NCBI GenBank assembly: GCA_947505245.1
Contig: CANNIZ010000001.1
Location: forward strand, 124,001 to 188,000
Source of the DNA: Pseudomonadota bacterium
GTDB lineage: Bacteria > Myxococcota_A > UBA796 > GCA-2862545
Direction: 5' to 3'
Length of the DNA stretch: 64,000 bases
Position 1 is the stretch's first letter. Each line of letters begins with the position of its first letter. This document shows positions 1 through 64,000 of the stretch, piece after piece. A program made the position numbers and the translations under genes. The notes under the pieces are model-generated. The model made no database searches. It saw only the letters and a list, made by a program, of their open reading frames with translations, and was not told the DNA's origin.

Positions 1-447
1 CCCTCCGACCTCCAGGTCGTGCAGATGGATCCCGCCTATGTCATCGACTCGGCCATGCGAGAACTCCCGCTGGTGATCGGGCGGGTGACGTCGGCGTCGA
101 TCGTGGAGGGCGAGCCGATTCGAACGGAGCGCCTCGCGCCGCCCGCGACAGAGCCCGGGCCCGCCGCGCTGACGCCAGAAGGTGAGGTGGCGGTCGTCGT
201 GGCCGAGATCGTCCACACGCCCGCGTCCGTGGGTGACTTCGTGGACGTGTGGAGGACGGCGCCCGCGCCGTGCCGGCTCGTCGTTCGTGCCAGCGTGGTC
301 GGGCTGCGCGACGGCAACCTGGTCCTCGCCGTGCCGAAGGCGCTGTCCGATGCCGTCAGCGCAGGTCCGGTGGTGCTGGCCCTGCGACACGACCCGGACA
401 CGCTGCAACCACCGATCGCCGCGCTCGATTGCGGAGCAGCACCATGA
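1..447 (+). CDS. CpaB/SAF-like protein, 5' end outside the window
   Basis: The reading frame is open from base 1, so about 148 C-terminal residues are visible and the true start lies upstream. The visible part carries a stretch of the form LVIGRVTSASIVEGEPIRTE, which resembles the SAF/CpaB domain of Flp-pilus assembly proteins (RcpC/CpaB family), where a 'leave/Grv..I..Gepi' turn is typical. The rest contains beta-strand-rich sequence with a 'VDVW' segment often seen in CpaB C-terminal regions. Its stop overlaps the next gene by 4 bases (ATGA), so the two are translationally coupled. A role in periplasmic assembly of a pilus or secretion apparatus is inferred from the family only; no other pilus gene is visible. 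Confidence 0.6.
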   Translation, partial: PSDLQVVQMDPAYVIDSAMRELPLVIGRVTSASIVEGEPIRTERLAPPATEPGPAALTPEGEVAVVVAEIVHTPASVGDFVDVWRTAPAPCRLVVRASVVGLRDGNLVLAVPKALSDAVSAGPVVLALRHDPDTLQPPIAALDCGAAP

Positions 448-968
448 TCTTCACCATTTCCCTGGCCTTGGCCGCGCCTCCGGCGATCTGCCCCGAGTGC
501 GAGACGCACACGGTCGTCGTCGCGGCCGCACCCTTGGAGCCGGGCCACCAGATCACCGAGGCCGACATCGTCGGCGTCAACATACCGGCGTCCTACTACG
601 TAGGCGCCTTCGCAGACCCCGAGGAGGTCGTCGGGTCGATCGTCCAAGCCCGGATGTTTCCAAACGACCCGGTGTACCCCGCGCGCCTCGACGGCCTGAT
701 CAGGGCCGAGGCCTCCTCCCTGGTCCCGTCGGGGATGGTGGGGCTCGCGATCGCGTCGCCAACTCCCCCGCTCATCGACATGTCCCGGATCGACCTGGTG
801 CGCGGCGACTGCTTCATCGCCGAGGTCGTCCCCGTCCTCGTGCGCGGGGAGGTGACGCTGCTCATCGTCACTCCTGAGCAGGTGCCGAAGGTCCTCGCGT
901 CGCCCTACACGCTGGGCGCCCGCGCCATCGATGACCTCGCGACGCACCCCGAGCGCGCCTGTCCCTAG
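444..968 (+). CDS. SAF-domain (CpaB-like) secreted protein
   Basis: A 174-residue protein starting at the ATG that overlaps the previous stop. A short N-terminal hydrophobic signal (residues 1-12, ending LALAAP) indicates export. Residues about 23-70 look like a SAF domain: VVVAAAPLEPGHQITEADIV, followed by a segment (VGSIVQARMFPNDPVYPARL) that has the usual second SAF turn. It is shorter than full CpaB (about 250-300 aa). Being coupled to another CpaB-like gene suggests the two act together at the periplasmic side of a pilus-like or secretion machine. Flagellar FlgA-like chaperones share the same fold and are an alternative. Confidence 0.6.
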   Translation: MIFTISLALAAPPAICPECETHTVVVAAAPLEPGHQITEADIVGVNIPASYYVGAFADPEEVVGSIVQARMFPNDPVYPARLDGLIRAEASSLVPSGMVGLAIASPTPPLIDMSRIDLVRGDCFIAEVVPVLVRGEVTLLIVTPEQVPKVLASPYTLGARAIDDLATHPERACP

Positions 969-2019
969 TCGTGTCGTACCGGCCCGCCGCGCGTCGATTC
1001 GACGCCGCGGAGGTGGACCGTGTCCCCGTGGCGGCCTGCCCGTCGCGAGCTTCGTCGTGGTAGCGCTCGCGCTCGTCGCGTGCGTCCAGACGCCCGCGTC
1101 CATTTTCTTGGGCCCACCAGACGACAAGCTCACGCACGACCTCACGCCGCTGTCTTTGCCGAGCGCCACCGTGATGAGCACGAGCGGTGGCTTCCTCGAG
1201 GACCCGCAAATCACCTGGACCGTGACGCCGACGTCGGTGGCACGCATCGACGGACACGACCTCGTGCCGCTCGCGGACGGCTCGGCCACGGTCGAGGCCC
1301 GGTGCGGCGACGCCCACACCTCCTTTGCGTTCGTGGTGTCCCTGCCCGACGCGATCGGGTTCCTTGAGGTGCCTGCCTACGTCGAGCTTGGCTCGCCGCC
1401 CGCGCGGGTGCAGGCGGTTGTTTCCGCCGATGGAGTTGCACTCGCAGACGCGCCGATCACCTGGACGTCCGAGACGCCCAGCGTCGCTACCGTCGACGCG
1501 GCGGGGCAGATCACGCCGCTCGCCGCGGGAACTGCGCGCATCAGCGCCCACAGCGGCCCGCTCACCGACACGTTCGAGGTCCCCGTTCACCTCTCCCAAG
1601 AACCTGACAACCGCGTGATCTCGCAGATCGGCGACGACTACCGGGTCGGCGTCCCGGAATGGAGGATGACGCTGCGGCCAGACCTTGCCGTGGCGGCTCC
1701 GCCCTCCACCGTCGCGGTAAAGCTGGTCGACGTGACCGAATCGTTCGATGGGGAACGCAAGGTCGTTCAGAAGAACGTCAGCCAGCTCAAATACTGCGTC
1801 GAAATGGCGGCGAAACAGAAGCCCGCGATCGCCGGCCAGATGACGCTTCGCGCCGACGTAGCGGCAGGTCGCGTCACGGTCGTCGAGGTCCTCCAAGACG
1901 GCATCGGCGTCGAAGAGCTCAGCCCATGTCTCGTGAGCAAAGTGAAGCGCTGGGCGTTCCCCCCCGAAGGGTCGGGACCCGTCACGTTTTCGGTGCAGGT
2001 CACCGTCCCCGCGCCGTGA
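931..2019 (+). CDS. Lipoprotein with BIG2-like domain and AgmX/PglI-like C-terminal domain
   Basis: The only good in-frame start is the ATG at 931, which overlaps the previous gene by 38 bases and gives an unusually long Arg-rich N-terminus before the hydrophobic stretch and lipobox (ALVAC, Cys51). Residues about 80-225 contain two bacterial Ig-like segments; the second has the BIG2 signature ITWTSETPSVATVDAAG followed by PLAAGTARISA. The C-terminal 100 residues (two Cys, then VKRWAFPPEGSGPVTFSVQV) resemble the TonB-C/AgmX-PglI C-terminal domain found in myxobacterial gliding and motility proteins. Probably a surface or periplasmic envelope protein. Function beyond this is not evident. Confidence 0.65.
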   Translation: MTSRRTPSAPVPSRVVPARRASIRRRGGGPCPRGGLPVASFVVVALALVACVQTPASIFLGPPDDKLTHDLTPLSLPSATVMSTSGGFLEDPQITWTVTPTSVARIDGHDLVPLADGSATVEARCGDAHTSFAFVVSLPDAIGFLEVPAYVELGSPPARVQAVVSADGVALADAPITWTSETPSVATVDAAGQITPLAAGTARISAHSGPLTDTFEVPVHLSQEPDNRVISQIGDDYRVGVPEWRMTLRPDLAVAAPPSTVAVKLVDVTESFDGERKVVQKNVSQLKYCVEMAAKQKPAIAGQMTLRADVAAGRVTVVEVLQDGIGVEELSPCLVSKVKRWAFPPEGSGPVTFSVQVTVPAP

Positions 2020-2037
2020 GGCCCCGTCGGGCACACG

Positions 2038-3732
2038 TCAGCTGGGTTTGCCGCCGATCTTCTGTTCGACGATTCGCAGGGTGTCGACTTCGACCACCTC
2101 GGCCTGACGATCGAGCTCTGAGGCGCGCGCGAGGATGTCCTGGACGAACACCTTGTCGTCCATACTGGTGCTGTTGATGCGCACGTTGAGGTAGGCGCCG
2201 CGCACACCTGCACGGGCGGCGAGCGCGCCAACCGCCGCGTCACTGACCGAGTTCGGGTTGCCGATCTCAGCCATCTTCCGCGCGAGGTCCATCGTCGCCA
2301 GCGCGACCTCCATCACGCGAAACGGCACCTCGATCGCGTGCCGCGTGGCGGCCTGAATCGCCGCCTTTCTTGCCTTCTTCTCGTCGTCGTTGCCCTTCGG
2401 GAGGCCGAACGCCGCCATGATCGCGTTGAAGGCCTCGGTGTCGGCGTCGATCAGGCGCAGGAGCTCCTCCTGCTGGGACTTTCCGCGCTCAGCGTGGTCG
2501 GAGAATTCCTCCCACCGATCGTCCCACCCGCGCTTGTGCGAGGAGAGGTTGGCGACCATCGTGCCCAGGGCCGCGCCCATCGCGCCCATCGCCGCGGCGA
2601 TCGACCCGCCGCCCGGCGCCGGCGACTCCGACGCGGTCTCCTCGACGAAGCGCTGGACCGTCAGATCCACGAGCCGGGCGACCTTCCCGCGCTTCGCTGC
2701 GAGCGCGTATTCGACGATCTTCTCTTCGGGTTTGAACGGGTAGAGGTCGTTGAGTCCGAGCGATTTCACGGCGATCTTGATCAGCTCGGCGTCGGACACG
2801 CCGGTCGAACGCTGCTGCTTGCGCAGGTAGTACCGCCCAGCCTCGAGCATCGAGCGCAGCGGGACGAGCCCGACCAGCTCCGAGCCGGTCACGCGGACCC
2901 CGCGCTCAGCGGCGCGCCGTTCACACGCGTCGAACGCGACGTGCACGGGGGTGGTGGAGATGTCGGTGAGGTTGATGGAGATCTGCGCGACGCCGAATTC
3001 TGGGATGAACCACCCGATCGCCTTGACCGCCTTGAGCTCGCCAGGCACCCACACGGGCTGACCGTCCGCGCCCTTTACCGGCTTTCCGTTCTCCTGCTTC
3101 TGCCGGCCCTTCTCGCGCACGTCAAAGGCGATCGCGTTGGCCCGGCGCGTGGAGGTGGTGTTCAGGTTCACGTTGTACGCGACGAGGAAGTCGCGCGCGC
3201 CCACCGCCGTGGCGCCGGACCTCGCGTTGAACACGGCAGGGCCGTAGTCGGGCTGGTGCTCCGGGCTGGCGAGGCGCTTTGCGAGGCCCTCGTACTCACC
3301 CTCCCGCACGTACGCGAGGTTCTTCCGCTCGGGGCGCGTGGCGGCGGCCTCATAGCAGTAGATCGTGAGCCCCACCTCGTCGGCGAGGCGCGCAGCGAGC
3401 TTTTGCGCCCACACGACCGTCTCCTCCAGCGTGATGCCGGCCACCGGCACCAGCGGGCACACGTCGAGCATGCCGAACCGCGGGTGCTCGCCGTGATGCG
3501 AGCGCATGTCGATGAGCTCGGCGGCCTTCTTCGCGGCGCGGACGGCGGCTTCCAGCACCTGCGCGGGCGGCCCTACGAAGGTGACCACGGTGCGGTTCGT
3601 CGCCTTGCCGGGGTCCACGTCGAGGAGCATGACCCCTTCGACGGCGCGGATCTGGTCCGTGATCGCCGCGATGATCGCGGGGTCGCGTCCTTCGCTGAAG
3701 TTGGGGACACACTCGATCAGGACATCGCTCAT
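2038..3732 (-). CDS. ftcD: Bifunctional glutamate formimidoyltransferase / formimidoyltetrahydrofolate cyclodeaminase
   Basis: A 564-residue cytoplasmic enzyme that transfers the formimino group of formiminoglutamate (from histidine breakdown) to tetrahydrofolate and then deaminates it to methenyl-THF. The N-terminus begins with the family hallmark ECVPNFSEGRD and contains the catalytic-His motif EHPRFGMLDVCPLVP near residue 80. Residues about 350-564 form the all-helical cyclodeaminase domain, with SPAPGGGSIAAAMGAMGAAL and the conserved G-NPNSVSDAAVGALAARA segment. Length matches fused FTCD proteins. It is last of three overlapping minus-strand genes: its ATG overlaps the stop of the sulfotransferase gene by 4 bases. 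A stretch rich in Lys/Gln/Gly around residue 212-232 is a small insertion. Confidence 0.95.
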   Translation of the reverse strand: MSDVLIECVPNFSEGRDPAIIAAITDQIRAVEGVMLLDVDPGKATNRTVVTFVGPPAQVLEAAVRAAKKAAELIDMRSHHGEHPRFGMLDVCPLVPVAGITLEETVVWAQKLAARLADEVGLTIYCYEAAATRPERKNLAYVREGEYEGLAKRLASPEHQPDYGPAVFNARSGATAVGARDFLVAYNVNLNTTSTRRANAIAFDVREKGRQKQENGKPVKGADGQPVWVPGELKAVKAIGWFIPEFGVAQISINLTDISTTPVHVAFDACERRAAERGVRVTGSELVGLVPLRSMLEAGRYYLRKQQRSTGVSDAELIKIAVKSLGLNDLYPFKPEEKIVEYALAAKRGKVARLVDLTVQRFVEETASESPAPGGGSIAAAMGAMGAALGTMVANLSSHKRGWDDRWEEFSDHAERGKSQQEELLRLIDADTEAFNAIMAAFGLPKGNDDEKKARKAAIQAATRHAIEVPFRVMEVALATMDLARKMAEIGNPNSVSDAAVGALAARAGVRGAYLNVRINSTSMDDKVFVQDILARASELDRQAEVVEVDTLRIVEQKIGGKPS

Positions 3733-5060
3733 GGGGGTGCTCCGGACGGCGTACTAACCAGTTGGGCGTCCTGCGCCGCGACGAACGCCGCCTCATCGAT
3801 GCCCGCCTGGGCCAGCGTTCGGTTGAGCAGGTACTTCGTGCGCTCGCGCGGCGGGTGCGCGCGGGGCACGTGGGCCGGCAGCTCCGGGACGTCGAGGCAC
3901 TCGCGGTACACCTTCGCCATCGTCCCCTCGAGGTCGGCGAGGAAGTCGGTGAACTGCACCACGCAGCGCCGCGGACCCTCCGGTCGCGAGAACCAAGCGC
4001 GCTCGGTCGCGTTGTACAGCGTCTCGGTGCGCACCAGCGCGGCCGACCACCACGCCCACGGTGTGGGCCCGAGCACCGGGTCGTGCGGGTTCGCGCGCAT
4101 ATAGTTCACCGCGCTCTGCAGCCGGGAAGCGGGGTCGCGGATCACGGTGAGGAAGCGCGCGTCGGGGTAGCGGCGCGCGAGGGCGTCCGCGGCGCGCAGG
4201 AAGTGACCCTTCACGAACAGCCGCCGCGGCTTTCCGTCGGGGCCTGGGCCCGCGTGCACGAGCGTCTTCCGCCCGACGCGATCGAGGAACGCGACGAAGT
4301 CCTCCTCCCACAGGGTCGCCGCGTGCGGCGCGTTCGACGCGAACCCGAAGTCGTCGACGAGCACGTCTGGACCGAGCGCGCCGGCGAGGCCGTTCAAGCG
4401 ACCCATGTAGAACGGACCGTCGAACGTGTCGGTGAGGAACGGGTCGCCCTCGTGCCGCTGCAGGAATTCGGGCGGCATCAGCGCCTCGATCCGGTGCGTG
4501 ACCTGGGCGCGCGTGATGAACCGGCCCACCGTCGCCGGCGCGAGCTTCCACAGCCACAGGTACGGGAACATCGCGTAGATCAGGCCCGGAGCGGCGAGGT
4601 GCGGGTCGCCCTCGAGGTACCGGGCGATCTGCGTGCTGCCGCTGCGTCCGGCGCTGATCTCGAGCAGCGGCGCCACCACCGGCGTGTCGCGCAGCGCGCG
4701 GCCGTACAGCAGCTCGTCGAGCTGCCACGCCAGCCCGGCGACCGGCATGATCGCGACCTTCTGCAGCACCGACGACGCGATCCACGCGCGCGCAGGCCAC
4801 GACAACCCCGGCGCGGGCGGGGTCGCCGTGAACGCGAGGTGCAGGTAGCGCGCGACCTGACTGGACCGCGGAACGTTGGGAGGCCAGCCCCATACGAGCA
4901 CGGACACGAGGTACAGCGGCCACAGGCCCGCCGTCGCGGTGAAAAGCAGCGCGAGCGCAGGGGTCGCGAACAGGACGCGAACCGCGATACCCGCGGGGCT
5001 CGCTCCGGTGCGGACCGGCTCCCCGGGGAGGTGCTCGGGGACGGGACCTGCGAGCATCAC
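3729..5060 (-). CDS. Sulfotransferase family protein
   Basis: 443 residues. An N-terminal hydrophobic stretch (about residues 25-57) suggests membrane association. The PAPS 5'-phosphosulfate loop is seen as LEISAGRSGSTQIARYL (about 133-149), and the 3'-phosphate-binding segment as FLTVIRDPASRLQSAVNYM (about 290-308). This arrangement is typical of the sulfotransferase_3 type (PF13469-like). The start is GTG at 5060, overlapping the upstream methyltransferase stop as GTGA, or ATG three bases later. The acceptor (a carbohydrate, lipid or small molecule) cannot be read from the sequence. It is unusual to see it coupled to ftcD and a methyltransferase. Confidence 0.8.
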   Translation of the reverse strand: MMLAGPVPEHLPGEPVRTGASPAGIAVRVLFATPALALLFTATAGLWPLYLVSVLVWGWPPNVPRSSQVARYLHLAFTATPPAPGLSWPARAWIASSVLQKVAIMPVAGLAWQLDELLYGRALRDTPVVAPLLEISAGRSGSTQIARYLEGDPHLAAPGLIYAMFPYLWLWKLAPATVGRFITRAQVTHRIEALMPPEFLQRHEGDPFLTDTFDGPFYMGRLNGLAGALGPDVLVDDFGFASNAPHAATLWEEDFVAFLDRVGRKTLVHAGPGPDGKPRRLFVKGHFLRAADALARRYPDARFLTVIRDPASRLQSAVNYMRANPHDPVLGPTPWAWWSAALVRTETLYNATERAWFSRPEGPRRCVVQFTDFLADLEGTMAKVYRECLDVPELPAHVPRAHPPRERTKYLLNRTLAQAGIDEAAFVAAQDAQLVSTPSGAPP

Positions 5061-5653
5061 GGCCGCACCACGCCACCCAAACGTCGAAACACCACGGTGA
5101 AATTATTCGACGGCATGACCACCTCCTCGTCGAGCGCGAAGGCGGTCGCGGTCGACGCGATGACGTCGAGGTCGCGTACGCCCCAGGTCGGATTTCGAGC
5201 CCTGAGCGACGCGTCGAACGCCTCGTTGCTCGGCGACGTGTGCGCGCCGTGCCGCAGGAACGGCCCGTACATCACGAGCAGGCCGCCCGGCGCGAGCACC
5301 GTCAAAGCACCGGCCAGCAAGCCGAGGCACGCCTCCCACGGCGCGATGTGGACCATGTTCGCGCAGAACACGACGTCGGCGCGGTCGATCGGCCAGGGCT
5401 TCGCGGCGTCCAGATCGAGCGCCGGCGGGCAAAGCCCCGCGCACCAGTCGTCAATGCTCGCGCGGTGGACGGGGTCCGGGTCGCTCGGCTGCCACGTCAC
5501 GTCCAGCCGCTCGGCGAAATACGCGGCGTGCTCGCCCGACCCCGACGCGACCTCCAGCACGAGGCTGCGCGGCGGTAACACGCGCGTCAGCACCGCGAGG
5601 ATCGGCTCGCGGTTTCGTTCGGTGGCGGGGAAGACGAGGCGAGCCATGGCCAT
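5057..5653 (-). CDS. DUF938-type SAM-dependent methyltransferase
   Basis: 198 residues with the DUF938 pattern. The N-terminal PATERNREPIL is followed by the SAM-binding glycine loop VLEVASGSGEHAAYFAERL (residues about 32-50), then QPSDPDP. Next comes a motif-IV-like FCANMVHIAPWEACLGLLAG, and then GGLLVMYGPFLRHGAHTSPS. DUF938 proteins are class I methyltransferases of unknown substrate. This is the first gene of a three-gene, 4-base-overlapping minus-strand operon with the sulfotransferase and ftcD genes. An alternative start two codons downstream (ATG at 5647) is equally possible. Confidence 0.85.
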   Translation of the reverse strand: MAMARLVFPATERNREPILAVLTRVLPPRSLVLEVASGSGEHAAYFAERLDVTWQPSDPDPVHRASIDDWCAGLCPPALDLDAAKPWPIDRADVVFCANMVHIAPWEACLGLLAGALTVLAPGGLLVMYGPFLRHGAHTSPSNEAFDASLRARNPTWGVRDLDVIASTATAFALDEEVVMPSNNFTVVFRRLGGVVRP

Positions 5654-5668
5654 GGGTAATCGCGCTCT

Positions 5669-6247
5669 TCAGTCAGCGTCGAGTTCCGCGACCTTGTCGA
5701 ACAGCTCGGGAAGAGACAACGTCACCTCGAGCGGGGGAATCTCGATCGAGCTGTCGCCATGAGCCTCGGACATGGCCCACCGTCCATCGGCCATCCGAAC
5801 GAACACCTCGACGTGCAGATCGCGCGGGTCGATCAGCACGTAGGCGCGTAACGAGGCCATGCGGCGATAATGGGCGAACTTCCATCCGCGGTCGTCCGAC
5901 TCCGTGTTCTTCGACAGCACCTCGACCACGACCGTCGGGTTGGTCAGGGCGGTCCGGTCGACGACCGAGACCGCCACCGGCCCGCAAAACACGGACAAGT
6001 CTGCGTAGGTGTATACGCCGGTCTCGTCGACCCGAAGGCGCTGTTCCGAGGAGTGGGTCGCGCAAGGACCCTGCCGCAGGGCGTTGAAAAACGCCGCTCC
6101 TGCGTTGTTCATCGCACGTGCGTGCCGCGGCGTGCCGCCCGCCATCGCGATGATCTCACCGTTGACGTACTGGTGCCGTTCGGACGCGGCCCGCTCGAGC
6201 TCCAGGTACTCCGCCTCGGTGTAAAGGCGTTTCGGTATCGCCGCCAT
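5669..6247 (-). CDS. Uma2-family (DUF820) restriction-endonuclease-like protein
   Basis: 192 residues with the Uma2 layout. The N-terminus has TEAEYLELERAASERHQYVNGEII, the middle has YTYADLSVFCG with the Asp of the PD-(D/E)XK-like site, then PTVVVEVLSKNTESDDRGWKF with Glu and Lys positioned as in the fold, and YVLIDPRDLHVEVF near the end. Uma2 proteins are abundant in cyanobacteria, myxobacteria and planctomycetes; their function is unknown. It sits 15 bases upstream of the DUF938 gene on the same strand, so co-transcription is possible. A second Uma2 protein is encoded at 21588-22178. Confidence 0.85.
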   Translation of the reverse strand: MAAIPKRLYTEAEYLELERAASERHQYVNGEIIAMAGGTPRHARAMNNAGAAFFNALRQGPCATHSSEQRLRVDETGVYTYADLSVFCGPVAVSVVDRTALTNPTVVVEVLSKNTESDDRGWKFAHYRRMASLRAYVLIDPRDLHVEVFVRMADGRWAMSEAHGDSSIEIPPLEVTLSLPELFDKVAELDAD

Positions 6248-6325
6248 CGCGTCTCCCGAAGCAGCATATCACCGGCGGGTTCCGCGGCGTTGGCCGCGTC
6301 TCGTCCCCCCGCGATACCCGGAGGT

Positions 6326-8089
6326 ATGGCGTTGCCGTTCGACATCGATCCCCAGGCGGTCGTCACCCCGGATCTCGACATCGCCCTGCTGGCGCCCGGC
6401 GCGTCGCCGACCGCCCACGACTGGCGCGACAACGAGGCGCCCTACGTGTCTCAGGGCCTCGGCACCGACACGCTGTGGTTCCGCGTCGCCCTGCACAACC
6501 CCGACCCCGCTCCCCGACGCGTCTGGCTCGAGGTCAACAGCGCGTCCGTCGACTACGCGACGTTGACCGCGGGCGGTCGCTCCCTCGGCGCGGCCGGCCT
6601 CCTCGTGCCCCGGGCGGACTGGCCGACTTCGACTCCGGTGCCCGCGTTCCCCGTCGATCTGGCGCCGAATTCCACGGTCGAGGTCGTCGGACACGTGCAA
6701 TCCGAGAACGAGCGCCAGTTCCAGGTCCTCGCGATCGGGGACGCGGCCCTCCCCGCCCACGTCGCCCGCGCCACCGTGTTGCACGGGTTGTTCTACGGCG
6801 CGTTGGGCTTCGCCGCCGCCATCGCCACCCTGTTGGCCGTGCGCATGCGCGATCCGGTGTACGGCGTGTACGCGCTCTACACCGCAGCGCTCGTCGCCTG
6901 GATGGCCGTCGGGGATGGTCACCTGACCCAGGCCCTGCCAGCCCTCACCGTGGCCGCCCCACGGCTGATCTTCCTCATACCCGGCGGGCTCAGCCACGTC
7001 AGCGCGATCCTGTTCGCCGCCCTGTTCGTCGGGTCCGCCCAGCCTCGCCTGCGCGCGGCCTTGCTCGCGCTGTTCGCGTTCGCGATCTGCACGTTCATGT
7101 TCGTCAGCAGCCCAATCCTGCCCTGGCACGAGGCCAACGCGATTGTCTTCGTCGCCGCTACGATCGACCTCGTCCTGATCGCGTCCGCGACACTGATCGC
7201 CTGGCGGCGAGGTGTCCGCGGGGCCCAGTGGATCGGCGTCGGATGGTTCGGTTTCGCCATCTTCATGGGCTCGGGCCTGATCGCGCTCCTGCTCGGCGCG
7301 GCTTTGCCCGTGAGCCCGTTCGACCTCCTGCGCGCGGGAGCGACGTGGGAGCTGTTCGGGTTCTCGATGGCCCTCGCCGCGCGCCTGCAGGACGTGATGG
7401 CTCAGCGCGACGCCGCCTCCGCGAGCGCGCTCGCCGCCAACCGCCTCGGTCGCTACTTCCCGAAGGCCCTCGTGCAGCGGATCCTCGCGTCCGAAGACGA
7501 GGCCGTCGTCAAGAGCGAGCGCGTGCTCATCACCGTGATGTTCAGCGATCTGCGCGGCTTCACCGACCTGTCCGACCGCACAAGCCCCGAGCGCGTCACC
7601 TCGCTCCTCAACGAGTTCCTGTCCGCCGTGGTGCCGATCATCGAGAAACATGGCGGCGCCGTCGACAAGATGATGGGCGACGGGCTGATGGTGTTGTTCG
7701 GCACGCCCACCGCGCGTCCGCCCGCGGATCAAGCCCAGAGCGCCGTACAAGCCGCAGTCGAGATGCAGGCCGCGTTGGCGATCCTCGCGGACAAGTGGCG
7801 CGCGGAGGGTCTCGATCACGACGTGTTGATGCGCGTCGGCATCCACCAGGACTACGTCACCGTCGGGAACTTCGGCACCGCCGAGCTGATGTCGCGCACC
7901 GCGATCGGCGGCGGCGTGAACCTCGCTGCCCGCTTGGAGAATGGCTGCACGCCGGGCCGCATCCTCGCGAGCTTCCCGGTGGTGACGTTGACGAAGGGCT
8001 TCGCGTGGGGCCCGTTCGACGAGCGCACGTACAAGGGCATCGTGCGGCCGCAGAAGGTCGCCGAGCTCGACCCGACCGCAGCTTGCTGA
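6326..8089 (+). CDS. 7TM-sensor class III adenylate/guanylate cyclase
   Basis: 587 residues. The N-terminal ~140 residues resemble the 7TMR-DISM extracellular domain (TLWFRVALHNPDPAPRRVWLE). Residues about 150-350 contain seven predicted membrane segments, and the C-terminal 200 residues are a class III cyclase domain. Seen there are the metal-binding FSDLRGFTDLSD, the KMMGDGLMVLFG segment and the transition-state motif GGGVNLAARLE. The usual acidic residue after the Gly of 'GD-VN' is replaced by Gly, so nucleotide preference is uncertain. A short helix before the catalytic domain is probably the HAMP-like signalling linker. ATG at 6326 is directly preceded by GGAGGT, closer than an ideal ribosome site; a TTG near 6289 is the alternative. 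Confidence 0.85.
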   Translation: MALPFDIDPQAVVTPDLDIALLAPGASPTAHDWRDNEAPYVSQGLGTDTLWFRVALHNPDPAPRRVWLEVNSASVDYATLTAGGRSLGAAGLLVPRADWPTSTPVPAFPVDLAPNSTVEVVGHVQSENERQFQVLAIGDAALPAHVARATVLHGLFYGALGFAAAIATLLAVRMRDPVYGVYALYTAALVAWMAVGDGHLTQALPALTVAAPRLIFLIPGGLSHVSAILFAALFVGSAQPRLRAALLALFAFAICTFMFVSSPILPWHEANAIVFVAATIDLVLIASATLIAWRRGVRGAQWIGVGWFGFAIFMGSGLIALLLGAALPVSPFDLLRAGATWELFGFSMALAARLQDVMAQRDAASASALAANRLGRYFPKALVQRILASEDEAVVKSERVLITVMFSDLRGFTDLSDRTSPERVTSLLNEFLSAVVPIIEKHGGAVDKMMGDGLMVLFGTPTARPPADQAQSAVQAAVEMQAALAILADKWRAEGLDHDVLMRVGIHQDYVTVGNFGTAELMSRTAIGGGVNLAARLENGCTPGRILASFPVVTLTKGFAWGPFDERTYKGIVRPQKVAELDPTAAC

Positions 8090-8100
8090 AGTTCATCGCC

Positions 8101-8424
8101 ATGGTCGCGCTGAGCGCGCTGTTCGTCACCGCGGGTGTGATGCACTTCGCGCGGCCGAAGTTCTTCGTGAAGATGATGCCGCCGCAGCTGCCGTGGCATC
8201 GCGAACTGGTCGCGCTGTCCGGCGTCGCAGAGGTCGCACTCGGCCTCGCCCTCCTCATCCCCGCGCTGCGCACCTACGCCGCCTGGGGCCTGATCGCGCT
8301 GCTCATCGCGGTGTTCCCGTCGAATGTGTACGCGGCGGTCGCCGGGCTGCCCGGTCGCGGTGGCTACCCTCGTCTGCCGTTTCAGCTCGTGCTGATCGCG
8401 TGGGCGTGGTGGTTCACGGCCTAA
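8101..8424 (+). CDS. DoxX-like small membrane protein
   Basis: 107 residues, four predicted helices. The pattern TAGVMHFARPKFFVKMMPPQLP followed by [16 protein letters not shown] matches DoxX/DUF-type membrane proteins, which are small integral membrane proteins of loosely defined function. A TTG at 8083 in the same frame would extend the first helix by six residues and overlap the cyclase stop, so the start is uncertain. It converges with the next gene, sharing four bases at the stops. Confidence 0.65.
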   Translation: MVALSALFVTAGVMHFARPKFFVKMMPPQLPWHRELVALSGVAEVALGLALLIPALRTYAAWGLIALLIAVFPSNVYAAVAGLPGRGGYPRLPFQLVLIAWAWWFTA

Positions 8425-9254
8425 CGCGCGACCTGCACGTCGATCACGGCCACTCCGGACGACGGCCACGCCAGCGGTCGAAGCACGGCGTCCCAACAAT
8501 CGAGGGGCCCGGCCGCAGACGACGCCAGCAGGCGGGCGACCTTGCCGTCCGTGCCGAGCACCACGCGGACGGTTCCGGAGGCGCGGCCCTCGGGCAGGCA
8601 CGCGCGCAGGGCGTCGGCGTACGGGGTGACGAGGTCCGTCACGGCGAGATCGGCCGGCAGGGCCTGCACGCTCAGCGACCCGGCGGCGGGCTGCTCGGAG
8701 TCGTCCCAGGGGACTTCGGGGTACGCGATCATCCCGATGGCGAGCCGGGGAGCGAGGGCGGTGAGCCGAGCCGCCTCGGGGCCTCCAGCCGCCATCACCG
8801 AGTCGGTGACGGCGTACACGACGATCCAATCGGTCACGTCGAGCCGGTCGTATAGCGGGGCGAGCGCGGGGTCTCCGAACAGCGGGTCGGGCGCGCAATT
8901 CTCGCGCAGGTAGACCATCCTCTCCTCCGAAGCGACCTCCGCGAACGTCCTGAAAGCTTCAGCCGAACACGGGTTCGAACACGCCGGGAAGTAGCCCACC
9001 AGTCCCATCGTGATCACGTGAGATCTCTGCTCTGGATCCGCCGCACCCACGTCTTTCCACGCCTCAGCGCAGCGCGACGACACCATGCCCGACTCGGGTT
9101 CGACGCCCCCCGCGATGAGCAGCTTCACGGCCATCTCGGGCTCACCGGTGCTCTCGACCGCGTCGAGCACGCGGGCGACGCCTGCCGGATCGAACGAGCC
9201 CCCGCAGCCAAGAATGCTCACCACCACGATCCCACCCACCGCTCGTCGCATCAC
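8421..9254 (-). CDS. Putative lipoprotein of unknown function
   Basis: 277 residues with an N-terminal signal and lipobox (VSILGC, Cys17). The mature part is acidic and has several Cys. The last 50 residues (TVRVVLGTDGKVARLL, then a Cys and a Trp-Asp pair) weakly resemble the AgmX/PglI-like C-terminal module also seen in the 931-2019 protein. It lies downstream of a zinc-ribbon membrane protein gene on the same strand with a 12-base gap. I do not recognise a specific family. Confidence 0.55.
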   Translation of the reverse strand: MMRRAVGGIVVVSILGCGGSFDPAGVARVLDAVESTGEPEMAVKLLIAGGVEPESGMVSSRCAEAWKDVGAADPEQRSHVITMGLVGYFPACSNPCSAEAFRTFAEVASEERMVYLRENCAPDPLFGDPALAPLYDRLDVTDWIVVYAVTDSVMAAGGPEAARLTALAPRLAIGMIAYPEVPWDDSEQPAAGSLSVQALPADLAVTDLVTPYADALRACLPEGRASGTVRVVLGTDGKVARLLASSAAGPLDCWDAVLRPLAWPSSGVAVIDVQVAR

Positions 9255-9266
9255 CCCTCCCCGGAT

Positions 9267-9857
9267 TCACGCCACCAAAAGCCGTCCGCGCACCTTCGCG
9301 ACCACGTAGCCCGCGCCCTCGAACGTCCCCGCTCCCACAAGTTCGATGCGGCGACCGTCGCGCGTTCGCACGACCACGTGGTTCTGCAGCGAACCGGCGT
9401 CGATCTCCACCAGCGCGACGTCCGCGAGCGGGACCGCGACCTCCTCGCGCTCGGGCGGCCCGGTGAACACGCGCAGGAAGCCGCGCCCCACCTCGACGCG
9501 CCGGTGACCGAACACCTTCACCAGCGCGGCGACGATGCGGTACACACCGATGCACACGAACAGCACGCTGATCGCGAGGAACGGGAGGAACCAGATCGCT
9601 ACGCCGATGACCGTGAACATCGCGGCCATCGCCGTCCACACGAGCATGAACACGAGCTCGACGAACGTCCCGACCTCGCGCGTGCGGGCGACGATCACCA
9701 GCCGTTCCCCGTCATCGTGGAGCTTCAGCCCCGCCGGCGGCGCCTGCGCCACCACCTCCGTCCACGTCTCGCCGCACGCGGAACACCGCGCCATCCCGAG
9801 CTCAGCGACCACGTCGCGGGCGTCGGGCGGCCGCTTGCACTTCGGACAGGGACTCAC
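9267..9857 (-). CDS. Zinc-ribbon membrane protein
   Basis: 196 residues. The N-terminus carries a zinc ribbon of the form CPKCKRPP ... CSACGETW (Cys4, Cys7, Cys25, Cys28), similar to the MJ0042-type ribbon that is common at the start of myxobacterial proteins. Two membrane helices follow (about residues 65-115), and then a beta-rich C-terminal domain (PH/photosystem-like fold possible). The stop of the upstream gene overlaps its start by 4 bases, so the two are coupled. Function unknown. Confidence 0.6.
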   Translation of the reverse strand: MSPCPKCKRPPDARDVVAELGMARCSACGETWTEVVAQAPPAGLKLHDDGERLVIVARTREVGTFVELVFMLVWTAMAAMFTVIGVAIWFLPFLAISVLFVCIGVYRIVAALVKVFGHRRVEVGRGFLRVFTGPPEREEVAVPLADVALVEIDAGSLQNHVVVRTRDGRRIELVGAGTFEGAGYVVAKVRGRLLVA

Positions 9858-10657
9858 GTCGTGCTATCGGGCGGCTTCGAATCGACGGGCGACGCGGGTA
9901 CCTCTTCGGCGTCATCCACCGGCGGGGCCTCGAGCTTCTTCTGCGCGCTCTCTTCCGGGGGCAACAGCTCGGGCTCGATCAGGCCCGCAACCCCGGTCTC
10001 CCCTTCGTGGGAGAGCCCCATCTCGGTGTGGAAGTGGTGGAGCAGCTCCGGCAACAGGCCCGGCACCGCGGTCATCGCCGCGAGCGCGGGGGACACTGGA
10101 TCGCCGGCCGCGATCTTGTCGTTCGAACGCGCGGTGACGCGGCCGATCTGCTCGCGCCAGGGCGTGTTGTCGTGCCGGAACCGACCGAACACCGTGCGCT
10201 CGACCGGCTTGACGTGGAACCGCTCGATGGTGCGGTCGATCGCGATGCGCACGCGGGACGCGTCCCCGGGAAGCCAGCCGCGGTCGAACGCCTCCTGCAG
10301 CAGCAGCCCGCGGTGCAGCATGTCCGAGCTGATGTCCGCCATGTCCTTGAACAGCAGGAACGTGAGCGCCGTCTTGAACAGCTTCTTGATCGGCCAAAGC
10401 AGCAAGGCGACCGCGCAGCCCCTGCACCCGCCCGAAGCGGGGTCGGCGAGCGCCTTCACCGCCTCGTCATCCAACGGGGAGCCTCGGCGCGACGCGAGGC
10501 CCATCACCATCCGCCTCCGCAGCCACGTCTCCACGACCGTGTCGAGCAGCGGCACCGGGATGAACACCGTCAGCGATGCCAGCGTGGTGATCGCTACCAG
10601 CAGCGTCCAATCGACGGTGCGCCCCTTCGTCAGCGCGCTTTCAGGCTCGTCTGCCAT
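9854..10657 (-). CDS. Hypothetical membrane-associated protein
   Basis: 267 residues. A hydrophobic helix spans about residues 18-40, and a second hydrophobic patch (ALLLWPIKKLFKTALTFLLF, about 84-103) may insert in the membrane; a GGCRGC motif lies just before it. The C-terminal 60 residues are acidic, Pro-rich and probably disordered. It is the first gene of a coupled pair with the zinc-ribbon protein and is divergent from pyrC. It resembles no family I can name with confidence; some EcsC/DUF-like features (a long soluble helical region) are seen. Confidence 0.5.
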   Translation of the reverse strand: MADEPESALTKGRTVDWTLLVAITTLASLTVFIPVPLLDTVVETWLRRRMVMGLASRRGSPLDDEAVKALADPASGGCRGCAVALLLWPIKKLFKTALTFLLFKDMADISSDMLHRGLLLQEAFDRGWLPGDASRVRIAIDRTIERFHVKPVERTVFGRFRHDNTPWREQIGRVTARSNDKIAAGDPVSPALAAMTAVPGLLPELLHHFHTEMGLSHEGETGVAGLIEPELLPPEESAQKKLEAPPVDDAEEVPASPVDSKPPDSTT

Positions 10658-10667
10658 GAGGCACCTG

Positions 10668-10677
10668 TAACCGGTTA
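10668..10677. promoter_or_regulatory. Palindrome TAACCGGTTA between divergent genes
   Basis: A perfect 10-bp palindrome lies in the 44-base gap between the divergent 10657 (minus) and 10702 (plus) genes. The core CCGGTTA or its complement recurs near other gene starts (about 12016, 12884). It could be an operator or part of a promoter; no independent support is visible. Confidence 0.3.
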
Positions 10678-10701
10678 GTCGGGGCGCTCTCCGGAGAATG
10701 C

Positions 10702-12015
10702 ATGCCCCATAGCCTGACCGTACGGCAGGCCCGCCTCGTCCTCCCCGACCGCGTCGCCACCGGCGACGTCGTCGTCGAAGACGGCATCATCACCTACGTG
10801 GGGCCCCAGGCCCCGCGCAGCGCCGGGGAGATCATCGACGGCACCCACCTGGTGTGCCTGCCGGGCGTGATCGACGCGCACGTCCACTTCCGCGACCCCG
10901 GATTTCCGCAGAAGGAGGACCTCGCATCGGGCTCGGCCGCCGCCGCAGCGGGCGGCGTCACCGCGTTCCTGGACATGCCAAACACCGACCCCCCGTGTGT
11001 CACCGCAGCGCGGCTCGACGAGAAGTTCGCCCTCGCCGCCGAGAAGTCGGTCGTCCACTACGGCTTCTTCGTCGGCACCAACGGCGACGACCTGAACGCC
11101 CTTCACGACGCCGTCGGCCGCGCCGTGGGCGTGAAGGTGTTCATGGGCAGCTCCACGGGCCCGCTCCTGTGCGACGACCCCGCCAAGCTCAACGCCTTGT
11201 TCGCCGAGATCGACGCGCCGTTCGCGGTGCACGCGGAAGACGAGGCGCGCCTGAAGGAGCGCAAGCTTCAGTTTGCCGGAACGTCCGATCCCGCCGATCA
11301 CCCAAGGATCCGCGACGAAGAGACCGCGCTGCGCGCGACGCGGTTCGCCGTCGATCTCGCGCAGCGGCACGGCCGCAGGCTTCACGTGCCACACGTCTCG
11401 TCCGCTGCGGAGGCTGACTTTCTCGCGTCGGTGCCGCGCGACCGCGTCACGGCCGAGACCTGCCCCCAATACCTGTTCCTTTCGGCGGACGACTACGAGC
11501 GCCAGGGCACGCGCATCGTGTGCAACCCGCCCGTGCGCGAGAAGCGGCACCAGGAGGCGCTGTGGAAGCACCTGCGCGCCGGCACGTTCGACTGCGTCGC
11601 GACCGACCACGCTCCGCACACGCTCGACGACAAGGCGAAGGGCTACCCGAAGGCCCCCTCCGGCATGCCGGGCGTCGAATGGATGCTTCCGCTGTTCGCG
11701 AACGAGGTCGCAAACGGGCGCATCACCTGGCCCGAGGTGGCCCGCTGGCTGTGTGAAGGCCCCGCGCGCGCGCACCGTATCCTGCGAAAGGGGCGTCTCG
11801 AGGTTGGCTATGACGGCGACCTCGTCCTGCTCGACCCCGACGCGATCAAGACCATCGAAGACGGGAAGACGTTCACAAAGGTCGGCTGGAGCCCGTACGC
11901 GGGGCGCACCCTGCGCGGCTGGCCCGTGCTCACCGTGGTGCTCGGCAACCCCGTGTTCCGCGACGGCGGCATCGTGGCTGGAAGCCGAGGCCGCCCGCTC
12001 ACGTTCGCGCGCTGA
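10702..12015 (+). CDS. pyrC: Dihydroorotase
   Basis: 437 residues; catalyses reversible cyclisation of carbamoyl-aspartate to dihydroorotate in pyrimidine synthesis. The metal-binding HVHFRDPG near residue 60, the substrate site DMPNTDPP near 95, the GVKVFMGSSTG segment bearing the candidate bridging Lys, the later HAEDE and HVPHVSS metal ligands and the ATDHAPH motif near residue 305 are all present. They follow the order of the allantoinase/dihydroorotase amidohydrolase group. Length fits class I bacterial dihydroorotase. GGAG lies about 7 bases before the ATG. It stands alone, divergent from the 9854-10657 gene. Confidence 0.9.
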   Translation: MPHSLTVRQARLVLPDRVATGDVVVEDGIITYVGPQAPRSAGEIIDGTHLVCLPGVIDAHVHFRDPGFPQKEDLASGSAAAAAGGVTAFLDMPNTDPPCVTAARLDEKFALAAEKSVVHYGFFVGTNGDDLNALHDAVGRAVGVKVFMGSSTGPLLCDDPAKLNALFAEIDAPFAVHAEDEARLKERKLQFAGTSDPADHPRIRDEETALRATRFAVDLAQRHGRRLHVPHVSSAAEADFLASVPRDRVTAETCPQYLFLSADDYERQGTRIVCNPPVREKRHQEALWKHLRAGTFDCVATDHAPHTLDDKAKGYPKAPSGMPGVEWMLPLFANEVANGRITWPEVARWLCEGPARAHRILRKGRLEVGYDGDLVLLDPDAIKTIEDGKTFTKVGWSPYAGRTLRGWPVLTVVLGNPVFRDGGIVAGSRGRPLTFAR

Positions 12016-12032
12016 CCGGTTACGCAAAGCCC

Positions 12033-12542
12033 GTGAACATCGACCGCCGCCTCGTGCTCGCCGCCATGGCCGCTCTGCCCGTCGCCGCGTGCGCGGGGGC
12101 CGGGAGCGAGGTGTTCTCGTGGTGGCACGCCCCGCTCGGCGCGGGCCACACGGTGCTGTCGGACGACGAATACGCGTTCATCGACGCGGTCGCCGAGGGC
12201 TGGATGCCCCGCGGCGGCACCCCGGCGCTGTCCGGCAAGGACGCCGGCCTCGCCTCGTTCGTGGACGTCGTGATCGCGCGCATGCCCGAGCCCGAGCGCA
12301 GCCTCGTACGGCTGTTGTTCAACGCGCTGGACGATCTCACGCTCGCGTCGCATTTCACGCGGTTCCGCAACCTCGACCTCGCCGATCGCACCACCGTGCT
12401 CGCGCAGTGGATCGACAACCCGTCGCCGAACATCCGTCAGGCGATCCGCGCGGTGTTGGCGCTGTTGTCCGAAGGTTGGACGCAGCACCCCGACGTGATC
12501 ACCGTGATCCGGCCGATGTTTCCGTGTGGTGTCGGACCCTGA
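12033..12542 (+). CDS. Gluconate 2-dehydrogenase subunit 3-like protein
   Basis: 169 residues beginning at GTG. An N-terminal RR-containing signal (NIDRRLVLAAMAALPVAAC) could be a Tat or lipoprotein signal. The mature sequence has the helical pattern of the gluconate 2-dehydrogenase subunit 3 family (LSDDEYAFIDAVAEGWMPRG early on; helical core later). In that family this small protein escorts or stabilises a GMC-type oxidoreductase in the periplasm. A GMC oxidoreductase gene does follow at 12909, but 366 bases away, so the pairing is suggestive rather than proven. Confidence 0.65.
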   Translation: MNIDRRLVLAAMAALPVAACAGAGSEVFSWWHAPLGAGHTVLSDDEYAFIDAVAEGWMPRGGTPALSGKDAGLASFVDVVIARMPEPERSLVRLLFNALDDLTLASHFTRFRNLDLADRTTVLAQWIDNPSPNIRQAIRAVLALLSEGWTQHPDVITVIRPMFPCGVGP

Positions 12543-12635
12543 CGTCGATCGGGGGTGACCCTGGCCGCGTCGTTGTCCGGTGCCGGCCGAGAAGGGCCGT
12601 CGCGTCGGTGAACTCAATGCCGCCGTCCGCGCGAC

Positions 12636-12815
12636 GGCAAGACCTCGCGGGAGGACGGAACGTGGCCGGAGTTCTTGCCGCGCGGCGTGCGGCGGACGGC
12701 AAGAGCGACGCGGATGACCGGGTCATGAGGCACGTTCTCGCCGTCGGGCGCCCGATTCGGAAGCGAAAACCGGCAAGATCGGCGTGGACGATCCATCGTA
12801 TCCGGTGGTCTTGCC
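12636..12815. repeat. Three tandem homologous hairpin units (~44 nt each)
   Basis: The 366-base gap 12543-12908 has no credible gene but holds three similar units at 12636-12679, 12698-12742 and 12772-12815. Each starts GGCAAGA and ends TCTTGCC or TTCTCGCC, giving a 7-8 bp outer stem. Each has GGANGA at unit position 15-20. Each has an inner inverted repeat whose sequence differs but remains pairable: ACG/CGT, ATGAC/GTCAT and ACGA/TCGT. Spacers are 18 and 29 nt. The conserved ends with compensating inner changes suggest a structured DNA or RNA element, not chance. Confidence 0.6.
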
Positions 12816-12908
12816 GCGGCGGGTGACCGCGCCCGACGGCGCGCAGCGCGGGGGCCCCCAGCGAAGCAACAGGCAAGCCCGCCGGTTACCCGTGCCTGGG
12901 GTGACAGC

Positions 12909-14414
12909 ATGAGCCTCCGATCATGGGCCGACGCGCAGGGCGACATCACGCTCACGTGCGACGTGGTCGTCGTCGGCACCGGGCCCGGCGGAGCGGCTGC
13001 CGCGCGCGTGTTCGCTGAAGGCGGCGCGTCCGTCGTCCTCGTCGAAGAGGGGCCCGCTCTGCCAGTGTTCCGCCCGAACATGACGCACACGATGCGCTAC
13101 CACATGCAGGAAGACGGCATGATGGTGGCCCGCTCCGCGTCGATGATGCCGATCGCCGCCGGCCGCGGCGTGGGCGGCGGCAGCCTGATCAACTCGGCGA
13201 TCACGTTCCGCGCACCCCCCATCGTGCTCGACGGCTGGAAGGACCGGCTCGCTGGCGACGACGGGTTCTCGCGCGCGAACCTCGACCCCGTGTACGACGA
13301 GGTCGCCGCGATCATCGGGGTGGGCGTCACGTCCGCCGTCATCTCCGGCGAGAACAACCGCCTGATCGCGCGCGGGGCTGCGGCCCTCGGCTACCCCGGC
13401 GGCCTCGCCCCGCGGAACACGCCGCACTGCTCGGGCTGCGGGCTGTGCAACACCGGCTGTCCTGTCGGCGGGAAAGGCAGCATGGACAAGAACCTCCTCC
13501 CGATGGCGATGGCCAAGGGAGCGATCATCCAGGCCGACACGAAGGTTCGCGAGATCCTCGTCGACAAGGGCCGCGCGATCGGCATCCGCGGCGTCGTGCA
13601 CCACCAGGACACCCGCGAGGAGGTCGGTCGGCTCACGGTCATGGCGGGGCGCGTCGTGTTGTCAGCGGGCGCCGTCGGGACCCCGCGATTGCTGCACGGC
13701 TGCGGCCTCGCCGCCCGCCTCGGTGAGCACGTTGGAAAGCACCTGCACGTCCACCCCGGCAACGCCGTGCTCGGCCGGTGCGATACGCCGGTGAACCTTT
13801 GGCGCGGGGCCACCCAGGGCGCCTACTTCGAGATCCCCGGCCACCCGGGAATCCTGCCGCACACGTTCTCGGCCCCGCCAGGCGCCACGCTCGTGCTGCT
13901 CGGGAAGGTCGGACAGGACGCAAAGAAGGCCCACGAGCTGCTGCCGTACCTCTGCGGCTCGGTCGTGATGGTGAGCGATCACGGCGATGGGACCGTGAAT
14001 GTCCGGTCGGACGGTCGCGCCGACCTCGCGTACACGTTCGCCGACGATGACGTCGAGCGCATCAAGTTCGGCATGGTCGAGACCGCGAAGGTGCTGATGG
14101 CCGGCGGCGCCAAGGAGGTCATGGGCCTCGTGTTCGGTGTCGGCTGGCACTCGGACGTCGACGAGTTCGCTGCCGCGCTCAAAGACCGTCGCATCGAAGA
14201 TTTTGGCCTGTACGCGAGCCACCCGATGGGCACCTGCCGCATGGCGAGCGACCCGGCCGAGGGCGTGGTGCGCGGCGACGGCCGTACGCACGGGCTCGAG
14301 GGCCTGTACGTCGCGGACGCGAGCATCTTTCCGACGTCCCTCGGGGTAAATCCTTCTCTCACGACGATGGCCTTGTGTACGGCCCTCGCCCGACGCATGA
14401 TGGCGGCCGGATAA
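12909..14414 (+). CDS. GMC-family oxidoreductase with Cys cluster
   Basis: 501 residues; an FAD-dependent dehydrogenase/oxidase of the glucose-methanol-choline family. The dinucleotide-binding VVVGTGPGGAAAARVF lies at about residues 17-32, and a GRGVGGGSLINSAI segment, typical of the FAD-contacting loop, near 80-93. The motif CSGCGLCNTGC (about 177-187) looks like a ferredoxin-style cluster site, as in long-chain alcohol oxidases and related GMC proteins. The C-terminal catalytic region has ASHPMGTCRM and VNPSLTTMALCTALA. The substrate is not predictable. It follows the subunit 3-like gene and precedes the receiver-PAS gene by 3 bases. Confidence 0.85.
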   Translation: MSLRSWADAQGDITLTCDVVVVGTGPGGAAAARVFAEGGASVVLVEEGPALPVFRPNMTHTMRYHMQEDGMMVARSASMMPIAAGRGVGGGSLINSAITFRAPPIVLDGWKDRLAGDDGFSRANLDPVYDEVAAIIGVGVTSAVISGENNRLIARGAAALGYPGGLAPRNTPHCSGCGLCNTGCPVGGKGSMDKNLLPMAMAKGAIIQADTKVREILVDKGRAIGIRGVVHHQDTREEVGRLTVMAGRVVLSAGAVGTPRLLHGCGLAARLGEHVGKHLHVHPGNAVLGRCDTPVNLWRGATQGAYFEIPGHPGILPHTFSAPPGATLVLLGKVGQDAKKAHELLPYLCGSVVMVSDHGDGTVNVRSDGRADLAYTFADDDVERIKFGMVETAKVLMAGGAKEVMGLVFGVGWHSDVDEFAAALKDRRIEDFGLYASHPMGTCRMASDPAEGVVRGDGRTHGLEGLYVADASIFPTSLGVNPSLTTMALCTALARRMMAAG

Positions 14415-14417
14415 TCC

Positions 14418-15254
14418 ATGGCTGATCCCTTCGATCCCGCAATGTTCGCCATCCTGGTCGTCGATGACGAGCCGGCGAACCGCGACCTGTTGTCCCGCCG
14501 CCTGGAGCGCAAGGGCTACTTCGTGAAGACGGCGTCGAGCGGCGCAGAAGCGCTGGAGACCATCAGCACGATGCGCCCCGACGTGGTGATGCTCGACATC
14601 ACCATGCCCGGCATGAGCGGCGTCGAAGTCCTCGCCGAGGTCCGCAAGAAGTGGACGTTCGCCGAGCAGCCGATCATCATGTGCAGCGCGCAGACGGACT
14701 CCTCGCTGATCGCGACCTGCCTGACGAACGGCGCGAACGACTATGTCACCAAGCCGCTGGACATGCCGGTGGTGCTCGCGCGGCTGCAGTCCGCCTTGTC
14801 GCTCAAGCTCGCGGTGGACCAGCTCCACGCGCGCGAAGCGCAATTGCAGGCCATCGCCGACCTCTCGCGCGACCTCATCGTGTTGTGCAAGCCCGACGGG
14901 GTGATCCGCTACGCGAGCCCGTCGGCGCGAGAGGTCCTCAAGCTCGCTCCCGAACAGCTGGTCGGCAAGGGCCTGTTCGAGCTCGTGTTCCCGTCGGACC
15001 TCGCCACGTTGCCGGCCACCCCAGGCGATCTGCCCTCGGGCAAGGTCGACACGCTGAGGCTGATCAGGGGAGATGGCCGCACCGCGTGGGTCGAACTGCG
15101 CGCGATCGTGCTGCGGGGCACGCGCTCGAACAAGGTCACCGAGATCCAGGTCTCGTTCCGTGACATCAGCTTCTTCGTCGACGCCGCGACCGGCACGCCC
15201 ACCACGCCCGAGCCTCCGGTTCGCCGCGGCAGCATCAACCCGCACGGCGGGTAG
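14418..15254 (+). CDS. Response regulator receiver-PAS protein
   Basis: 278 residues. The receiver domain (about 9-130) has the acidic pair at 16-17, the phospho-acceptor Asp60 in VVMLDITMPGMSG and the Lys of DYVTKPLD near 112. A helical linker leads into a PAS domain (about 142-255; LSRDLIVLCKPDGVIRYASP). There is no DNA-binding or kinase output domain, so it probably works by protein-protein contacts. It follows the GMC oxidoreductase with a 3-base gap. Confidence 0.85.
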   Translation: MADPFDPAMFAILVVDDEPANRDLLSRRLERKGYFVKTASSGAEALETISTMRPDVVMLDITMPGMSGVEVLAEVRKKWTFAEQPIIMCSAQTDSSLIATCLTNGANDYVTKPLDMPVVLARLQSALSLKLAVDQLHAREAQLQAIADLSRDLIVLCKPDGVIRYASPSAREVLKLAPEQLVGKGLFELVFPSDLATLPATPGDLPSGKVDTLRLIRGDGRTAWVELRAIVLRGTRSNKVTEIQVSFRDISFFVDAATGTPTTPEPPVRRGSINPHGG

Positions 15255-15264
15255 AGGAGGGTCC

Positions 15265-16059
15265 TTGCTCCAACAGCGGATCACCCGATCGTGGGAGACG
15301 GGCGAAGTCGACAGGGAGGCTGTCGAAGAGGCGATCATCCTGCTCGACACGGGAAAGGTGCGCGTCGCCGAGAAGACCGACGGCGTCTGGGTCGTCAACG
15401 AGTGGCTGAAGCAGGCCATCTTGCTGTACTTCCGCGTCTCGCCGATGGAGCAGGGCTCGTGGGGGTCGTACACCTGGCACGACAAGATCCCGCTCAAGCA
15501 GGACCCGCGCTCGCAGAACCTGCGCATCGTGCCCCCGGGCACGGTGCGGCGCGGCGCGTTCTTGGAGCCCGGCTGCGTGGTGATGCCCGGCTACGTGAAC
15601 ATCGGCGCATACGTGGGCGCCGGCACGATGGTGGACACGTGGGCCACCGTCGGCTCGTGCGCTCAGGTCGGGCGAAACGTGCACCTCTCCGGCGGCGTCG
15701 GGCTCGGCGGCGTGCTCGAGCCGCCCTCTGCGCGGCCCGTGATCATCGAGGACGGCGCGTTCCTCGGCAGCCGCTGCATCGTGGTCGAGGGCGTCCTCGT
15801 CGAAGAAGAAGCCGTGATCGGCGCCGGCGTCGTGCTCACCGCGAGCACGCCCATCCTCGACGTCACCGGACCTGTCGAGGTCGAGTACAAGGGCCGCGTG
15901 CCCGCGCGCAGCGTGGTCGTGCCTGGCATGCGCAGCAAGAAGTTCCCGGCGGGCGACTACCACCTCCCGTGCGCGCTGATCATCGGAAAGCGCTCCGCGT
16001 CGACCGACAAGAAGACGTCGTTGAACGCCGTCCTCCGCGAATTCGCGCTCCCTGTTTGA
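15265..16059 (+). CDS. dapD: 2,3,4,5-tetrahydropyridine-2,6-dicarboxylate N-succinyltransferase
   Basis: 264 residues starting at TTG, with an excellent GAGGAGGG ribosome site at 15254-15261. This enzyme succinylates tetrahydrodipicolinate in the lysine/meso-DAP pathway. The N-terminal helical domain (to about residue 95) is followed by a left-handed beta-helix of hexapeptide repeats (PPGTVRRGAFLEPGCVVMPG, GVGLGGVLEPP and so on), and the MPGYVNIGAYVGAGTMVDTW motif is the family signature. Length is close to the usual 274 residues. No other lysine gene is nearby; it may be co-transcribed with the receiver-PAS gene, 10 bases upstream. Confidence 0.95.
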   Translation: MLQQRITRSWETGEVDREAVEEAIILLDTGKVRVAEKTDGVWVVNEWLKQAILLYFRVSPMEQGSWGSYTWHDKIPLKQDPRSQNLRIVPPGTVRRGAFLEPGCVVMPGYVNIGAYVGAGTMVDTWATVGSCAQVGRNVHLSGGVGLGGVLEPPSARPVIIEDGAFLGSRCIVVEGVLVEEEAVIGAGVVLTASTPILDVTGPVEVEYKGRVPARSVVVPGMRSKKFPAGDYHLPCALIIGKRSASTDKKTSLNAVLREFALPV

Positions 16060-16092
16060 GGTCGCTCGTGGTACGCTGAAGTCGGAGGTTTG

Positions 16093-16350
16093 ATGCACGA
16101 TCAGGCCGCTCGGATGCGTGAGAACGTCGTGCGACTGCTCCAGGCAGCGGACGCGCGCACGCGCCGACAAGAGGTCGACGACGACGTCGAGGACATGCGT
16201 GGTCTCTCCCCCGAACAACGCGACCTTCGCTTGCAGGCCGTCGTGCGCGTCGCCCATCAGCAGCGGCTCGAACGCGAGCACCCTGAGGAACTGTTGATCC
16301 CGGAGCCGCCGCGGGAGAGCCTGCGCCAGATCCTCCGGCAGCGCCGTTGA
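16093..16350 (+). CDS. Small helical protein, possible antitoxin partner of the following nucleotidyltransferase
   Basis: 85 residues, highly charged and helical, rich in Arg, Gln and Glu. A CGGAGG ribosome site at 16083 precedes the ATG. Its stop overlaps the next gene's TTG start (TTGA), so translation is coupled. A small charged protein coupled to a nucleotidyltransferase gene is the usual layout of nucleotidyltransferase-based toxin-antitoxin pairs, but the protein itself matches no family I recognise. Confidence 0.5.
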   Translation: MHDQAARMRENVVRLLQAADARTRRQEVDDDVEDMRGLSPEQRDLRLQAVVRVAHQQRLEREHPEELLIPEPPRESLRQILRQRR

Positions 16351-16910
16351 CAGACTCGGCGGACGCGCTCCTGGTCGCGCGACGAGTCGCAGATGCGATG
16401 GAAGCGCTGGGGCTCCCCTACGCGATCGGTGGGGCACTCGCGCTCGGGTACTGGGGTCAGGCGCGAGGCACGCACGACGTGGACGTGAACGTGTTCCTGC
16501 CCGGCCAGCAGTTCGATGCGGCCTGCGACGCGCTGGAGCGCGCTGGAGTCGTCGTGGATCGGTCCGCCGGGCGGACCCGCGCGGCCGACGGGGAATACGT
16601 TCGCGGCATGGCGGGCGACGTCCCCGTGGACCTGTTCATGAATTCGATCCCCCTCCACGAGAGCGCGGCCCTTCGCACGCGGATCCGGCCGCTGCTGAAT
16701 CGGCCCGCGTGCATCTTGTCCGCCGAGGACATCGCGGTTCTGAAGATGCTGTTCCATCGCGGGAAGGACCTGACCGACGTCGAGCGGCTGCTGGCGCTTC
16801 GCCGCGCTGACCTCGATCGCGACTACGTTCGGCGGTGGCTCGTCGACACCGCTGGTGAGGACAACTACCGTGTCGCCGATTGGGACCAGATGGTTCGCGA
16901 CCTCGGCTGA
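16347..16910 (+). CDS. Nucleotidyltransferase-fold protein (AbiEii/DUF-type)
   Basis: 187 residues from a TTG start. The active-site pattern [20 protein letters not shown] (about 28-47) has the Gly-Gly loop and the two Asp residues of the minimal nucleotidyltransferase family, followed by a later DLF. Members of this family include AbiE toxins and orphan enzymes that may adenylylate or modify RNA. It is translationally coupled to a small charged protein upstream. Whether the pair is a toxin-antitoxin module is inference. Confidence 0.6.
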
Positions 16911-16922
16911 CCAGAGGGACCC

Positions 16923-17330
16923 ATGCACAACCCGTTCGCTCATCACCAGGGCCAGGCCGCGAACGGCGCCGATCCGTTCGTGCAGTTCCGCCGGCTCCTG
17001 CTCGGCACCATGCTCGAGATCCTTCGCGACTCCGCGCTCGACATCGACCTGCAGGGGCTCACGCTCGGGTTCGAGCCCGAGAGCGGGTTCCGCTTCCTTT
17101 GGGTCGACAACTGGATGCGGTTCAAGGGCTTCGTCCACGTTCCGCTGCGCAAGCCCGCCAGCGAGGCCGAGGTCGAAGCCGTCCGCGTCCGCATGCACGC
17201 GATCTGGCCCGAGGTGCTCGCCACCGTCGGCACGCTCCCGCTTGCAGACCACCTCGACAGCACGCGGCACGAGCTCACCGTCACGGCCGGCGAAGCGCTC
17301 GACATCCGGTTCGACCTCGAAGCCGACTGA
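16923..17330 (+). CDS. Conserved-looking hypothetical protein
   Basis: 135 residues, no membrane segment or signal. It has a helical N-terminal third and an alternating strand/helix remainder; no motif that I recognise. The 12-base gap to the preceding nucleotidyltransferase gene suggests shared transcription. Codon use and start context (GAGGGACCC before ATG) are consistent with a real gene. Confidence 0.45.
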
Positions 17331-17464
17331 CGCCACGACGGCGATTCCGTCAACGTCGTGGGCGGCGATCCGCACCGGGCCCGGATACCGCCATTGACGA
17401 CGCGCGAACGGTGCCCAATTGCTACGGTCCCGCGCCTTTCCCGCGCGCTCACCCCGGAGACGAG

Positions 17465-18444
<980 letters not shown>

Positions 18445-18445
<1 letters not shown>

Positions 18446-19347
18446 TGTCCCACGCGCGCGACAGCTGGGACCTGGCGCGAGTCGTCGCGGGCCTGAGCGC
18501 GGAGCGCGCGCAGCAGGACGTGCGACTGAGCCCGCGGTGCTGCGACCTTCCCTCGCGCGAAGCGATGGCGCAGTTCGTCGACGGCCTGCGCGCGGCCTTG
18601 TTCCCCGACCACTTCGGGCCGCGCGGCCTCGCGCCCCAGGGCGTTGACCCGTTCGTCGGCTACACGCTCGACGCCGCGCTGCGCACGCTGCACCTCCAGG
18701 TGCTTCGCGAATTGTCGCTCACCGGTGAATGCGACGAGAACCCGCGCGCCGACGCGATCGTCGCGTCGTTCGCGGACGACCTGCCCGCCATCCGCCGCGG
18801 GCTCGAATCGGATGTTCACGCGGCGTACCGCGGCGATCCCGCCGCCACGAGCCTGCACGAGATCGTGTTCTGCTACCCCGGCGTCACCGCGATGACGCAC
18901 CACCGCGTCGCCCACGCGCTGCACGTGCGCGGTCTTCCGCTCGTCGCGCGCGTGATCGCCGAGCGCGCCCACGCGATCACCGGGGTCGACATCCACCCCG
19001 GCGCGACCATCGGCGGGAGCTTCTTCATCGACCACGGCACGGGCGTCGTGATCGGCGAGACCGCGGTCATCGGCGATCGCGTGCGGCTGTACCAGGGCGT
19101 CACGCTGGGCGCGAAGAGCTTCCCGACCGACGCGACCGGCGCGTTGATCAAGGGTCGCCCCCGCCACCCGATCGTCGAAGACGACGTCGTCATCTATGCC
19201 GGCGCCACCATCCTCGGGCGGGTCACGATCGGCCGCGGCTCGAGCATCGGCGGCAACGTGTGGCTGACGCAGTCCGTGCCCGCCCACAGCCGCATCACGC
19301 AGGTGCAAGCGCGCAGCGAAGTGTTCGACGGCGGCGGCGGGATCTGA
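18445..19347 (+). CDS. cysE: Serine O-acetyltransferase
   Basis: 300 residues; makes O-acetylserine for CysK. The N-terminal helical domain carries FCYPGVTAMTHHRVAHAL. It is followed by the left-handed beta-helix hexapeptide domain with GVDIHPGATIGGSFFIDHGT, GVVIGETAVIGDRVRLYQGV and TLGAKSFP. The extended N-terminus and the GRPRHPIVEDDVVIYAGAT segment are like the EpsC subgroup. The start ATG overlaps the cysK stop, so the two enzymes of the bienzyme complex are translationally coupled. Confidence 0.93.
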
Positions 19348-19350
19348 CCC

Positions 19351-21519
19351 TTACGGGCAGGTCCACACCGCGATCTCCATCCACGCCACCCACGACGGGC
19401 TCGCCGTCGTCGTGATGCGGACGTAGCGCGCGGTGACCGGCGACGCGCCGAAGTCCACGACGAGCTGCTGGGCGTTGACGGTCGAGCCCGACAGCGTGCG
19501 CGCCGTGCTGTACACGCCGGCGACCGTGGCGGTCTCGACCTGGTGGGTGGTGGCGCCGTTCGGCGCCTGGTTGACGAGCAGCGTCAGGCCCGCGACGGGC
19601 TGCGCGCTGCCGAGGTCCACCGCCACCCACCGGGTCGCGAACCCGCCCGAGTTCCACCCGGTGCCGCGATTGCCGTCAAAGGCGTGCGCGGCGGTGCTGC
19701 TCCAGGAGCTCGACGCCGTCGCCACCTGCGCGATCGCGACGTCCGTGCAGTCGTAGTGGCCGGGGAAGGACAGCGGCGCAGTGGCGTCGGTCGCCTTGCA
19801 GGTACCGCTCGTGGCGTCGCAGTTGAGCGACGCGCAGTCCCAGTCGCTGCCGCAGCCCTGGTCGATCACACAGGAAGCGCAGTCCGGTCCGCCGCAGTCC
19901 TTGTCGGTCTCGAGGCCGTTCTCGACCCCGTCCGGGCAGGCGTCGGGGGTACACGTACCGGTGGTGGCGCCGCAAACGGCCGACGCGCAGTCCGCGCCGG
20001 TGTTGCACGTCGACAGGTCGTCGCACGGCGCGCACGGGCCGCCGCAGTCGACGTCGCTCTCGTCGCCGCCGAGCACGGTGTCCGCGCAGGTCTCCGCGCA
20101 GGTCGGCGCAAAGCCGTCGCAGTCGTAGTCGACCGGGTCCGCGCAGTCGATCTCGGCCGCGCCGGGGTGCACGGCGGCCAAGGCGTCGTTGCATTCGGCC
20201 GCCTGAATAAACCCGTCCCGGTCGAGGTCGTCGTCCAGCGTCGTCGGCGCGCAGTCGTTGTCGATACCGTCGTACGGCACCTCCGCGGCGCTCGGGTTCA
20301 CCGTCCCGACCGCGTCGTTGCACTCGGCCGCCCGGATGAACCCGTCCTGGTCGAGGTCGTCGTCCCGCGTCGCCGGCGCGCAGTCGTTGTCCACACCGTC
20401 GTACGGAACCTCGATCACGCTCGGGTTCACCGTCGCCAACGCGTCGTTGCACTCGGCCGACTTCACGAAACCGTCCTGGTCGAGGTCGTCGTCCAGCGTC
20501 GCCGGCGCGCAGTCGTTGTCCACCCCGTCGTACGGGGCCTCAGTCGCGCCCGGGTTCACCGTCGCCAACGCGTCATTGCACTCGGCGGACTTCACGAAAC
20601 CGTCCTGGTCGAGGTCGTCGTCCAACGTCGTCGCCAGGCAGTCGTTGTCGACCCCGTCGTAAGGCACCTCAGCCGCGCCTGGGTTCACCGTCCCGACGAG
20701 GTCGTTGCACTCGGCCGACTTCACGAACCCGTCCTGGTCGAGATCGTCCTCCAACGTCGTCGCATCGCAGTCGTTGTCCACACCGTCGTACGGCACCTCT
20801 GCCGCGGAGGTGTTCACCGCTGCGTCGTCGTCCTTGCAGTCGGTCGCCGCGGGAAAGCCGTCCTGGTCGAGATCGTCCTCCAACGTCGTCGCATCGCAGT
20901 CGTTGTCCACACCGTCGTACGGCACCTCCGCCGCCGACGTGTTCACGGTCGCGTCGTCGTCCTTGCAGTCGGTCGCCGCGGGGAAGCCGTCCTTGTCGAG
21001 ATCGTCCTCCAACGTCGCCGCATCGCAGTCGTTGTCCACACCGTCGTACGGGACCTCCGTCGCGTCCGCGTTCACGTCCCCGTCGGCGTCGTCGCAGTCC
21101 TTGCACGCAGGGAACCCGTCCTTGTCGCCGTCCTGGTACGCGACGGACCCGTCGCAGTTGTAGTCGACCGGGTCGTCGCAGTCGGCTTCGACCGCCGTGG
21201 GATGGACGTCCGCGTTGGCGTCGTCGCAGTCGGTCGCGTCGACCGCGCTGCCGTCCGGGGCCGTGCACGCCTCGATCACGGGGCCCGCGCCGTACCCGTC
21301 CGCATCGACGTCCGCGTAGAACATGGAGCCATCGACCGCGCCCACGTCCACAGCCCCGTCGCAGTTGTCGTCCACGCCGTTGCACAGCTCGGGGGCGGCG
21401 GGACTCACGGTCGCGACCGCGTCGTCGCAGTCCTCCTCCGCACCGAAGCCGTCTCCGTCGAGGTCGCTCACCTTCCGGCAACCGAGCGCCAACACCGCGA
21501 GCAACGCCATCAAACGCAT
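19351..21519 (-). CDS. Lipoprotein with MopE-type repeats, Cys-rich repeats and F5/8 C-like domain
   Basis: 722 residues. Signal and lipobox (LLAVLALGC, Cys14) come first. Residues about 18-470 are made of MopE/metal-binding-type Asp-Cys repeats (DLDGDGFG, then CNDALATVNPG, then YDGVDNDC); seven consecutive units repeat every 43 residues from residue 172. Residues about 474-590 are Cys-rich (DCGGPCAPC, then TCNTGADCASAVC) and the last ~125 residues resemble a discoidin/F5-8 type C carbohydrate-binding domain (ASSSWSSTAAHAFDGN). Probably a surface adhesin or metal/Ca-binding protein. The start chosen is the ATG giving the lipobox; longer upstream extensions lack a signal. Confidence 0.8.
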   Translation of the reverse strand: MRLMALLAVLALGCRKVSDLDGDGFGAEEDCDDAVATVSPAAPELCNGVDDNCDGAVDVGAVDGSMFYADVDADGYGAGPVIEACTAPDGSAVDATDCDDANADVHPTAVEADCDDPVDYNCDGSVAYQDGDKDGFPACKDCDDADGDVNADATEVPYDGVDNDCDAATLEDDLDKDGFPAATDCKDDDATVNTSAAEVPYDGVDNDCDATTLEDDLDQDGFPAATDCKDDDAAVNTSAAEVPYDGVDNDCDATTLEDDLDQDGFVKSAECNDLVGTVNPGAAEVPYDGVDNDCLATTLDDDLDQDGFVKSAECNDALATVNPGATEAPYDGVDNDCAPATLDDDLDQDGFVKSAECNDALATVNPSVIEVPYDGVDNDCAPATRDDDLDQDGFIRAAECNDAVGTVNPSAAEVPYDGIDNDCAPTTLDDDLDRDGFIQAAECNDALAAVHPGAAEIDCADPVDYDCDGFAPTCAETCADTVLGGDESDVDCGGPCAPCDDLSTCNTGADCASAVCGATTGTCTPDACPDGVENGLETDKDCGGPDCASCVIDQGCGSDWDCASLNCDATSGTCKATDATAPLSFPGHYDCTDVAIAQVATASSSWSSTAAHAFDGNRGTGWNSGGFATRWVAVDLGSAQPVAGLTLLVNQAPNGATTHQVETATVAGVYSTARTLSGSTVNAQQLVVDFGASPVTARYVRITTTASPSWVAWMEIAVWTCP
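20143..21135. repeat. 129-bp tandem coding repeats of the MopE-like lipoprotein
   Basis: Seven to eight units of 129 bp encode the 43-residue Asp/Cys repeat; each has a TCGTTGTC(C/G)A-type core (antisense of VDNDC) and a CTGGTCGAG core (antisense of LDQD). Neighbouring units are nearly identical in places, which can favour unequal recombination and copy-number change. Confidence 0.85.
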
Positions 21520-21587
21520 CGAGACTCCCAAGAGGCCGCGTCGGCCCACGCCGCAGCATAACTGACCGCCAGCGAGCAAGATCACGC

Positions 21588-22178
21588 TCAGGGCGTCGCG
21601 GGCGGCAGCCACCAGTTCGCCATGTCGAGCTCGATCGCGTCGAACGGCTCGGCGCGCACGCGGTCTTCGCCCACGAACGTCTGAATCACCGCGTAGACGG
21701 TGCCCTGCAGCTTGCGCACCTCGAGCAGATGCTCGACGGGGTCGATGTACCACAGGTACGGAACCCCCGCGGCCGCGTACACGATCGGCTTGAGCACGCG
21801 GTCGCGGCGCGTGTTCACCGGCCCCGGCGACAGGACCTCACACACCCAGTCGGGCGGCAAGGTGATGGCGGGGGCATCGAGCAGGACGGGCATGTGGTCC
21901 CGTCGCCACCCCGCGAGGTCGGGAACGACCACCACCGACTTCGGGTCCTGCGCCCCGAGGTGAAGCTCCAGTTCGCGCAGGAACCACCACCCTCGCGGCC
22001 CGCCGCTCCCCCGCGCGAACAGCTCGAGGTCCGCGCCGAGACCGCCCTCCACGCGTGAATGACTCACCGCTGGGCGCGGCGACAACACGAGCTCCCCCGC
22101 CAGGATCTCGGCGGTGACACCGTCGGGCGCGTTCACCACATCGTCGTAGGTCGGGAGCCGGCGCGCGGGTTCACCCAT
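21588..22178 (-). CDS. Uma2-family (DUF820) endonuclease-like protein
   Basis: 196 residues. The order of motifs fits Uma2: TYDDVVNAPDGVTAEILAGE near the start, SVVVVPDLAGW with the acidic residue, DWVCEVLSPGPVNTRRDRVL with Glu and the following basic residues, and YLWYIDPVEHLLEV near the end. It starts at the ATG 20 bases downstream of the last cyclase stop, so it may be the final gene of the long minus-strand operon. Function of the family is unknown. Confidence 0.85.
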   Translation of the reverse strand: MGEPARRLPTYDDVVNAPDGVTAEILAGELVLSPRPAVSHSRVEGGLGADLELFARGSGGPRGWWFLRELELHLGAQDPKSVVVVPDLAGWRRDHMPVLLDAPAITLPPDWVCEVLSPGPVNTRRDRVLKPIVYAAAGVPYLWYIDPVEHLLEVRKLQGTVYAVIQTFVGEDRVRAEPFDAIELDMANWWLPPATP

Positions 22179-22198
22179 GGGGCCCCTCCGTGCCCATT

Positions 22199-23401
22199 CT
22201 ACGCGACCGCGGGCCCCACGAGCCACCACGTCGTCATAGGGCCCTTGCCCTTGACCTCGACCTCGCCGCGCTCCTCGAACGCAAACGCCGCCCCGACGGC
22301 CTCGCGCACGGCGTCGCTCACCTGCACAAGACCGGGCTTGCCGGTGGACTCCATCCGCGAGGCGGTGTTCACCGTGTCGCCCCACACGTCGTAAAGGAAG
22401 CGCCGCTTGCCGACGATCGACGCGATCGCGGGCCCCGCGTGCAGGCCGATGCGCAGGTGCAGCTTGCGACCGTCGAAGTCGCGCGACTCGGTGAGCTCGC
22501 GCAGCGCGAGCGCGAACGACGCGAGGCGAGCGGCCGGAGCCGCGTCGGCCTCGGGAAGACCGGACACCACCATCACGCAGTCACCGATCGTCTTCACCTT
22601 CTCGACGCCGTGTTTGTCGGCGAGATCGTCCACCGCGTCGAACAGCGCGTCGAGCATGCGCACCACCGCTTCGGGCGACATCGACGCGCTCATCGAGGTG
22701 AAGCCCGCGACGTCGGCGAACAGCACGGCGACCGCGACCGGACCGTCGGTGACCACCTCACCGGCCTTGAGCCGCAGCGCGACGCTCTTCGGCAGCACGT
22801 CGAACAGCAGCTTGTCGGCCCGCTCGCGCTCGTGCTCAGCGAGGGTCAGCGCGACGGCGCGCTGGTTCGCGAACACGCTGATCGCGACCGACACGAACGC
22901 GCAGACGACGACCACGTTGAACCAGATGCGGGCCGCGATCTCCTCGTGCGGATCGATGGCGGCGACGAGCGTGACGCCGAGGATCTGCACGAACAGCCAG
23001 AACGCCGCCGCGCGGGGGCCGATCAGCACCGCGGCTACGAGCGGCGTGGTGATGCCCCAGAGCGCGTTCGCGCCGCTGTCCACGAGGCCTCCGGACACGA
23101 GACCATAGAACACGGTGCAGGCCTGGTTCCCGATCCCGAACACGGTCGCGAGCGCGAACGAATCGGGCCGAACGGCGTGCGCGAACAGCGCCCCCGCGAG
23201 CCAGATCCCGAGCGTCCCGGTCACGAGCCCGAGCTCCGGGTGCCCGACGAGCGTGTCCATCGCGGCGTTTGCGAAACACGCGGGCACGCCGATCAGCATC
23301 GACGTGATCGCCACCCGACGCGGCAGCACCTGGTGGGCGACCTCGACGTCGGGGACCCCCAGGTGATCGACCAGCGACCACCAGCGCTCGAGCACGCTCA
23401 C
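22199..23401 (-). CDS. Membrane-anchored class III adenylate cyclase (downstream copy)
   Basis: 400 residues starting at a GTG that overlaps the upstream stop (GTGA). Five or six membrane helices fill residues about 25-180, followed by a class III cyclase domain. It has the metal-site FADVAGFTSMSA, the adenine-pocket Lys in KTIGDCVMV and the pocket Asp with catalytic Asn/Arg in DVWGDTVNTASRM. These residues predict ATP, not GTP, as substrate. The protein is a paralogue of the one encoded immediately upstream, very similar in layout and in the catalytic domain, so a tandem duplication is likely. Confidence 0.9.
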   Translation of the reverse strand: MSVLERWWSLVDHLGVPDVEVAHQVLPRRVAITSMLIGVPACFANAAMDTLVGHPELGLVTGTLGIWLAGALFAHAVRPDSFALATVFGIGNQACTVFYGLVSGGLVDSGANALWGITTPLVAAVLIGPRAAAFWLFVQILGVTLVAAIDPHEEIAARIWFNVVVVCAFVSVAISVFANQRAVALTLAEHERERADKLLFDVLPKSVALRLKAGEVVTDGPVAVAVLFADVAGFTSMSASMSPEAVVRMLDALFDAVDDLADKHGVEKVKTIGDCVMVVSGLPEADAAPAARLASFALALRELTESRDFDGRKLHLRIGLHAGPAIASIVGKRRFLYDVWGDTVNTASRMESTGKPGLVQVSDAVREAVGAAFAFEERGEVEVKGKGPMTTWWLVGPAVA

Positions 23402-24597
23402 GAAGCCGCCGCGCCGACGAGCCACCAGGTGTGCATCGCGCCTTTGCCCTTCACCTCGACGTCGCCGCGCTCTTCGAACGCGAACACGTCGCCCGCTTCC
23501 GCGTGGGCCGCGTCGCTCACCTGCACGCGCCCGGGCGCCCCGGTGGATTCCATCCGTGAGGCGGTGTTCACCGTGTCCCCCCACACATCGTACAAGAAGC
23601 GCTTCTTGCCGACGATCGACGCGACGGCGGGTCCGGTGTGCAGGCCGATCCGCAACGTGAGGCGGTGGCCGTCGAAGTCGCGCGACTCGGTGAGGTCGCG
23701 CAGCGCGAGCGCGAACCGAGCGAGACGAACGGCGGGCTTCTCGTCGTGCTCGGGCAGTCCGGCCATGACCATCACGCAGTCGCCGATCGTCTTCACCTTC
23801 TCGACGCCGTGCTGCTCGGCCAGCGCGTCGACCGCGAGGAAGAACGCGTCGAGCATCGACACCACCGCTCCCGCCGGCATCGTCGACGTCATCGACGTGA
23901 AGCCGGCGACGTCCGCGAACATCACCGCCACGGATTGGGCGGTGTCGATCACGGGATCGCCGCGCTTCAACCGGTTCGCGACGCTCTTCGGCAGCACGTC
24001 AAACAGCAGCCCGTCCGCGCGGTTGCGCTCGCGCTGGGCGTCGGCGAGCGCGGCGTCGCGCTGGTACACGAAGGTGGCCATACCCGCGTACACGAACAGC
24101 GAGACCAGCACGACGTTGAGCCAGGTGTGCGCGGCCGTCGGGTCGTCGTCGATCAGGGCAACGGCCGAGACCGTGAGCAGGTGCATGACGAGCCAGAAGA
24201 ACGCCGCGCGCGGGCCGTGCACGATCGTCGACAACAGCGGCGCCGTGAGGCCCCACAGCGGGCTCACGCCGGACGCCCCGAGCCCGCCCGTTGCAAGGCC
24301 GGCGACCAGCTGCGAGCCCTGACCCCCTGCGAGCAGCACGTGCGCCAACGCGCGCGCATCGGGCCGCACGACGTACGCAAACATCGCGCCACCGAGCCAC
24401 ACCGCCAGCCCGGCGTTCGACACGAAGCCGGCTGCGTTCTCGCCGAGCGCCGCGCCCACGGCGAGCATCGCAGCGACGGGAATTCCCGCCACCACACACG
24501 TGACCGCGATCCGCCTCGCCAGCGCCTCTCCAGCCGGCTCGCCCCCGGGAACACCCAGGCGATCGAGCCCGCGCGCGAGCGCCAGCGAGGCGCTCAT
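23398..24597 (-). CDS. Membrane-anchored class III adenylate cyclase (upstream copy)
   Basis: 399 residues; an N-terminal membrane part of about six helices (residues 25-175) and a cyclase domain with FADVAGFTSMTS, KTIGDCVMVMAG and DVWGDTVNTASRM. The catalytic and adenine-pocket residues are intact. The start overlaps the PLD gene stop by 4 bases, so cAMP production may be linked to expression of the exported proteins encoded upstream. The membrane part has no recognisable ligand domain. Confidence 0.9.
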   Translation of the reverse strand: MSASLALARGLDRLGVPGGEPAGEALARRIAVTCVVAGIPVAAMLAVGAALGENAAGFVSNAGLAVWLGGAMFAYVVRPDARALAHVLLAGGQGSQLVAGLATGGLGASGVSPLWGLTAPLLSTIVHGPRAAFFWLVMHLLTVSAVALIDDDPTAAHTWLNVVLVSLFVYAGMATFVYQRDAALADAQRERNRADGLLFDVLPKSVANRLKRGDPVIDTAQSVAVMFADVAGFTSMTSTMPAGAVVSMLDAFFLAVDALAEQHGVEKVKTIGDCVMVMAGLPEHDEKPAVRLARFALALRDLTESRDFDGHRLTLRIGLHTGPAVASIVGKKRFLYDVWGDTVNTASRMESTGAPGRVQVSDAAHAEAGDVFAFEERGDVEVKGKGAMHTWWLVGAAAS

Positions 24598-26303
24598 CCT
24601 GGCGAGTTCTCCTCGCCGGGCGTCGCGATGATGTCTTCCTTGAACGCGTCGTTCACGTTCACGCCGCCCTCCGCCTGGTCACACGAGTGCCACGCGCCTG
24701 GGGAGGCACCGTCGCCGGGGTTCGCGTTGCGCTCCATGCTCCGCGTCACTGGCCCGTCAGGCCCCCCTGCGAACGCCGCTCCGCCGTCGCCTGCGCGGTC
24801 CACGAGCACGCCGCGCGGATCGCGCAGGTACAATTCGAGCGTGCCGTCCTTCAGGTACAGCCGCGACTGGCGGTTGTCGTTGAACGCGTTCAACACGAGG
24901 TCGCCGTCCTTGTAGGCGGACACCTCGTCTTGGGGTGCGCCATCGGCGTACGTCTCGAGCGTGTGGTCGAGCACCAGGAACGTGCTGTTCGCCTTGATCA
25001 GCGAGCCGGGAGGGAACCCGACCACGACGTCCTGCTCGTTGCTGATCGACCACATGTCCAGGCTGATGTCGCGGTCCGTGCGGTTCTTGATCTCGAGGAA
25101 TTCGTCGTAGCCGTCGACGTCGCTCGCGTTCAACCCGAACCACATCACCTCGTTGATGACAAGGTCGCCGGGGTGCACGTCCCGGTCACCTTCCCCCGCG
25201 AAGTCCGACCCGAGCACCCGCGCGCTGTCCCACAGGTAGTCGAAGTACTGGGAATAGGCCTCGGCGACGCGCGGTCCGCGCAGCACGACGAGGTACTCGT
25301 CGTTGCTCTGCGTGGCCGACGACGACCAGTTGAACGAGCCCGTGATGATCGTGGGGTTCGCGCCGTTCGGGTCGATGACCATCGTCTTGCTGTGCAGGCG
25401 ACCGCCGCCAGCCTGGTAGTCGCCAGGCAGCGTGCTGTTGTCGTTGCCGTCCATTCGCACCGGGATGCCCGCGCCGATCAGGCGATAGGCCTCGTGGTAC
25501 TGCCCGTTGCTGTGCAGCTGCGACTGGTCGATGACGCCGGAGACGAACACACCGCTCTCGTGCAGGCGCACGAACTCGCTGCCGATCTGGTCCTTGGTGA
25601 ACGCGAAGATCGTGAAGTGAAGCTCTTCCTCGGCGGCCTTCACCACCTCCAGGATGCGCCCCATGGCGTCTTCGTTGGGGCTGAACCACACCTCGACGTT
25701 GGTGTCACCCACCTGGTATGTGCGGCCGTTATCGATCTCGACTTTGTTGTTGCCGAACCGCCCGCCGAACATCTGCTCGAACTCTTGCGTGAAGTCCGCG
25801 GCGATGGCGGGGCTGTCCATCACCATGCCGTTGTTGCTGTTCTGGATCAGGTCCGACTGGCTCCAGTTCGCGGTGCCGCAGAACACGAACCGACCGTCCA
25901 CGATCATGAACTTGTCGTGCATGATGTGGCCGAGGTTGCCGACCATCATCGGGAAGTGGCGATCGCGAAACCGCGCGTAGCCCGAGTTGTTGAGGTGGCC
26001 CGCGTCGCCGACCATGCGCACCACGACGCCGCGATCCCAGGCGCGCTCGACCGCGTCGACGAGCGGCGTGTAGGTGAAGCCCATCACGGCGAAGTCGATG
26101 CTCACCTGAGCCTGATCGACCAACGCGACCAGCTGCCCCGCGAGATCGGCGTCGAACACGTTGTCGGGGCGGGTTCCGGGGTCGTTGAAGAACACGTCGA
26201 CGCGACCGCCGCGGGACTGCGTGAGCTCTTCCTCGGACGGGCGCGGGTTGCACGCCAGCAGCGAAGCGGCCACGGCCGCCGGTACCATCAGACGCGGAAT
26301 CAT
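24594..26303 (-). CDS. Exported phospholipase D-superfamily protein with lamin-tail domain
   Basis: 569 residues; lipoprotein-type signal (AASLLAC). Residues about 30-375 are two PLD repeats with complete HKD motifs: HIMHDKFMIVDGRFVFCG (first) and GRLHSKTMVIDPNGANP (second), each followed by the Asn/Ser-rich TANWS or SFNWS segment. Residues about 380-500 resemble a lamin-tail (LTD) domain (VINEVMWFGLNASDVDGYDE). PLD proteins with HKD pairs cleave phosphodiester bonds in lipids or nucleic acids; LTDs occur in secreted nucleases. Its start ATG overlaps the previous stop. It is the likely enzyme of the exported operon. Confidence 0.85.
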   Translation of the reverse strand: MIPRLMVPAAVAASLLACNPRPSEEELTQSRGGRVDVFFNDPGTRPDNVFDADLAGQLVALVDQAQVSIDFAVMGFTYTPLVDAVERAWDRGVVVRMVGDAGHLNNSGYARFRDRHFPMMVGNLGHIMHDKFMIVDGRFVFCGTANWSQSDLIQNSNNGMVMDSPAIAADFTQEFEQMFGGRFGNNKVEIDNGRTYQVGDTNVEVWFSPNEDAMGRILEVVKAAEEELHFTIFAFTKDQIGSEFVRLHESGVFVSGVIDQSQLHSNGQYHEAYRLIGAGIPVRMDGNDNSTLPGDYQAGGGRLHSKTMVIDPNGANPTIITGSFNWSSSATQSNDEYLVVLRGPRVAEAYSQYFDYLWDSARVLGSDFAGEGDRDVHPGDLVINEVMWFGLNASDVDGYDEFLEIKNRTDRDISLDMWSISNEQDVVVGFPPGSLIKANSTFLVLDHTLETYADGAPQDEVSAYKDGDLVLNAFNDNRQSRLYLKDGTLELYLRDPRGVLVDRAGDGGAAFAGGPDGPVTRSMERNANPGDGASPGAWHSCDQAEGGVNVNDAFKEDIIATPGEENSPG

Positions 26304-27484
26304 GGCGCGAACTCCCCGGCCTGGTCGAGGTGGGATTCCCACACCGACAGGACCTGCTCAAACGCGACGGAGCGCTCATCCCAATCGTCGACCTGCCACA
26401 ACACGCCGTCGATCAGCTGGTCGCTGACGATGGACGAGCCGCGGTAGAGGCGACCCGCCGAGTAAAGATCGTGCGTCATGAACAGCGCGCGCTCCTGCGC
26501 GTTCAGCGACGGGTCCGCGTCGATGATCACGACCGTGGGCACGTAGGGACGGTCGACCTGCATCTTGACGACGTCCGGCGTGTCGTCTTCGAGCACGCGG
26601 GAGAGCAGCGGAGCGGAGGCGCCGAACTTCGGGCCGACGATGACCTGCACGTCGAAGCCGTCGGCCGCCTTCTCTTGCAAGGCCCGCGCGAGGCCGTCGT
26701 TCGCGAGGTCGTCCGTGAGGATCCAAACGCTCTGCCGGGCCGAATACACGAGGTCGATGACGCGCTTGGTGAGGCGCTGCTGCGGGCCGAACCAAACCTC
26801 GAGCTCGGCGTCGGTGCCCGTGCCGTAGCGCCATCGGATGTCGGCGATGGACTTGGCGGGCGCGGAGAACGCGGTGAGCGCGGTGGCATCGATGCCGCCG
26901 TACAGCTGCACGTGCTCGGTCCACAGGTCATCTGCGAGGTCCTGGTGCTGGCCGTAGGCCACGAGCGTCTGCCCGTCTTCGGTGCCGCCGGCGCGCGATG
27001 CGCCCGCGAACCACGTCTTGTCGGCCACGGCGAACGCCGAGGACAACACGACCTGATCCGACGTCCAGCTGACGTCGCCGTTCGAGTTGAAGTCGAAGTA
27101 GGCTACCGCGCCGTCGCCGTACTGTACGGGCATGCCCGCCTCGGTGAGCGTGACGAAGCCAGGGTCGGAGGCGCGATCGACGTCGGTGACGACGCGCACG
27201 TCCACGCCGCGGTCATGCGCCGCGAGCAGCGCGTCCGTCAGCGCGGTGTCGGTGCCAGCCGGCAGCGCGACGCGGAGCTCAGTCGTCGCGCGGTCGAACA
27301 CGTCGAGAAACGCGGCGTTCGCGCCGTCGGCGCCGTCGTGCGCCTCGATCGTGACGTGGTGGTTGAACTGCCCGTCAGGGGCGGCACACGCGTTAAGGAG
27401 CGCAAGGCACGGAACTGCCGCGCAGCGCGGCGGTGAGTACCGCGCAGCGAGCTTCGCGAGCGTAGCCAAAGGATGCGTAATCAA
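26300..27484 (-). CDS. PLD-fold lipoprotein lacking HKD motifs
   Basis: 394 residues with a signal ending in a lipobox (ALLNAC). The spacing and secondary structure follow a two-repeat PLD fold: an early DRGVDVRVVTDVD segment, then a central LEVWFGPQQRLTKRVIDLVY comparable with the same part of the neighbouring active enzyme. Both H-x-K-x4-D motifs are missing. Where they should be, the sequence reads SDQVVLSSAFAVADKTW and TVVIIDADPS. It is probably a catalytically dead partner of the enzyme encoded directly downstream; the two genes overlap by 4 bases. Confidence 0.7.
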   Translation of the reverse strand: MITHPLATLAKLAARYSPPRCAAVPCLALLNACAAPDGQFNHHVTIEAHDGADGANAAFLDVFDRATTELRVALPAGTDTALTDALLAAHDRGVDVRVVTDVDRASDPGFVTLTEAGMPVQYGDGAVAYFDFNSNGDVSWTSDQVVLSSAFAVADKTWFAGASRAGGTEDGQTLVAYGQHQDLADDLWTEHVQLYGGIDATALTAFSAPAKSIADIRWRYGTGTDAELEVWFGPQQRLTKRVIDLVYSARQSVWILTDDLANDGLARALQEKAADGFDVQVIVGPKFGASAPLLSRVLEDDTPDVVKMQVDRPYVPTVVIIDADPSLNAQERALFMTHDLYSAGRLYRGSSIVSDQLIDGVLWQVDDWDERSVAFEQVLSVWESHLDQAGEFAP

Positions 27485-28203
27485 TCGAAGTTCCCCGAGG
27501 CGAAGGCGCCGGAATAATCGGGTGAATTCGGGCGTCCAGGCGACGCGAGCGTGCGCCCGCGGCAGGTATCCAGCACGCGATCGTCGTTGGGGACGTCCAC
27601 CGCGATGGGCGTGTAGAAGTGCCAGGCCTGCGCCTCGCTGCCCTCACCGCCGAACATCAGCTCGACACGCTCCATCGAGCGGCTGCGGACGCCGTCCCAG
27701 CCGCCCACGAACGGGGGCGCGTTGTCGTCTCCGGCGCCTTCGATCAGGCGCTCGTCCCCGTCGCGCAGGGTGAGCTCGAAGGTGTCGCCGCGACCGAACT
27801 CGAGGTCGGGGAGGAGGCCATCGGGCGCCGGAAAGCAGCCGGTGTTCTTGGCGGCGATGAAGACGTGCTCGCCGACGTCCAACGGCACCATGTCGGGGAG
27901 GATCCAGGTGCGCACGATGGCGCCTGTCATGTCGAGGCGCCACTTCGACACGTTGGTCGGGAAGCTTCCCTCGTTCCGCAGCTCGACGAACGTGTCGGTC
28001 ACGTCCCACACGCCGTCGCCGTTGACGGAGCCGGACCACAGCACCTCAGAGATCACGATCGTGCCGCGCTCACCGGACTGCTGCTCGTCGTCATCCGCCG
28101 GTCGGTAGGTGACGCCCTCCGTCATCTGGTCGGACGGATCGGGGTTGCACGCCACGAGCCCGGCCAGCACCAGCCCGAGGGCCAGCATGGCGGACGACCT
28201 CAC
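27481..28203 (-). CDS. Lamin-tail-like lipoprotein
   Basis: 240 residues, starting at a GTG that overlaps the upstream stop as GTGA; this gives a short Arg-containing n-region, a hydrophobic core and lipobox (AGLVAC). The rest fits a lamin-tail-like beta sandwich (TIVISEVLWSGSVNGDG, then FVELRNEG, then SKWRLDMTGAIV). The final part contains MERVELMFGGEGSEAQAWHF, similar to the MERNANPGDG stretch of the PLD-LTD protein, so the two share a domain. Likely surface exposed. Confidence 0.65.
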   Translation of the reverse strand: MRSSAMLALGLVLAGLVACNPDPSDQMTEGVTYRPADDDEQQSGERGTIVISEVLWSGSVNGDGVWDVTDTFVELRNEGSFPTNVSKWRLDMTGAIVRTWILPDMVPLDVGEHVFIAAKNTGCFPAPDGLLPDLEFGRGDTFELTLRDGDERLIEGAGDDNAPPFVGGWDGVRSRSMERVELMFGGEGSEAQAWHFYTPIAVDVPNDDRVLDTCRGRTLASPGRPNSPDYSGAFASGNFD

Positions 28204-29738
28204 CACGTGACCTCCGTCCCGATGCCGAGCGCCCACGCGGGCGCCACGAGGCCCTGCGCGTTCGGCCCGAGCTGAGTGTCGTCGCCGTTGCCGGCCACGC
28301 GCGCGACGTTGATCTTGTAGAAGCCGCCAGGCGAGAGCAGGCCGCCCGTGCCCGCGAACGAGAGATGGTCGTTCGCCTGGACCTTGACGTGCCCGTCGAC
28401 CTCGATGCCGAGGCCCTTGCCCGCGCGTTGCTCAGCCGCGAACTCCTCGCGCGAGTAGCCGTACGGCGGCATCAACGCGTCGATGTTGTCGAAGTCGACG
28501 TACGAGACGCTCGTATCCGCGAGGTACCAGGCGTCCACACCGAACTCGGAGGTGTCGCCTTTCACGTAGGCGAAGCCTCCGTGACCGACGAGCGAGCCCG
28601 ACTTGCGCGCGCGATCATGCACGTTGTGATCGACGCCGATGTCGTCGCTGTAGGCGGACGGGTGCCAACCCATCAGCGTGTCCGCGACGAAGCCGCCCGC
28701 CTGGTCGCCCTTCATGCTGACGTAGCCGTGCGAGTAGAGGATGCCGTCCTGCGCGTAGGCGCCGCCCTGCGCGTACCAGCCGTCGAGGTTGACACGCACG
28801 CCGCCCTGTTCGGCATCGACGTCGCTCGTGTCGATCACGACGGTGGCGCCACCAGCGAAGCCGGTCGTGCTGGCGTCGGTGACGATGAGCTCCTTGCGGT
28901 CCACGCCGAAGCTGCCAGCGAACTCCGCCGAGGCGGCGAGCGCGCCGGCCGCGTACGAGCCGCGCAGGCCGTAGTTGCCGGTGTAGTCGTTGTCGGCGAA
29001 GTTGCCGAGCATGCCGTCGTAGCTGATATCGGCGCCGGTGCCCCGCGCGGACATGTCCGTATAGAACAGGTGCGCGCGCAGGTCGAGACCCTCGACCATG
29101 CCGTCGAGCACGAGGATGCCGCCGCCGCGCGTCGTGAGGTTGTCGCCGCGGAAATTGTACAGGCCGGCGCTCGAGGGCTTCATGTCCGCGACGTTGGTGT
29201 TCGCGACGTCGCCCGCCTGGCTCACGATCGAGAGCGGCACGAGCTCGAGGTGGCCGACCTTGCCGAGCGGGACGTCGACGCGAATACCGTCCGCGATGTC
29301 GTCATAGACATAGTCTTTGCCGGGAGTGCCGCCGAGCGACAGCCGCTGGCGACCGATCCGCACGCGGAACACGCTCTCCTCGTCGTCCGTCGCGAGCGCG
29401 CCCATCGGCGCCCAGTCCATGTCCAGCTCACGCACATAGACGATCCCGCCGTAGGCGTTGACCGAGCCGATCTCGTCGCCGCCCCACAGCGCCCGGTGCG
29501 AGAGGTCGAATTTCACCGCCATGGCGTCGGAGACGGAGTGCTCGAGCTTCGCGCCGACCCACAGGTATGCGAACGTGGTGCGATCGTCGCTGTCGAGGAT
29601 GGTCTGGTCGCTCGACTCGTCCAACGGGCGGAAGTCGAGGTTGTCGTACGTGATCACCGCGCTGCCGATCGTGTACTCGACGTCGGTTTCGCCCGCGAAT
29701 GCGGCCAGGGTGGAGAGGAGAATCGAAGTCACACTCAC
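28200..29738 (-). CDS. Outer-membrane beta-barrel-like protein
   Basis: 512 residues. A signal peptide (cleavage near residue 15, AAFAGE) precedes a long sequence of alternating polar/hydrophobic strands rich in Gly, Tyr and Asp, with aromatic residues at strand ends and a C-terminal Trp (TEVTW), as in outer-membrane barrels. No family is recognised. Its position between exported lipoprotein genes, with 4-base overlaps on each side, suggests it is the outer-membrane component (pore or anchor) of the same system. Confidence 0.6.
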   Translation of the reverse strand: MSVTSILLSTLAAFAGETDVEYTIGSAVITYDNLDFRPLDESSDQTILDSDDRTTFAYLWVGAKLEHSVSDAMAVKFDLSHRALWGGDEIGSVNAYGGIVYVRELDMDWAPMGALATDDEESVFRVRIGRQRLSLGGTPGKDYVYDDIADGIRVDVPLGKVGHLELVPLSIVSQAGDVANTNVADMKPSSAGLYNFRGDNLTTRGGGILVLDGMVEGLDLRAHLFYTDMSARGTGADISYDGMLGNFADNDYTGNYGLRGSYAAGALAASAEFAGSFGVDRKELIVTDASTTGFAGGATVVIDTSDVDAEQGGVRVNLDGWYAQGGAYAQDGILYSHGYVSMKGDQAGGFVADTLMGWHPSAYSDDIGVDHNVHDRARKSGSLVGHGGFAYVKGDTSEFGVDAWYLADTSVSYVDFDNIDALMPPYGYSREEFAAEQRAGKGLGIEVDGHVKVQANDHLSFAGTGGLLSPGGFYKINVARVAGNGDDTQLGPNAQGLVAPAWALGIGTEVTW

Positions 29739-30523
29739 TCCTTCGTGATCTGGCCGAGGCTCTGAATGATCAAATTGTCGCCGTAATTGCGCAGGATGGG
29801 GCCGGTCGCGGTGACGCGATCGCCCTGGGCGAACGTGATGCCGCGGCGGTTCAGCTCGGAGTCCAGCGCGGCTCCCCAGGCCTGCCCCGAGTCACCGGTG
29901 ACGATGAACGCGCCGAACGTGTCGGGCTTCGTCGTCACGGTGCCCGCGATGCGCCGGACGCGTCCGAGGTCGGGCACCCCGTAGGGGCCTACCTGTTCGG
30001 TGTACTTGATCGCGCGACCCTGCGGATCGACGTCAAGCAGGTCCCAGGCGTACACCATGTCGAGGTCGTTGCGCGTACGCACGCCCCGCACGTTGATGGT
30101 GATCACGTCGCCGGTGGTGAAGTGCGCCACCTTGCTGTCGCCGAGCACGAACAGACCGAGGTCATCGTCTTCGAGGAAGAAGCTCCCGTAGAACTTCTCG
30201 TCGTCGCTCGTGCAGCCGGCGGTCTTGAAGTAGTACCGCGGGTGGATGGTCACCACCCCCGTGATCTGGGTCGGCAGGGCGCTCGACGTGTCCGTCGTGC
30301 ACCGCGCGTCCCCGTAGTCGTCGTCTGGCGCGAACACGAACACGTCCCCGTCGGTCGGGAACACGTCCGCAGCGAGCTCAGCGATGCCACCATCGAAGCC
30401 GTAGCTCGACGTGGTGAACTCGAGGGCCTCGGTGACGTCGATCTGCGTCCCCGCGTCCCACCAACCGTCCGTCGATTCGGGCTCGCGCGCCGCGCACCCG
30501 AAGAGTAGCGCGAGCGCCAACAT
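29735..30523 (-). CDS. Lipoprotein with OB-fold-like segment
   Basis: 262 residues. Lipobox near the start (ALLFGC). The C-terminal half has successive beta-strand segments such as VITINVRGVRTRNDLDMVYA and RVTATGPILRNYGDNLIIQS that read like OB-fold nucleic-acid-binding strands, but this is a weak resemblance. The N-terminal half is acidic. Two Cys lie in the middle. It is co-directional and 2 bases after the first lipoprotein gene and overlaps the barrel gene by 4 bases. Confidence 0.55.
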   Translation of the reverse strand: MLALALLFGCAAREPESTDGWWDAGTQIDVTEALEFTTSSYGFDGGIAELAADVFPTDGDVFVFAPDDDYGDARCTTDTSSALPTQITGVVTIHPRYYFKTAGCTSDDEKFYGSFFLEDDDLGLFVLGDSKVAHFTTGDVITINVRGVRTRNDLDMVYAWDLLDVDPQGRAIKYTEQVGPYGVPDLGRVRRIAGTVTTKPDTFGAFIVTGDSGQAWGAALDSELNRRGITFAQGDRVTATGPILRNYGDNLIIQSLGQITKE

Positions 30524-30525
30524 GG

Positions 30526-31377
30526 CTAGTAGAGCTCGACCCAGTCGAAATTGTCGACGTTCAGCTGCGGCGCGCCGCTGAACGTGCCGACGGGCATGTA
30601 GAACTCGATACAGTCGCCGACCTGCGGCTCGAACACGGCCTTGATGCGGAAGGGGACCGTCTGGTTATTGGAGGTGACCATGTCCGTGCACACCGACGAG
30701 CCACCGCACGTTGCGGGCTCGGTCGAGAGCTCGCCGTAGCCGTGGACCAACGCCGACGCGTGCGTCCCGAGCGTGATGTCCGCTGCCGTCACGTCCTTGA
30801 CGTACACGGGCGTGGTGGAGGCGGACTTCGAGAACGCAGTGATTCCCGTGATCTCGAGCTCACCACCGTAGTTGTTCAACTCGGTGACCGTGAAGCTGAT
30901 CACCGCGCCCGGCTCGATCGGGAGCGGGATCTTCACCGCGCTGTTCTGCAGGTAGGTGCGCGTGGCGCCATTGGCGTCGGCCACCCACACGCTCCAGGCT
31001 TCCGTCGCGGTGGACGGGTTGTAGCCGACGGACGCGACCGTGACGTTGGTGACGGCGATGGAGAGGCCCGTGGTGACCTGGCCTTCCGCGGGCTTCGCCG
31101 CGATCACGTCGTCAATGCCACCGTCGTTGGTGTACGCGGTGGTGGTGATGTTGCCCGATGAGCCGAGCTGGCCAAGGAACGAGCCGTCGGGAACCGGACA
31201 ACCATCGGCGTCGGTGTCCGCGTCGGTGTCCGCGTCGGTGTCCGCGTCGGTGTCCGCGTCCGTATCGGAGTCGGTGTCCGCGTCCGTGTCGGCATCGGTG
31301 TCACCACCGGTGTCGGGCGGGGCGGGCGGACAAGCGGCGAGGGCCAGGACAGCGAAGGAAAGGACCAACGTACGCAT
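30526..31377 (-). CDS. Lipoprotein with Asp-Thr repeat linker and beta-rich domain
   Basis: 283 residues. Lipobox LALAAC, then a low-complexity linker of DTDADTD units (residues about 22-57), which in myxobacterial lipoproteins tethers a domain away from the membrane. The remaining beta-rich domain (TTTAYTNDGGIDDVIA and so on) ends with a strand pair DNFDWVELY and is of unknown family. The ribosome site AGGAGGAA at 31381-31388 is strong. This is the first gene of the long operon that runs down to about 21.6 kb. Confidence 0.6.
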   Translation of the reverse strand: MRTLVLSFAVLALAACPPAPPDTGGDTDADTDADTDSDTDADTDADTDADTDADTDADGCPVPDGSFLGQLGSSGNITTTAYTNDGGIDDVIAAKPAEGQVTTGLSIAVTNVTVASVGYNPSTATEAWSVWVADANGATRTYLQNSAVKIPLPIEPGAVISFTVTELNNYGGELEITGITAFSKSASTTPVYVKDVTAADITLGTHASALVHGYGELSTEPATCGGSSVCTDMVTSNNQTVPFRIKAVFEPQVGDCIEFYMPVGTFSGAPQLNVDNFDWVELY

Positions 31378-31483
31378 GTGTTCCTCCTAAAGGCCGCCCT
31401 TACTACCCCACCGAGCCCGATCCGGCACCTCGACCGCGACACCACCGTCGTGGTCCGGCGGCCAACTTCGCACAGAGGAACGG

Positions 31484-31512
31484 TTGAAAGTCTATTGGCA
31501 CCCGGGTACGGT
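31484..31512 (+). promoter_or_regulatory. Possible sigma70-type promoter for the 31551 gene
   Basis: TTGAAA at 31484-31489, a 17-base spacer and TACGGT at 31507-31512 fit a sigma70-like promoter. The transcript would start about 8 bases later, and two CGTTGCA copies lie just downstream (about 31513 and 31523). The start codon at 31551 follows. Divergent from the operon that begins at 31377. Confidence 0.4.
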
Positions 31513-31550
31513 CGTTGCACGCTCGTTGCAGAACAACCCGAGGAGCTCCA

Positions 31551-31985
31551 ATGTTCGGCATGTTTTCCCTCATCGCCTGCGGATCCGGTATCGAGTTCAC
31601 GATCCTCGGCGACCAAAGCTTCACTCCGGCCGCTACGGCCCACGTCACGGTGTGGGGCTATGATCCCAACATCCAGGACGTGCCCGCCACCGAGGTAGGT
31701 GCGTTCACCTTCCCGGTGGACGCGCTGCCGCACACGGAGACGCTCGCGCTCGAGCCGAGGCCCTGGACCCGGATCACCGAGTACGACGGCCCCGTCGCCG
31801 CGTCCGACGCGTCGTACTACTTCTCGCTCCACGTCGACGCAGACAGCGACGGGCAGCTGTGCGCAGAAGACCTCGATCAGGACTTTGGCGACTCCGGGTC
31901 CGAGTTCTTTCAGGATCTCCCGAGCGACGTCGCGATCCCGGTCGCGCCGCACGGCGGCACGACCTGCGAGCCGCTCACGGACTGA
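31551..31985 (+). CDS. Small acidic lipoprotein
   Basis: 144 residues. Short signal with lipobox (SLIAC, Cys10). The rest is beta-rich and acidic (YYFSLHVDADSDGQLCAEDL with an Asp-rich calcium-like loop) and carries only two further Cys; family unknown. It converges on the HcrB-like gene, and the stops overlap by 11 bases. One of only three plus-strand genes between 19.3 and 45.6 kb. Confidence 0.5.
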   Translation: MFGMFSLIACGSGIEFTILGDQSFTPAATAHVTVWGYDPNIQDVPATEVGAFTFPVDALPHTETLALEPRPWTRITEYDGPVAASDASYYFSLHVDADSDGQLCAEDLDQDFGDSGSEFFQDLPSDVAIPVAPHGGTTCEPLTD

Positions 31986-32892
31986 TGAGCCCGTTGACGG
32001 CGCGCAGCACCTCGATGCGCACGAGCGCCCGCCGCCACGGCACCGGATGCAGGTGTGTGCCCAACGGACGGACCGCCTCGTGAGCCGCCTCCGCGAGCGC
32101 CTCCGGGGTGGCCGCTGCGACCTCGATCGGCCGCGGGCCCACCGCTGACACGACGGCGCGCAGCCCCTGATCGGAGCGACTCACCGCCACCAGCAGCGCC
32201 GCATAGTCGATCGCCGCGCGGGTTCGGACCTTGCGGTGAACCACCGATGACGCAGGTGCGGGAAGCGCGATCGACGTGATGAGCTCGTCCGGTCGCACGC
32301 CAAGCCAGGTGCGACCGTCGTCGCCGTACAGGTCGCGCAGCGGCACCTCGCGGTCGCCCGCGGTCGACGCGAGCTGAATCACCGCGTCGTACAGCCACAA
32401 CGCGGGCACCGTGTCAGCCGCGTGCGCCGCGTAGCAGCCGGTCCCCTTCGGGGCGACATGGCAAACCGCGCCGTCCTTCTTCAGGCAGCCGCCGACGCTC
32501 TGCCGCCATCCCGCGGGCTGGTTGTAGTAAACGCAGCGGGTGTCCAGGGCGACCTGCCCGCCGATCGTGCCCATCGCTTGAATCGTCGGGGTCGCGACCG
32601 TGCGACAGGCCGCGGCGAGCGCGGGAAACAGCCGCAGAACAGTCTGGTCGCGCGCGACGTCGCGGAGCGTGCACCCCGACCCGAGCACGAGCCCGCGTTC
32701 CTGGGGCACGATCGTGCGCAGCGACGCGATGCCCGCGAGCGACACGACGCGCGCGGGCTCGAACAGGCGATGTTTCATCGACGGCAGCAGATCCGTCCCG
32801 CCCGCGATCACCACGGCGCCGTCGGCCACCGCGATGAGCGCGTCCGCGAGCGAGGTCGGTCGCGAAAGCTGAAAACGCGGCAAGGGCAGCAT
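31975..32892 (-). CDS. hcrB: FAD subunit of a 4-hydroxybenzoyl-CoA-reductase-like enzyme
   Basis: 305 residues of the xanthine dehydrogenase FAD-subunit fold (VIAGGTDLLPSMKHRLF near residue 28 is the FAD-binding signature). Between residues 120 and 153 lies an extra loop with four Cys (120, 136, 144, 153). Their spacing (16, 8, 9) equals that of the [4Fe-4S]-binding loop in HcrB of Thauera aromatica, as I recall the published positions; ordinary xanthine dehydrogenases lack it. The ATG overlaps the stop of the large subunit gene. Assigned to HcrB by this loop; the actual substrate could be another aromatic CoA thioester. Confidence 0.75.
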   Translation of the reverse strand: MLPLPRFQLSRPTSLADALIAVADGAVVIAGGTDLLPSMKHRLFEPARVVSLAGIASLRTIVPQERGLVLGSGCTLRDVARDQTVLRLFPALAAACRTVATPTIQAMGTIGGQVALDTRCVYYNQPAGWRQSVGGCLKKDGAVCHVAPKGTGCYAAHAADTVPALWLYDAVIQLASTAGDREVPLRDLYGDDGRTWLGVRPDELITSIALPAPASSVVHRKVRTRAAIDYAALLVAVSRSDQGLRAVVSAVGPRPIEVAAATPEALAEAAHEAVRPLGTHLHPVPWRRALVRIEVLRAVNGLISP

Positions 32893-35081
32893 CAGCGCGC
32901 TCCCTTCGACGCCGCGAGCACGGCCTTGCGGACGCGATCCGGGGTGAACGGAGCGTCGTACAACCGGACGCCGATCGCGTCGTACAGCGCGTTCGCAATC
33001 GCAGGGACGGTCGGCAGCTGCGGCCCCTCGCCCACCTCCTTCGCGCCGAGCGGACCGGCCGGCTCGAACGTCTCGATCAGGATCGGCACGATCTCGGGCG
33101 TCTCGTGGACGGTAGGCACGCGGTACTCGAGCAGGCTCGGCGCCTTCACGACGCCCGCACGGTAGGCCTGCTCCTCGTACAGGGCCTCGCCCACCCCCAT
33201 GTACACGCACCCCTCGATCTGTCCCTCGCACGACCCGCGGTTTAGCGCGTGACCGACGTCGTGGGCGCACCACACCTTCACGACGCGGGTGATGCCGGTC
33301 TCGGGGTCGACCTCGACCTCGGCGACCTGCGCGGTGAACGAGTAGGCCGGCGACGGGCCCACCGACTGCCGCTTGAACCGCGAGCCCACCTTCGGCGGCG
33401 AATACGAGCCGACGCCGACGACGGTGCCGCCGCTCTCCTCGGCCTGTTGGATCGCGGCGAGCCACGGCACCCCCTCGGGGAGGCGCTTCTTTGCTGCATC
33501 TGCGGCGGCGATCACCGCGTTGCCCGCGAAGAACGTCACGCGCGACGAGTACGAGCCGAGGTCCACCGGGCACAGGGACGTGTCGCCTTCGACCACGCGC
33601 ACGAGGCCCACGTCGACGCCCAAGCGCTCCGCGCAGATGCGCGCGAGCACGTCCGAGCTGCCCTGTCCGACATCGGACGTGCCGACGAACAACACGACCT
33701 CGCCGCTGCGATCGAGCTTCACGACCGCGGCCGACTGCGGCATCGCGTCGTCGTACACCGGGTGCAAGGCGCCGCACATGTAGCTGGAGGCGGCGATGCC
33801 GAGGCCGCGGTTGGGGCCGAGCTTCCCGCGCCGCTCGTTCCACCCGGAGGCAAGGACGACCGCGTCGAGGCAGCGCACCAGGCCGCAGGTGCCGACGACG
33901 AGGCCGTTCGCGGTGACGTGACCGTCAGGCACCGCGTTCTGCCGGCGCACCGCGGCCGGGTCGAGCCCGAGGGCCGCGGCGGCTTCGTCGAGCGCGCACT
34001 CTACCGCGAGGCGCGGCTGGATGGCTCCGTGGCCACGCTTCGGACCACAGGGCGGCTCGTTCGTGTACGCGCGCAGCGTCTCGAACCGCACGTGGTCGAC
34101 GCGGTACGGCAGCGTGAGGAACACGCCGAGGTAGTAGGCCGTGACCACGCCGTAGCTCGCGTACGCGCCGCCCGCGGCCTTCGCCTTGAAGTCGATGCCG
34201 GCGAGCGAGCCGTCCGCGTTCAGCCCAAGGCGGATCCACATCACCGCCGGGTGGCGGCCGCGGTGCTGGTAGAACACCTCCTCACGCTCGAGGGCGATCT
34301 TCACGGGCCGCCCGAGCTTGCGCGCGAGGAACGCGGAGCAGATCTCGACCGAGGTGGGGTCGCACTTGCCGCCGTACCCCGCGCCGACGGCGGGCTTCAC
34401 GACGCGCACGCGGTGTTCGGGCAGGCCGAGCACGACCGCGAGGTCCTTGTGCAGGTAGTGCGGGTTCTGCGTGCTCGCGTACACGACGAGGCGCCCGTCG
34501 GGCTCGACTTCGGCGAGGGCGGCGTGCGGCTCCAACGGCACGTGGGTGCTGCCCGGGTAGCTGAACGCGCGCTCGATCACGACGGCCGCGCCGGCGAGGG
34601 CCTTGTCGACGTCGCCGTGCGATTGGTGCACGCGGCGCAGCACGTTGGTCGCTTTGCGCTTCTCGGCGTGGATCAGCGGCGCGTCTTCGGCCAACGCGTC
34701 GTCCAGCGTGAGCACGGCGGGAAGCGGCTCGTAGACGATGTTCACGAGCCTGCACGCGCGATGCGCGGTCTCCTCGTCCACCGCGGCGATCGCGACGACG
34801 GGCTCGCCGACGTAGCGCACCTTGCCGACCGCGAGCGCGGTCTCGTCGCGCCCCACCGGGATCGGGCCGAATTTCACGGGCAGCTCGTCGCCCACCATCG
34901 AGCCCACGACGCCGGGGACCGCGAGCGCCGCAGTGAGATCGATCGACACGATCGTCGCGTGGGGGTGCGGCGAGCGGACGAATTTCGCGACGACCATGCG
35001 CGGCCGCACGAGGTCGTCCACGTACACCGCGCGGCCCGTGATGCGCGCGAGGCCGTCGATGCGCGGCTGGTCGTCGTTCAT
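32892..35081 (-). CDS. hcrA: Molybdopterin-binding large subunit, 4-hydroxybenzoyl-CoA-reductase-like
   Basis: 729 residues. This is the molybdenum-cofactor subunit of the xanthine oxidase family, with the N-terminal ARITGRAVYVDDLVRPRMV, a middle CDPTSVEICSAFLARKLGRP, the TSDVGQGSSDV motif that contacts the cofactor and the catalytic Glu in LGAKEVGEGPQLP near the end. The ATG at 35081 is chosen because it matches the family start; a longer upstream reading frame is not credible. Coupled to the FAD subunit gene by a 1-base overlap. In the cytoplasm it would hydroxylate or, in reverse, dehydroxylate an aromatic CoA ester. Confidence 0.8.
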   Translation of the reverse strand: MNDDQPRIDGLARITGRAVYVDDLVRPRMVVAKFVRSPHPHATIVSIDLTAALAVPGVVGSMVGDELPVKFGPIPVGRDETALAVGKVRYVGEPVVAIAAVDEETAHRACRLVNIVYEPLPAVLTLDDALAEDAPLIHAEKRKATNVLRRVHQSHGDVDKALAGAAVVIERAFSYPGSTHVPLEPHAALAEVEPDGRLVVYASTQNPHYLHKDLAVVLGLPEHRVRVVKPAVGAGYGGKCDPTSVEICSAFLARKLGRPVKIALEREEVFYQHRGRHPAVMWIRLGLNADGSLAGIDFKAKAAGGAYASYGVVTAYYLGVFLTLPYRVDHVRFETLRAYTNEPPCGPKRGHGAIQPRLAVECALDEAAAALGLDPAAVRRQNAVPDGHVTANGLVVGTCGLVRCLDAVVLASGWNERRGKLGPNRGLGIAASSYMCGALHPVYDDAMPQSAAVVKLDRSGEVVLFVGTSDVGQGSSDVLARICAERLGVDVGLVRVVEGDTSLCPVDLGSYSSRVTFFAGNAVIAAADAAKKRLPEGVPWLAAIQQAEESGGTVVGVGSYSPPKVGSRFKRQSVGPSPAYSFTAQVAEVEVDPETGITRVVKVWCAHDVGHALNRGSCEGQIEGCVYMGVGEALYEEQAYRAGVVKAPSLLEYRVPTVHETPEIVPILIETFEPAGPLGAKEVGEGPQLPTVPAIANALYDAIGVRLYDAPFTPDRVRKAVLAASKGAR

Positions 35082-35141
35082 GGGTGGAGCATAGCAGGGC
35101 CCCCAAACCGACGCCTCGTTATGCCGCGGCAGGAGGTCTTC

Positions 35142-36149
35142 ATGCGTACGGTCGCGCTCGCCCTGCTGATCGGCGTCGGTTGTCACCCCGCCGACACGGA
35201 CCCCGTCGAGACCGACCTCGTCGCGGACACCGACACGGACCCGGTCGACACCGATCCCGTCGACACCGACACCGGCGTCGCGGGCGACGTCTGCGAGCTC
35301 GCGACGACCCTCGCGCTGAACACGCCCACCGCCGGCGACACGACCTCCGCACCGGACGGCACGAGGGGCTCGTGTACCGGTGACGGGCGCGAGGTCGCGT
35401 ACACCGTCACCGCCGGCGACCTCGGCCAGACCGGCACGCTCGAGGTGACGCTGTCGTCCGTCGACGAGGACTTCGGCCTCTACCTGCGCGCCACTTGCGA
35501 CGACGACGCGACCGAGGTCGCGTGCAGCGACTTCGGCTACTACGGCGACGGCGAGTCGCTGTGGACGGGCGTGCAGGGCGGCGTGCCGTACACGCTGTTC
35601 GTCGACGGGTACGACGACCGCTATGCGGGCGCGTTCAGCGTGGTCGCCGCGTTCACACCCGACGTGTGCGGCGACGGCTCGCTGACGGGCTTGGAGGCGT
35701 GTGACGACGCTCAGCAGCCCCCGCTCGACGACGACGGCTGCTCCGCCACCTGCACGGTCGAGCTCGACTGGCTGTGCGACAACGCGACGGTCGCTGCCGA
35801 TCTGCAGTCCGGCGACGCGCTGCACACGCCGAGCGCGTCGTTCCAGGGCAGCTGCACGCTGCCCGAGAACGTCGCCCACGAGCAGCTGTGGAAGTGGACC
35901 GCGCCAACCACCGGGCGCGCGCGCTTCGTGCTCGACAACGTGGCTGCCGAGAAGGACCTCGCGATCTACGTTCGCACCGACTGCGCGGCGCCCGCCACCG
36001 AGCTCGGCTGCGCGGACGACGCGCGCGGGGGCGCCGACGAGACGCTCGACCTCGACGTGGTCCAGGGCGCCACGTACACGATCATCGTCGATGGAACGTT
36101 GTCCGACTTCGACTGCGGGACCTACGACCTCGCCATCGGCTACCCCTGA
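35142..36149 (+). CDS. Lipoprotein with PPC-like domains and a myxobacterial Cys-rich repeat
   Basis: 335 residues; GGAGG ribosome site (35132) before the ATG, lipobox IGVGC, then a DTDP-rich linker. Two domains of about 110 residues resemble bacterial pre-peptidase C-terminal (PPC) beta sandwiches (about 50-160 and 225-333). Between them lies the myxobacterial disulfide repeat CGDGSLTGLEACDDA ... DDDGCSATC. The gene sits on the opposite strand between the small-subunit and large-subunit hcr genes and its end overlaps the small-subunit stop by 10 bases. Probably an exported surface protein, unrelated to the molybdenum enzyme in function. Confidence 0.7.
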   Translation: MRTVALALLIGVGCHPADTDPVETDLVADTDTDPVDTDPVDTDTGVAGDVCELATTLALNTPTAGDTTSAPDGTRGSCTGDGREVAYTVTAGDLGQTGTLEVTLSSVDEDFGLYLRATCDDDATEVACSDFGYYGDGESLWTGVQGGVPYTLFVDGYDDRYAGAFSVVAAFTPDVCGDGSLTGLEACDDAQQPPLDDDGCSATCTVELDWLCDNATVAADLQSGDALHTPSASFQGSCTLPENVAHEQLWKWTAPTTGRARFVLDNVAAEKDLAIYVRTDCAAPATELGCADDARGGADETLDLDVVQGATYTIIVDGTLSDFDCGTYDLAIGYP

Positions 36150-36598
36150 CCGAGCGCGTCCTTCGCGGCGTCCAGGATGCGCGTGTAGCCGGTGCAGCGG
36201 CACAGGTTCGAGCCGAGCGCGTTCCGCAGGGCCTCCTCGTCGGGCGCGCCGCCGTCTTCGCGCACGCCGATCAGGTTCATCACGAACCCCGGCGTGCAGT
36301 AGCCGCACTGCGAGGCGAGGTGCCGATCGAACGCGGCGACGATCGGGTCGTCCGCCGGCACGCCCTCGATCGTCCGCACCGGACCGCGCACCTCGACCGC
36401 GAGCGTGATGCACGACAGCCGCGCCACCCCGTCGACGAGCACGGTGCACGCGCCGCAGTCGCCAACATCGCAGCCGTGTTTGCTGCCGGTGAGTCCGAGG
36501 TCGACGCGCAGGAATTCGAGCAGGGTGCGCGACGCGGGCACGAGCCTGCGCACGGTCTCACCGTTCACCTCGATCGCCACCACCAGCTCGTCGTTCAT
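36140..36598 (-). CDS. hcrC: [2Fe-2S] small subunit, 4-hydroxybenzoyl-CoA-reductase-like
   Basis: 152 residues from the ATG preceding NDELVVAIEVNGETV (an earlier in-frame ATG gives an unlikely N-terminus). Cys43, 48, 51 and 63 bind the plant-type [2Fe-2S] cluster (GCDVGDCGACTV). The second cluster uses QCGYCTPGF and NLCRCTGY. It carries electrons from the FAD subunit to the molybdenum centre. It is separated from the large-subunit gene by the opposite-strand lipoprotein gene, giving order C, (reverse gene), A, B. Confidence 0.85.
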   Translation of the reverse strand: MNDELVVAIEVNGETVRRLVPASRTLLEFLRVDLGLTGSKHGCDVGDCGACTVLVDGVARLSCITLAVEVRGPVRTIEGVPADDPIVAAFDRHLASQCGYCTPGFVMNLIGVREDGGAPDEEALRNALGSNLCRCTGYTRILDAAKDALGQG

Positions 36599-36656
36599 GC
36601 GCGACCTCGGGCTGTCCACCTGTAACCGAACAGAGTCCATCGGAGGTCGACTTCCC

Positions 36657-36993
36657 TCAACCCCCCTGCTGAAACGGAAGGAAATAGGACTTGAAGGCCG
36701 ACCACAGGCTGGCGAGCTTGCAGCTCCACGACCGCTCCCCACCAACCACGCTCGCGATCGACCCGCCCGCCGTCGCGACCATCCCCAGGGGCTCGAGCTC
36801 CGCGGCGTGCACGTTCACCTCGAACTCGCTCGCCCGCGGGTCCACGCGGTGGAAGCTCCTCCATCGCGACCGCGAGCTTGTCCGCCGCAGTGCCGCGCAA
36901 GACCTCGATGGACTCGCCCCGTCGTGCGCGCTCCTCTGCCGTGTCGGGAAGTACGGGGAGCACGGTGTCCGCGACGCGCCACCTCAAGACCAT
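36657..36993 (-). pseudogene. Possible frameshifted gene between hcrC and the sulfatase
   Basis: The 462-base gap 36599-37060 is not empty. From ATG at 36993 a frame reads MVLRWRVADTVLPVLPDT to about AVAMEEL; then, after one frame change near 36845-36870, a second frame continues as VDPRASEFEVNVHAAELEPL to a stop at 36657. Joined, they make a roughly 110-residue protein with a beta-strand-rich C-terminal part faintly like the Trypco1-type accessory domain. The junction is G/C rich, so a sequencing indel or a real frameshift are both possible. Confidence 0.4.
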
Positions 36994-37060
36994 CGGGCCT
37001 CCAGCGCGGACACATCGGCAAGCTGCACGACGGCCTGAGCCCTGATACCATCGCGCCGCC

Positions 37061-38416
37061 GTGCGAAACCGAGGCGCCATCATCATCGCGGGTCTCTCGG
37101 TGGCGCTCCTCGCGCTCGCTGTTGGGTTCCACCGTCGCTCGTCCACGCCGCCTGGGGCGCCCAGTTCCGTCGTGCCCGGACGAACGAACGTCGTCGTCGC
37201 GATCGGGTGCACCCTCCGCGCCGACCAGACCACCCCCTACGGCGGCCCCTCCACCACGCCGTTCCTGGCCAGGCTCGCGGCCGAGGGCACGCGGTTCGAC
37301 GAGACGCTCGCCAACGCCCCGTGGACCAAAGCCGCCACGACCTCGATCGTGAGCGGCCAGTACGCGCTCGACCTCGCCGTCAACGCGCCCAACCGAGGTG
37401 ACGATCAGCGGCTCCCCGACCAGGCGGTGACGCTCGCCGAGCGGTTTCGCGAGGCCGGCTACGCGACGGTCGGCGGCACCGCGAACCCCAACAACAACGT
37501 CGTGTTCGGCTTTGAACAGGGGTTCGACCACTACTACGAAGGCACCGGCCTGTGGCGCGAGGGTGAGAACAAGGTGGCTGGGACCGTCGTGATCGACGAC
37601 GTGCTCGCGAACCTGCCCGCGGACCAGCCGTTCTACGCCCAGGTGCTCCTCGTCGACGCGCACTTCCCGTACGACGCTGGCGACGCGGCCGCCGCGTTCT
37701 GGCAGCCGTTCTCCCCCACGAAGCGCGTCGCCCAGTACCGCGCGATGCTCGGCAACCTCGACCGCGCGTTCGAGCACCTGTGGGACGGCCTCGTCGCGCG
37801 CGGCGTGGCGGACGACACCGTGTTCGTCGTGATCGGCGACCACGGCGAGGGCCTCTACGAGCCCGAGCACCACGGCGTCTCCCACGGGTCCTACCTGTAC
37901 CCGAGCGCGCTGCACGTGCCGTGGCTCGTGCGCGGGCCCGGCGTCGCGCCCGGCAACGTCGTGGGTGGGCTGTCGCAACAGCTCGATCTGTCCCCGACTC
38001 TGGGCGGCCTGTTCGGCCTGCCCCCGGCGCCAGGCCTCGAAGGGCGCGATCTCTCCGCTCTTCTCACCGGGGGATCCCGCGACACCGGCGAGACGCGCGT
38101 GTTCGCCGACACCTGGTTTCGCGCCGCCAACCGCGCCGCCGTGTACACGCCAACCCACGCGTGCCTGCGCGACTTTGCTCCACCTCGCGCGCCCGCATCC
38201 AAACAGCCACCGTTCGTCACGGGCTGCTTTGATCGCGTCGCGGATCCGACGATGACGACCACGATCGCCGACGACGCCCTGATGCAGGAGCTCGTCGACT
38301 GGAGGACGGAACACGAGGCAAGCCGCGCTGCGTTCGTGGCGGCCTACGGCGAGCCCGAAGCCACGATCAACGACGCGACGAGCGGTGCGCTGAGGGGCCT
38401 CGGCTACGTCGAATAG
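37061..38416 (+). CDS. Sulfatase/alkaline-phosphatase-fold protein with altered metal site
   Basis: 451 residues with an N-terminal signal anchor (IIIAGLSVALLALAVG). The C-terminal half keeps sulfatase-type motifs: VFVVIGDHGEGLYEPEHHGV with metal ligands, SHGSYLYPSALHVPWLVRGP, and the conserved start of the fold. The first motif, usually VTIDTLRADHLGCYG, here reads VAIGCTLRADQTTPYG, so the first metal-binding Asp is Cys and the His is Gln. The nucleophile position reads WTKAATTS instead of W-(C/S/T)-x-P-S. It may be a pseudoenzyme or use a different metal arrangement. Confidence 0.65.
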   Translation: MRNRGAIIIAGLSVALLALAVGFHRRSSTPPGAPSSVVPGRTNVVVAIGCTLRADQTTPYGGPSTTPFLARLAAEGTRFDETLANAPWTKAATTSIVSGQYALDLAVNAPNRGDDQRLPDQAVTLAERFREAGYATVGGTANPNNNVVFGFEQGFDHYYEGTGLWREGENKVAGTVVIDDVLANLPADQPFYAQVLLVDAHFPYDAGDAAAAFWQPFSPTKRVAQYRAMLGNLDRAFEHLWDGLVARGVADDTVFVVIGDHGEGLYEPEHHGVSHGSYLYPSALHVPWLVRGPGVAPGNVVGGLSQQLDLSPTLGGLFGLPPAPGLEGRDLSALLTGGSRDTGETRVFADTWFRAANRAAVYTPTHACLRDFAPPRAPASKQPPFVTGCFDRVADPTMTTTIADDALMQELVDWRTEHEASRAAFVAAYGEPEATINDATSGALRGLGYVE

Positions 38417-38419
38417 GTC

Positions 38420-38902
38420 TTAGCGACCGCGGCCCGTGTCGTCGCCACCGCCCCGCGGCCCAAGCACGAGTTCGAAGTCGGACATATCCTCGTCGGGATC
38501 GACCGGTGGCGCGTTGTCTGCGACCGCGACCGCCGGGACCGTGGCCGCGGAGGCCTCCGGCGACGCCCACAGATCGGAGTCGTCCAACGGGTCCGAGGCC
38601 TTCAACCGGCCCGCGGGTGCCGAACGAGCCACGGTCGCCGACTTGTGCGGCGCGGCCGCTACGACCGCCTCACGGGTCCCGTCTGTTCGGATGCGGCCGC
38701 CGTGCGCACGGGGCGGCTGCGGGACCGGCGCGACCGGCGCCTTCGCCACGCGCACGTTCCGCGCGACGCGAGGCGGCGCGGGGGCCTCCGAAGCGGAGAA
38801 CGCGGCCTGGGCGCCACCAGCGGTGAGCAGCGCGACCAGCGCGACGATCGTACCGAGCGTGCCGACGACGCCCACCCCTGCGATCAACAGTCCGCGGTCC
38901 AT
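38420..38902 (-). CDS. Membrane-anchored protein with disordered periplasmic region
   Basis: 160 residues. One N-terminal helix (about 5-33, with a final AQA) is followed by about 125 residues rich in Ala, Pro, Arg and Asp that look unstructured. The last part is acidic (DPDEDMSDFELVLGP). No family recognised. It is convergent with the sulfatase-fold gene, three bases apart, and downstream of the hydrolase gene on the same strand. Confidence 0.45.
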   Translation of the reverse strand: MDRGLLIAGVGVVGTLGTIVALVALLTAGGAQAAFSASEAPAPPRVARNVRVAKAPVAPVPQPPRAHGGRIRTDGTREAVVAAAPHKSATVARSAPAGRLKASDPLDDSDLWASPEASAATVPAVAVADNAPPVDPDEDMSDFELVLGPRGGGDDTGRGR

Positions 38903-38952
38903 GTGAACCCCCGCAGTGACTACGCTCGGGGCGCGCAGGGCATTCGAGGTCG

Positions 38953-39966
38953 CTACAGCCGATCGACCAGCGACCGCACGGCATCCGCGAATCCCTCGGG
39001 ATCATCGACCATCATGTAGTGCCCGGCGCCGGGAAAATCGAACAGCTCGGCGGACGGCCCGATCGCCTCGGTCATCGCGGCGCCCATCTCCGTCGGCGTG
39101 GTGCCGTCGAACTCGCCGGTCGCGACCACGACGGGAATGTCGACGACGCCGAGCTCGGGGAGCAGGTCCTCCCGGCCAGGGTCCGCGTCGATATGCGACG
39201 AGATCCGGTTCTTCGTGACCTGCGAGTCGATCAGGTTGTAGTGCGAGCCGAACACCGTACCGAGCAGCCCCGCCGTCTCAAAAGGAGGCCACGGTTCCAG
39301 CTCATCCTCGATCGTGTTGAGGTAGCGCCACAACTGCTCGCGCTCGGGGGTGTCCCACACAGGTGCCACCGTCGGGTTCGCGTCGCAGAACGCGAGGATC
39401 TCGTTCCACAGAGGGTCGGAAGCCCCCGCAGCGAGCTGCACGCCGGCGACGCGGCACGCGAAGTCGCGGCGATAGCGAATGTAGAGCTCGTCGGGGCCTG
39501 CGATGAACGCCGGCGCCGCGGCGACCCAGCCGTCGAACACGCCGGGATGATCGAGCTGGTACACGCCCGCGGTGTAGGTCCCGAACGAGTGGCTCATCAG
39601 CACGAACCTGTCGGGCGCGTAACGCGCGTCGAGCACCGCCACGACGGCATCGAGGTCGGCGAGGAGCTGGCCCATGGACTGGTCCGCTTCGGAGTAATCG
39701 CCGGTCGCGTTGCCCGTGCCGCGCCGGTCGTACCAGGCCACGGCCATGTGCGGCTCGAGCGTGTCCTGAAACGGCGTGTAGCCTACGGCCCGCTCGGCGA
39801 TGCTCGGGCCGCTCGGGCCGCCGGACTCGAAAAGGATGAGCGTTCCACTGTCGATGTTGCCGAACACCGCGACCGGGAGCACCGCGTCGTCGGTCGACAC
39901 GAACAGGTGGTCGCGCACCTGACCGTTCGCGCATCCAACCAAGGAAAACGCCAGGAATAAACGCAC
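38953..39966 (-). CDS. Alpha/beta-hydrolase lipoprotein (proline iminopeptidase-like)
   Basis: 337 residues beginning at GTG; lipobox FSLVGC. Catalytic triad parts are readable: the nucleophile elbow MSHSFGTYTAG near residue 125, the acid in ATGEFDGTTP and the His of GAGHYMMVDDPEG near the end. The oxyanion-side strand is GTLILFESGGPSGPS. The lid region and PFETAGLLGTVFGSHYN insertion are like the prolyl aminopeptidase/S33 group. The start shares one base with the previous gene's stop (TAGTG). Confidence 0.8.
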   Translation of the reverse strand: MRLFLAFSLVGCANGQVRDHLFVSTDDAVLPVAVFGNIDSGTLILFESGGPSGPSIAERAVGYTPFQDTLEPHMAVAWYDRRGTGNATGDYSEADQSMGQLLADLDAVVAVLDARYAPDRFVLMSHSFGTYTAGVYQLDHPGVFDGWVAAAPAFIAGPDELYIRYRRDFACRVAGVQLAAGASDPLWNEILAFCDANPTVAPVWDTPEREQLWRYLNTIEDELEPWPPFETAGLLGTVFGSHYNLIDSQVTKNRISSHIDADPGREDLLPELGVVDIPVVVATGEFDGTTPTEMGAAMTEAIGPSAELFDFPGAGHYMMVDDPEGFADAVRSLVDRL

Positions 39967-40442
39967 TAGAACCTCACCCCACCGGCGACCGCGAGATCGA
40001 CGCCGACGCCGTGAAACGTCGGGAACCGCAGCCCCACCTGGGGTCGCACGAACCAGGCCCCGACGGCCCCTTTCGCGACGGTGTGGCCAAGCTCGACCCC
40101 AGTCGACGCCGTGCCCCAGCTGTCACCCGCGAGCCACGCGCGTGACACCTCGCCGTCTACGACACGCCAGGTCGGCGCGGCCCAGAACCCATGCTCGAAG
40201 CCAACGTTCACGAACGCACCGTACGTCCCGCCGTGCGGGCGCGTCCACCGCAGCGCCGGCCCCGTCCGCGCGAACACCGCCACCATCAGGTTCGGGTGCC
40301 AATACGCGCCGGCCTCGGCTTCGATGTTCACGCCGAGCGGCCGCTCATGCCCCCATTCCGCACGCGCTGAGAGGCCCGGGTGCGAGAGGAAGTCCCCGTG
40401 GTAGGCGAGAGCGAGAGCGACCGGAAGTGCAGCGACCGACAT
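39966..40442 (-). CDS. Small outer-membrane-like protein
   Basis: 158 residues from the ATG preceding SVAALPVALALAYHG (a signal peptide); the longer frame upstream is not needed. The mature region alternates aromatic and hydrophobic residues (AGAYWHPNLMVAVFARTGP, then VNVGFEHGFW) and ends VAGGVRF with a C-terminal Phe, the typical outer-membrane barrel ending. It overlaps the hydrolase gene by one base, so they are co-translated. Confidence 0.55.
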   Translation of the reverse strand: MSVAALPVALALAYHGDFLSHPGLSARAEWGHERPLGVNIEAEAGAYWHPNLMVAVFARTGPALRWTRPHGGTYGAFVNVGFEHGFWAAPTWRVVDGEVSRAWLAGDSWGTASTGVELGHTVAKGAVGAWFVRPQVGLRFPTFHGVGVDLAVAGGVRF

Positions 40443-40510
40443 GCAGCTTCCCCCAGCAAAGGCTTCCGTTGGGCAAGACACCGCACCTGCCCATGACCGC
40501 TACCCGACCC

Positions 40511-41842
40511 CTACTTTCCGATGCAGAAACGCGCGAACAGCGAGTCGAGGACGTCCTTCCCAGCGTCCAACCCGACGATCGCGTCGAGCTCGCGGATCGC
40601 CCGCGTCACGGCGTCGGCCGCGACAGCGACCCCGGCGGTACCGACGTCCTCACACGCCTCGTCGAGGCAGCCCGCCGCCGCGAGCAGGTGATCGCGCTGC
40701 CGCGTCGACGCGATGCGCACGACCTCTTCCACCGATGGCTGGCCGATGAGGCGCTCGCGCAGCGCGGAGCGGAGCACCTGCAGGCCCTCCCCTGACCGCG
40801 CCGACGTCGCGATCGCACCCGACGGCGCCGCGTCCACGCCTTCGCGATCGACGCCGTTGTAGACGACCAACCGCCGCCGGGCCGACGTGCGCTCGAGGAT
40901 CTCCTGCTCGACGGGATCGGTTCCGGAGCGCGCTCTTAGCACCACCACGATCACGTCGACGTCCGCGACGAGCTCCCGCGCCAACGCGAGCCCGGCCGCC
41001 TCGACGGGATCGCCTGTGGCGCGCTCTCCGGCGGTGTCGAGCAGCGTGACGTGGACGCCCTCCAGATCGAACGAGGCTTCGATCACGTCGCGCGTAGTGC
41101 CCGGGCTCTCGTGCACGATCGCGCGGGGTCGTCCGAGGAGCGCGTTGAACAGCGACGACTTGCCCGCGTTCACGGTGCCGACCAGGGCGACGCGCGCGCC
41201 GCTCACGAGCACGCGGCCGACGTCGCAGGTCGCCGCCAACGCGCGGGTCGCGTCCGACGCTGCGCGAAGGCCGTCGATCAACGCGTCGTCCGGCACGGTG
41301 GCGAGCTCGTCGTCGGGCCAGTCCAGGCGCGCCTCGAGGTCCGCCGCGGCGTCCACGAGCGGCGAACGGAGCCGCGTCACGGCTTCGGCCAGCCGCCCGT
41401 CGAGGCCCGCGCGGGCCACCGACAGCCCCGCGTCCGTCGTCGCCTCGGCGATCAACAGCACCGCCTCGGCGCCCGCGAGGTCGATTCGTCCATTCACGAG
41501 CGCACGGCGCGTAAATTCGCCGGCGTCTGCCGCGCGCGCGCCTGCGCGGAGCGCGCACGCGATCAGCCGACGAACGATGTGATCGTTTCCGTGGCAGGTG
41601 ATCTCGATCAGATCTTCACCCGTCGCCGAGCGCGGGCCGGCGAACAGGACCGCCACGCCGTCGTCGTAGACCACGTCACCGTCGACGAGGTCCACGCGGC
41701 GCGGCCGCCGGTCGGATAGCAGGGACGTGGTTCGCAAGGCGGCGACCGCACCGAACACGACGATCGCGTCGCGTCCGGTGAGTCGAACCAGCGCCAGGGC
41801 CGCCCGCCCCGGGGGCGTGGCGGCCGCGACTACCGCGTCCAC
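40511..41842 (-). CDS. mnmE: tRNA uridine-34 modification GTPase MnmE
   Basis: 443 residues; with MnmG it installs the cmnm5 group at U34 of several tRNAs. The N-terminal tetrahydrofolate-binding domain has GEDLIEITCHGN. The central GTPase has G1 GTVNAGKSSLF, the G2 Thr in SPGTTRDVIE and G3 LLDTAGERAT. The G4 position reads YNGVDREG, not N-K-x-D, which is odd. The C-terminal CIGK, needed for catalysis, is intact. Last gene of the rpmH-rnpA-yidD-yidC-jag-mnmE set, 7 bases after jag. Confidence 0.95.
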   Translation of the reverse strand: MDAVVAAATPPGRAALALVRLTGRDAIVVFGAVAALRTTSLLSDRRPRRVDLVDGDVVYDDGVAVLFAGPRSATGEDLIEITCHGNDHIVRRLIACALRAGARAADAGEFTRRALVNGRIDLAGAEAVLLIAEATTDAGLSVARAGLDGRLAEAVTRLRSPLVDAAADLEARLDWPDDELATVPDDALIDGLRAASDATRALAATCDVGRVLVSGARVALVGTVNAGKSSLFNALLGRPRAIVHESPGTTRDVIEASFDLEGVHVTLLDTAGERATGDPVEAAGLALARELVADVDVIVVVLRARSGTDPVEQEILERTSARRRLVVYNGVDREGVDAAPSGAIATSARSGEGLQVLRSALRERLIGQPSVEEVVRIASTRQRDHLLAAAGCLDEACEDVGTAGVAVAADAVTRAIRELDAIVGLDAGKDVLDSLFARFCIGK

Positions 41843-41849
41843 GGCGAGG

Positions 41850-43046
41850 TCAGTTGGCCTCGTTCGGGATGACCTGGATGAACTTCTGGCCGTCCTTCTC
41901 TTCGGACTTGCTCGAGACGCCGTCGATGCCGGAGATCTCGAGGTGCACGATGCGGCGGTCGTAGCTGTTGAGGTCGAGCTTGATCGTGATCGTCTTGCCC
42001 GTCTCCTTGGCCTTGCCAGCCGCGCGACGCGCGAGCTCCTTCAGCGTGTCTTCGCCGTAGCGCTTCTCGTCGCCACGATCGCTGCCACGGTCGCCGCCGC
42101 GATCACCACCGCGGGGACGATCGCCGCCGCCGCCGCGCTCGCGACGCGGGGGACGATCGCCGCGGTCACGACGCTCTTCGCGGGGAGGACGGGCCTCGCG
42201 AGGGGCCTCTTCGCCGCGCGGGCGGTCATCGGCCACGTCGACGTCGATCGTGAGCTCGCCGTACGCCTTGACGAGCGCGAGCTTGAGCAGGTGGCGGATG
42301 GCGCCCAACGTGCTGCCGCGCTTGCCGACGATGCGGCCGGCCCGCTCGGCCTGAACGCGCAGGTGGACGCGCTCGCTGCTGCCGGTGCCCGTCACGGTGC
42401 CCGCGACGTCCATCAGCTTGATCAGCTCGGCGAACCAGGTCTCGGCGAACCGCGACGCGTCGGTCGGGCCGGCTTCGGCGCCCTTGAGAGCCTCGGGCTT
42501 GTAGGGGGCCTCACGATCGCGATCGCGATCGCGGTCGCGCTCGGGCGCCGGCGCGCGGGGCGGACGCGCCTCGCGAGGCGGACGGGGTTCACGGGGCTCG
42601 CGGGGGGCCGCCGCTTCGGCCGGGGCGTCGCTCGCCTCGAGCGCACCCTCTTCCACGGGCAGACCGCCGCCGCGCTCGTCGCGACGAGGTCCACGGCCAC
42701 GGCCGCCGCGATCACCGCGGTCGCCGCGATCACCACCGCGGGGACGATCGCCGCGATCGCCGCGATCGCCGCGATCCTCTCGGTCGCTGCGCTCGGGCCG
42801 GTCCGACGACTCGGTGCGGGCTTCGCGCGGCGGCGGCTCTTCGGACGGATCTCCCGCCCAGGCCGTGATCTTCACCGTCGTCCGCGGCACGGGGCGACCC
42901 GCCGAGCTGCGAAAGTGCGACATGTCGAACTTGTACTTGACGCGGTTCGTGTCGACGCCGAGCGCCGTGGCTGCCTCGGCGATCGCCGCCGAGAGATCCT
43001 TGCCTTCCCCACTGACCGTCTGAACGCCTTCTGGAACTGAGCTCAT
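41850..43046 (-). CDS. jag: KhpB/Jag RNA-binding protein with long Arg-Asp-Gly linkers
   Basis: 398 residues, almost twice the usual ~200. The N-terminal Jag_N domain (about 1-50, EGKDLSAAIAEAATALGV) is followed by a disordered linker of RGDRGDRGD and RPPREARPP units (about 70-175). A KH domain follows with the GxxG loop GKRG (RIVGKRGSTLGAIRHLL). A second Arg/Gly/Asp-rich insertion comes before the C-terminal R3H domain (RRIVHLEI), which keeps the R-x3-H pair. The binding domains are intact, so the extra length is unusual linker sequence. It lies between yidC and mnmE as is usual. Confidence 0.9.
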   Translation of the reverse strand: MSSVPEGVQTVSGEGKDLSAAIAEAATALGVDTNRVKYKFDMSHFRSSAGRPVPRTTVKITAWAGDPSEEPPPREARTESSDRPERSDREDRGDRGDRGDRPRGGDRGDRGDRGGRGRGPRRDERGGGLPVEEGALEASDAPAEAAAPREPREPRPPREARPPRAPAPERDRDRDRDREAPYKPEALKGAEAGPTDASRFAETWFAELIKLMDVAGTVTGTGSSERVHLRVQAERAGRIVGKRGSTLGAIRHLLKLALVKAYGELTIDVDVADDRPRGEEAPREARPPREERRDRGDRPPRRERGGGGDRPRGGDRGGDRGSDRGDEKRYGEDTLKELARRAAGKAKETGKTITIKLDLNSYDRRIVHLEISGIDGVSSKSEEKDGQKFIQVIPNEAN

Positions 43047-43119
43047 TTCCCGTTTCCTCCGTTTGTTCCCAGGACCCGTCCCGCATCCGTCTGAGCCGCC
43101 GATTCGGCTCGCAACCGGA

Positions 43120-44757
43120 CTACGCGGGAACGGGCGCTGGTACGCGCGTATGAACGCGCTTCATCCACCACTGTTGAAGCATGGACAACACGATGTTGGC
43201 CAGCGAGTACACCACGAGCCCCGAGGGCACCGAAAACATGATGACGCCGAAGATCAGCGGCATCAGCTTCATCACTTGCTGTTGGGCCGGGTCGAGGTTG
43301 CCGGTCGGCATCGTCCGCTGCTGGAGCGCCATGGCTCCCACGACGAGCAGAGGAAGAATGCCGATCGGGTCGATCGACGACAGGTCCTTCAGGTAGAAGA
43401 ACGGCTGCTGGTGGATCTCCACCGCGCTGCCGATCATCGTGTACAACGAAATAAACACGGGGATCTGCGCCACCATCGGCAGGCAGCCGCCCACGGGGCT
43501 CGCGCCCGATGTGGACCACAGCTCCATCTGCTTCTTCGCCAGCTCTTCCGGCTGGTCCACGTAGCGCTCCTGCAGCTCCTTGATCTTGGGCTGCAGGTCC
43601 TGCATGGCCTGACCGCTGCGGAACGCCTTGAGCTGGATCGGATACAGCGCGCTCTTCACGAGCAACGTGAGGGCGATGATCGCGAGGCCCCAGTTTCCGA
43701 CGTAGCCATGGAGGAACTTCAACAGCCACAGCAGCGGCCGCACGAAAATTCCGAAATAACCGAGATCTATCGCGTTCTTCAGATCCGGAGACACCGACGC
43801 GAGCTCTTCGATCTCTTTCGGCCCCACGTAGACGGTCTGCTTCACGACGATGGCCTGACCAGCGCCCACGGTGACCGGGGCGCGCCATTCGACGCCGTGT
43901 AGCAGCGCCTGGCCCGCAACCTTCGGACCGAACGTGAGCGACTCGTTGCCGAGGCTGCCACCCACAGCGAACACGCCGAAATAGTGGTCGTGGATGCCGA
44001 ACCACTGGACCGGACCCGCATAGGGCGAGATCTCCTCAGGCAGGCTAGACCACCGCACTGCGGAGCCTTCGGCCATGCCGATCGGACGCGCGCCGAGCGT
44101 GCTTCGACTCGTGGTGGCGTCCATCACGTCGTAAGCTTCGAGGAACACGTCGCCCGACCACGCGACGGTGCCGGGGTTCGTCCACGTCGTGACGACGTCG
44201 ACATGGCAGTCGGGACGTGCCGTGTAGGAGCGACCGATCTCCACGCCACCCGCGCTGGCCTTCAACGCGATCGAATCGAGCTTGGCGTCCACGACCGTGA
44301 AGCTGGCAGGAACGGCGTCCGCGGACCCCGCACCCACCGCGAGCATCGTCGAGTCGGCGGTGAGCAGGCGCGCGGGCCCGCCCTCCGTCTCATACGGGTG
44401 CCAGCTGTCGGTGGTGGTGCCGTTGATGCGATGCCACGCCCAGGTCCACACCGCCGTCGCCTTGAAGTCAGCCTTCCAACTTGGCAGTGTGAGGTCGCGC
44501 AGCGCGCCGCCGTTAGTGGTGACGGCTGCCTTCACGTTGCAGAACTCGAACGGGAGCGTCTTCTCGACGTAGCCAGCAGGCGGCGACGACGATGCGGCGG
44601 ACGCAGGCGAAGATGCGGCGGACGCAGGCGACGCGGGCGTCTCGATCGGCGCGCTCGTGTCGAGCGGCGGGGGCACCGGCGCCTTCACGAAGAAGAAGAA
44701 GTACCCCTGGACGAGCAGGAACGAGATCAGCAGCGCAAGGATGGTGCGGCGATCCAT
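43120..44757 (-). CDS. yidC: Membrane protein insertase YidC
   Basis: 545 residues, typical of Gram-negative YidC. An N-terminal membrane anchor (3-25) is followed by a Ala/Pro-rich tether and a large periplasmic beta domain (about 60-350; SWKADFKATAVWTWAW and LTFGPKVAGQALLH). The conserved insertase core begins near residue 355 (GIFVRPLLWLLKFLHGYVGN) with five helices, including SGASPVGGCLPMVAQIPVFI. The gene starts 3 bases after the yidD stop, so yidD and yidC are co-transcribed with rnpA and rpmH. Confidence 0.95.
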   Translation of the reverse strand: MDRRTILALLISFLLVQGYFFFFVKAPVPPPLDTSAPIETPASPASAASSPASAASSSPPAGYVEKTLPFEFCNVKAAVTTNGGALRDLTLPSWKADFKATAVWTWAWHRINGTTTDSWHPYETEGGPARLLTADSTMLAVGAGSADAVPASFTVVDAKLDSIALKASAGGVEIGRSYTARPDCHVDVVTTWTNPGTVAWSGDVFLEAYDVMDATTSRSTLGARPIGMAEGSAVRWSSLPEEISPYAGPVQWFGIHDHYFGVFAVGGSLGNESLTFGPKVAGQALLHGVEWRAPVTVGAGQAIVVKQTVYVGPKEIEELASVSPDLKNAIDLGYFGIFVRPLLWLLKFLHGYVGNWGLAIIALTLLVKSALYPIQLKAFRSGQAMQDLQPKIKELQERYVDQPEELAKKQMELWSTSGASPVGGCLPMVAQIPVFISLYTMIGSAVEIHQQPFFYLKDLSSIDPIGILPLLVVGAMALQQRTMPTGNLDPAQQQVMKLMPLIFGVIMFSVPSGLVVYSLANIVLSMLQQWWMKRVHTRVPAPVPA

Positions 44758-44760
44758 CGT

Positions 44761-45036
44761 TCAGGCCTCCTGGGACTTGGAGGACGTGACCTGGCCCGCG
44801 GCGGGCGAGACGACCCGGCCGGAGGCCGGTGGGACGGGATCGTAGCCACCCGCGCTGAACGGCTGGCAGCGCAGGATGCGCCAGGTTCCCAATCCGACGC
44901 CGCGAATGGCGCCGTGCGTCTGAATCGCTTCGAGCGTGTAGCTGCTACACGTTGGCTGAAAGCGGCATACCGGCGGCGTGTACGCTGAGATGTATCGCTG
45001 GTAGAAGCGAATCAGTGCGACAAGGATCGACTTCAT
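44761..45036 (-). CDS. yidD: Membrane protein insertion efficiency factor YidD
   Basis: 91 residues; the family signature ([19 protein letters not shown], then [13 protein letters not shown]) is complete, with the conserved Cys residues. A basic, amphipathic N-terminal helix attaches it to the membrane. Its start overlaps the end of rnpA by 4 bases (ATGA). The C-terminal ~20 residues are Ser/Ala-rich and extend beyond the core. Confidence 0.95.
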
Positions 45037-45422
45037 CGAAGGGGGGCTCTCGACGCCGCGGCCGTACAGATCCGCTCGACCTCGAGACGGAACTGAGCCG
45101 ACCCCGCGTGGGCCGCCTCCGAACGAGCGATAAGCACCAGATCGACACCGTCGAGCCCTGGGCGGACATGCCGAATCGCTTCTCGCAGGTGGCGTTTCAC
45201 GCGGTTGCGCACCACCGCACCACCGACCTTGCGCGATACGGCGAGGCCGAACCGCGCGGGCCCGGCGCCGCGCTGGAGAAACACACCGACCAGAAGCGAG
45301 CCCTTGATCCGACGCCCGCGTTGTTGCACGGGCGCGAATTCCGGACTCTTTCGGAGACGAGCAGCCTTGGGGAACCCGAAGCGCGCGCCCCCGCTGACCC
45401 CACCTCGGCCAACGGCCGACAC
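45033..45422 (-). CDS. rnpA: Ribonuclease P protein component
   Basis: 129 residues when started at GTG 45422; a second in-frame GTG at 45452, 10 codons upstream and in the first copy of a 30-bp duplication, gives 139. It is the protein subunit of RNase P, which matures tRNA 5' ends. Seen are the N-terminal [20 protein letters not shown] and the RNA-binding [14 protein letters not shown] motif. Longer starts further upstream would run into rpmH. The gene follows rpmH and overlaps yidD by 4 bases. Confidence 0.9.
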
Positions 45423-45460
45423 AGGATCAGTGTCTCGGCCAACGGCCGACACAGGATCAG
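45404..45460 (-). repeat. 30-bp direct duplication with internal hairpin between rpmH and rnpA
   Basis: Two copies of a 27-base stretch, start-to-start distance 30, cover the rpmH stop codon and the start region of rnpA. Each contains TCGGCCGTTGGCCGA, a perfect 6-bp stem with a GTT loop, and each carries a GTG in the rnpA frame (DPVSAVGR repeated). The result is two tandem hairpins and two alternative rnpA starts on the rpmH-rnpA transcript. Confidence 0.8.
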
Positions 45461-45612
45461 TGCTTCTTGTCGTACGCGGTGACGGTGAGCCGCTGGCGGC
45501 CCTTTGCGCGACGACGCGCGAGGAGGGCACGACCGGAGGCGGTCTTCATACGCGCGCGGAACCCGTGGGTACGAACGCGCTTGAGGTTGTGGGGCTGGAA
45601 TGTGCGCTTCAT
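45457..45612 (-). CDS. rpmH: Large ribosomal subunit protein bL34
   Basis: 51 residues: starts [20 protein letters not shown] and ends TAYDKKH, with the basic [20 protein letters not shown] centre. This is standard L34 length and sequence. It is the first gene of the rpmH-rnpA-yidD-yidC-jag-mnmE block and is divergent from dnaA, with the 222-base gap 45613-45834 between them. Confidence 0.95.
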
Positions 45613-45834
45613 GATTCACTCGCAAAAGAGGCTGGCCTCGTATCGCAGCCCGACGCACCGGGCAACCCGACGGGTCCGACGATCGGATCTTGGACGCCTC
45701 CCGCTTGTCCGATCAGGGCTCCTGGGGATAGGTTTCCCCCAGTTCGTCCCCAGCCCCGCCTTTACGCGATCCGGAGGTGTTCTCCCCGATCGAGTGGCGG
45801 TGCCGTTCCGATTCTCCACAGCTGGAAGGTGTCG

Positions 45835-47175
45835 ATGGATCTCTCCGCCGTTTGGGAGCGCGCCCTTACCGCGATGCAAGCGCGGACCGGGCCCCAAAAC
45901 GTGGAGATCTGGCTCCGGCCGACGCACCCTGTACGCCTCGAGGGCGGCGTGCTCGTGCTCGAAGTGAGCAACCGGTACTACAGCGATTGGATCTCGGACA
46001 ACCTCCTCGAATCGCTGCGCGAAGAGATCGGCAAGGTCGCGGGGCGCCGCGTCGACGTCGAATTCATCTACCGTGAGGACTCCGCGACGGAAGACAGCCC
46101 GGCACCAGCCGCCAGCCACGGCGGCGCCCAGGAGCCGCGCGGGCTCGGGGTCAACGCGGGTCAGACGTTTCAGAACTTCGTCGTCGGCGAGTGCAACAAC
46201 TTCGCCCACGCCGCGTCCCGGGCCGTGGCCGACGCGCCTGCGAAGGCCTACAACCCGCTGTTCATCTACGGCGCCACCGGACTCGGCAAGACGCACCTGA
46301 TGCACGCGATCGCGAACGAGATCCTGATGCGGGATCCCCACTCCCGTATCGTGTACGTCACCGCCGAAGACTTCACGAACGACATGATCAACGGCATCCG
46401 GTTCAAGCGCATGGACGACTTCCGCGCGCGCTACCGCAAGCTCGCGACGGTGCTCCTCGTCGATGACATCCAGTTCTTGTCCGGAAAGGACGGCACCCAG
46501 GAGGAGTTCTTCCACACGTTCAACGCGCTCCAGTCGCTCGGGCGCCAGATCGTGTTGTCGGCCGACGTGTTGCCGAAGGAGATCGACAAGCTCGAGCCCC
46601 GCCTGCGGACGCGGTTCGAAGGCGGTCTGCAGGCCGACATGCAGGCCCCGAACAAGGAGACGCTGCTCGCGATCCTCCATCAAAAAGCGCAGGGCCTGCG
46701 GTTCACCGTGTCGTCCGATGTCGCGCTCGCGATCGCCCAGCACGTGGCCGGCAACGTGCGCGAGCTCGAAGGTGTCCTCACCCGACTCTCCGCGCTGCAC
46801 ACCTTCTACAAGCAGGCGCTTTCGCTCGAATTCGTCCGCGAGAAGCTGCCGGATCTGTTTTCGTCGCCGAAGTCTGCGCCGATCACCGTCACGTCGATCA
46901 TCGAGGCGGTGGCGCGCTACCACGCCTTGCGCCCGGCCGATCTCACCGGCGACAAGCGCACCCGGACGATGACGCGGCCGCGGCACATCGCGATGTACAT
47001 GGCGAGGCGGCACACCGGGATCTCGTTCCCCGAGCTCGGGCGCGAGTTCGGTGGGCGCGACCACTCCACGATCCAGAACGGGTGCCATCGGATCGAAGAG
47101 GACCTCGTCGATAATCCCGATCTTGCGTACAAGATCAAGATCATCGAGCAGGGGCTCGGCATCGCGGCGCGGTAG
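45835..47175 (+). CDS. dnaA: Chromosomal replication initiator DnaA
   Basis: 446 residues; ATG chosen because MDLSAVWERALTAMQARTGP is the conserved domain I start and GGAAGG lies upstream. Domain III has the Walker A GATGLGKTHLMHAI and Walker B VLLVDDIQFLSG; domain IV ends with the DNA-binding signature GRDHSTIQNGCHRI. DnaA binds DnaA boxes and opens the origin. A long inverted repeat and a candidate oriC follow it. The gene stands divergent from rpmH. Confidence 0.97.
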   Translation: MDLSAVWERALTAMQARTGPQNVEIWLRPTHPVRLEGGVLVLEVSNRYYSDWISDNLLESLREEIGKVAGRRVDVEFIYREDSATEDSPAPAASHGGAQEPRGLGVNAGQTFQNFVVGECNNFAHAASRAVADAPAKAYNPLFIYGATGLGKTHLMHAIANEILMRDPHSRIVYVTAEDFTNDMINGIRFKRMDDFRARYRKLATVLLVDDIQFLSGKDGTQEEFFHTFNALQSLGRQIVLSADVLPKEIDKLEPRLRTRFEGGLQADMQAPNKETLLAILHQKAQGLRFTVSSDVALAIAQHVAGNVRELEGVLTRLSALHTFYKQALSLEFVREKLPDLFSSPKSAPITVTSIIEAVARYHALRPADLTGDKRTRTMTRPRHIAMYMARRHTGISFPELGREFGGRDHSTIQNGCHRIEEDLVDNPDLAYKIKIIEQGLGIAAR

Positions 47176-47214
47176 ATCTCCGGGCGCGCTGTCGATGGAA
47201 CCACGTGGTTCGTT

Positions 47215-47301
47215 TCTCGCAGAGGCGCGGGAGATTGGGCAGAGTTCGCAGAGAATCAACCCCTCTGTGAGCTCTGCCCAGTCTTGGCGCGCTCTGCGAG
47301 A
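47215..47301. repeat. Long imperfect inverted repeat after dnaA
   Basis: Left arm TCTCGCAGAGGCGCGG... to TTGGGCAGAG and right arm CTCTGCCCAG... to CGCGCTCTGCGAGA are complementary over about 38 bases with a few mismatches and a short loop near AATCAACCCC. It could fold in the dnaA transcript as a terminator-like hairpin (no U tract) or extrude as a cruciform at the origin. Confidence 0.7.
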
Positions 47302-47488
47302 AATTGGGCTGAAGAAGGATGTTCGACGCTTGGGGAGATCCACGAGGACTTCCTGCCGACAACATGAGGACAAACCGGGGAGCATTTTGTCCGGCCACCG
47401 AGACCCCCAGGTCCCACCCCAGGACAAGTGATCGATCCCCGGATCGACTCGCCCTCGGGGATCACCTCGCGATCGAAAGGATCGCACG

Positions 47489-47505
47489 AAATCCACAAAT
47501 CCACA
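47489..47505 (+). promoter_or_regulatory. Two adjacent DnaA-box-like sites
   Basis: Two copies of AAATCCACA, at 47489-47497 and 47497-47505, each differ from the consensus DnaA box TTATCCACA only in the first two bases. Head-to-tail placement matches weak DnaA boxes in bacterial origins. Confidence 0.5.
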
Positions 47506-47524
47506 GGACCGGATCACTACGTCT

Positions 47525-47548
47525 GATCGATCCAACCTTGGATCGATC
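47525..47548. repeat. 24-bp palindrome rich in GATC
   Basis: GATCGATCCAA and TTGGATCGATC form perfect 11-bp arms separated by CC. A similar palindrome, TCGATCC/GGATCGA, occurs at 47432-47447. Both fall in the GATC-dense part of the gap. Confidence 0.75.
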
Positions 47549-47619
47549 CGAATTAGAAAGGGCGCCAACGTCGTCCCGCTTGACGACCGGAGCGGTTAGA
47601 CGGCGGGAGCGGAGCCTCC

Positions 47620-48738
47620 ATGGACCTGTACATCGATCGCGATCAGCTTGCCGTCGGACTTTCGCGCGTTCAGGGCGTGATCGAGCGGCGCAGCACGTTC
47701 CCCATGTTGTCACACGTGCTGTTTCACGCGCACAAAGACGGGCTCCGCGTCACAGCGACGGACACCGAGGTCGCGTACATCGGCGACCTGCCGGCGAACG
47801 TTCAGCAGCCTGGCGAACTCGCTGTGGACGCGTCGAACCTGTTCGCGATGGTGCGCGCGTACGGCGACACCACGGTGCACATGAAGACCCTGCCGGGCAA
47901 CAAGCTCGACGTGTCGTGCGGGCGCTCGGAAGTGCGTCTGCCAGGCGCTCCTGCGTCCGAATTTCCGGCGATGCCAGCGTTCGATCCCCGCGGGACGGCG
48001 CGGCTCTCTGAGGGTGCGCTGCGGCGCCTCGTCGATCAGACTTCGTTCGCGGTCGCCTCGGAAGACCACCGCTTCGGGCTCAACGGCGCCCACCTCGAGG
48101 AGCGCAAGAACGCCGCAGGTGAGCGCGTGCTGCGCATCGTCGCGACGGATGGTCACCGCCTCTCGGCCGCGGAAGCGCGCATCGAGGGTGAGGTCGCGCT
48201 GTCGCCGCGCATGTTGGTCCCGCGCAAGGCGCTCGCGGTGATGAAGAAGCTGCTCGAAGGTGACACGGAGACGGTGGAGCTCGGGTTTGGCGAAGGCGCC
48301 ATCCGGTTGCAGCGCGCGGGTCAGACGTTCTGGTTCCGCCTGCTGGACGGCGAGTTCCCGGACTACAGCGCCGTCGTCCCTAAGGAAGGAAAACACGTCG
48401 CGATCATCGGTCGCGAGGAGCTCTCGAGCACGCTCAAGCGCGTCGCCATCCTCGTCCAGGATCGCGCCCGGGCCGTGAAGTTCAGCTTCCGCGAGGCCGA
48501 GCTCGAGATCCAGGTGCACAACGTGGACCGCGGCGAGATCGTCGAGTCGCTGCCGATCGAGCTCGAAGGTGAGCCGATCGTCGCGGGCTTCAACGTCCGC
48601 TACATGCAAGACATCCTCGCCGTCACCAAGGGCTCGACGATCCGCCTGGAGATGGCGCACCCGCTGGCGCCGTGCCTCGTGCGCGACCCGGAATCGGACG
48701 AGGCGTTCTTCGTCGTCATGCCGATGAGACTCGACTGA
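47620..48738 (+). CDS. dnaN: DNA polymerase III beta clamp
   Basis: 372 residues, standard length. It is the ring-shaped processivity factor that holds DNA polymerase III on DNA. The N-terminal MDLYIDRDQLAVGLSRVQGVIERRSTFPML and the later ATDGHRLSAAEA, EFPDYSAVVPK and C-terminal VVMPMRLD match the family. It is followed by recF after 25 bases. Confidence 0.97.
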   Translation: MDLYIDRDQLAVGLSRVQGVIERRSTFPMLSHVLFHAHKDGLRVTATDTEVAYIGDLPANVQQPGELAVDASNLFAMVRAYGDTTVHMKTLPGNKLDVSCGRSEVRLPGAPASEFPAMPAFDPRGTARLSEGALRRLVDQTSFAVASEDHRFGLNGAHLEERKNAAGERVLRIVATDGHRLSAAEARIEGEVALSPRMLVPRKALAVMKKLLEGDTETVELGFGEGAIRLQRAGQTFWFRLLDGEFPDYSAVVPKEGKHVAIIGREELSSTLKRVAILVQDRARAVKFSFREAELEIQVHNVDRGEIVESLPIELEGEPIVAGFNVRYMQDILAVTKGSTIRLEMAHPLAPCLVRDPESDEAFFVVMPMRLD

Positions 48739-48763
48739 AGTCGCCCGAGGCGGTGAATTTCCC

Positions 48764-49849
48764 GTGCGGTTGACCCGCCTCGCGGCGGCGCGGTTCCGCA
48801 ACCTGGAGCCGTTCGACCGCAAGATCGGCACGTCGTTCGTGGTGCTGCACGGCCCGAACGCGCAGGGCAAGACGAACGTGCTCGAGGCCGTCTACCTTCT
48901 GGCGACGTTGAAGCCGCTGCGCGCCCGGCGGCCGCGCGACCTGGTTCGATGGGGCGACGAGGCGGCGTGGGTGCAGGCGTTGGTCACGTCCAAGGGGGCC
49001 GAGCGCAAGCTCCGCGTCGTGCTCGAGGGGTCGCGGCGGCGCGCGGAGGTGGACGGCAAGACGGCGTCGCTCGACGCGTACTTCGAGTGGGCGCGCGCGA
49101 TCGCGTTCGTGCCGTCGGACACGGGCATCGTCACGGGCGAGCCGGCCCGGCGGCGGAACTGGGTCGATCGCGCAGCGTTCACCGCACACCCGGCGCACCT
49201 CGAAGCGGTGAAGCGGTACAAGCGCGCGCTGGATCAGAAGGCAGCGGCGCTGCGCGCGAACGTCGCGGACGCCGTGCTCGACGCGATCGACGACGGCCTC
49301 GCTGAGTCCGGCGCTCGGCTCGTGGAGCGGCGCACGGCGCTCGTCGAAGAGATCAGCCCGCACGTGCGCGCGATCCACACGATGCTCGCCGCTGAGCGTG
49401 GCGCGCTCGCGCTTCATTACCGCACGCAGGCCGTGGGCGATTCGGTGGCGGCACGCTCGAACGCGCTTCGCGGCCGGCTCGCCGACGCGCGCAAGGGGGA
49501 GCGCCAGCGGCGGATGGTGCTCGTCGGGCCCCACCTCGACGACGTCGAGGTCGCGCTCGAAGACCGCTCCGCGCGCGCCTGGGGGTCGCAGGGACAGGTG
49601 CGCAGCGTGGTGTTGGCCCTCAAGCTCGCCGAGATGGTGGCTGCGAGCCGGCGCGGCGGCGACATGCCGCTGTTCCTGGTGGACGACATCGGCAGCGAGC
49701 TCGATCGCGACCGCAAGCGGCGCCTGGTCGAGGTGCTGCGCGAGCTCGAGGCCCAGGTGTTCCTGACCACCACCGACCCCGAGCACCTCGTCGACCTGCC
49801 GAAGGGCGACACCGAGTTCGTTCGGATCGAGGGTGGGAAGCTGTATTGA
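48764..49849 (+). CDS. recF: DNA replication/repair protein RecF
   Basis: 361 residues beginning at GTG; helps load RecA at gapped DNA. Walker A (GPNAQGKTNVLEAVYLL), the ABC-type signature SQGQVRSVVLALKL and Walker B FLVDDIGSELD are present. Its start lies 25 bases after the dnaN stop, typical of a dnaA-dnaN-recF operon. gyrB is found further on, but the usual direct gyrB neighbour is separated by four genes. Confidence 0.95.
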   Translation: MRLTRLAAARFRNLEPFDRKIGTSFVVLHGPNAQGKTNVLEAVYLLATLKPLRARRPRDLVRWGDEAAWVQALVTSKGAERKLRVVLEGSRRRAEVDGKTASLDAYFEWARAIAFVPSDTGIVTGEPARRRNWVDRAAFTAHPAHLEAVKRYKRALDQKAAALRANVADAVLDAIDDGLAESGARLVERRTALVEEISPHVRAIHTMLAAERGALALHYRTQAVGDSVAARSNALRGRLADARKGERQRRMVLVGPHLDDVEVALEDRSARAWGSQGQVRSVVLALKLAEMVAASRRGGDMPLFLVDDIGSELDRDRKRRLVEVLRELEAQVFLTTTDPEHLVDLPKGDTEFVRIEGGKLY

Positions 49850-49884
49850 CGCACCGCAACATTTCTTGTTGCGTCGCAATATTG
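49848..49884. promoter_or_regulatory. Inverted-repeat region between recF and the MFS gene
   Basis: CGCAAC (49855) and GTTGCG (49868) form a hairpin with a 7-base loop. TTGCGTCGCAA (49869-49879) is a second overlapping palindrome with GACGCA upstream, followed by CAATATTG. The mixture looks more like an operator for the downstream transporter than a terminator. Confidence 0.4.
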
Positions 49885-49916
49885 ATCCGGGTACATCGTC
49901 CGCGCTGGAGATCGCC

Positions 49917-51164
49917 ATGACCGACACCGATCGTCCCCGCCCCATTGCCTGGCTCGTGCTCGTCGTGTTGTTCATCGTGTACACGCTGAACTTCCTCGAC
50001 CGCAGCCTCGTGTACATCCTGTTCAAGCCGATCAAGGCGGAGTTCGCGTTCACCGATCTGCAGCTCGCGCTGCTCGGCAGCACCGCGTTCGTGTTGTTCT
50101 ACACCACGCTCGGGGTGCCGTTCGGCCGCCTCGCGGATCGCTACCGCCGCACGTGGTTGATCGCGGCGGGGCTGGTGGTGTGGAGCGTGGCGTCGAGTCT
50201 CACCGGGTTCGCGACGACGTTCGGGGGCCTGCTCGCGTGTCGGATGATCGTTGGCGTAGGTGAAGCGACGCTCGGCCCCGCGGCGTACTCGCTGCTCGCG
50301 GACTGGTTCCCGCCGCGCTGGCGCGGGACCACCGCCGCGTTGTTCTGCGCGGGGATCCCGCTCGGCGGCGGCCTCGCGATGGCAGCCGGCGGGGCTATCG
50401 CGCAGGACTGGGGCTGGCGCGCCGCGTTCCCGATGCTCGGGCTGCCGGGCCTCCTCGTCGCGGCGGTCGTGATGATGCTCCCGGAGCCCGAACGCGGCGC
50501 GGCGAAGGGCTCGGTCGCCGAAGCCGGTGAGCCGTTCGGCGTCGTGCTGCGCGCCAGCGTCACCCCGTGGCTGCACACGTTCGGCTACGCGACGTTCGCG
50601 ATCGCAGCGTCCGCCTGGTCGATCTGGGTGCCCTCGTACATCGCTGCGCGGTGGAGCCTCGAGCTCAAGGACGTCGGGCTGATGTTCGGGTTGTGCACCG
50701 TGGTTGGCGGCCTGATCGGGACCACGCTCGGTGGCGTCACGGCGGACCTTCTGCAGCGGCGGTTCCTCGGCGGACGCATGGCGTTTGGCGCGATCGTCGC
50801 GTTGCTGTCGGCGTTCGCGTGGCTCGGGCTGCTCACTGCGGAGACCCCGAACGTGGCGTACATCGCTGTCACCTTCGGCATGGCGTTCGGCCTCGCGTGG
50901 CTCGGGCCCGCGTCCGCTGACGTGCAGGACCTCGTCGCGCCTGAGCACCGCGGCGTCGCGATCTCGTCGTACTACCTCGTCGTGAACCTGCTCTCCTACG
51001 GCCTCGGCGCTCCCATGCTCGGCGCGCTGAACGACGTGGTTCCGAAGGGGAGCACCGGCCTCGTCGCCTGCCCGATCGTCTGTCTCGTCGCGGCCGGGCT
51101 GCTCGTCGCCGGTTCGTACAGCCGCGCGCCGGCGGCCGCGGTAGCGAGCCCGCTCGCGGCGTAG
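49917..51164 (+). CDS. MFS transporter, spinster/Spns-like
   Basis: 415 residues, 12 predicted helices. The first helix contains NFLDRSLVYILFKPIKAEF, the loop 2-3 motif reads GRLADRYRRTWLIAAG, and ACRMIVGVGEATLGPAAYSLLADWFPPRWRG follows, as in spinster-type major facilitator transporters (possible sphingolipid or organic-anion export). The substrate cannot be inferred. The gene follows recF after a 67-base region with inverted repeats. Confidence 0.85.
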   Translation: MTDTDRPRPIAWLVLVVLFIVYTLNFLDRSLVYILFKPIKAEFAFTDLQLALLGSTAFVLFYTTLGVPFGRLADRYRRTWLIAAGLVVWSVASSLTGFATTFGGLLACRMIVGVGEATLGPAAYSLLADWFPPRWRGTTAALFCAGIPLGGGLAMAAGGAIAQDWGWRAAFPMLGLPGLLVAAVVMMLPEPERGAAKGSVAEAGEPFGVVLRASVTPWLHTFGYATFAIAASAWSIWVPSYIAARWSLELKDVGLMFGLCTVVGGLIGTTLGGVTADLLQRRFLGGRMAFGAIVALLSAFAWLGLLTAETPNVAYIAVTFGMAFGLAWLGPASADVQDLVAPEHRGVAISSYYLVVNLLSYGLGAPMLGALNDVVPKGSTGLVACPIVCLVAAGLLVAGSYSRAPAAAVASPLAA

Positions 51165-51185
51165 TTACCGGGGTTACGGTACGGC

Positions 51186-52649
51186 ATGCTGTTGTTCCTG
51201 CTCGCGTGCGCGTCGGTCCCGATCGACAGCGCTGCCCCACCCGACACCGACCTTCCTGCCGTCCCGCCGGGCGTCCTCGTGCTCGCGGGCGGTGGTTCCG
51301 AGGGCGACGACGAAGACGCGACGGCGTGGAGCGCCGGGCTTTATGCGGCGCTGCTCGAGGGGGGCGACGTCACCGGTGACGGGCGTGTCCGGGTCGCTGT
51401 CCTCTCCGCGTCGGACGAGACCGCGTGGATCCCGACCTACTTCACCTGGCTCGGCGCGAGCGAGGCGTTCAACCAGCGGGTCGCGAGCGCCGCCGCCGCG
51501 AACGACCCGGCGCTCGTCACCACCTTCGCTGACGTGGACGCCGTGTTCATCAAGGGCGGCGATCAGGGCGAGTACTACGACGCCTGGAACGAGTCGGTAC
51601 TCGAGACGCAGGTGCGGGCGGTTCGCGCGCGCGGCGGTGGGGTGGGCGGCACGAGCGCCGGAGCGATGTCGCTGTCGGCCTACGCGCTGGCGGGAAGCGC
51701 CGACTACGTAAGCGCGGACGTGCTCTCCGACGCCTGCACGTCGTACCTCGATGATGTCTCCGACGGCGGCACGAGCCTGCACGACGACTTCCTTGGCTTC
51801 GTCCCGGGCGCGCTCGTCGACACCCACTTCTCAGCGCGCGGGCGCCTCGGTCGACTCGCCGGCGCCCTCGCGAAGGCGATCGCGGAGGGGGCTCCGGCGG
51901 ATCTGCTCGGAGTGGGGATCGACGAACAGACCGGCCTCGTCGTGCGCGGGTCGGACGTGGAGGTGCGCGGCGTCGGTTCGGTGGTGTTCCTGCAACCGGG
52001 AGACGAGCCCGCGGTGCGGATCCCCGGCGAGCCGCTGATCTGGGCCGGACTCGGGCTCGATCGGCTGACCGAAGGCTGCCACTACGACCTCGCGACGCGT
52101 GTGGCGAACCGCCCGGCCGACGCCGAACCCGTGCAGACCGCGCCGTTCGACGCCGCTCACACCGGCGATTGGGCCGCGAGCGGCGCGAGTCCGGAAGACG
52201 AAGAGAATTTCCGATGGGTCGTGCAGCGGAGCCCTGACACCTACGCTCTGCGCGGCGGCGACGCAACGCCGCTCCTGCCGGACGCGTTCGGGTTGATGGA
52301 CGCCCATGGCTCGGACCGCCGCGGCGCGAACGACGAGGTCGCGTTCCGCGCGCTGTACGAGCACCCCGAAGCGCTCGGGTTCCTCGTCGGCCGAGGGGGT
52401 GCGCTCGAGGTCGCGGCCGGTGAATCCCTGGTGCGTCTCGGCGCGAGCGGCGCCGGCGCCCCGATCGCGACCATGGTGCTCGACGCCCACTCCGCCACGT
52501 GGCGCACGCTGTCGCCGAGCGTGTCCGCCGAGGACAGCGGTGACGGGGCGCTGCACGCCGCGGGCCTCACGGGGGTGACGCTGCACGTCCTGTACACCCC
52601 GGGTGACGCGCGAGGGCTTGACCTGGACGATCGGTCCGTTCATCCATAG
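51186..52649 (+). CDS. Cyanophycinase-like (peptidase S51) lipoprotein
   Basis: 487 residues. A lipobox (LLFLLACAS) marks export. The first ~270 residues fit a cyanophycinase/S51 fold: VLVLAGGGSEGDDED, FIKGGDQGEYYDAW, the catalytic Ser in GGTSAGAMSLSAYA and LVDTHFSARGRLGRL. The C-terminal ~200 residues are an extra region. Cyanophycinase cleaves Asp-Arg polymers, but secreted relatives may be other dipeptidases; exported location here points away from intracellular storage. 21 bases after the MFS gene. Confidence 0.8.
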   Translation: MLLFLLACASVPIDSAAPPDTDLPAVPPGVLVLAGGGSEGDDEDATAWSAGLYAALLEGGDVTGDGRVRVAVLSASDETAWIPTYFTWLGASEAFNQRVASAAAANDPALVTTFADVDAVFIKGGDQGEYYDAWNESVLETQVRAVRARGGGVGGTSAGAMSLSAYALAGSADYVSADVLSDACTSYLDDVSDGGTSLHDDFLGFVPGALVDTHFSARGRLGRLAGALAKAIAEGAPADLLGVGIDEQTGLVVRGSDVEVRGVGSVVFLQPGDEPAVRIPGEPLIWAGLGLDRLTEGCHYDLATRVANRPADAEPVQTAPFDAAHTGDWAASGASPEDEENFRWVVQRSPDTYALRGGDATPLLPDAFGLMDAHGSDRRGANDEVAFRALYEHPEALGFLVGRGGALEVAAGESLVRLGASGAGAPIATMVLDAHSATWRTLSPSVSAEDSGDGALHAAGLTGVTLHVLYTPGDARGLDLDDRSVHP

Positions 52650-52666
52650 GCGGTGCTGGAGGCCCA

Positions 52667-53563
52667 ATGTTGCTGTTCGCGCTGTCTGTCGCCCACGCCG
52701 GTGACCTCGTCGCCACCCTCGATGGCGCGCCGTACGTCGTAAAGACCGCGGTCGCGAAGCCTGATCCCCACCGGCCGTGGGTGTGGGGCGTGCTGGTGAG
52801 CGACGGCGTGCACGGGTGCCCGGACTTCGCGGCGGGCGCTGCCGCGCTGGAGACGCGGCTGGTGGTGATGTTCGGCTCGGCGACGCCGGGAGCGCCGGCC
52901 ACGTTCCTGCTCTCCTCGGACGCACAGGGCGCCGATATGGCGCTCGATCGGCGCGCGGTGACGGTGGGTTCGGTGCCCGACGCGCCCGGGCCCGGCGGCA
53001 CGATCGAGGTCGACGTCGCGGGGCCGCGGCTGGTGATCAACGGCACGGTCCCGTTCGAGCTTTGCGCGCCGCTCGGCGAACGGCCTGCGATGTCGTGGGG
53101 CACCAAGGCCAGCAAGGTGACGCTCACGAACGTGGCGCCGTTCGACGAGCCGGACAAGAAGCTGAAGGTAACGATGGTGCTCCCGGACGGGTGGACCGCC
53201 GCGCCGCCGAGCAAGGAGGACTTCCAATCCGACACCCGCTGGACCGCGCCGGACGGGATGACCGTGTTGGCCGTGGGCTTGGACGCGCCGCCCGCAGACT
53301 TCGCGAAGGAGGCGGAGGCCCAGGCGAAGGCGACGGCGGAGGCGTGGTCTTCGCTCGGTGCGACGGTGCGACGCAACGAGGCCGTGAGCGCAGGTGCGTG
53401 GGTCCTCGAATACGGTCCGGCTGCGACGCGCACGCTCGAGGTGATGCGCTACGACCCCGGAATGGCGTGGCAGGTCCACTGCACGATCGTGTCCGACAAC
53501 GCGGGCGCGGACGCGATCTTCGACGAAGCGAAAGCCGCGTGTGTGGGACTCGTCGCGCGGTAG
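52667..53563 (+). CDS. Secreted hypothetical protein
   Basis: 298 residues with a short signal peptide (LLFALSVAHAG, cleaved near residue 11). There are six Cys, and residues about 160-270 (KKLKVTMVLPDGWTAAPPSK, then MTVLAVGLDAPPADFAKEAE) suggest a beta-sandwich followed by a helix, but no family is recognised. It follows the S51 gene by 17 bases and may be co-transcribed. Confidence 0.5.
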   Translation: MLLFALSVAHAGDLVATLDGAPYVVKTAVAKPDPHRPWVWGVLVSDGVHGCPDFAAGAAALETRLVVMFGSATPGAPATFLLSSDAQGADMALDRRAVTVGSVPDAPGPGGTIEVDVAGPRLVINGTVPFELCAPLGERPAMSWGTKASKVTLTNVAPFDEPDKKLKVTMVLPDGWTAAPPSKEDFQSDTRWTAPDGMTVLAVGLDAPPADFAKEAEAQAKATAEAWSSLGATVRRNEAVSAGAWVLEYGPAATRTLEVMRYDPGMAWQVHCTIVSDNAGADAIFDEAKAACVGLVAR

Positions 53564-53604
53564 TCGACCCGAACCGGTAGACTCGATCGCCCAGGAGTCC
53601 GCAA

Positions 53605-54210
53605 ATGACCATGCTCGCGTTGGTTGGTGTCGCGTTCGCCGCTCCCCACGGCCCCACCGCTGCCGCGGGCGTGGTGCTCGCGCCAAGCGTGGACCTCGGC
53701 TCCGCGACGCTAAGACCGCTGGTGGGGCCTGTCGTGGAGGGGGGCTACCAGATCGGGGATTGGGTCAACCACGAGTTCCTCGTCCAGTTCACGACGTCGT
53801 TTGGCGGGGTCGACTACGGCGACGTGCCGCTCAACGGCGGGGCGAGCCTGCTCACCATCGCCGGGGGCTATCGCCTGCGCCTGGATCTGTTCGGGAAGGA
53901 GGGGCGCGGCGGCGTCTCGCCGTTCCTCGGCGCGGGCCTGCTGATCGGCGCAGGGCGCCTCGGCATGAACACGTCGTCGGACGATCCCGACGTTCAGCAG
54001 GACATCGAAGACGGAGACTTCGCTAACAAGTCCGAATCCCTGCCGTTCCTCGAGCTCCATGCGCTGCTGGGCGTCCGCGTCCACGCGACCGAGGCCATCG
54101 GAATTCGCGCCGAGATCGCGAGCTCGACCTACGGCGGCATCACCGCCTGGCAGCCAAAGATTGGCTTCGACAAGTCGTTTGGCGCACCGCGAACGCACAC
54201 CGCGAAGTGA
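53605..54210 (+). CDS. Outer-membrane beta-barrel-like protein
   Basis: 201 residues. The signal peptide (LALVGVAFAAP) precedes Gly-rich alternating strands (EGGYQIGDWVNHEFLVQFTT, LLTIAGGYRLRLDLFG, GVSPFLGAGLLIGAGRLG). It resembles small outer-membrane-barrel or DUF3575-like proteins, but without a strong C-terminal signature. It precedes gyrB by 107 bases. Confidence 0.6.
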   Translation: MTMLALVGVAFAAPHGPTAAAGVVLAPSVDLGSATLRPLVGPVVEGGYQIGDWVNHEFLVQFTTSFGGVDYGDVPLNGGASLLTIAGGYRLRLDLFGKEGRGGVSPFLGAGLLIGAGRLGMNTSSDDPDVQQDIEDGDFANKSESLPFLELHALLGVRVHATEAIGIRAEIASSTYGGITAWQPKIGFDKSFGAPRTHTAK

Positions 54211-54257
54211 CCCGATTCGGGTGAAGTGCGGCCGGTATCGACGCCAGATCAGCCTGA

Positions 54258-56750
<2,493 letters not shown>

Positions 56751-56798
56751 GGTCGCGGTTCCCGCCCGCTTTCGGGTATGGTCGCCCGAGGGGGTTTC

Positions 56799-59700
56799 AT
56801 GCGCGTTTCACGGACGGTGTTGCCGTTGGGGATCGCCCTGGCTGCGGGCTGCGCGCCAGCGGAAGCTCCGCCCGCGCCGATCGACCTCGGCGACCTCGGC
56901 GCGCGCGCGGACGCGTCCTCCTACCAGCTCGTCGCGGACGGGGTCGGCTTCCGGTTCGCGAATCCGGCCAGGGGAACCGGCGCCCACGTCGACGGTGACG
57001 CGTTGGTCGTCGCACACGCCGGTCGGGACAGCTTCACCGTACGCACGCTGGCGGTGGACGGGGTCCGTTCGCCCGGCGTGGCCGACGCCGGCGCGTGTGT
57101 ACCGGACGGGCGGGTGGACCTGTGGGGTGCCTGCCTGCGCCGTTTGGACGTAGCGCGCGAGGGCGTGACGGAGTGGTGGCAGAACGGCCCCGAGGGCTTC
57201 GAGCACGGGTTCACCGTCGACGTGGTCCAGGGTCCCAGGCTCGTGATCGAGGTGGGATTCGAAGGCGCCGCCGTCGCGGTGGACGCCGAGGGCGTCACCC
57301 TGACCCCCGCCATGGGCGAGCCCTGGCGGTACGATCACCTCGTCGCCACCGACGCGAGCGGGCGTGAGCTGGACGCGGGGTTCGAGGGCATGGACGGAGG
57401 CGTCGCCCTGGTGATCGACGTCGCCGACGCCGAGCTGCCGATCACGGTCGATCCAGTGCTCACGCCCCACACCACCCTGCTCGAAGGCGCCACGGACGGC
57501 GAGCGCTTCGGGGGCACGGTCGCGGGCGCTGGCGACGTCAGCGGCGACGGCATCCCGGACCTGATCGTCGGCTTCCCCTCGTGGTCGGGCGGACCGCTCA
57601 CCAACGCCGGCGGCTTCGCGATCTTTAACGGCAAGGGCGTGCCGGGCATGGTCGATGCCACGCCGTCCTTCACGCAGTTCGGGACGGTGGCCGCGCAGCA
57701 GCTCGGGATCTCCGTCTCCACCGCGGGTGACCTCGACGGTGACGGACGAACGGACGTGGTGGTGGGCGGCCAGGGGCTCGTGCGCATCCTGCGAGGCACG
57801 ATCACAGGCTCCCTGAGTCCCCTGTCGGACATCCCGATCGGCTCCGGCTCCAACGTGGTCACGGTGGCCGGCGCCGGTGACGTCGACGGCGACGGTCTCT
57901 CGGACATCGTCGTTGGGGAGCAGGAGTTGACTTCGCCCCTGACCAAGCAGGGCGCGGTCTATATCATCCGGGGCCTGAATCCGACCCTCGCCACCCTGAT
58001 CGACAAGGGCGTGGTGAACGCGCAGCTCGGGGCCTCGGTCGCGGGACTCGGCGACATCAACGACGACGGGCTCGACGATTTCGCTGCCGGCGCCCCTGGA
58101 ACCAGCACGAACCTCGGGGCCGTGCGCGTCTACAAGGGCGTGACGGCCGGCCTGCCGACGTTCGTCACCACGCTGACAGGCCTGGGCGGTCGGTTCGGAG
58201 CCTCCGTGGCGGGTGCCGGCGACTTCAACGGCGACGGGTACGCCGACCTCGCGGTGGGCGCGCCGAACCAGAGCGGCACTTCCCCCAACGCCGGCGCGGT
58301 CTACGTGTACCCCGGGAACGCCTCCGCCAACGGGAGCATCGGCGGCGTGCCGATGATGAAGTTCGAGCCCACTGTCACGGGCGCGAGCTTCGGGACCGGG
58401 CTCGACGGCGGCGGCGACCTGAACGGTGACGGCCTGTCCGACTTGTTGGTGGGAGCGCCCCACTACGGCATCACGGATGAAGGCGCCGTGTATGCGCTGT
58501 TCGGGACGCGCGGCGCCACCCCGATGTTCTCGAGCACGCCCCTCGTCACGGGTGGGCGAGCCCTGGCGGGCCTGGGCCACGCCGTCGCGCTCGTCGGGGA
58601 CCTCGACGGTGACGGGCTGACCGACGCTGCCCTCGGTGTCCCCGGCTGGGACCTGCTCGGCCCTGCTCGCGGGCGCGTGCAGCTGCATCGCGGTCAGGCG
58701 GCTGGTACTGGAAGGATCGGAGAACGCAGCACCAATACCGTGGGCGCGGGTCGGGGCAGCGTCGCGATCGTCGGCGACTTCGACGGGGACGGGTACGACG
58801 AGGTCGTCGTGGGGCTGCCCGGCTGCGACGACGGGGGCACGGACGTCGGCTGTCTGCGAGGGTACCGAGGCGGAGTGAACGGCCTCGAGGTGAGCCCGTC
58901 GTGGACGCTGTCAGGCACGCAGGTCGGCGGCCGCCTCGGCGCCAGCGTGACCTCCGGCGACTTCGACGGGGACGGCCGCTTGGATCTTGCGGTCGGGGCC
59001 CCGGGCTGGGACGGCGGCTCGACCGACGAAGGCGCGGTGTTCGTGTGGCGGAACGACGGGTGGCCGCTACCCCCGACGCCGTCCCTGCAGCTCGAGATCA
59101 ACTTCGCGCAGTCGGCGTTCGGCGGCTCCGTCGCTGCGGCCGGTGACGTCGATCGGGACGGATTCGACGACCTCCTGGTGGGCGCGCCGGGGTGCGACAT
59201 CGGTGGTCCGAACCGCGGCCGGGTGCACCTGTTCCGGGGGGGCGAAGCCGGCCTCGGCGCTGCGCCGGCGTACTTCTTCGCGGGGACGCAAGATGAGGCG
59301 CAGCTCGGCGCGAACGTGGACGCCGCCGGCGACGTGAACGGTGACGGGTACGCCGACGTCGTTTTCAACGCGCCGCTCTGGAACGGGTCGACGCCCGACG
59401 TCGGACGAGTCGAGGTGGTGCTCGGGTCGCCTACGGGGCTCCGCCTCGACTCGAAGTGGTCGACCGAGGGCGAGGCCGAGGGCGTGCGACTCGGCGGGGG
59501 TTGGGACGTCACCACCAACACATCTGACGGCGACGGCATCGTAGGCCGGGTGGACGTCGAGCGCGACGGGTACGCGGACCTGTTCCTGGGGGCGTGGCGC
59601 TCCTCGGGCGGCGCGGTCAACGGTGGCATGGTGCGACGGTGGCGGGGCTCCGTGAACGGACCGGAGTTCGTGTCGGTGCTCGGGCAGCACACGGGCTCCA

Positions 59701-61439
59701 CGCCGGAAGGTCGGAACGGCTTCGCGCTCGCCGCCGGGGACCTCAACGGCGACGGCTACGGCGACCTGGTGGCGACAAACCCCGGTACGGGCCTCGCGAC
59801 CTACGACCAGTTCAACGGTCCCGTCGGCTTCCCAGGCGGGAGCTGGGGCTACGGATCGCCGAACGGCCCCAACGGCGAGTTCGGCGCGGCCGTGGACGTC
59901 GGCGACTACAACCACGACGGGTGCGCCGACATCGTGATCTCGGAGGCGTCTCTCAACCGCGTGCACTTGTACGCCGGGTGTGTCGCCGACTATGGGCCGA
60001 ACCCCACTCCGGGTCCCCGCATCGCGGCGCACCAGGAGGGTCCCGGCGCGTTGCCGGCGTTGAGCCCGGGCCTCCGGGTGCCTGCCAACGGGTTCGACGC
60101 TGGCTTCCTTGCGACGCGCACTCACCTCGGCCGACAGGTTGTTGCGATCGAGGTCGAGGTCCAGCCGCTCGGGTCGGCGTTCGGGAGCCCGGCCCAATAC
60201 ACCGCGGTGGGGGCAGACACGCTCCGGTTCGGAACCACGGCCTTGACGTCGGCACGTCCACTGGTGGACGACACGTCCTACCACTGGCGCGCGCGCGTGC
60301 TGTACGACCCGACCCGCGCGAGCACCGACGTCTCCTCGCGTTGGTACTACGGCGGCTACAGCGGGGACGCCTCCGGCACCCACGTCGTCACGAAGTGCCC
60401 CCCAGGAGACCTCGACAACGACAGCATCCCGGACTGCATCGACCAGGACCACGACAACGACGGCGACCTCGATCGCACCGACTGCGACGACGTGAACCCG
60501 ACGATCTCGACGCTCGCGGTCGAGGTCTGCGACGCGATCGACCAGGACTGCGACGGCGATGTGAACGAGGCCTTTCCCGACTTTGATGGTGACGCGTCGA
60601 TCGACTGTGTCGATCTCGACGACGACGGCGACGGCGACCCGGACGTGAGCGACTGCGCGGACTTCGACGCGGCGATCCACCACGGAGCCACCGAGCTGTG
60701 CGACCTCGTCGACCAGAACTGCAGCGGCGACGTGGTCGACGCGTTCGTCGACACCGACGGGGACGGCACGCCGGACTGCACGGACGACGACGACGACGGT
60801 GACCTCGACCTCGACGGGGCCGACTGCGACCCGCTCGACGAGACGATCTTCCACGGCGCGGCTGAGCTGTGTGACGAAGTCGATCAGGACTGCGACGGCG
60901 ACCTCGTCGACGGGTTTGAGAACACCGACGGCGATGCCAAACCGGACTGCGTCGACGACGATGACGACGGCGACCTGGACCTCGACGAGAGCGACTGCAA
61001 GCCGCTGGACGCGTTGATCTCGCATACGGCGGTTGAGCTGTGCGACGCGATCGACCAGAACTGCGACGGCAACGCGGCCGAGGGGTTCCCCGACGTTGAC
61101 GGTGACCACGTCGCGGACTGCGTGGACGACGACGACGACAACGACGACGACCCCGATGTCACGGACTGCGCGGACGACGATCCGGCGATCCACGCCGGCG
61201 CCGACGAGCAGTGCGACCTGATCGACAGCGACTGTGACGGTCTGCTCGACGAGGGTTGCGACACGGCGGTCCTGGATACGGACACCGCCGACACCGAAGA
61301 CACCGACACGTCGGACCTCGAAACGGCCGCGGAGTGGGTGACCGGCGGGGGCTGCCATTGCGGCAGCGGGAGCGCGCTTTCGCTGCTGTGGACGGCGCCG
61401 CTCGCGCTGCTGGCGCGTCGTCGTCGTCGGGCGTGTTAG
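56799..61439 (+). CDS. Giant FG-GAP/MopE-repeat lipoprotein with MYXO-CTERM-like tail
   Basis: 1546 residues. The start ATG has GAGGGGGT before it and gives a lipobox (LAAGC, Cys18). After an N-terminal domain of ~200 residues there are about 14 FG-GAP/integrin-alpha-like repeats (each with D-x-D-x-D-G calcium loop such as AGDVDGDGLSDIVVG) over about residues 235-1070. Then come Asp-rich MopE-type Cys repeats (CDAIDQDCDGDVNE) over about 1205-1490. The last ~30 residues, GGGCHCGSG, a hydrophobic helix and RRRRRAC, look like MYXO-CTERM sorting. Probably a very large calcium-binding surface protein. Confidence 0.85.
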   Translation: MRVSRTVLPLGIALAAGCAPAEAPPAPIDLGDLGARADASSYQLVADGVGFRFANPARGTGAHVDGDALVVAHAGRDSFTVRTLAVDGVRSPGVADAGACVPDGRVDLWGACLRRLDVAREGVTEWWQNGPEGFEHGFTVDVVQGPRLVIEVGFEGAAVAVDAEGVTLTPAMGEPWRYDHLVATDASGRELDAGFEGMDGGVALVIDVADAELPITVDPVLTPHTTLLEGATDGERFGGTVAGAGDVSGDGIPDLIVGFPSWSGGPLTNAGGFAIFNGKGVPGMVDATPSFTQFGTVAAQQLGISVSTAGDLDGDGRTDVVVGGQGLVRILRGTITGSLSPLSDIPIGSGSNVVTVAGAGDVDGDGLSDIVVGEQELTSPLTKQGAVYIIRGLNPTLATLIDKGVVNAQLGASVAGLGDINDDGLDDFAAGAPGTSTNLGAVRVYKGVTAGLPTFVTTLTGLGGRFGASVAGAGDFNGDGYADLAVGAPNQSGTSPNAGAVYVYPGNASANGSIGGVPMMKFEPTVTGASFGTGLDGGGDLNGDGLSDLLVGAPHYGITDEGAVYALFGTRGATPMFSSTPLVTGGRALAGLGHAVALVGDLDGDGLTDAALGVPGWDLLGPARGRVQLHRGQAAGTGRIGERSTNTVGAGRGSVAIVGDFDGDGYDEVVVGLPGCDDGGTDVGCLRGYRGGVNGLEVSPSWTLSGTQVGGRLGASVTSGDFDGDGRLDLAVGAPGWDGGSTDEGAVFVWRNDGWPLPPTPSLQLEINFAQSAFGGSVAAAGDVDRDGFDDLLVGAPGCDIGGPNRGRVHLFRGGEAGLGAAPAYFFAGTQDEAQLGANVDAAGDVNGDGYADVVFNAPLWNGSTPDVGRVEVVLGSPTGLRLDSKWSTEGEAEGVRLGGGWDVTTNTSDGDGIVGRVDVERDGYADLFLGAWRSSGGAVNGGMVRRWRGSVNGPEFVSVLGQHTGSTPEGRNGFALAAGDLNGDGYGDLVATNPGTGLATYDQFNGPVGFPGGSWGYGSPNGPNGEFGAAVDVGDYNHDGCADIVISEASLNRVHLYAGCVADYGPNPTPGPRIAAHQEGPGALPALSPGLRVPANGFDAGFLATRTHLGRQVVAIEVEVQPLGSAFGSPAQYTAVGADTLRFGTTALTSARPLVDDTSYHWRARVLYDPTRASTDVSSRWYYGGYSGDASGTHVVTKCPPGDLDNDSIPDCIDQDHDNDGDLDRTDCDDVNPTISTLAVEVCDAIDQDCDGDVNEAFPDFDGDASIDCVDLDDDGDGDPDVSDCADFDAAIHHGATELCDLVDQNCSGDVVDAFVDTDGDGTPDCTDDDDDGDLDLDGADCDPLDETIFHGAAELCDEVDQDCDGDLVDGFENTDGDAKPDCVDDDDDGDLDLDESDCKPLDALISHTAVELCDAIDQNCDGNAAEGFPDVDGDHVADCVDDDDDNDDDPDVTDCADDDPAIHAGADEQCDLIDSDCDGLLDEGCDTAVLDTDTADTEDTDTSDLETAAEWVTGGGCHCGSGSALSLLWTAPLALLARRRRRAC

Positions 61440-61448
61440 GGTGGCTTC

Positions 61449-62054
61449 ATGCTGATCGCAACGCTGTTCGCCTGTGTGAACCCGCCCCCACAACCGGAGC
61501 AGCCGCCCGCGGTGTCGCTGGTCGCGACCGTGCCCGAAGCTGTCGTCGCGCCTCCGGTCGTCGCGGCTCCCGTGGTCGCACAGGGTTCCTTGGTCGAAAT
61601 TGGCGCCGTGCCGCCGGACTTCACGCTGATGGACCGCAACCCCAAGTCGCCGGGGAACGGTCAGCCGGTGTCGCCCAAGGACTACGTCGGCAGCGCCGCC
61701 GGGTTCTACTTCACCCACGCGACTTGAGGCGGCTGTCGTAGCCAGTTTGGCTACCTTGCCCAGATCGACCAGGAGCTCGCCAAGGAGCACCCGGAGCTGC
61801 CGATCGACCTCGTCGCCGTGAACCTCACAGGCCTCGAGGGCGGCCTGCCTGAGATGCCCGCCGATCTGCCCGTGCTGCAGGACACCGCCGACGTCAACGT
61901 GTGGGCGAAGTGGGGCGGCCAGTGGCGCGACGTCGTGATCGTCGACCGCAAGGGTCAAAAGACCGCGGTGTACAACCTCTCCGAGCACGACCTCGGCGAC
62001 CCGGCCAACCGCGACGCGCTCAAGGTCCTGCTCGTCGAAGCCAGCAAACCCTAG
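61449..62054 (+). CDS. Putative selenoprotein: redoxin-like lipoprotein with in-frame UGA in a U-x-x-C motif
   Basis: 201 residues if the TGA at 61725-61727 is read as Sec (U93). The N-terminus has lipobox LFAC (Cys9) and a Pro/Ala-rich tether (about 10-45). A redoxin/TlpA-like domain starts at PPDFTLMDRNPKSPG; the next motif FYFTHAT-U-GG-C places U93 where the redox Cys normally lies, with C96 as partner. The frame continues unbroken (RSQFGYLAQIDQELAKEHPE, later WGGQWRDVVIVDRKG) to 62054. A SECIS-like hairpin follows the UGA. An artefact or pseudogene is the alternative, but the readthrough protein is coherent. Confidence 0.75.
61738..61754 (+). promoter_or_regulatory. Bacterial SECIS-like hairpin
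   Basis: GTAGCCA (61738-61744), loop GTT and TGGCTAC (61748-61754) form a perfect 7-bp stem 10 bases downstream of the UGA at 61725-61727. G745 in the loop lies 17 bases after UGA. Bacterial SECIS elements have an apical stem about 11 bases after UGA with a G/U in the loop. GGC (731-733) can also pair with GCC (758-760) to extend it. Confidence 0.65.
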
Positions 62055-62082
62055 GCGTGTCCACGCGGTGTAGGCTGGCCGC

Positions 62083-62856
62083 ATGTGGAACCTCGTCTTG
62101 TCCTCGGCTCTGGCGCTCACGTGCCCGGAGAACCTGACCCTGGCGGGGACGCCGGGCGCCGAGGTGTGGTGCGAGCGGGCGTCTGCGCCGGGGGTGCGCG
62201 CGGGCCCGACCGAGGGCTTCCACCCGGGCGGCGCGCGCTGGTACACCGGCGCCTACGTCGGCGGGAAGGCGCACGGCGACTGGTCGTATTGGGACGCGAA
62301 CGGCGCGCTCGAGGCCCAGGGGCGGTTCCTGAACGGCGCGAAGTACGGCGTCTGGGTTCAGTTCTGGCCGGATGGTTCGAAGCGCTCCGAAGGAAGCTAC
62401 CTGACCGGGATCAAGACGGGGACCTGGACGACCTGGCACGAAGCCGGCGGCGTCGACCGCGTGGTGGCGTTCAAGTCCGGCCTCGAACAGGGCGTCGAGA
62501 AGCTGTACGCGCCGAACGGGGCGCTGGTCTCGGAAGGGACGTTCGAGGCTGGAAAGAAGCAGGGTACGTTCACGCTGTCGTACGAGACGGGCGCCAAAAA
62601 GGCCGTGCAGGTGTGGGACGCCGACGCAAAACAGGGCCACTGGGAGGGCTGGTACGACGACGGCGCGCTGCGGTTCTCGGGCGATCTGCTCGACGGGAAG
62701 GAGAACGGCATCTGGTCGCAGGGCTGGCCGAACGGGCAGAAGAAGGGCGAGGGCCGCTTCATCGCGGGTGTCCCGGAAGGTGAGTGGACGTGGTGGAACG
62801 AAGACGGCAGCGTCGACCGCGTAGAACACTGGGTGGAAGGGGTCAAACAGCCCTAG
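62083..62856 (+). CDS. Exported MORN-repeat protein
   Basis: 257 residues; an N-terminal signal (LVLSSALALTC). Repeats of about 23 residues of the MORN/YwqK kind follow, e.g. GAYVGGKAHGDWSYWDANGA, GRFLNGAKYGVWVQFWPDGS and GKENGIWSQGWPNGQKKGEG, about eight in all. MORN repeats form beta-hairpin arrays that serve binding roles. It is 28 bases after the selenoprotein gene and may be part of the same transcript. Confidence 0.75.
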   Translation: MWNLVLSSALALTCPENLTLAGTPGAEVWCERASAPGVRAGPTEGFHPGGARWYTGAYVGGKAHGDWSYWDANGALEAQGRFLNGAKYGVWVQFWPDGSKRSEGSYLTGIKTGTWTTWHEAGGVDRVVAFKSGLEQGVEKLYAPNGALVSEGTFEAGKKQGTFTLSYETGAKKAVQVWDADAKQGHWEGWYDDGALRFSGDLLDGKENGIWSQGWPNGQKKGEGRFIAGVPEGEWTWWNEDGSVDRVEHWVEGVKQP

Positions 62857-63019
62857 GGTCCCCAGGAAGCGCCGAACCAAGGGCTGCCTCAGTCGGCGCA
62901 ACGATCGGAGGCGCACGAAGGAGGGCCTGCGATGGGCCCACCCGGGGCTCGGTCTTGGACCGCGGGATAGGATGTCGACCTGGTGTGGATTGATTCGATC
63001 CCACCACCGCGAGGTCGCC

Positions 63020-64000
63020 ATGGAAGTGCGTTTGCACGGTCGGGGTGGGCAGGGCGGGGTAACGTGCGCGAAGATCCTCGCAGCGACGTGGGCGCGCCTC
63101 GGGATGAGCGTCCAGGCCTTCGGGGACTACGCGGGGGAGCGCTCCGGCGCTCCGGTCCGTGCGTACCTGCGCGTGGACTCGCAGCCCGTCACGAACCGGA
63201 ACAAGGTCTACGCGCCGGACCACGTCCTCGTGCTCGATCACGCCCTGCTCGACGCGGCCGCGGTGGCGGGCCTGCGCGCGGGCGGCACGCTGGTGGTCAA
63301 CACGCCCGAGGCGCCCGAAGCCGTCGCGCGGCGGTTCCCCGGCTTCCACATCGCGACGGTTGACGCCACCGCGATCGCGCGGGCCCGCGGCATCGGCGGC
63401 CGCTCGGTCGTGATCGTGAACACGACGATCGCCGGCGCGTTCGCCCGGGCGCTCGACCTGCCGTTCGCCGCGCTCGAGGCGGCGCTGATCGACCTTCACC
63501 TCGCCGCCGACGTCGCGGCCGCGCGCGACGCCTGGGAGGCCGTACGGATGTGCGCCGCCGCCGGGCAACCGCACGCGGCGGCTCCACCTGTTGGTGGGGC
63601 CGCGGTGCTCGATCTCGTCGCCCACGTCGAAGGAGCGACCCCGGCCGTCCGCACCGGCAGCTGGCGCTCGTCCACGCCACGCTACGTGACGCGCCCCGCG
63701 CCGTGCTCCGTCGCCTGCCCAGCGGGCAATGACGTCGTCGGGTTCGTTCAGGCGCTGTCGACCGACGGCGTCGAGGCCGCCGCCCAGGTGCTCGCGCGCA
63801 CCACGCCGTTCGCGGCGGTGTGTGGCCGCGTGTGCCCCGGGTACTGCAACTTCGCGTGCAACCGCGCTACGCTCGACGACACCGTCGACACGCGCGGGCT
63901 CGAGCGGTGGATCGGTGATCACGCCACCGTCGCCCGCGGCGACGCCGCCTCGAACGGGCGCCGCGCCGCGGTGGTCGGCGGTGGTCCGGCGGGGATCTCC
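63020..64000 (+). CDS. Fused 2-oxoacid:acceptor oxidoreductase gamma subunit and GltD-type FAD/Fe-S domain, 3' end outside window
   Basis: 327 residues are visible, open to the window end. Residues 1-185 fit the gamma domain of the pyruvate/2-oxoacid:ferredoxin oxidoreductase family (MEVRLHGRGGQGGVTCAKIL, GDYAGERSGAPVRAYLRV). From about 215, an Fe-S domain with CSVACPAGNDVVGFVQAL and CGRVCPGYCNFACNRAT matches the Fer4_20 domain of GltD, and the last residues RRAAVVGGGPAGIS begin its FAD site. The start ATG has GAGGTC before it. Suggests a NAD(P)-linked oxidoreductase of 2-oxoacids; the catalytic subunits must lie outside the window. Confidence 0.85.
   Translation, partial: MEVRLHGRGGQGGVTCAKILAATWARLGMSVQAFGDYAGERSGAPVRAYLRVDSQPVTNRNKVYAPDHVLVLDHALLDAAAVAGLRAGGTLVVNTPEAPEAVARRFPGFHIATVDATAIARARGIGGRSVVIVNTTIAGAFARALDLPFAALEAALIDLHLAADVAAARDAWEAVRMCAAAGQPHAAAPPVGGAAVLDLVAHVEGATPAVRTGSWRSSTPRYVTRPAPCSVACPAGNDVVGFVQALSTDGVEAAAQVLARTTPFAAVCGRVCPGYCNFACNRATLDDTVDTRGLERWIGDHATVARGDAASNGRRAAVVGGGPAGIS

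Follow-up and report, generated by a model that had tools for sequence, protein, structure and literature searches.

An NF053656-family thioredoxin-fold gene with a conserved in-frame UGA and a covarying SECIS hairpin, very probably encoding a selenoprotein

A 2026 review (PMC13188914) lists two families in which selenocysteine (Sec) occupies a UxxC motif: a Prx-like thiol:disulfide oxidoreductase (PF00578) and a Redoxin family protein (PF08534). For bSECIS hairpins the same source gives an upper stem of 4-16 bp, a loop of 3-9 nt with G in the first two loop positions, a UGA-to-loop distance of 16-37 nt and a minimum free energy (MFE) of -7.5 kcal/mol or lower. The gene analysed here, which lies in a 64,000-nucleotide stretch of DNA (the window), likewise encodes a UxxC motif in a redoxin-type thioredoxin fold, but its product falls below both Pfam cut-offs, scoring 21.8 bits against AhpC-TSA (PF00578; gathering cut-off 26), over its N-terminal half, and 14.3 bits against Redoxin (PF08534; gathering cut-off 26.6).

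The closest described system is NCBIfam family NF053656, redoxin_TUGYCR, named 'TUGYCR motif thioredoxin fold (seleno)protein'. The read-through protein matched this model at 173.2 bits (cut-off 100), over residues 56-198 and profile positions 2-146 of 146, a match that spans the TGA position; all 52 members of our protein alignment also matched it. The gene shares with the family the Sec/Cys site and the domain length. It differs in its motif, TUGGCR, in which the usual Tyr at the fourth place (41 of 52 members; Gly in 2) is replaced by Gly, as it is in locus L045, and it is otherwise an ordinary member; the family takes its name from the motif, but membership is decided by the score. We conclude that the gene is a further member of a selenoprotein family already recorded by NCBI and common across the phylum. 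The preliminary description had announced a new selenoprotein; at the level of the family this does not hold, because NF053656, matched at 173 bits against a cut-off of 100, is already a (seleno)protein family, TGA forms of which are carried by 40 of 284 genomes of the phylum. Neither NF053656 nor TUGYCR was mentioned in the literature searched, and the 119-entry table of the review has no entry under accession NF053656 (PMC13188914).

The reading frame starts at the ATG at 61449 and closes with a TAG ending at 62054 (Table 1). The sole internal stop in the 201-residue translation is the TGA at 61725-61727, residue 93, in the context FYFTHAT-U-GG-C, and the coordinates of this interrupted frame, as first described, were exact. 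The open-frame listing of this GC-rich genome contains many long overlapping frames, so an open frame is by itself little proof of a gene. To judge from the sequence around its start, the gene may be translationally coupled to the one that precedes it.

Table 1. Features of the predicted selenoprotein gene, in window coordinates
Feature	Position	Strand	Basis or remark
Predicted selenoprotein gene	61449..62054	+	201 codons + TAG stop, single internal TGA
Shine-Dalgarno-like stretch TAGGGTGG	61437..61444	+	read off the sequence; overlaps the preceding gene's stop codon
Probable, very short lipoprotein signal MLIATLFA-C, lipobox Cys9	61449..61475	+	sequence and homologues' short signals
Pro/Ala/Val-rich low-complexity linker, lipobox to domain	61476..61610	+	translation
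Predicted thioredoxin-fold domain, residues 56-198	61614..62042	+	NF053656 match, AlphaFold, Foldseek
UGA codon, very probably read as Sec93	61725..61727	+	TGA in 55/65 aligned members, Cys codon in 10/65
Cys96, second (putative resolving) residue of U-x-x-C	61734..61736	+	C in 51/52 aligned members
Putative bSECIS hairpin, 7-bp stem, loop GTT	61738..61754	+	covariation, 5/7 pairs changed on both sides
Arg160, near-invariant	61926..61928	+	R in 47/52 members; MAFFT alignment with L022

A survey of 284 genomes of the phylum found a member over the NF053656 cut-off in 43, mostly with one internal TGA; the TGA form itself exceeded the cut-off in 40, and some genomes carried two or three copies of the family. 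The active-site codon was TGA in 55 of 65 aligned members, this gene counted, and TGC or TGT in the other 10, so that the comparison with homologues proposed in the preliminary description did reveal Cys in place of U. The TGA members span many genera and families, with the TGA at the identical aligned codon, and the frame beyond it is conserved, aligned members being 28-54% identical to this protein. A further homologue, L069:1007-1441, has lost both active-site residues (ATASVQ); the genome that carries it, G113, has a TGA form as well. No relative was found in a scan of genome contigs with the single protein as query, nor among plasmid records, and relatives showed no conserved neighbour within about 1.5 kb of the gene that could point to a pathway.

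Downstream of the TGA, at a distance of 10 nt, lies the sequence GTAGCCA-GTT-TGGCTAC, which forms a perfect 7-bp stem with G first in the loop, a UGA-to-loop distance of 17 nt and an MFE of -8.5 kcal/mol; stem, loop, G position, spacing and energy all lie within the bSECIS limits (PMC13188914). The significance of this hairpin is comparative and does not come from the fold of the single sequence. The predicted fold of the 57-nt region did not surpass those of its shuffles (z -0.82; 46 of 200 at least as stable), and when synonymous codons were redrawn from the biased pool that the family itself uses, 16% of the draws also reached seven pairs. Across 51 TGA members aligned without gaps, 96.1% of cells were paired, a figure that describes the majority class, since the alignment omits four members (L070, L071, L082 and L086) with the hairpin in another register. 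The covariation score in the 51 members was 0.415, as compared with 0.095 +/- 0.017 in shuffles, none of 500 of which reached it, and sliding the partner strand by 1-3 columns left only 23-43% of cells paired. Over all 55 TGA members the mean was 6.4 of 7 pairs, as against 2.6 of 7 in the 10 Cys members. The SECIS-like hairpin initially proposed, with its 7-bp stem, position, 10-nt spacing and loop G, is thus borne out and, in addition, covaries. A covariance model of the hairpin, run against the genome, returned only this gene at E below 0.1 and so does not enumerate further selenoproteins; Rfam gave no SECIS-type match at the locus. A covarying SECIS in about 50 members provides a clean hairpin model for the NF053656 family.

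Two groups of members deserve separate mention. In L070 and L071 the best hairpin fit, with six pairs, is shifted by 4 nt. The Cys forms L046:1507-1938 and L050:1507-1938 still form 5-6 of the 7 SECIS pairs, apparently a remnant of descent from a Sec form, and the two genes are possibly recent Sec-to-Cys conversions.

All four selenocysteine genes that the preliminary description had proposed looking for were present in the genome. The tRNA-Sec scored 71 bits, over its cut-off, and ARAGORN concurred, calling tRNA-SeC(tca); SelA was found at 467 bits, with the Pfam SelA model also matching; and SelB was found at 274 bits with the winged-helix domains SelB-wing_2 and SelB-wing_3. The winged-helix domains of SelB bind SECIS elements. 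SelD matched at 328 bits, and its own gene has one in-frame TGA, in AAGUASKL; Sec-containing SelD is a well-known selenoprotein form. The source is a draft genome (94.6% complete, 1.3% contaminated) in which tRNA-Sec, SelA, SelB and SelD sit on separate contigs (C100, C48, C95 and C14, respectively); misbinning is nevertheless unlikely, because it would have to involve four independent genes on four contigs. In the survey SelA exceeded its cut-off in 38 of 40 genomes with the TGA form, as compared with 131 of 244 others (Fisher p 1e-7, uncorrected for ancestry). The two TGA-form genomes short of the SelA cut-off are themselves incomplete, G185 (80% complete), with a partial SelA, and G161 (78% complete), with none; G044, from the same taxonomic family as the window, has the Cys form and no SelA.

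These data bear on two explanations of the TGA that require no selenocysteine. A single base separates TGA from either Cys codon, and Cys does occur in some homologues, as would be expected if the codon were truly TGC or TGT and had been misread in sequencing, or if a nonsense mutation had broken the gene at its Cys position. Neither error nor decay, however, would yield a TGA that recurs at one aligned position in 55 members of numerous genera and families, a downstream frame conserved at 28-54% identity and a covarying hairpin, and for the family the conserved TGA and the covariation of the hairpin rule this explanation out; we regard it as having almost no chance of being correct. Alternatively, UGA might be read as Trp or another standard amino acid, through a recoded genetic code or a leaky stop, and the frame is indeed open over its full length once the TGA is read. 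Against this, homologues carry Cys and not Trp as the alternative, tRNA-Sec, SelA, SelB and a Sec-type SelD are all encoded in the genome, and TGA forms co-occur with SelA; on these comparative data such readthrough was rejected as extremely improbable. The conserved UGA, the covarying hairpin, the Sec machinery, membership of the family and the predicted fold instead make it very likely, on comparative and genomic grounds, that the UGA is read as selenocysteine and that the product is a selenoprotein with a thioredoxin fold. The stem-loop, which lies within the coding sequence 10 nt past the UGA, would recruit SelB carrying Sec-tRNA, and Sec would be inserted at the in-frame UGA to give the active site Sec93-Gly-Gly-Cys96. 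Gene-calling programs that treat UGA only as a stop will break the gene in two and miss this site; correct annotation of such genes matters in a phylum where SelA is over its cut-off in ~60% of the genomes sampled.

The AlphaFold model of the protein has a thioredoxin fold (mean pLDDT 89, pTM 0.75; domain blocks nearly all above 90) and places Sec93 directly ahead of helix 94-113, the first long helix. With the TGA followed by G-G-C, the U-x-x-C in a thioredoxin-fold domain that had been described from the outset agrees with this prediction. The nearest solved folds found by Foldseek were DsbE from Chlorobium (3gl3; TM 0.82 by target length), ResA (1su9; 0.79) and TlpA-like proteins, with peroxiredoxins and glutathione peroxidases ranked below them. 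The original label 'redoxin' therefore stands only loosely: the AhpC-TSA and Redoxin matches are sub-threshold and the fold is nearest to TlpA/ResA/DsbE. The protein is like TlpA, ResA and DsbE in its thioredoxin fold, in having its redox pair where the first long helix begins and in its probable membrane anchor, but it is only about 13-25% identical to them, has Sec for the first Cys and appears to have Arg at the cis-Pro position; none of the TlpA models of Pfam and NCBIfam matched this member. In an alignment with L022, a TlpA-like protein of the same genome, it is Arg160 that appears to occupy this position.

What the enzyme does is less firmly indicated than that it contains Sec. By analogy with its structural neighbours, Sec93 would attack as the nucleophile and Cys96 would resolve, in an extracytoplasmic, membrane-anchored thiol/selenol oxidoreductase; its likeliest role would be to reduce extracytoplasmic disulfides or oxidised protein thiols, a DsbD/CcdA-type donor supplying the electrons, and we favour this disulfide-reductase role with moderate confidence. 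The protein could instead act as a peroxidase, Sec93 attacking peroxides or hydroperoxides at a peroxiredoxin-like site shaped by Arg rather than by cis-Pro. The conserved Arg160 at the cis-Pro place of the TlpA-like protein would fit such an activity, as would the sub-threshold AhpC-TSA match and the segment xYRDVVVLD, which we take to resemble the conserved Arg motif of peroxiredoxins. The motif, however, is UxxC and not the TxxC/TxxU of peroxiredoxins, and the solved folds that fit best are those of DsbE, ResA and TlpA-like proteins, so that a peroxidase seems to us rather unlikely. We suggest no more than tentatively that the family comprises distinct surface-anchored selenoenzymes, with a TlpA-type fold and Arg for cis-Pro, in which Sec would serve a peroxidase or specialised reductase and not an ordinary disulfide exchanger.

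The Sec93 protein is probably a secreted, membrane-anchored lipoprotein. Its signal is unusually short and has no basic residue, but homologues have comparably short ones (MLLLMLAC, MMLLLLAC, MFALLLSC and MLLLALAC), and a permissive scan over several start codons gave a lipobox for 53 of the 66 members, a number of which have signals just as short. The lipobox N-terminus of the preliminary description can accordingly be retained as probable, given the recurrence of the short pattern in relatives. Between lipobox and domain, residues 21-50 were modelled with low confidence (AlphaFold block means 51-68).

The genes on either side are on the same strand. The upstream gene (56778-61439, +) directly adjoins and encodes a protein of 1553 aa that has 13 FG-GAP repeats as well as MopE-type metal-binding motifs; its C-terminus consists of GGCHCGSG, a hydrophobic stretch and an RRRRR tail, an arrangement that presumably resembles a MYXO-CTERM-type sorting signal. 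Directly adjoining downstream is a gene for a 257-aa MORN-variant repeat protein (62083-62856, +). Beyond it, at 62972-64000 (+), a pyruvate/ketoacid:ferredoxin oxidoreductase gamma-type domain (POR) is fused in-frame to Fer4_20, in a frame that continues past the end of the window.
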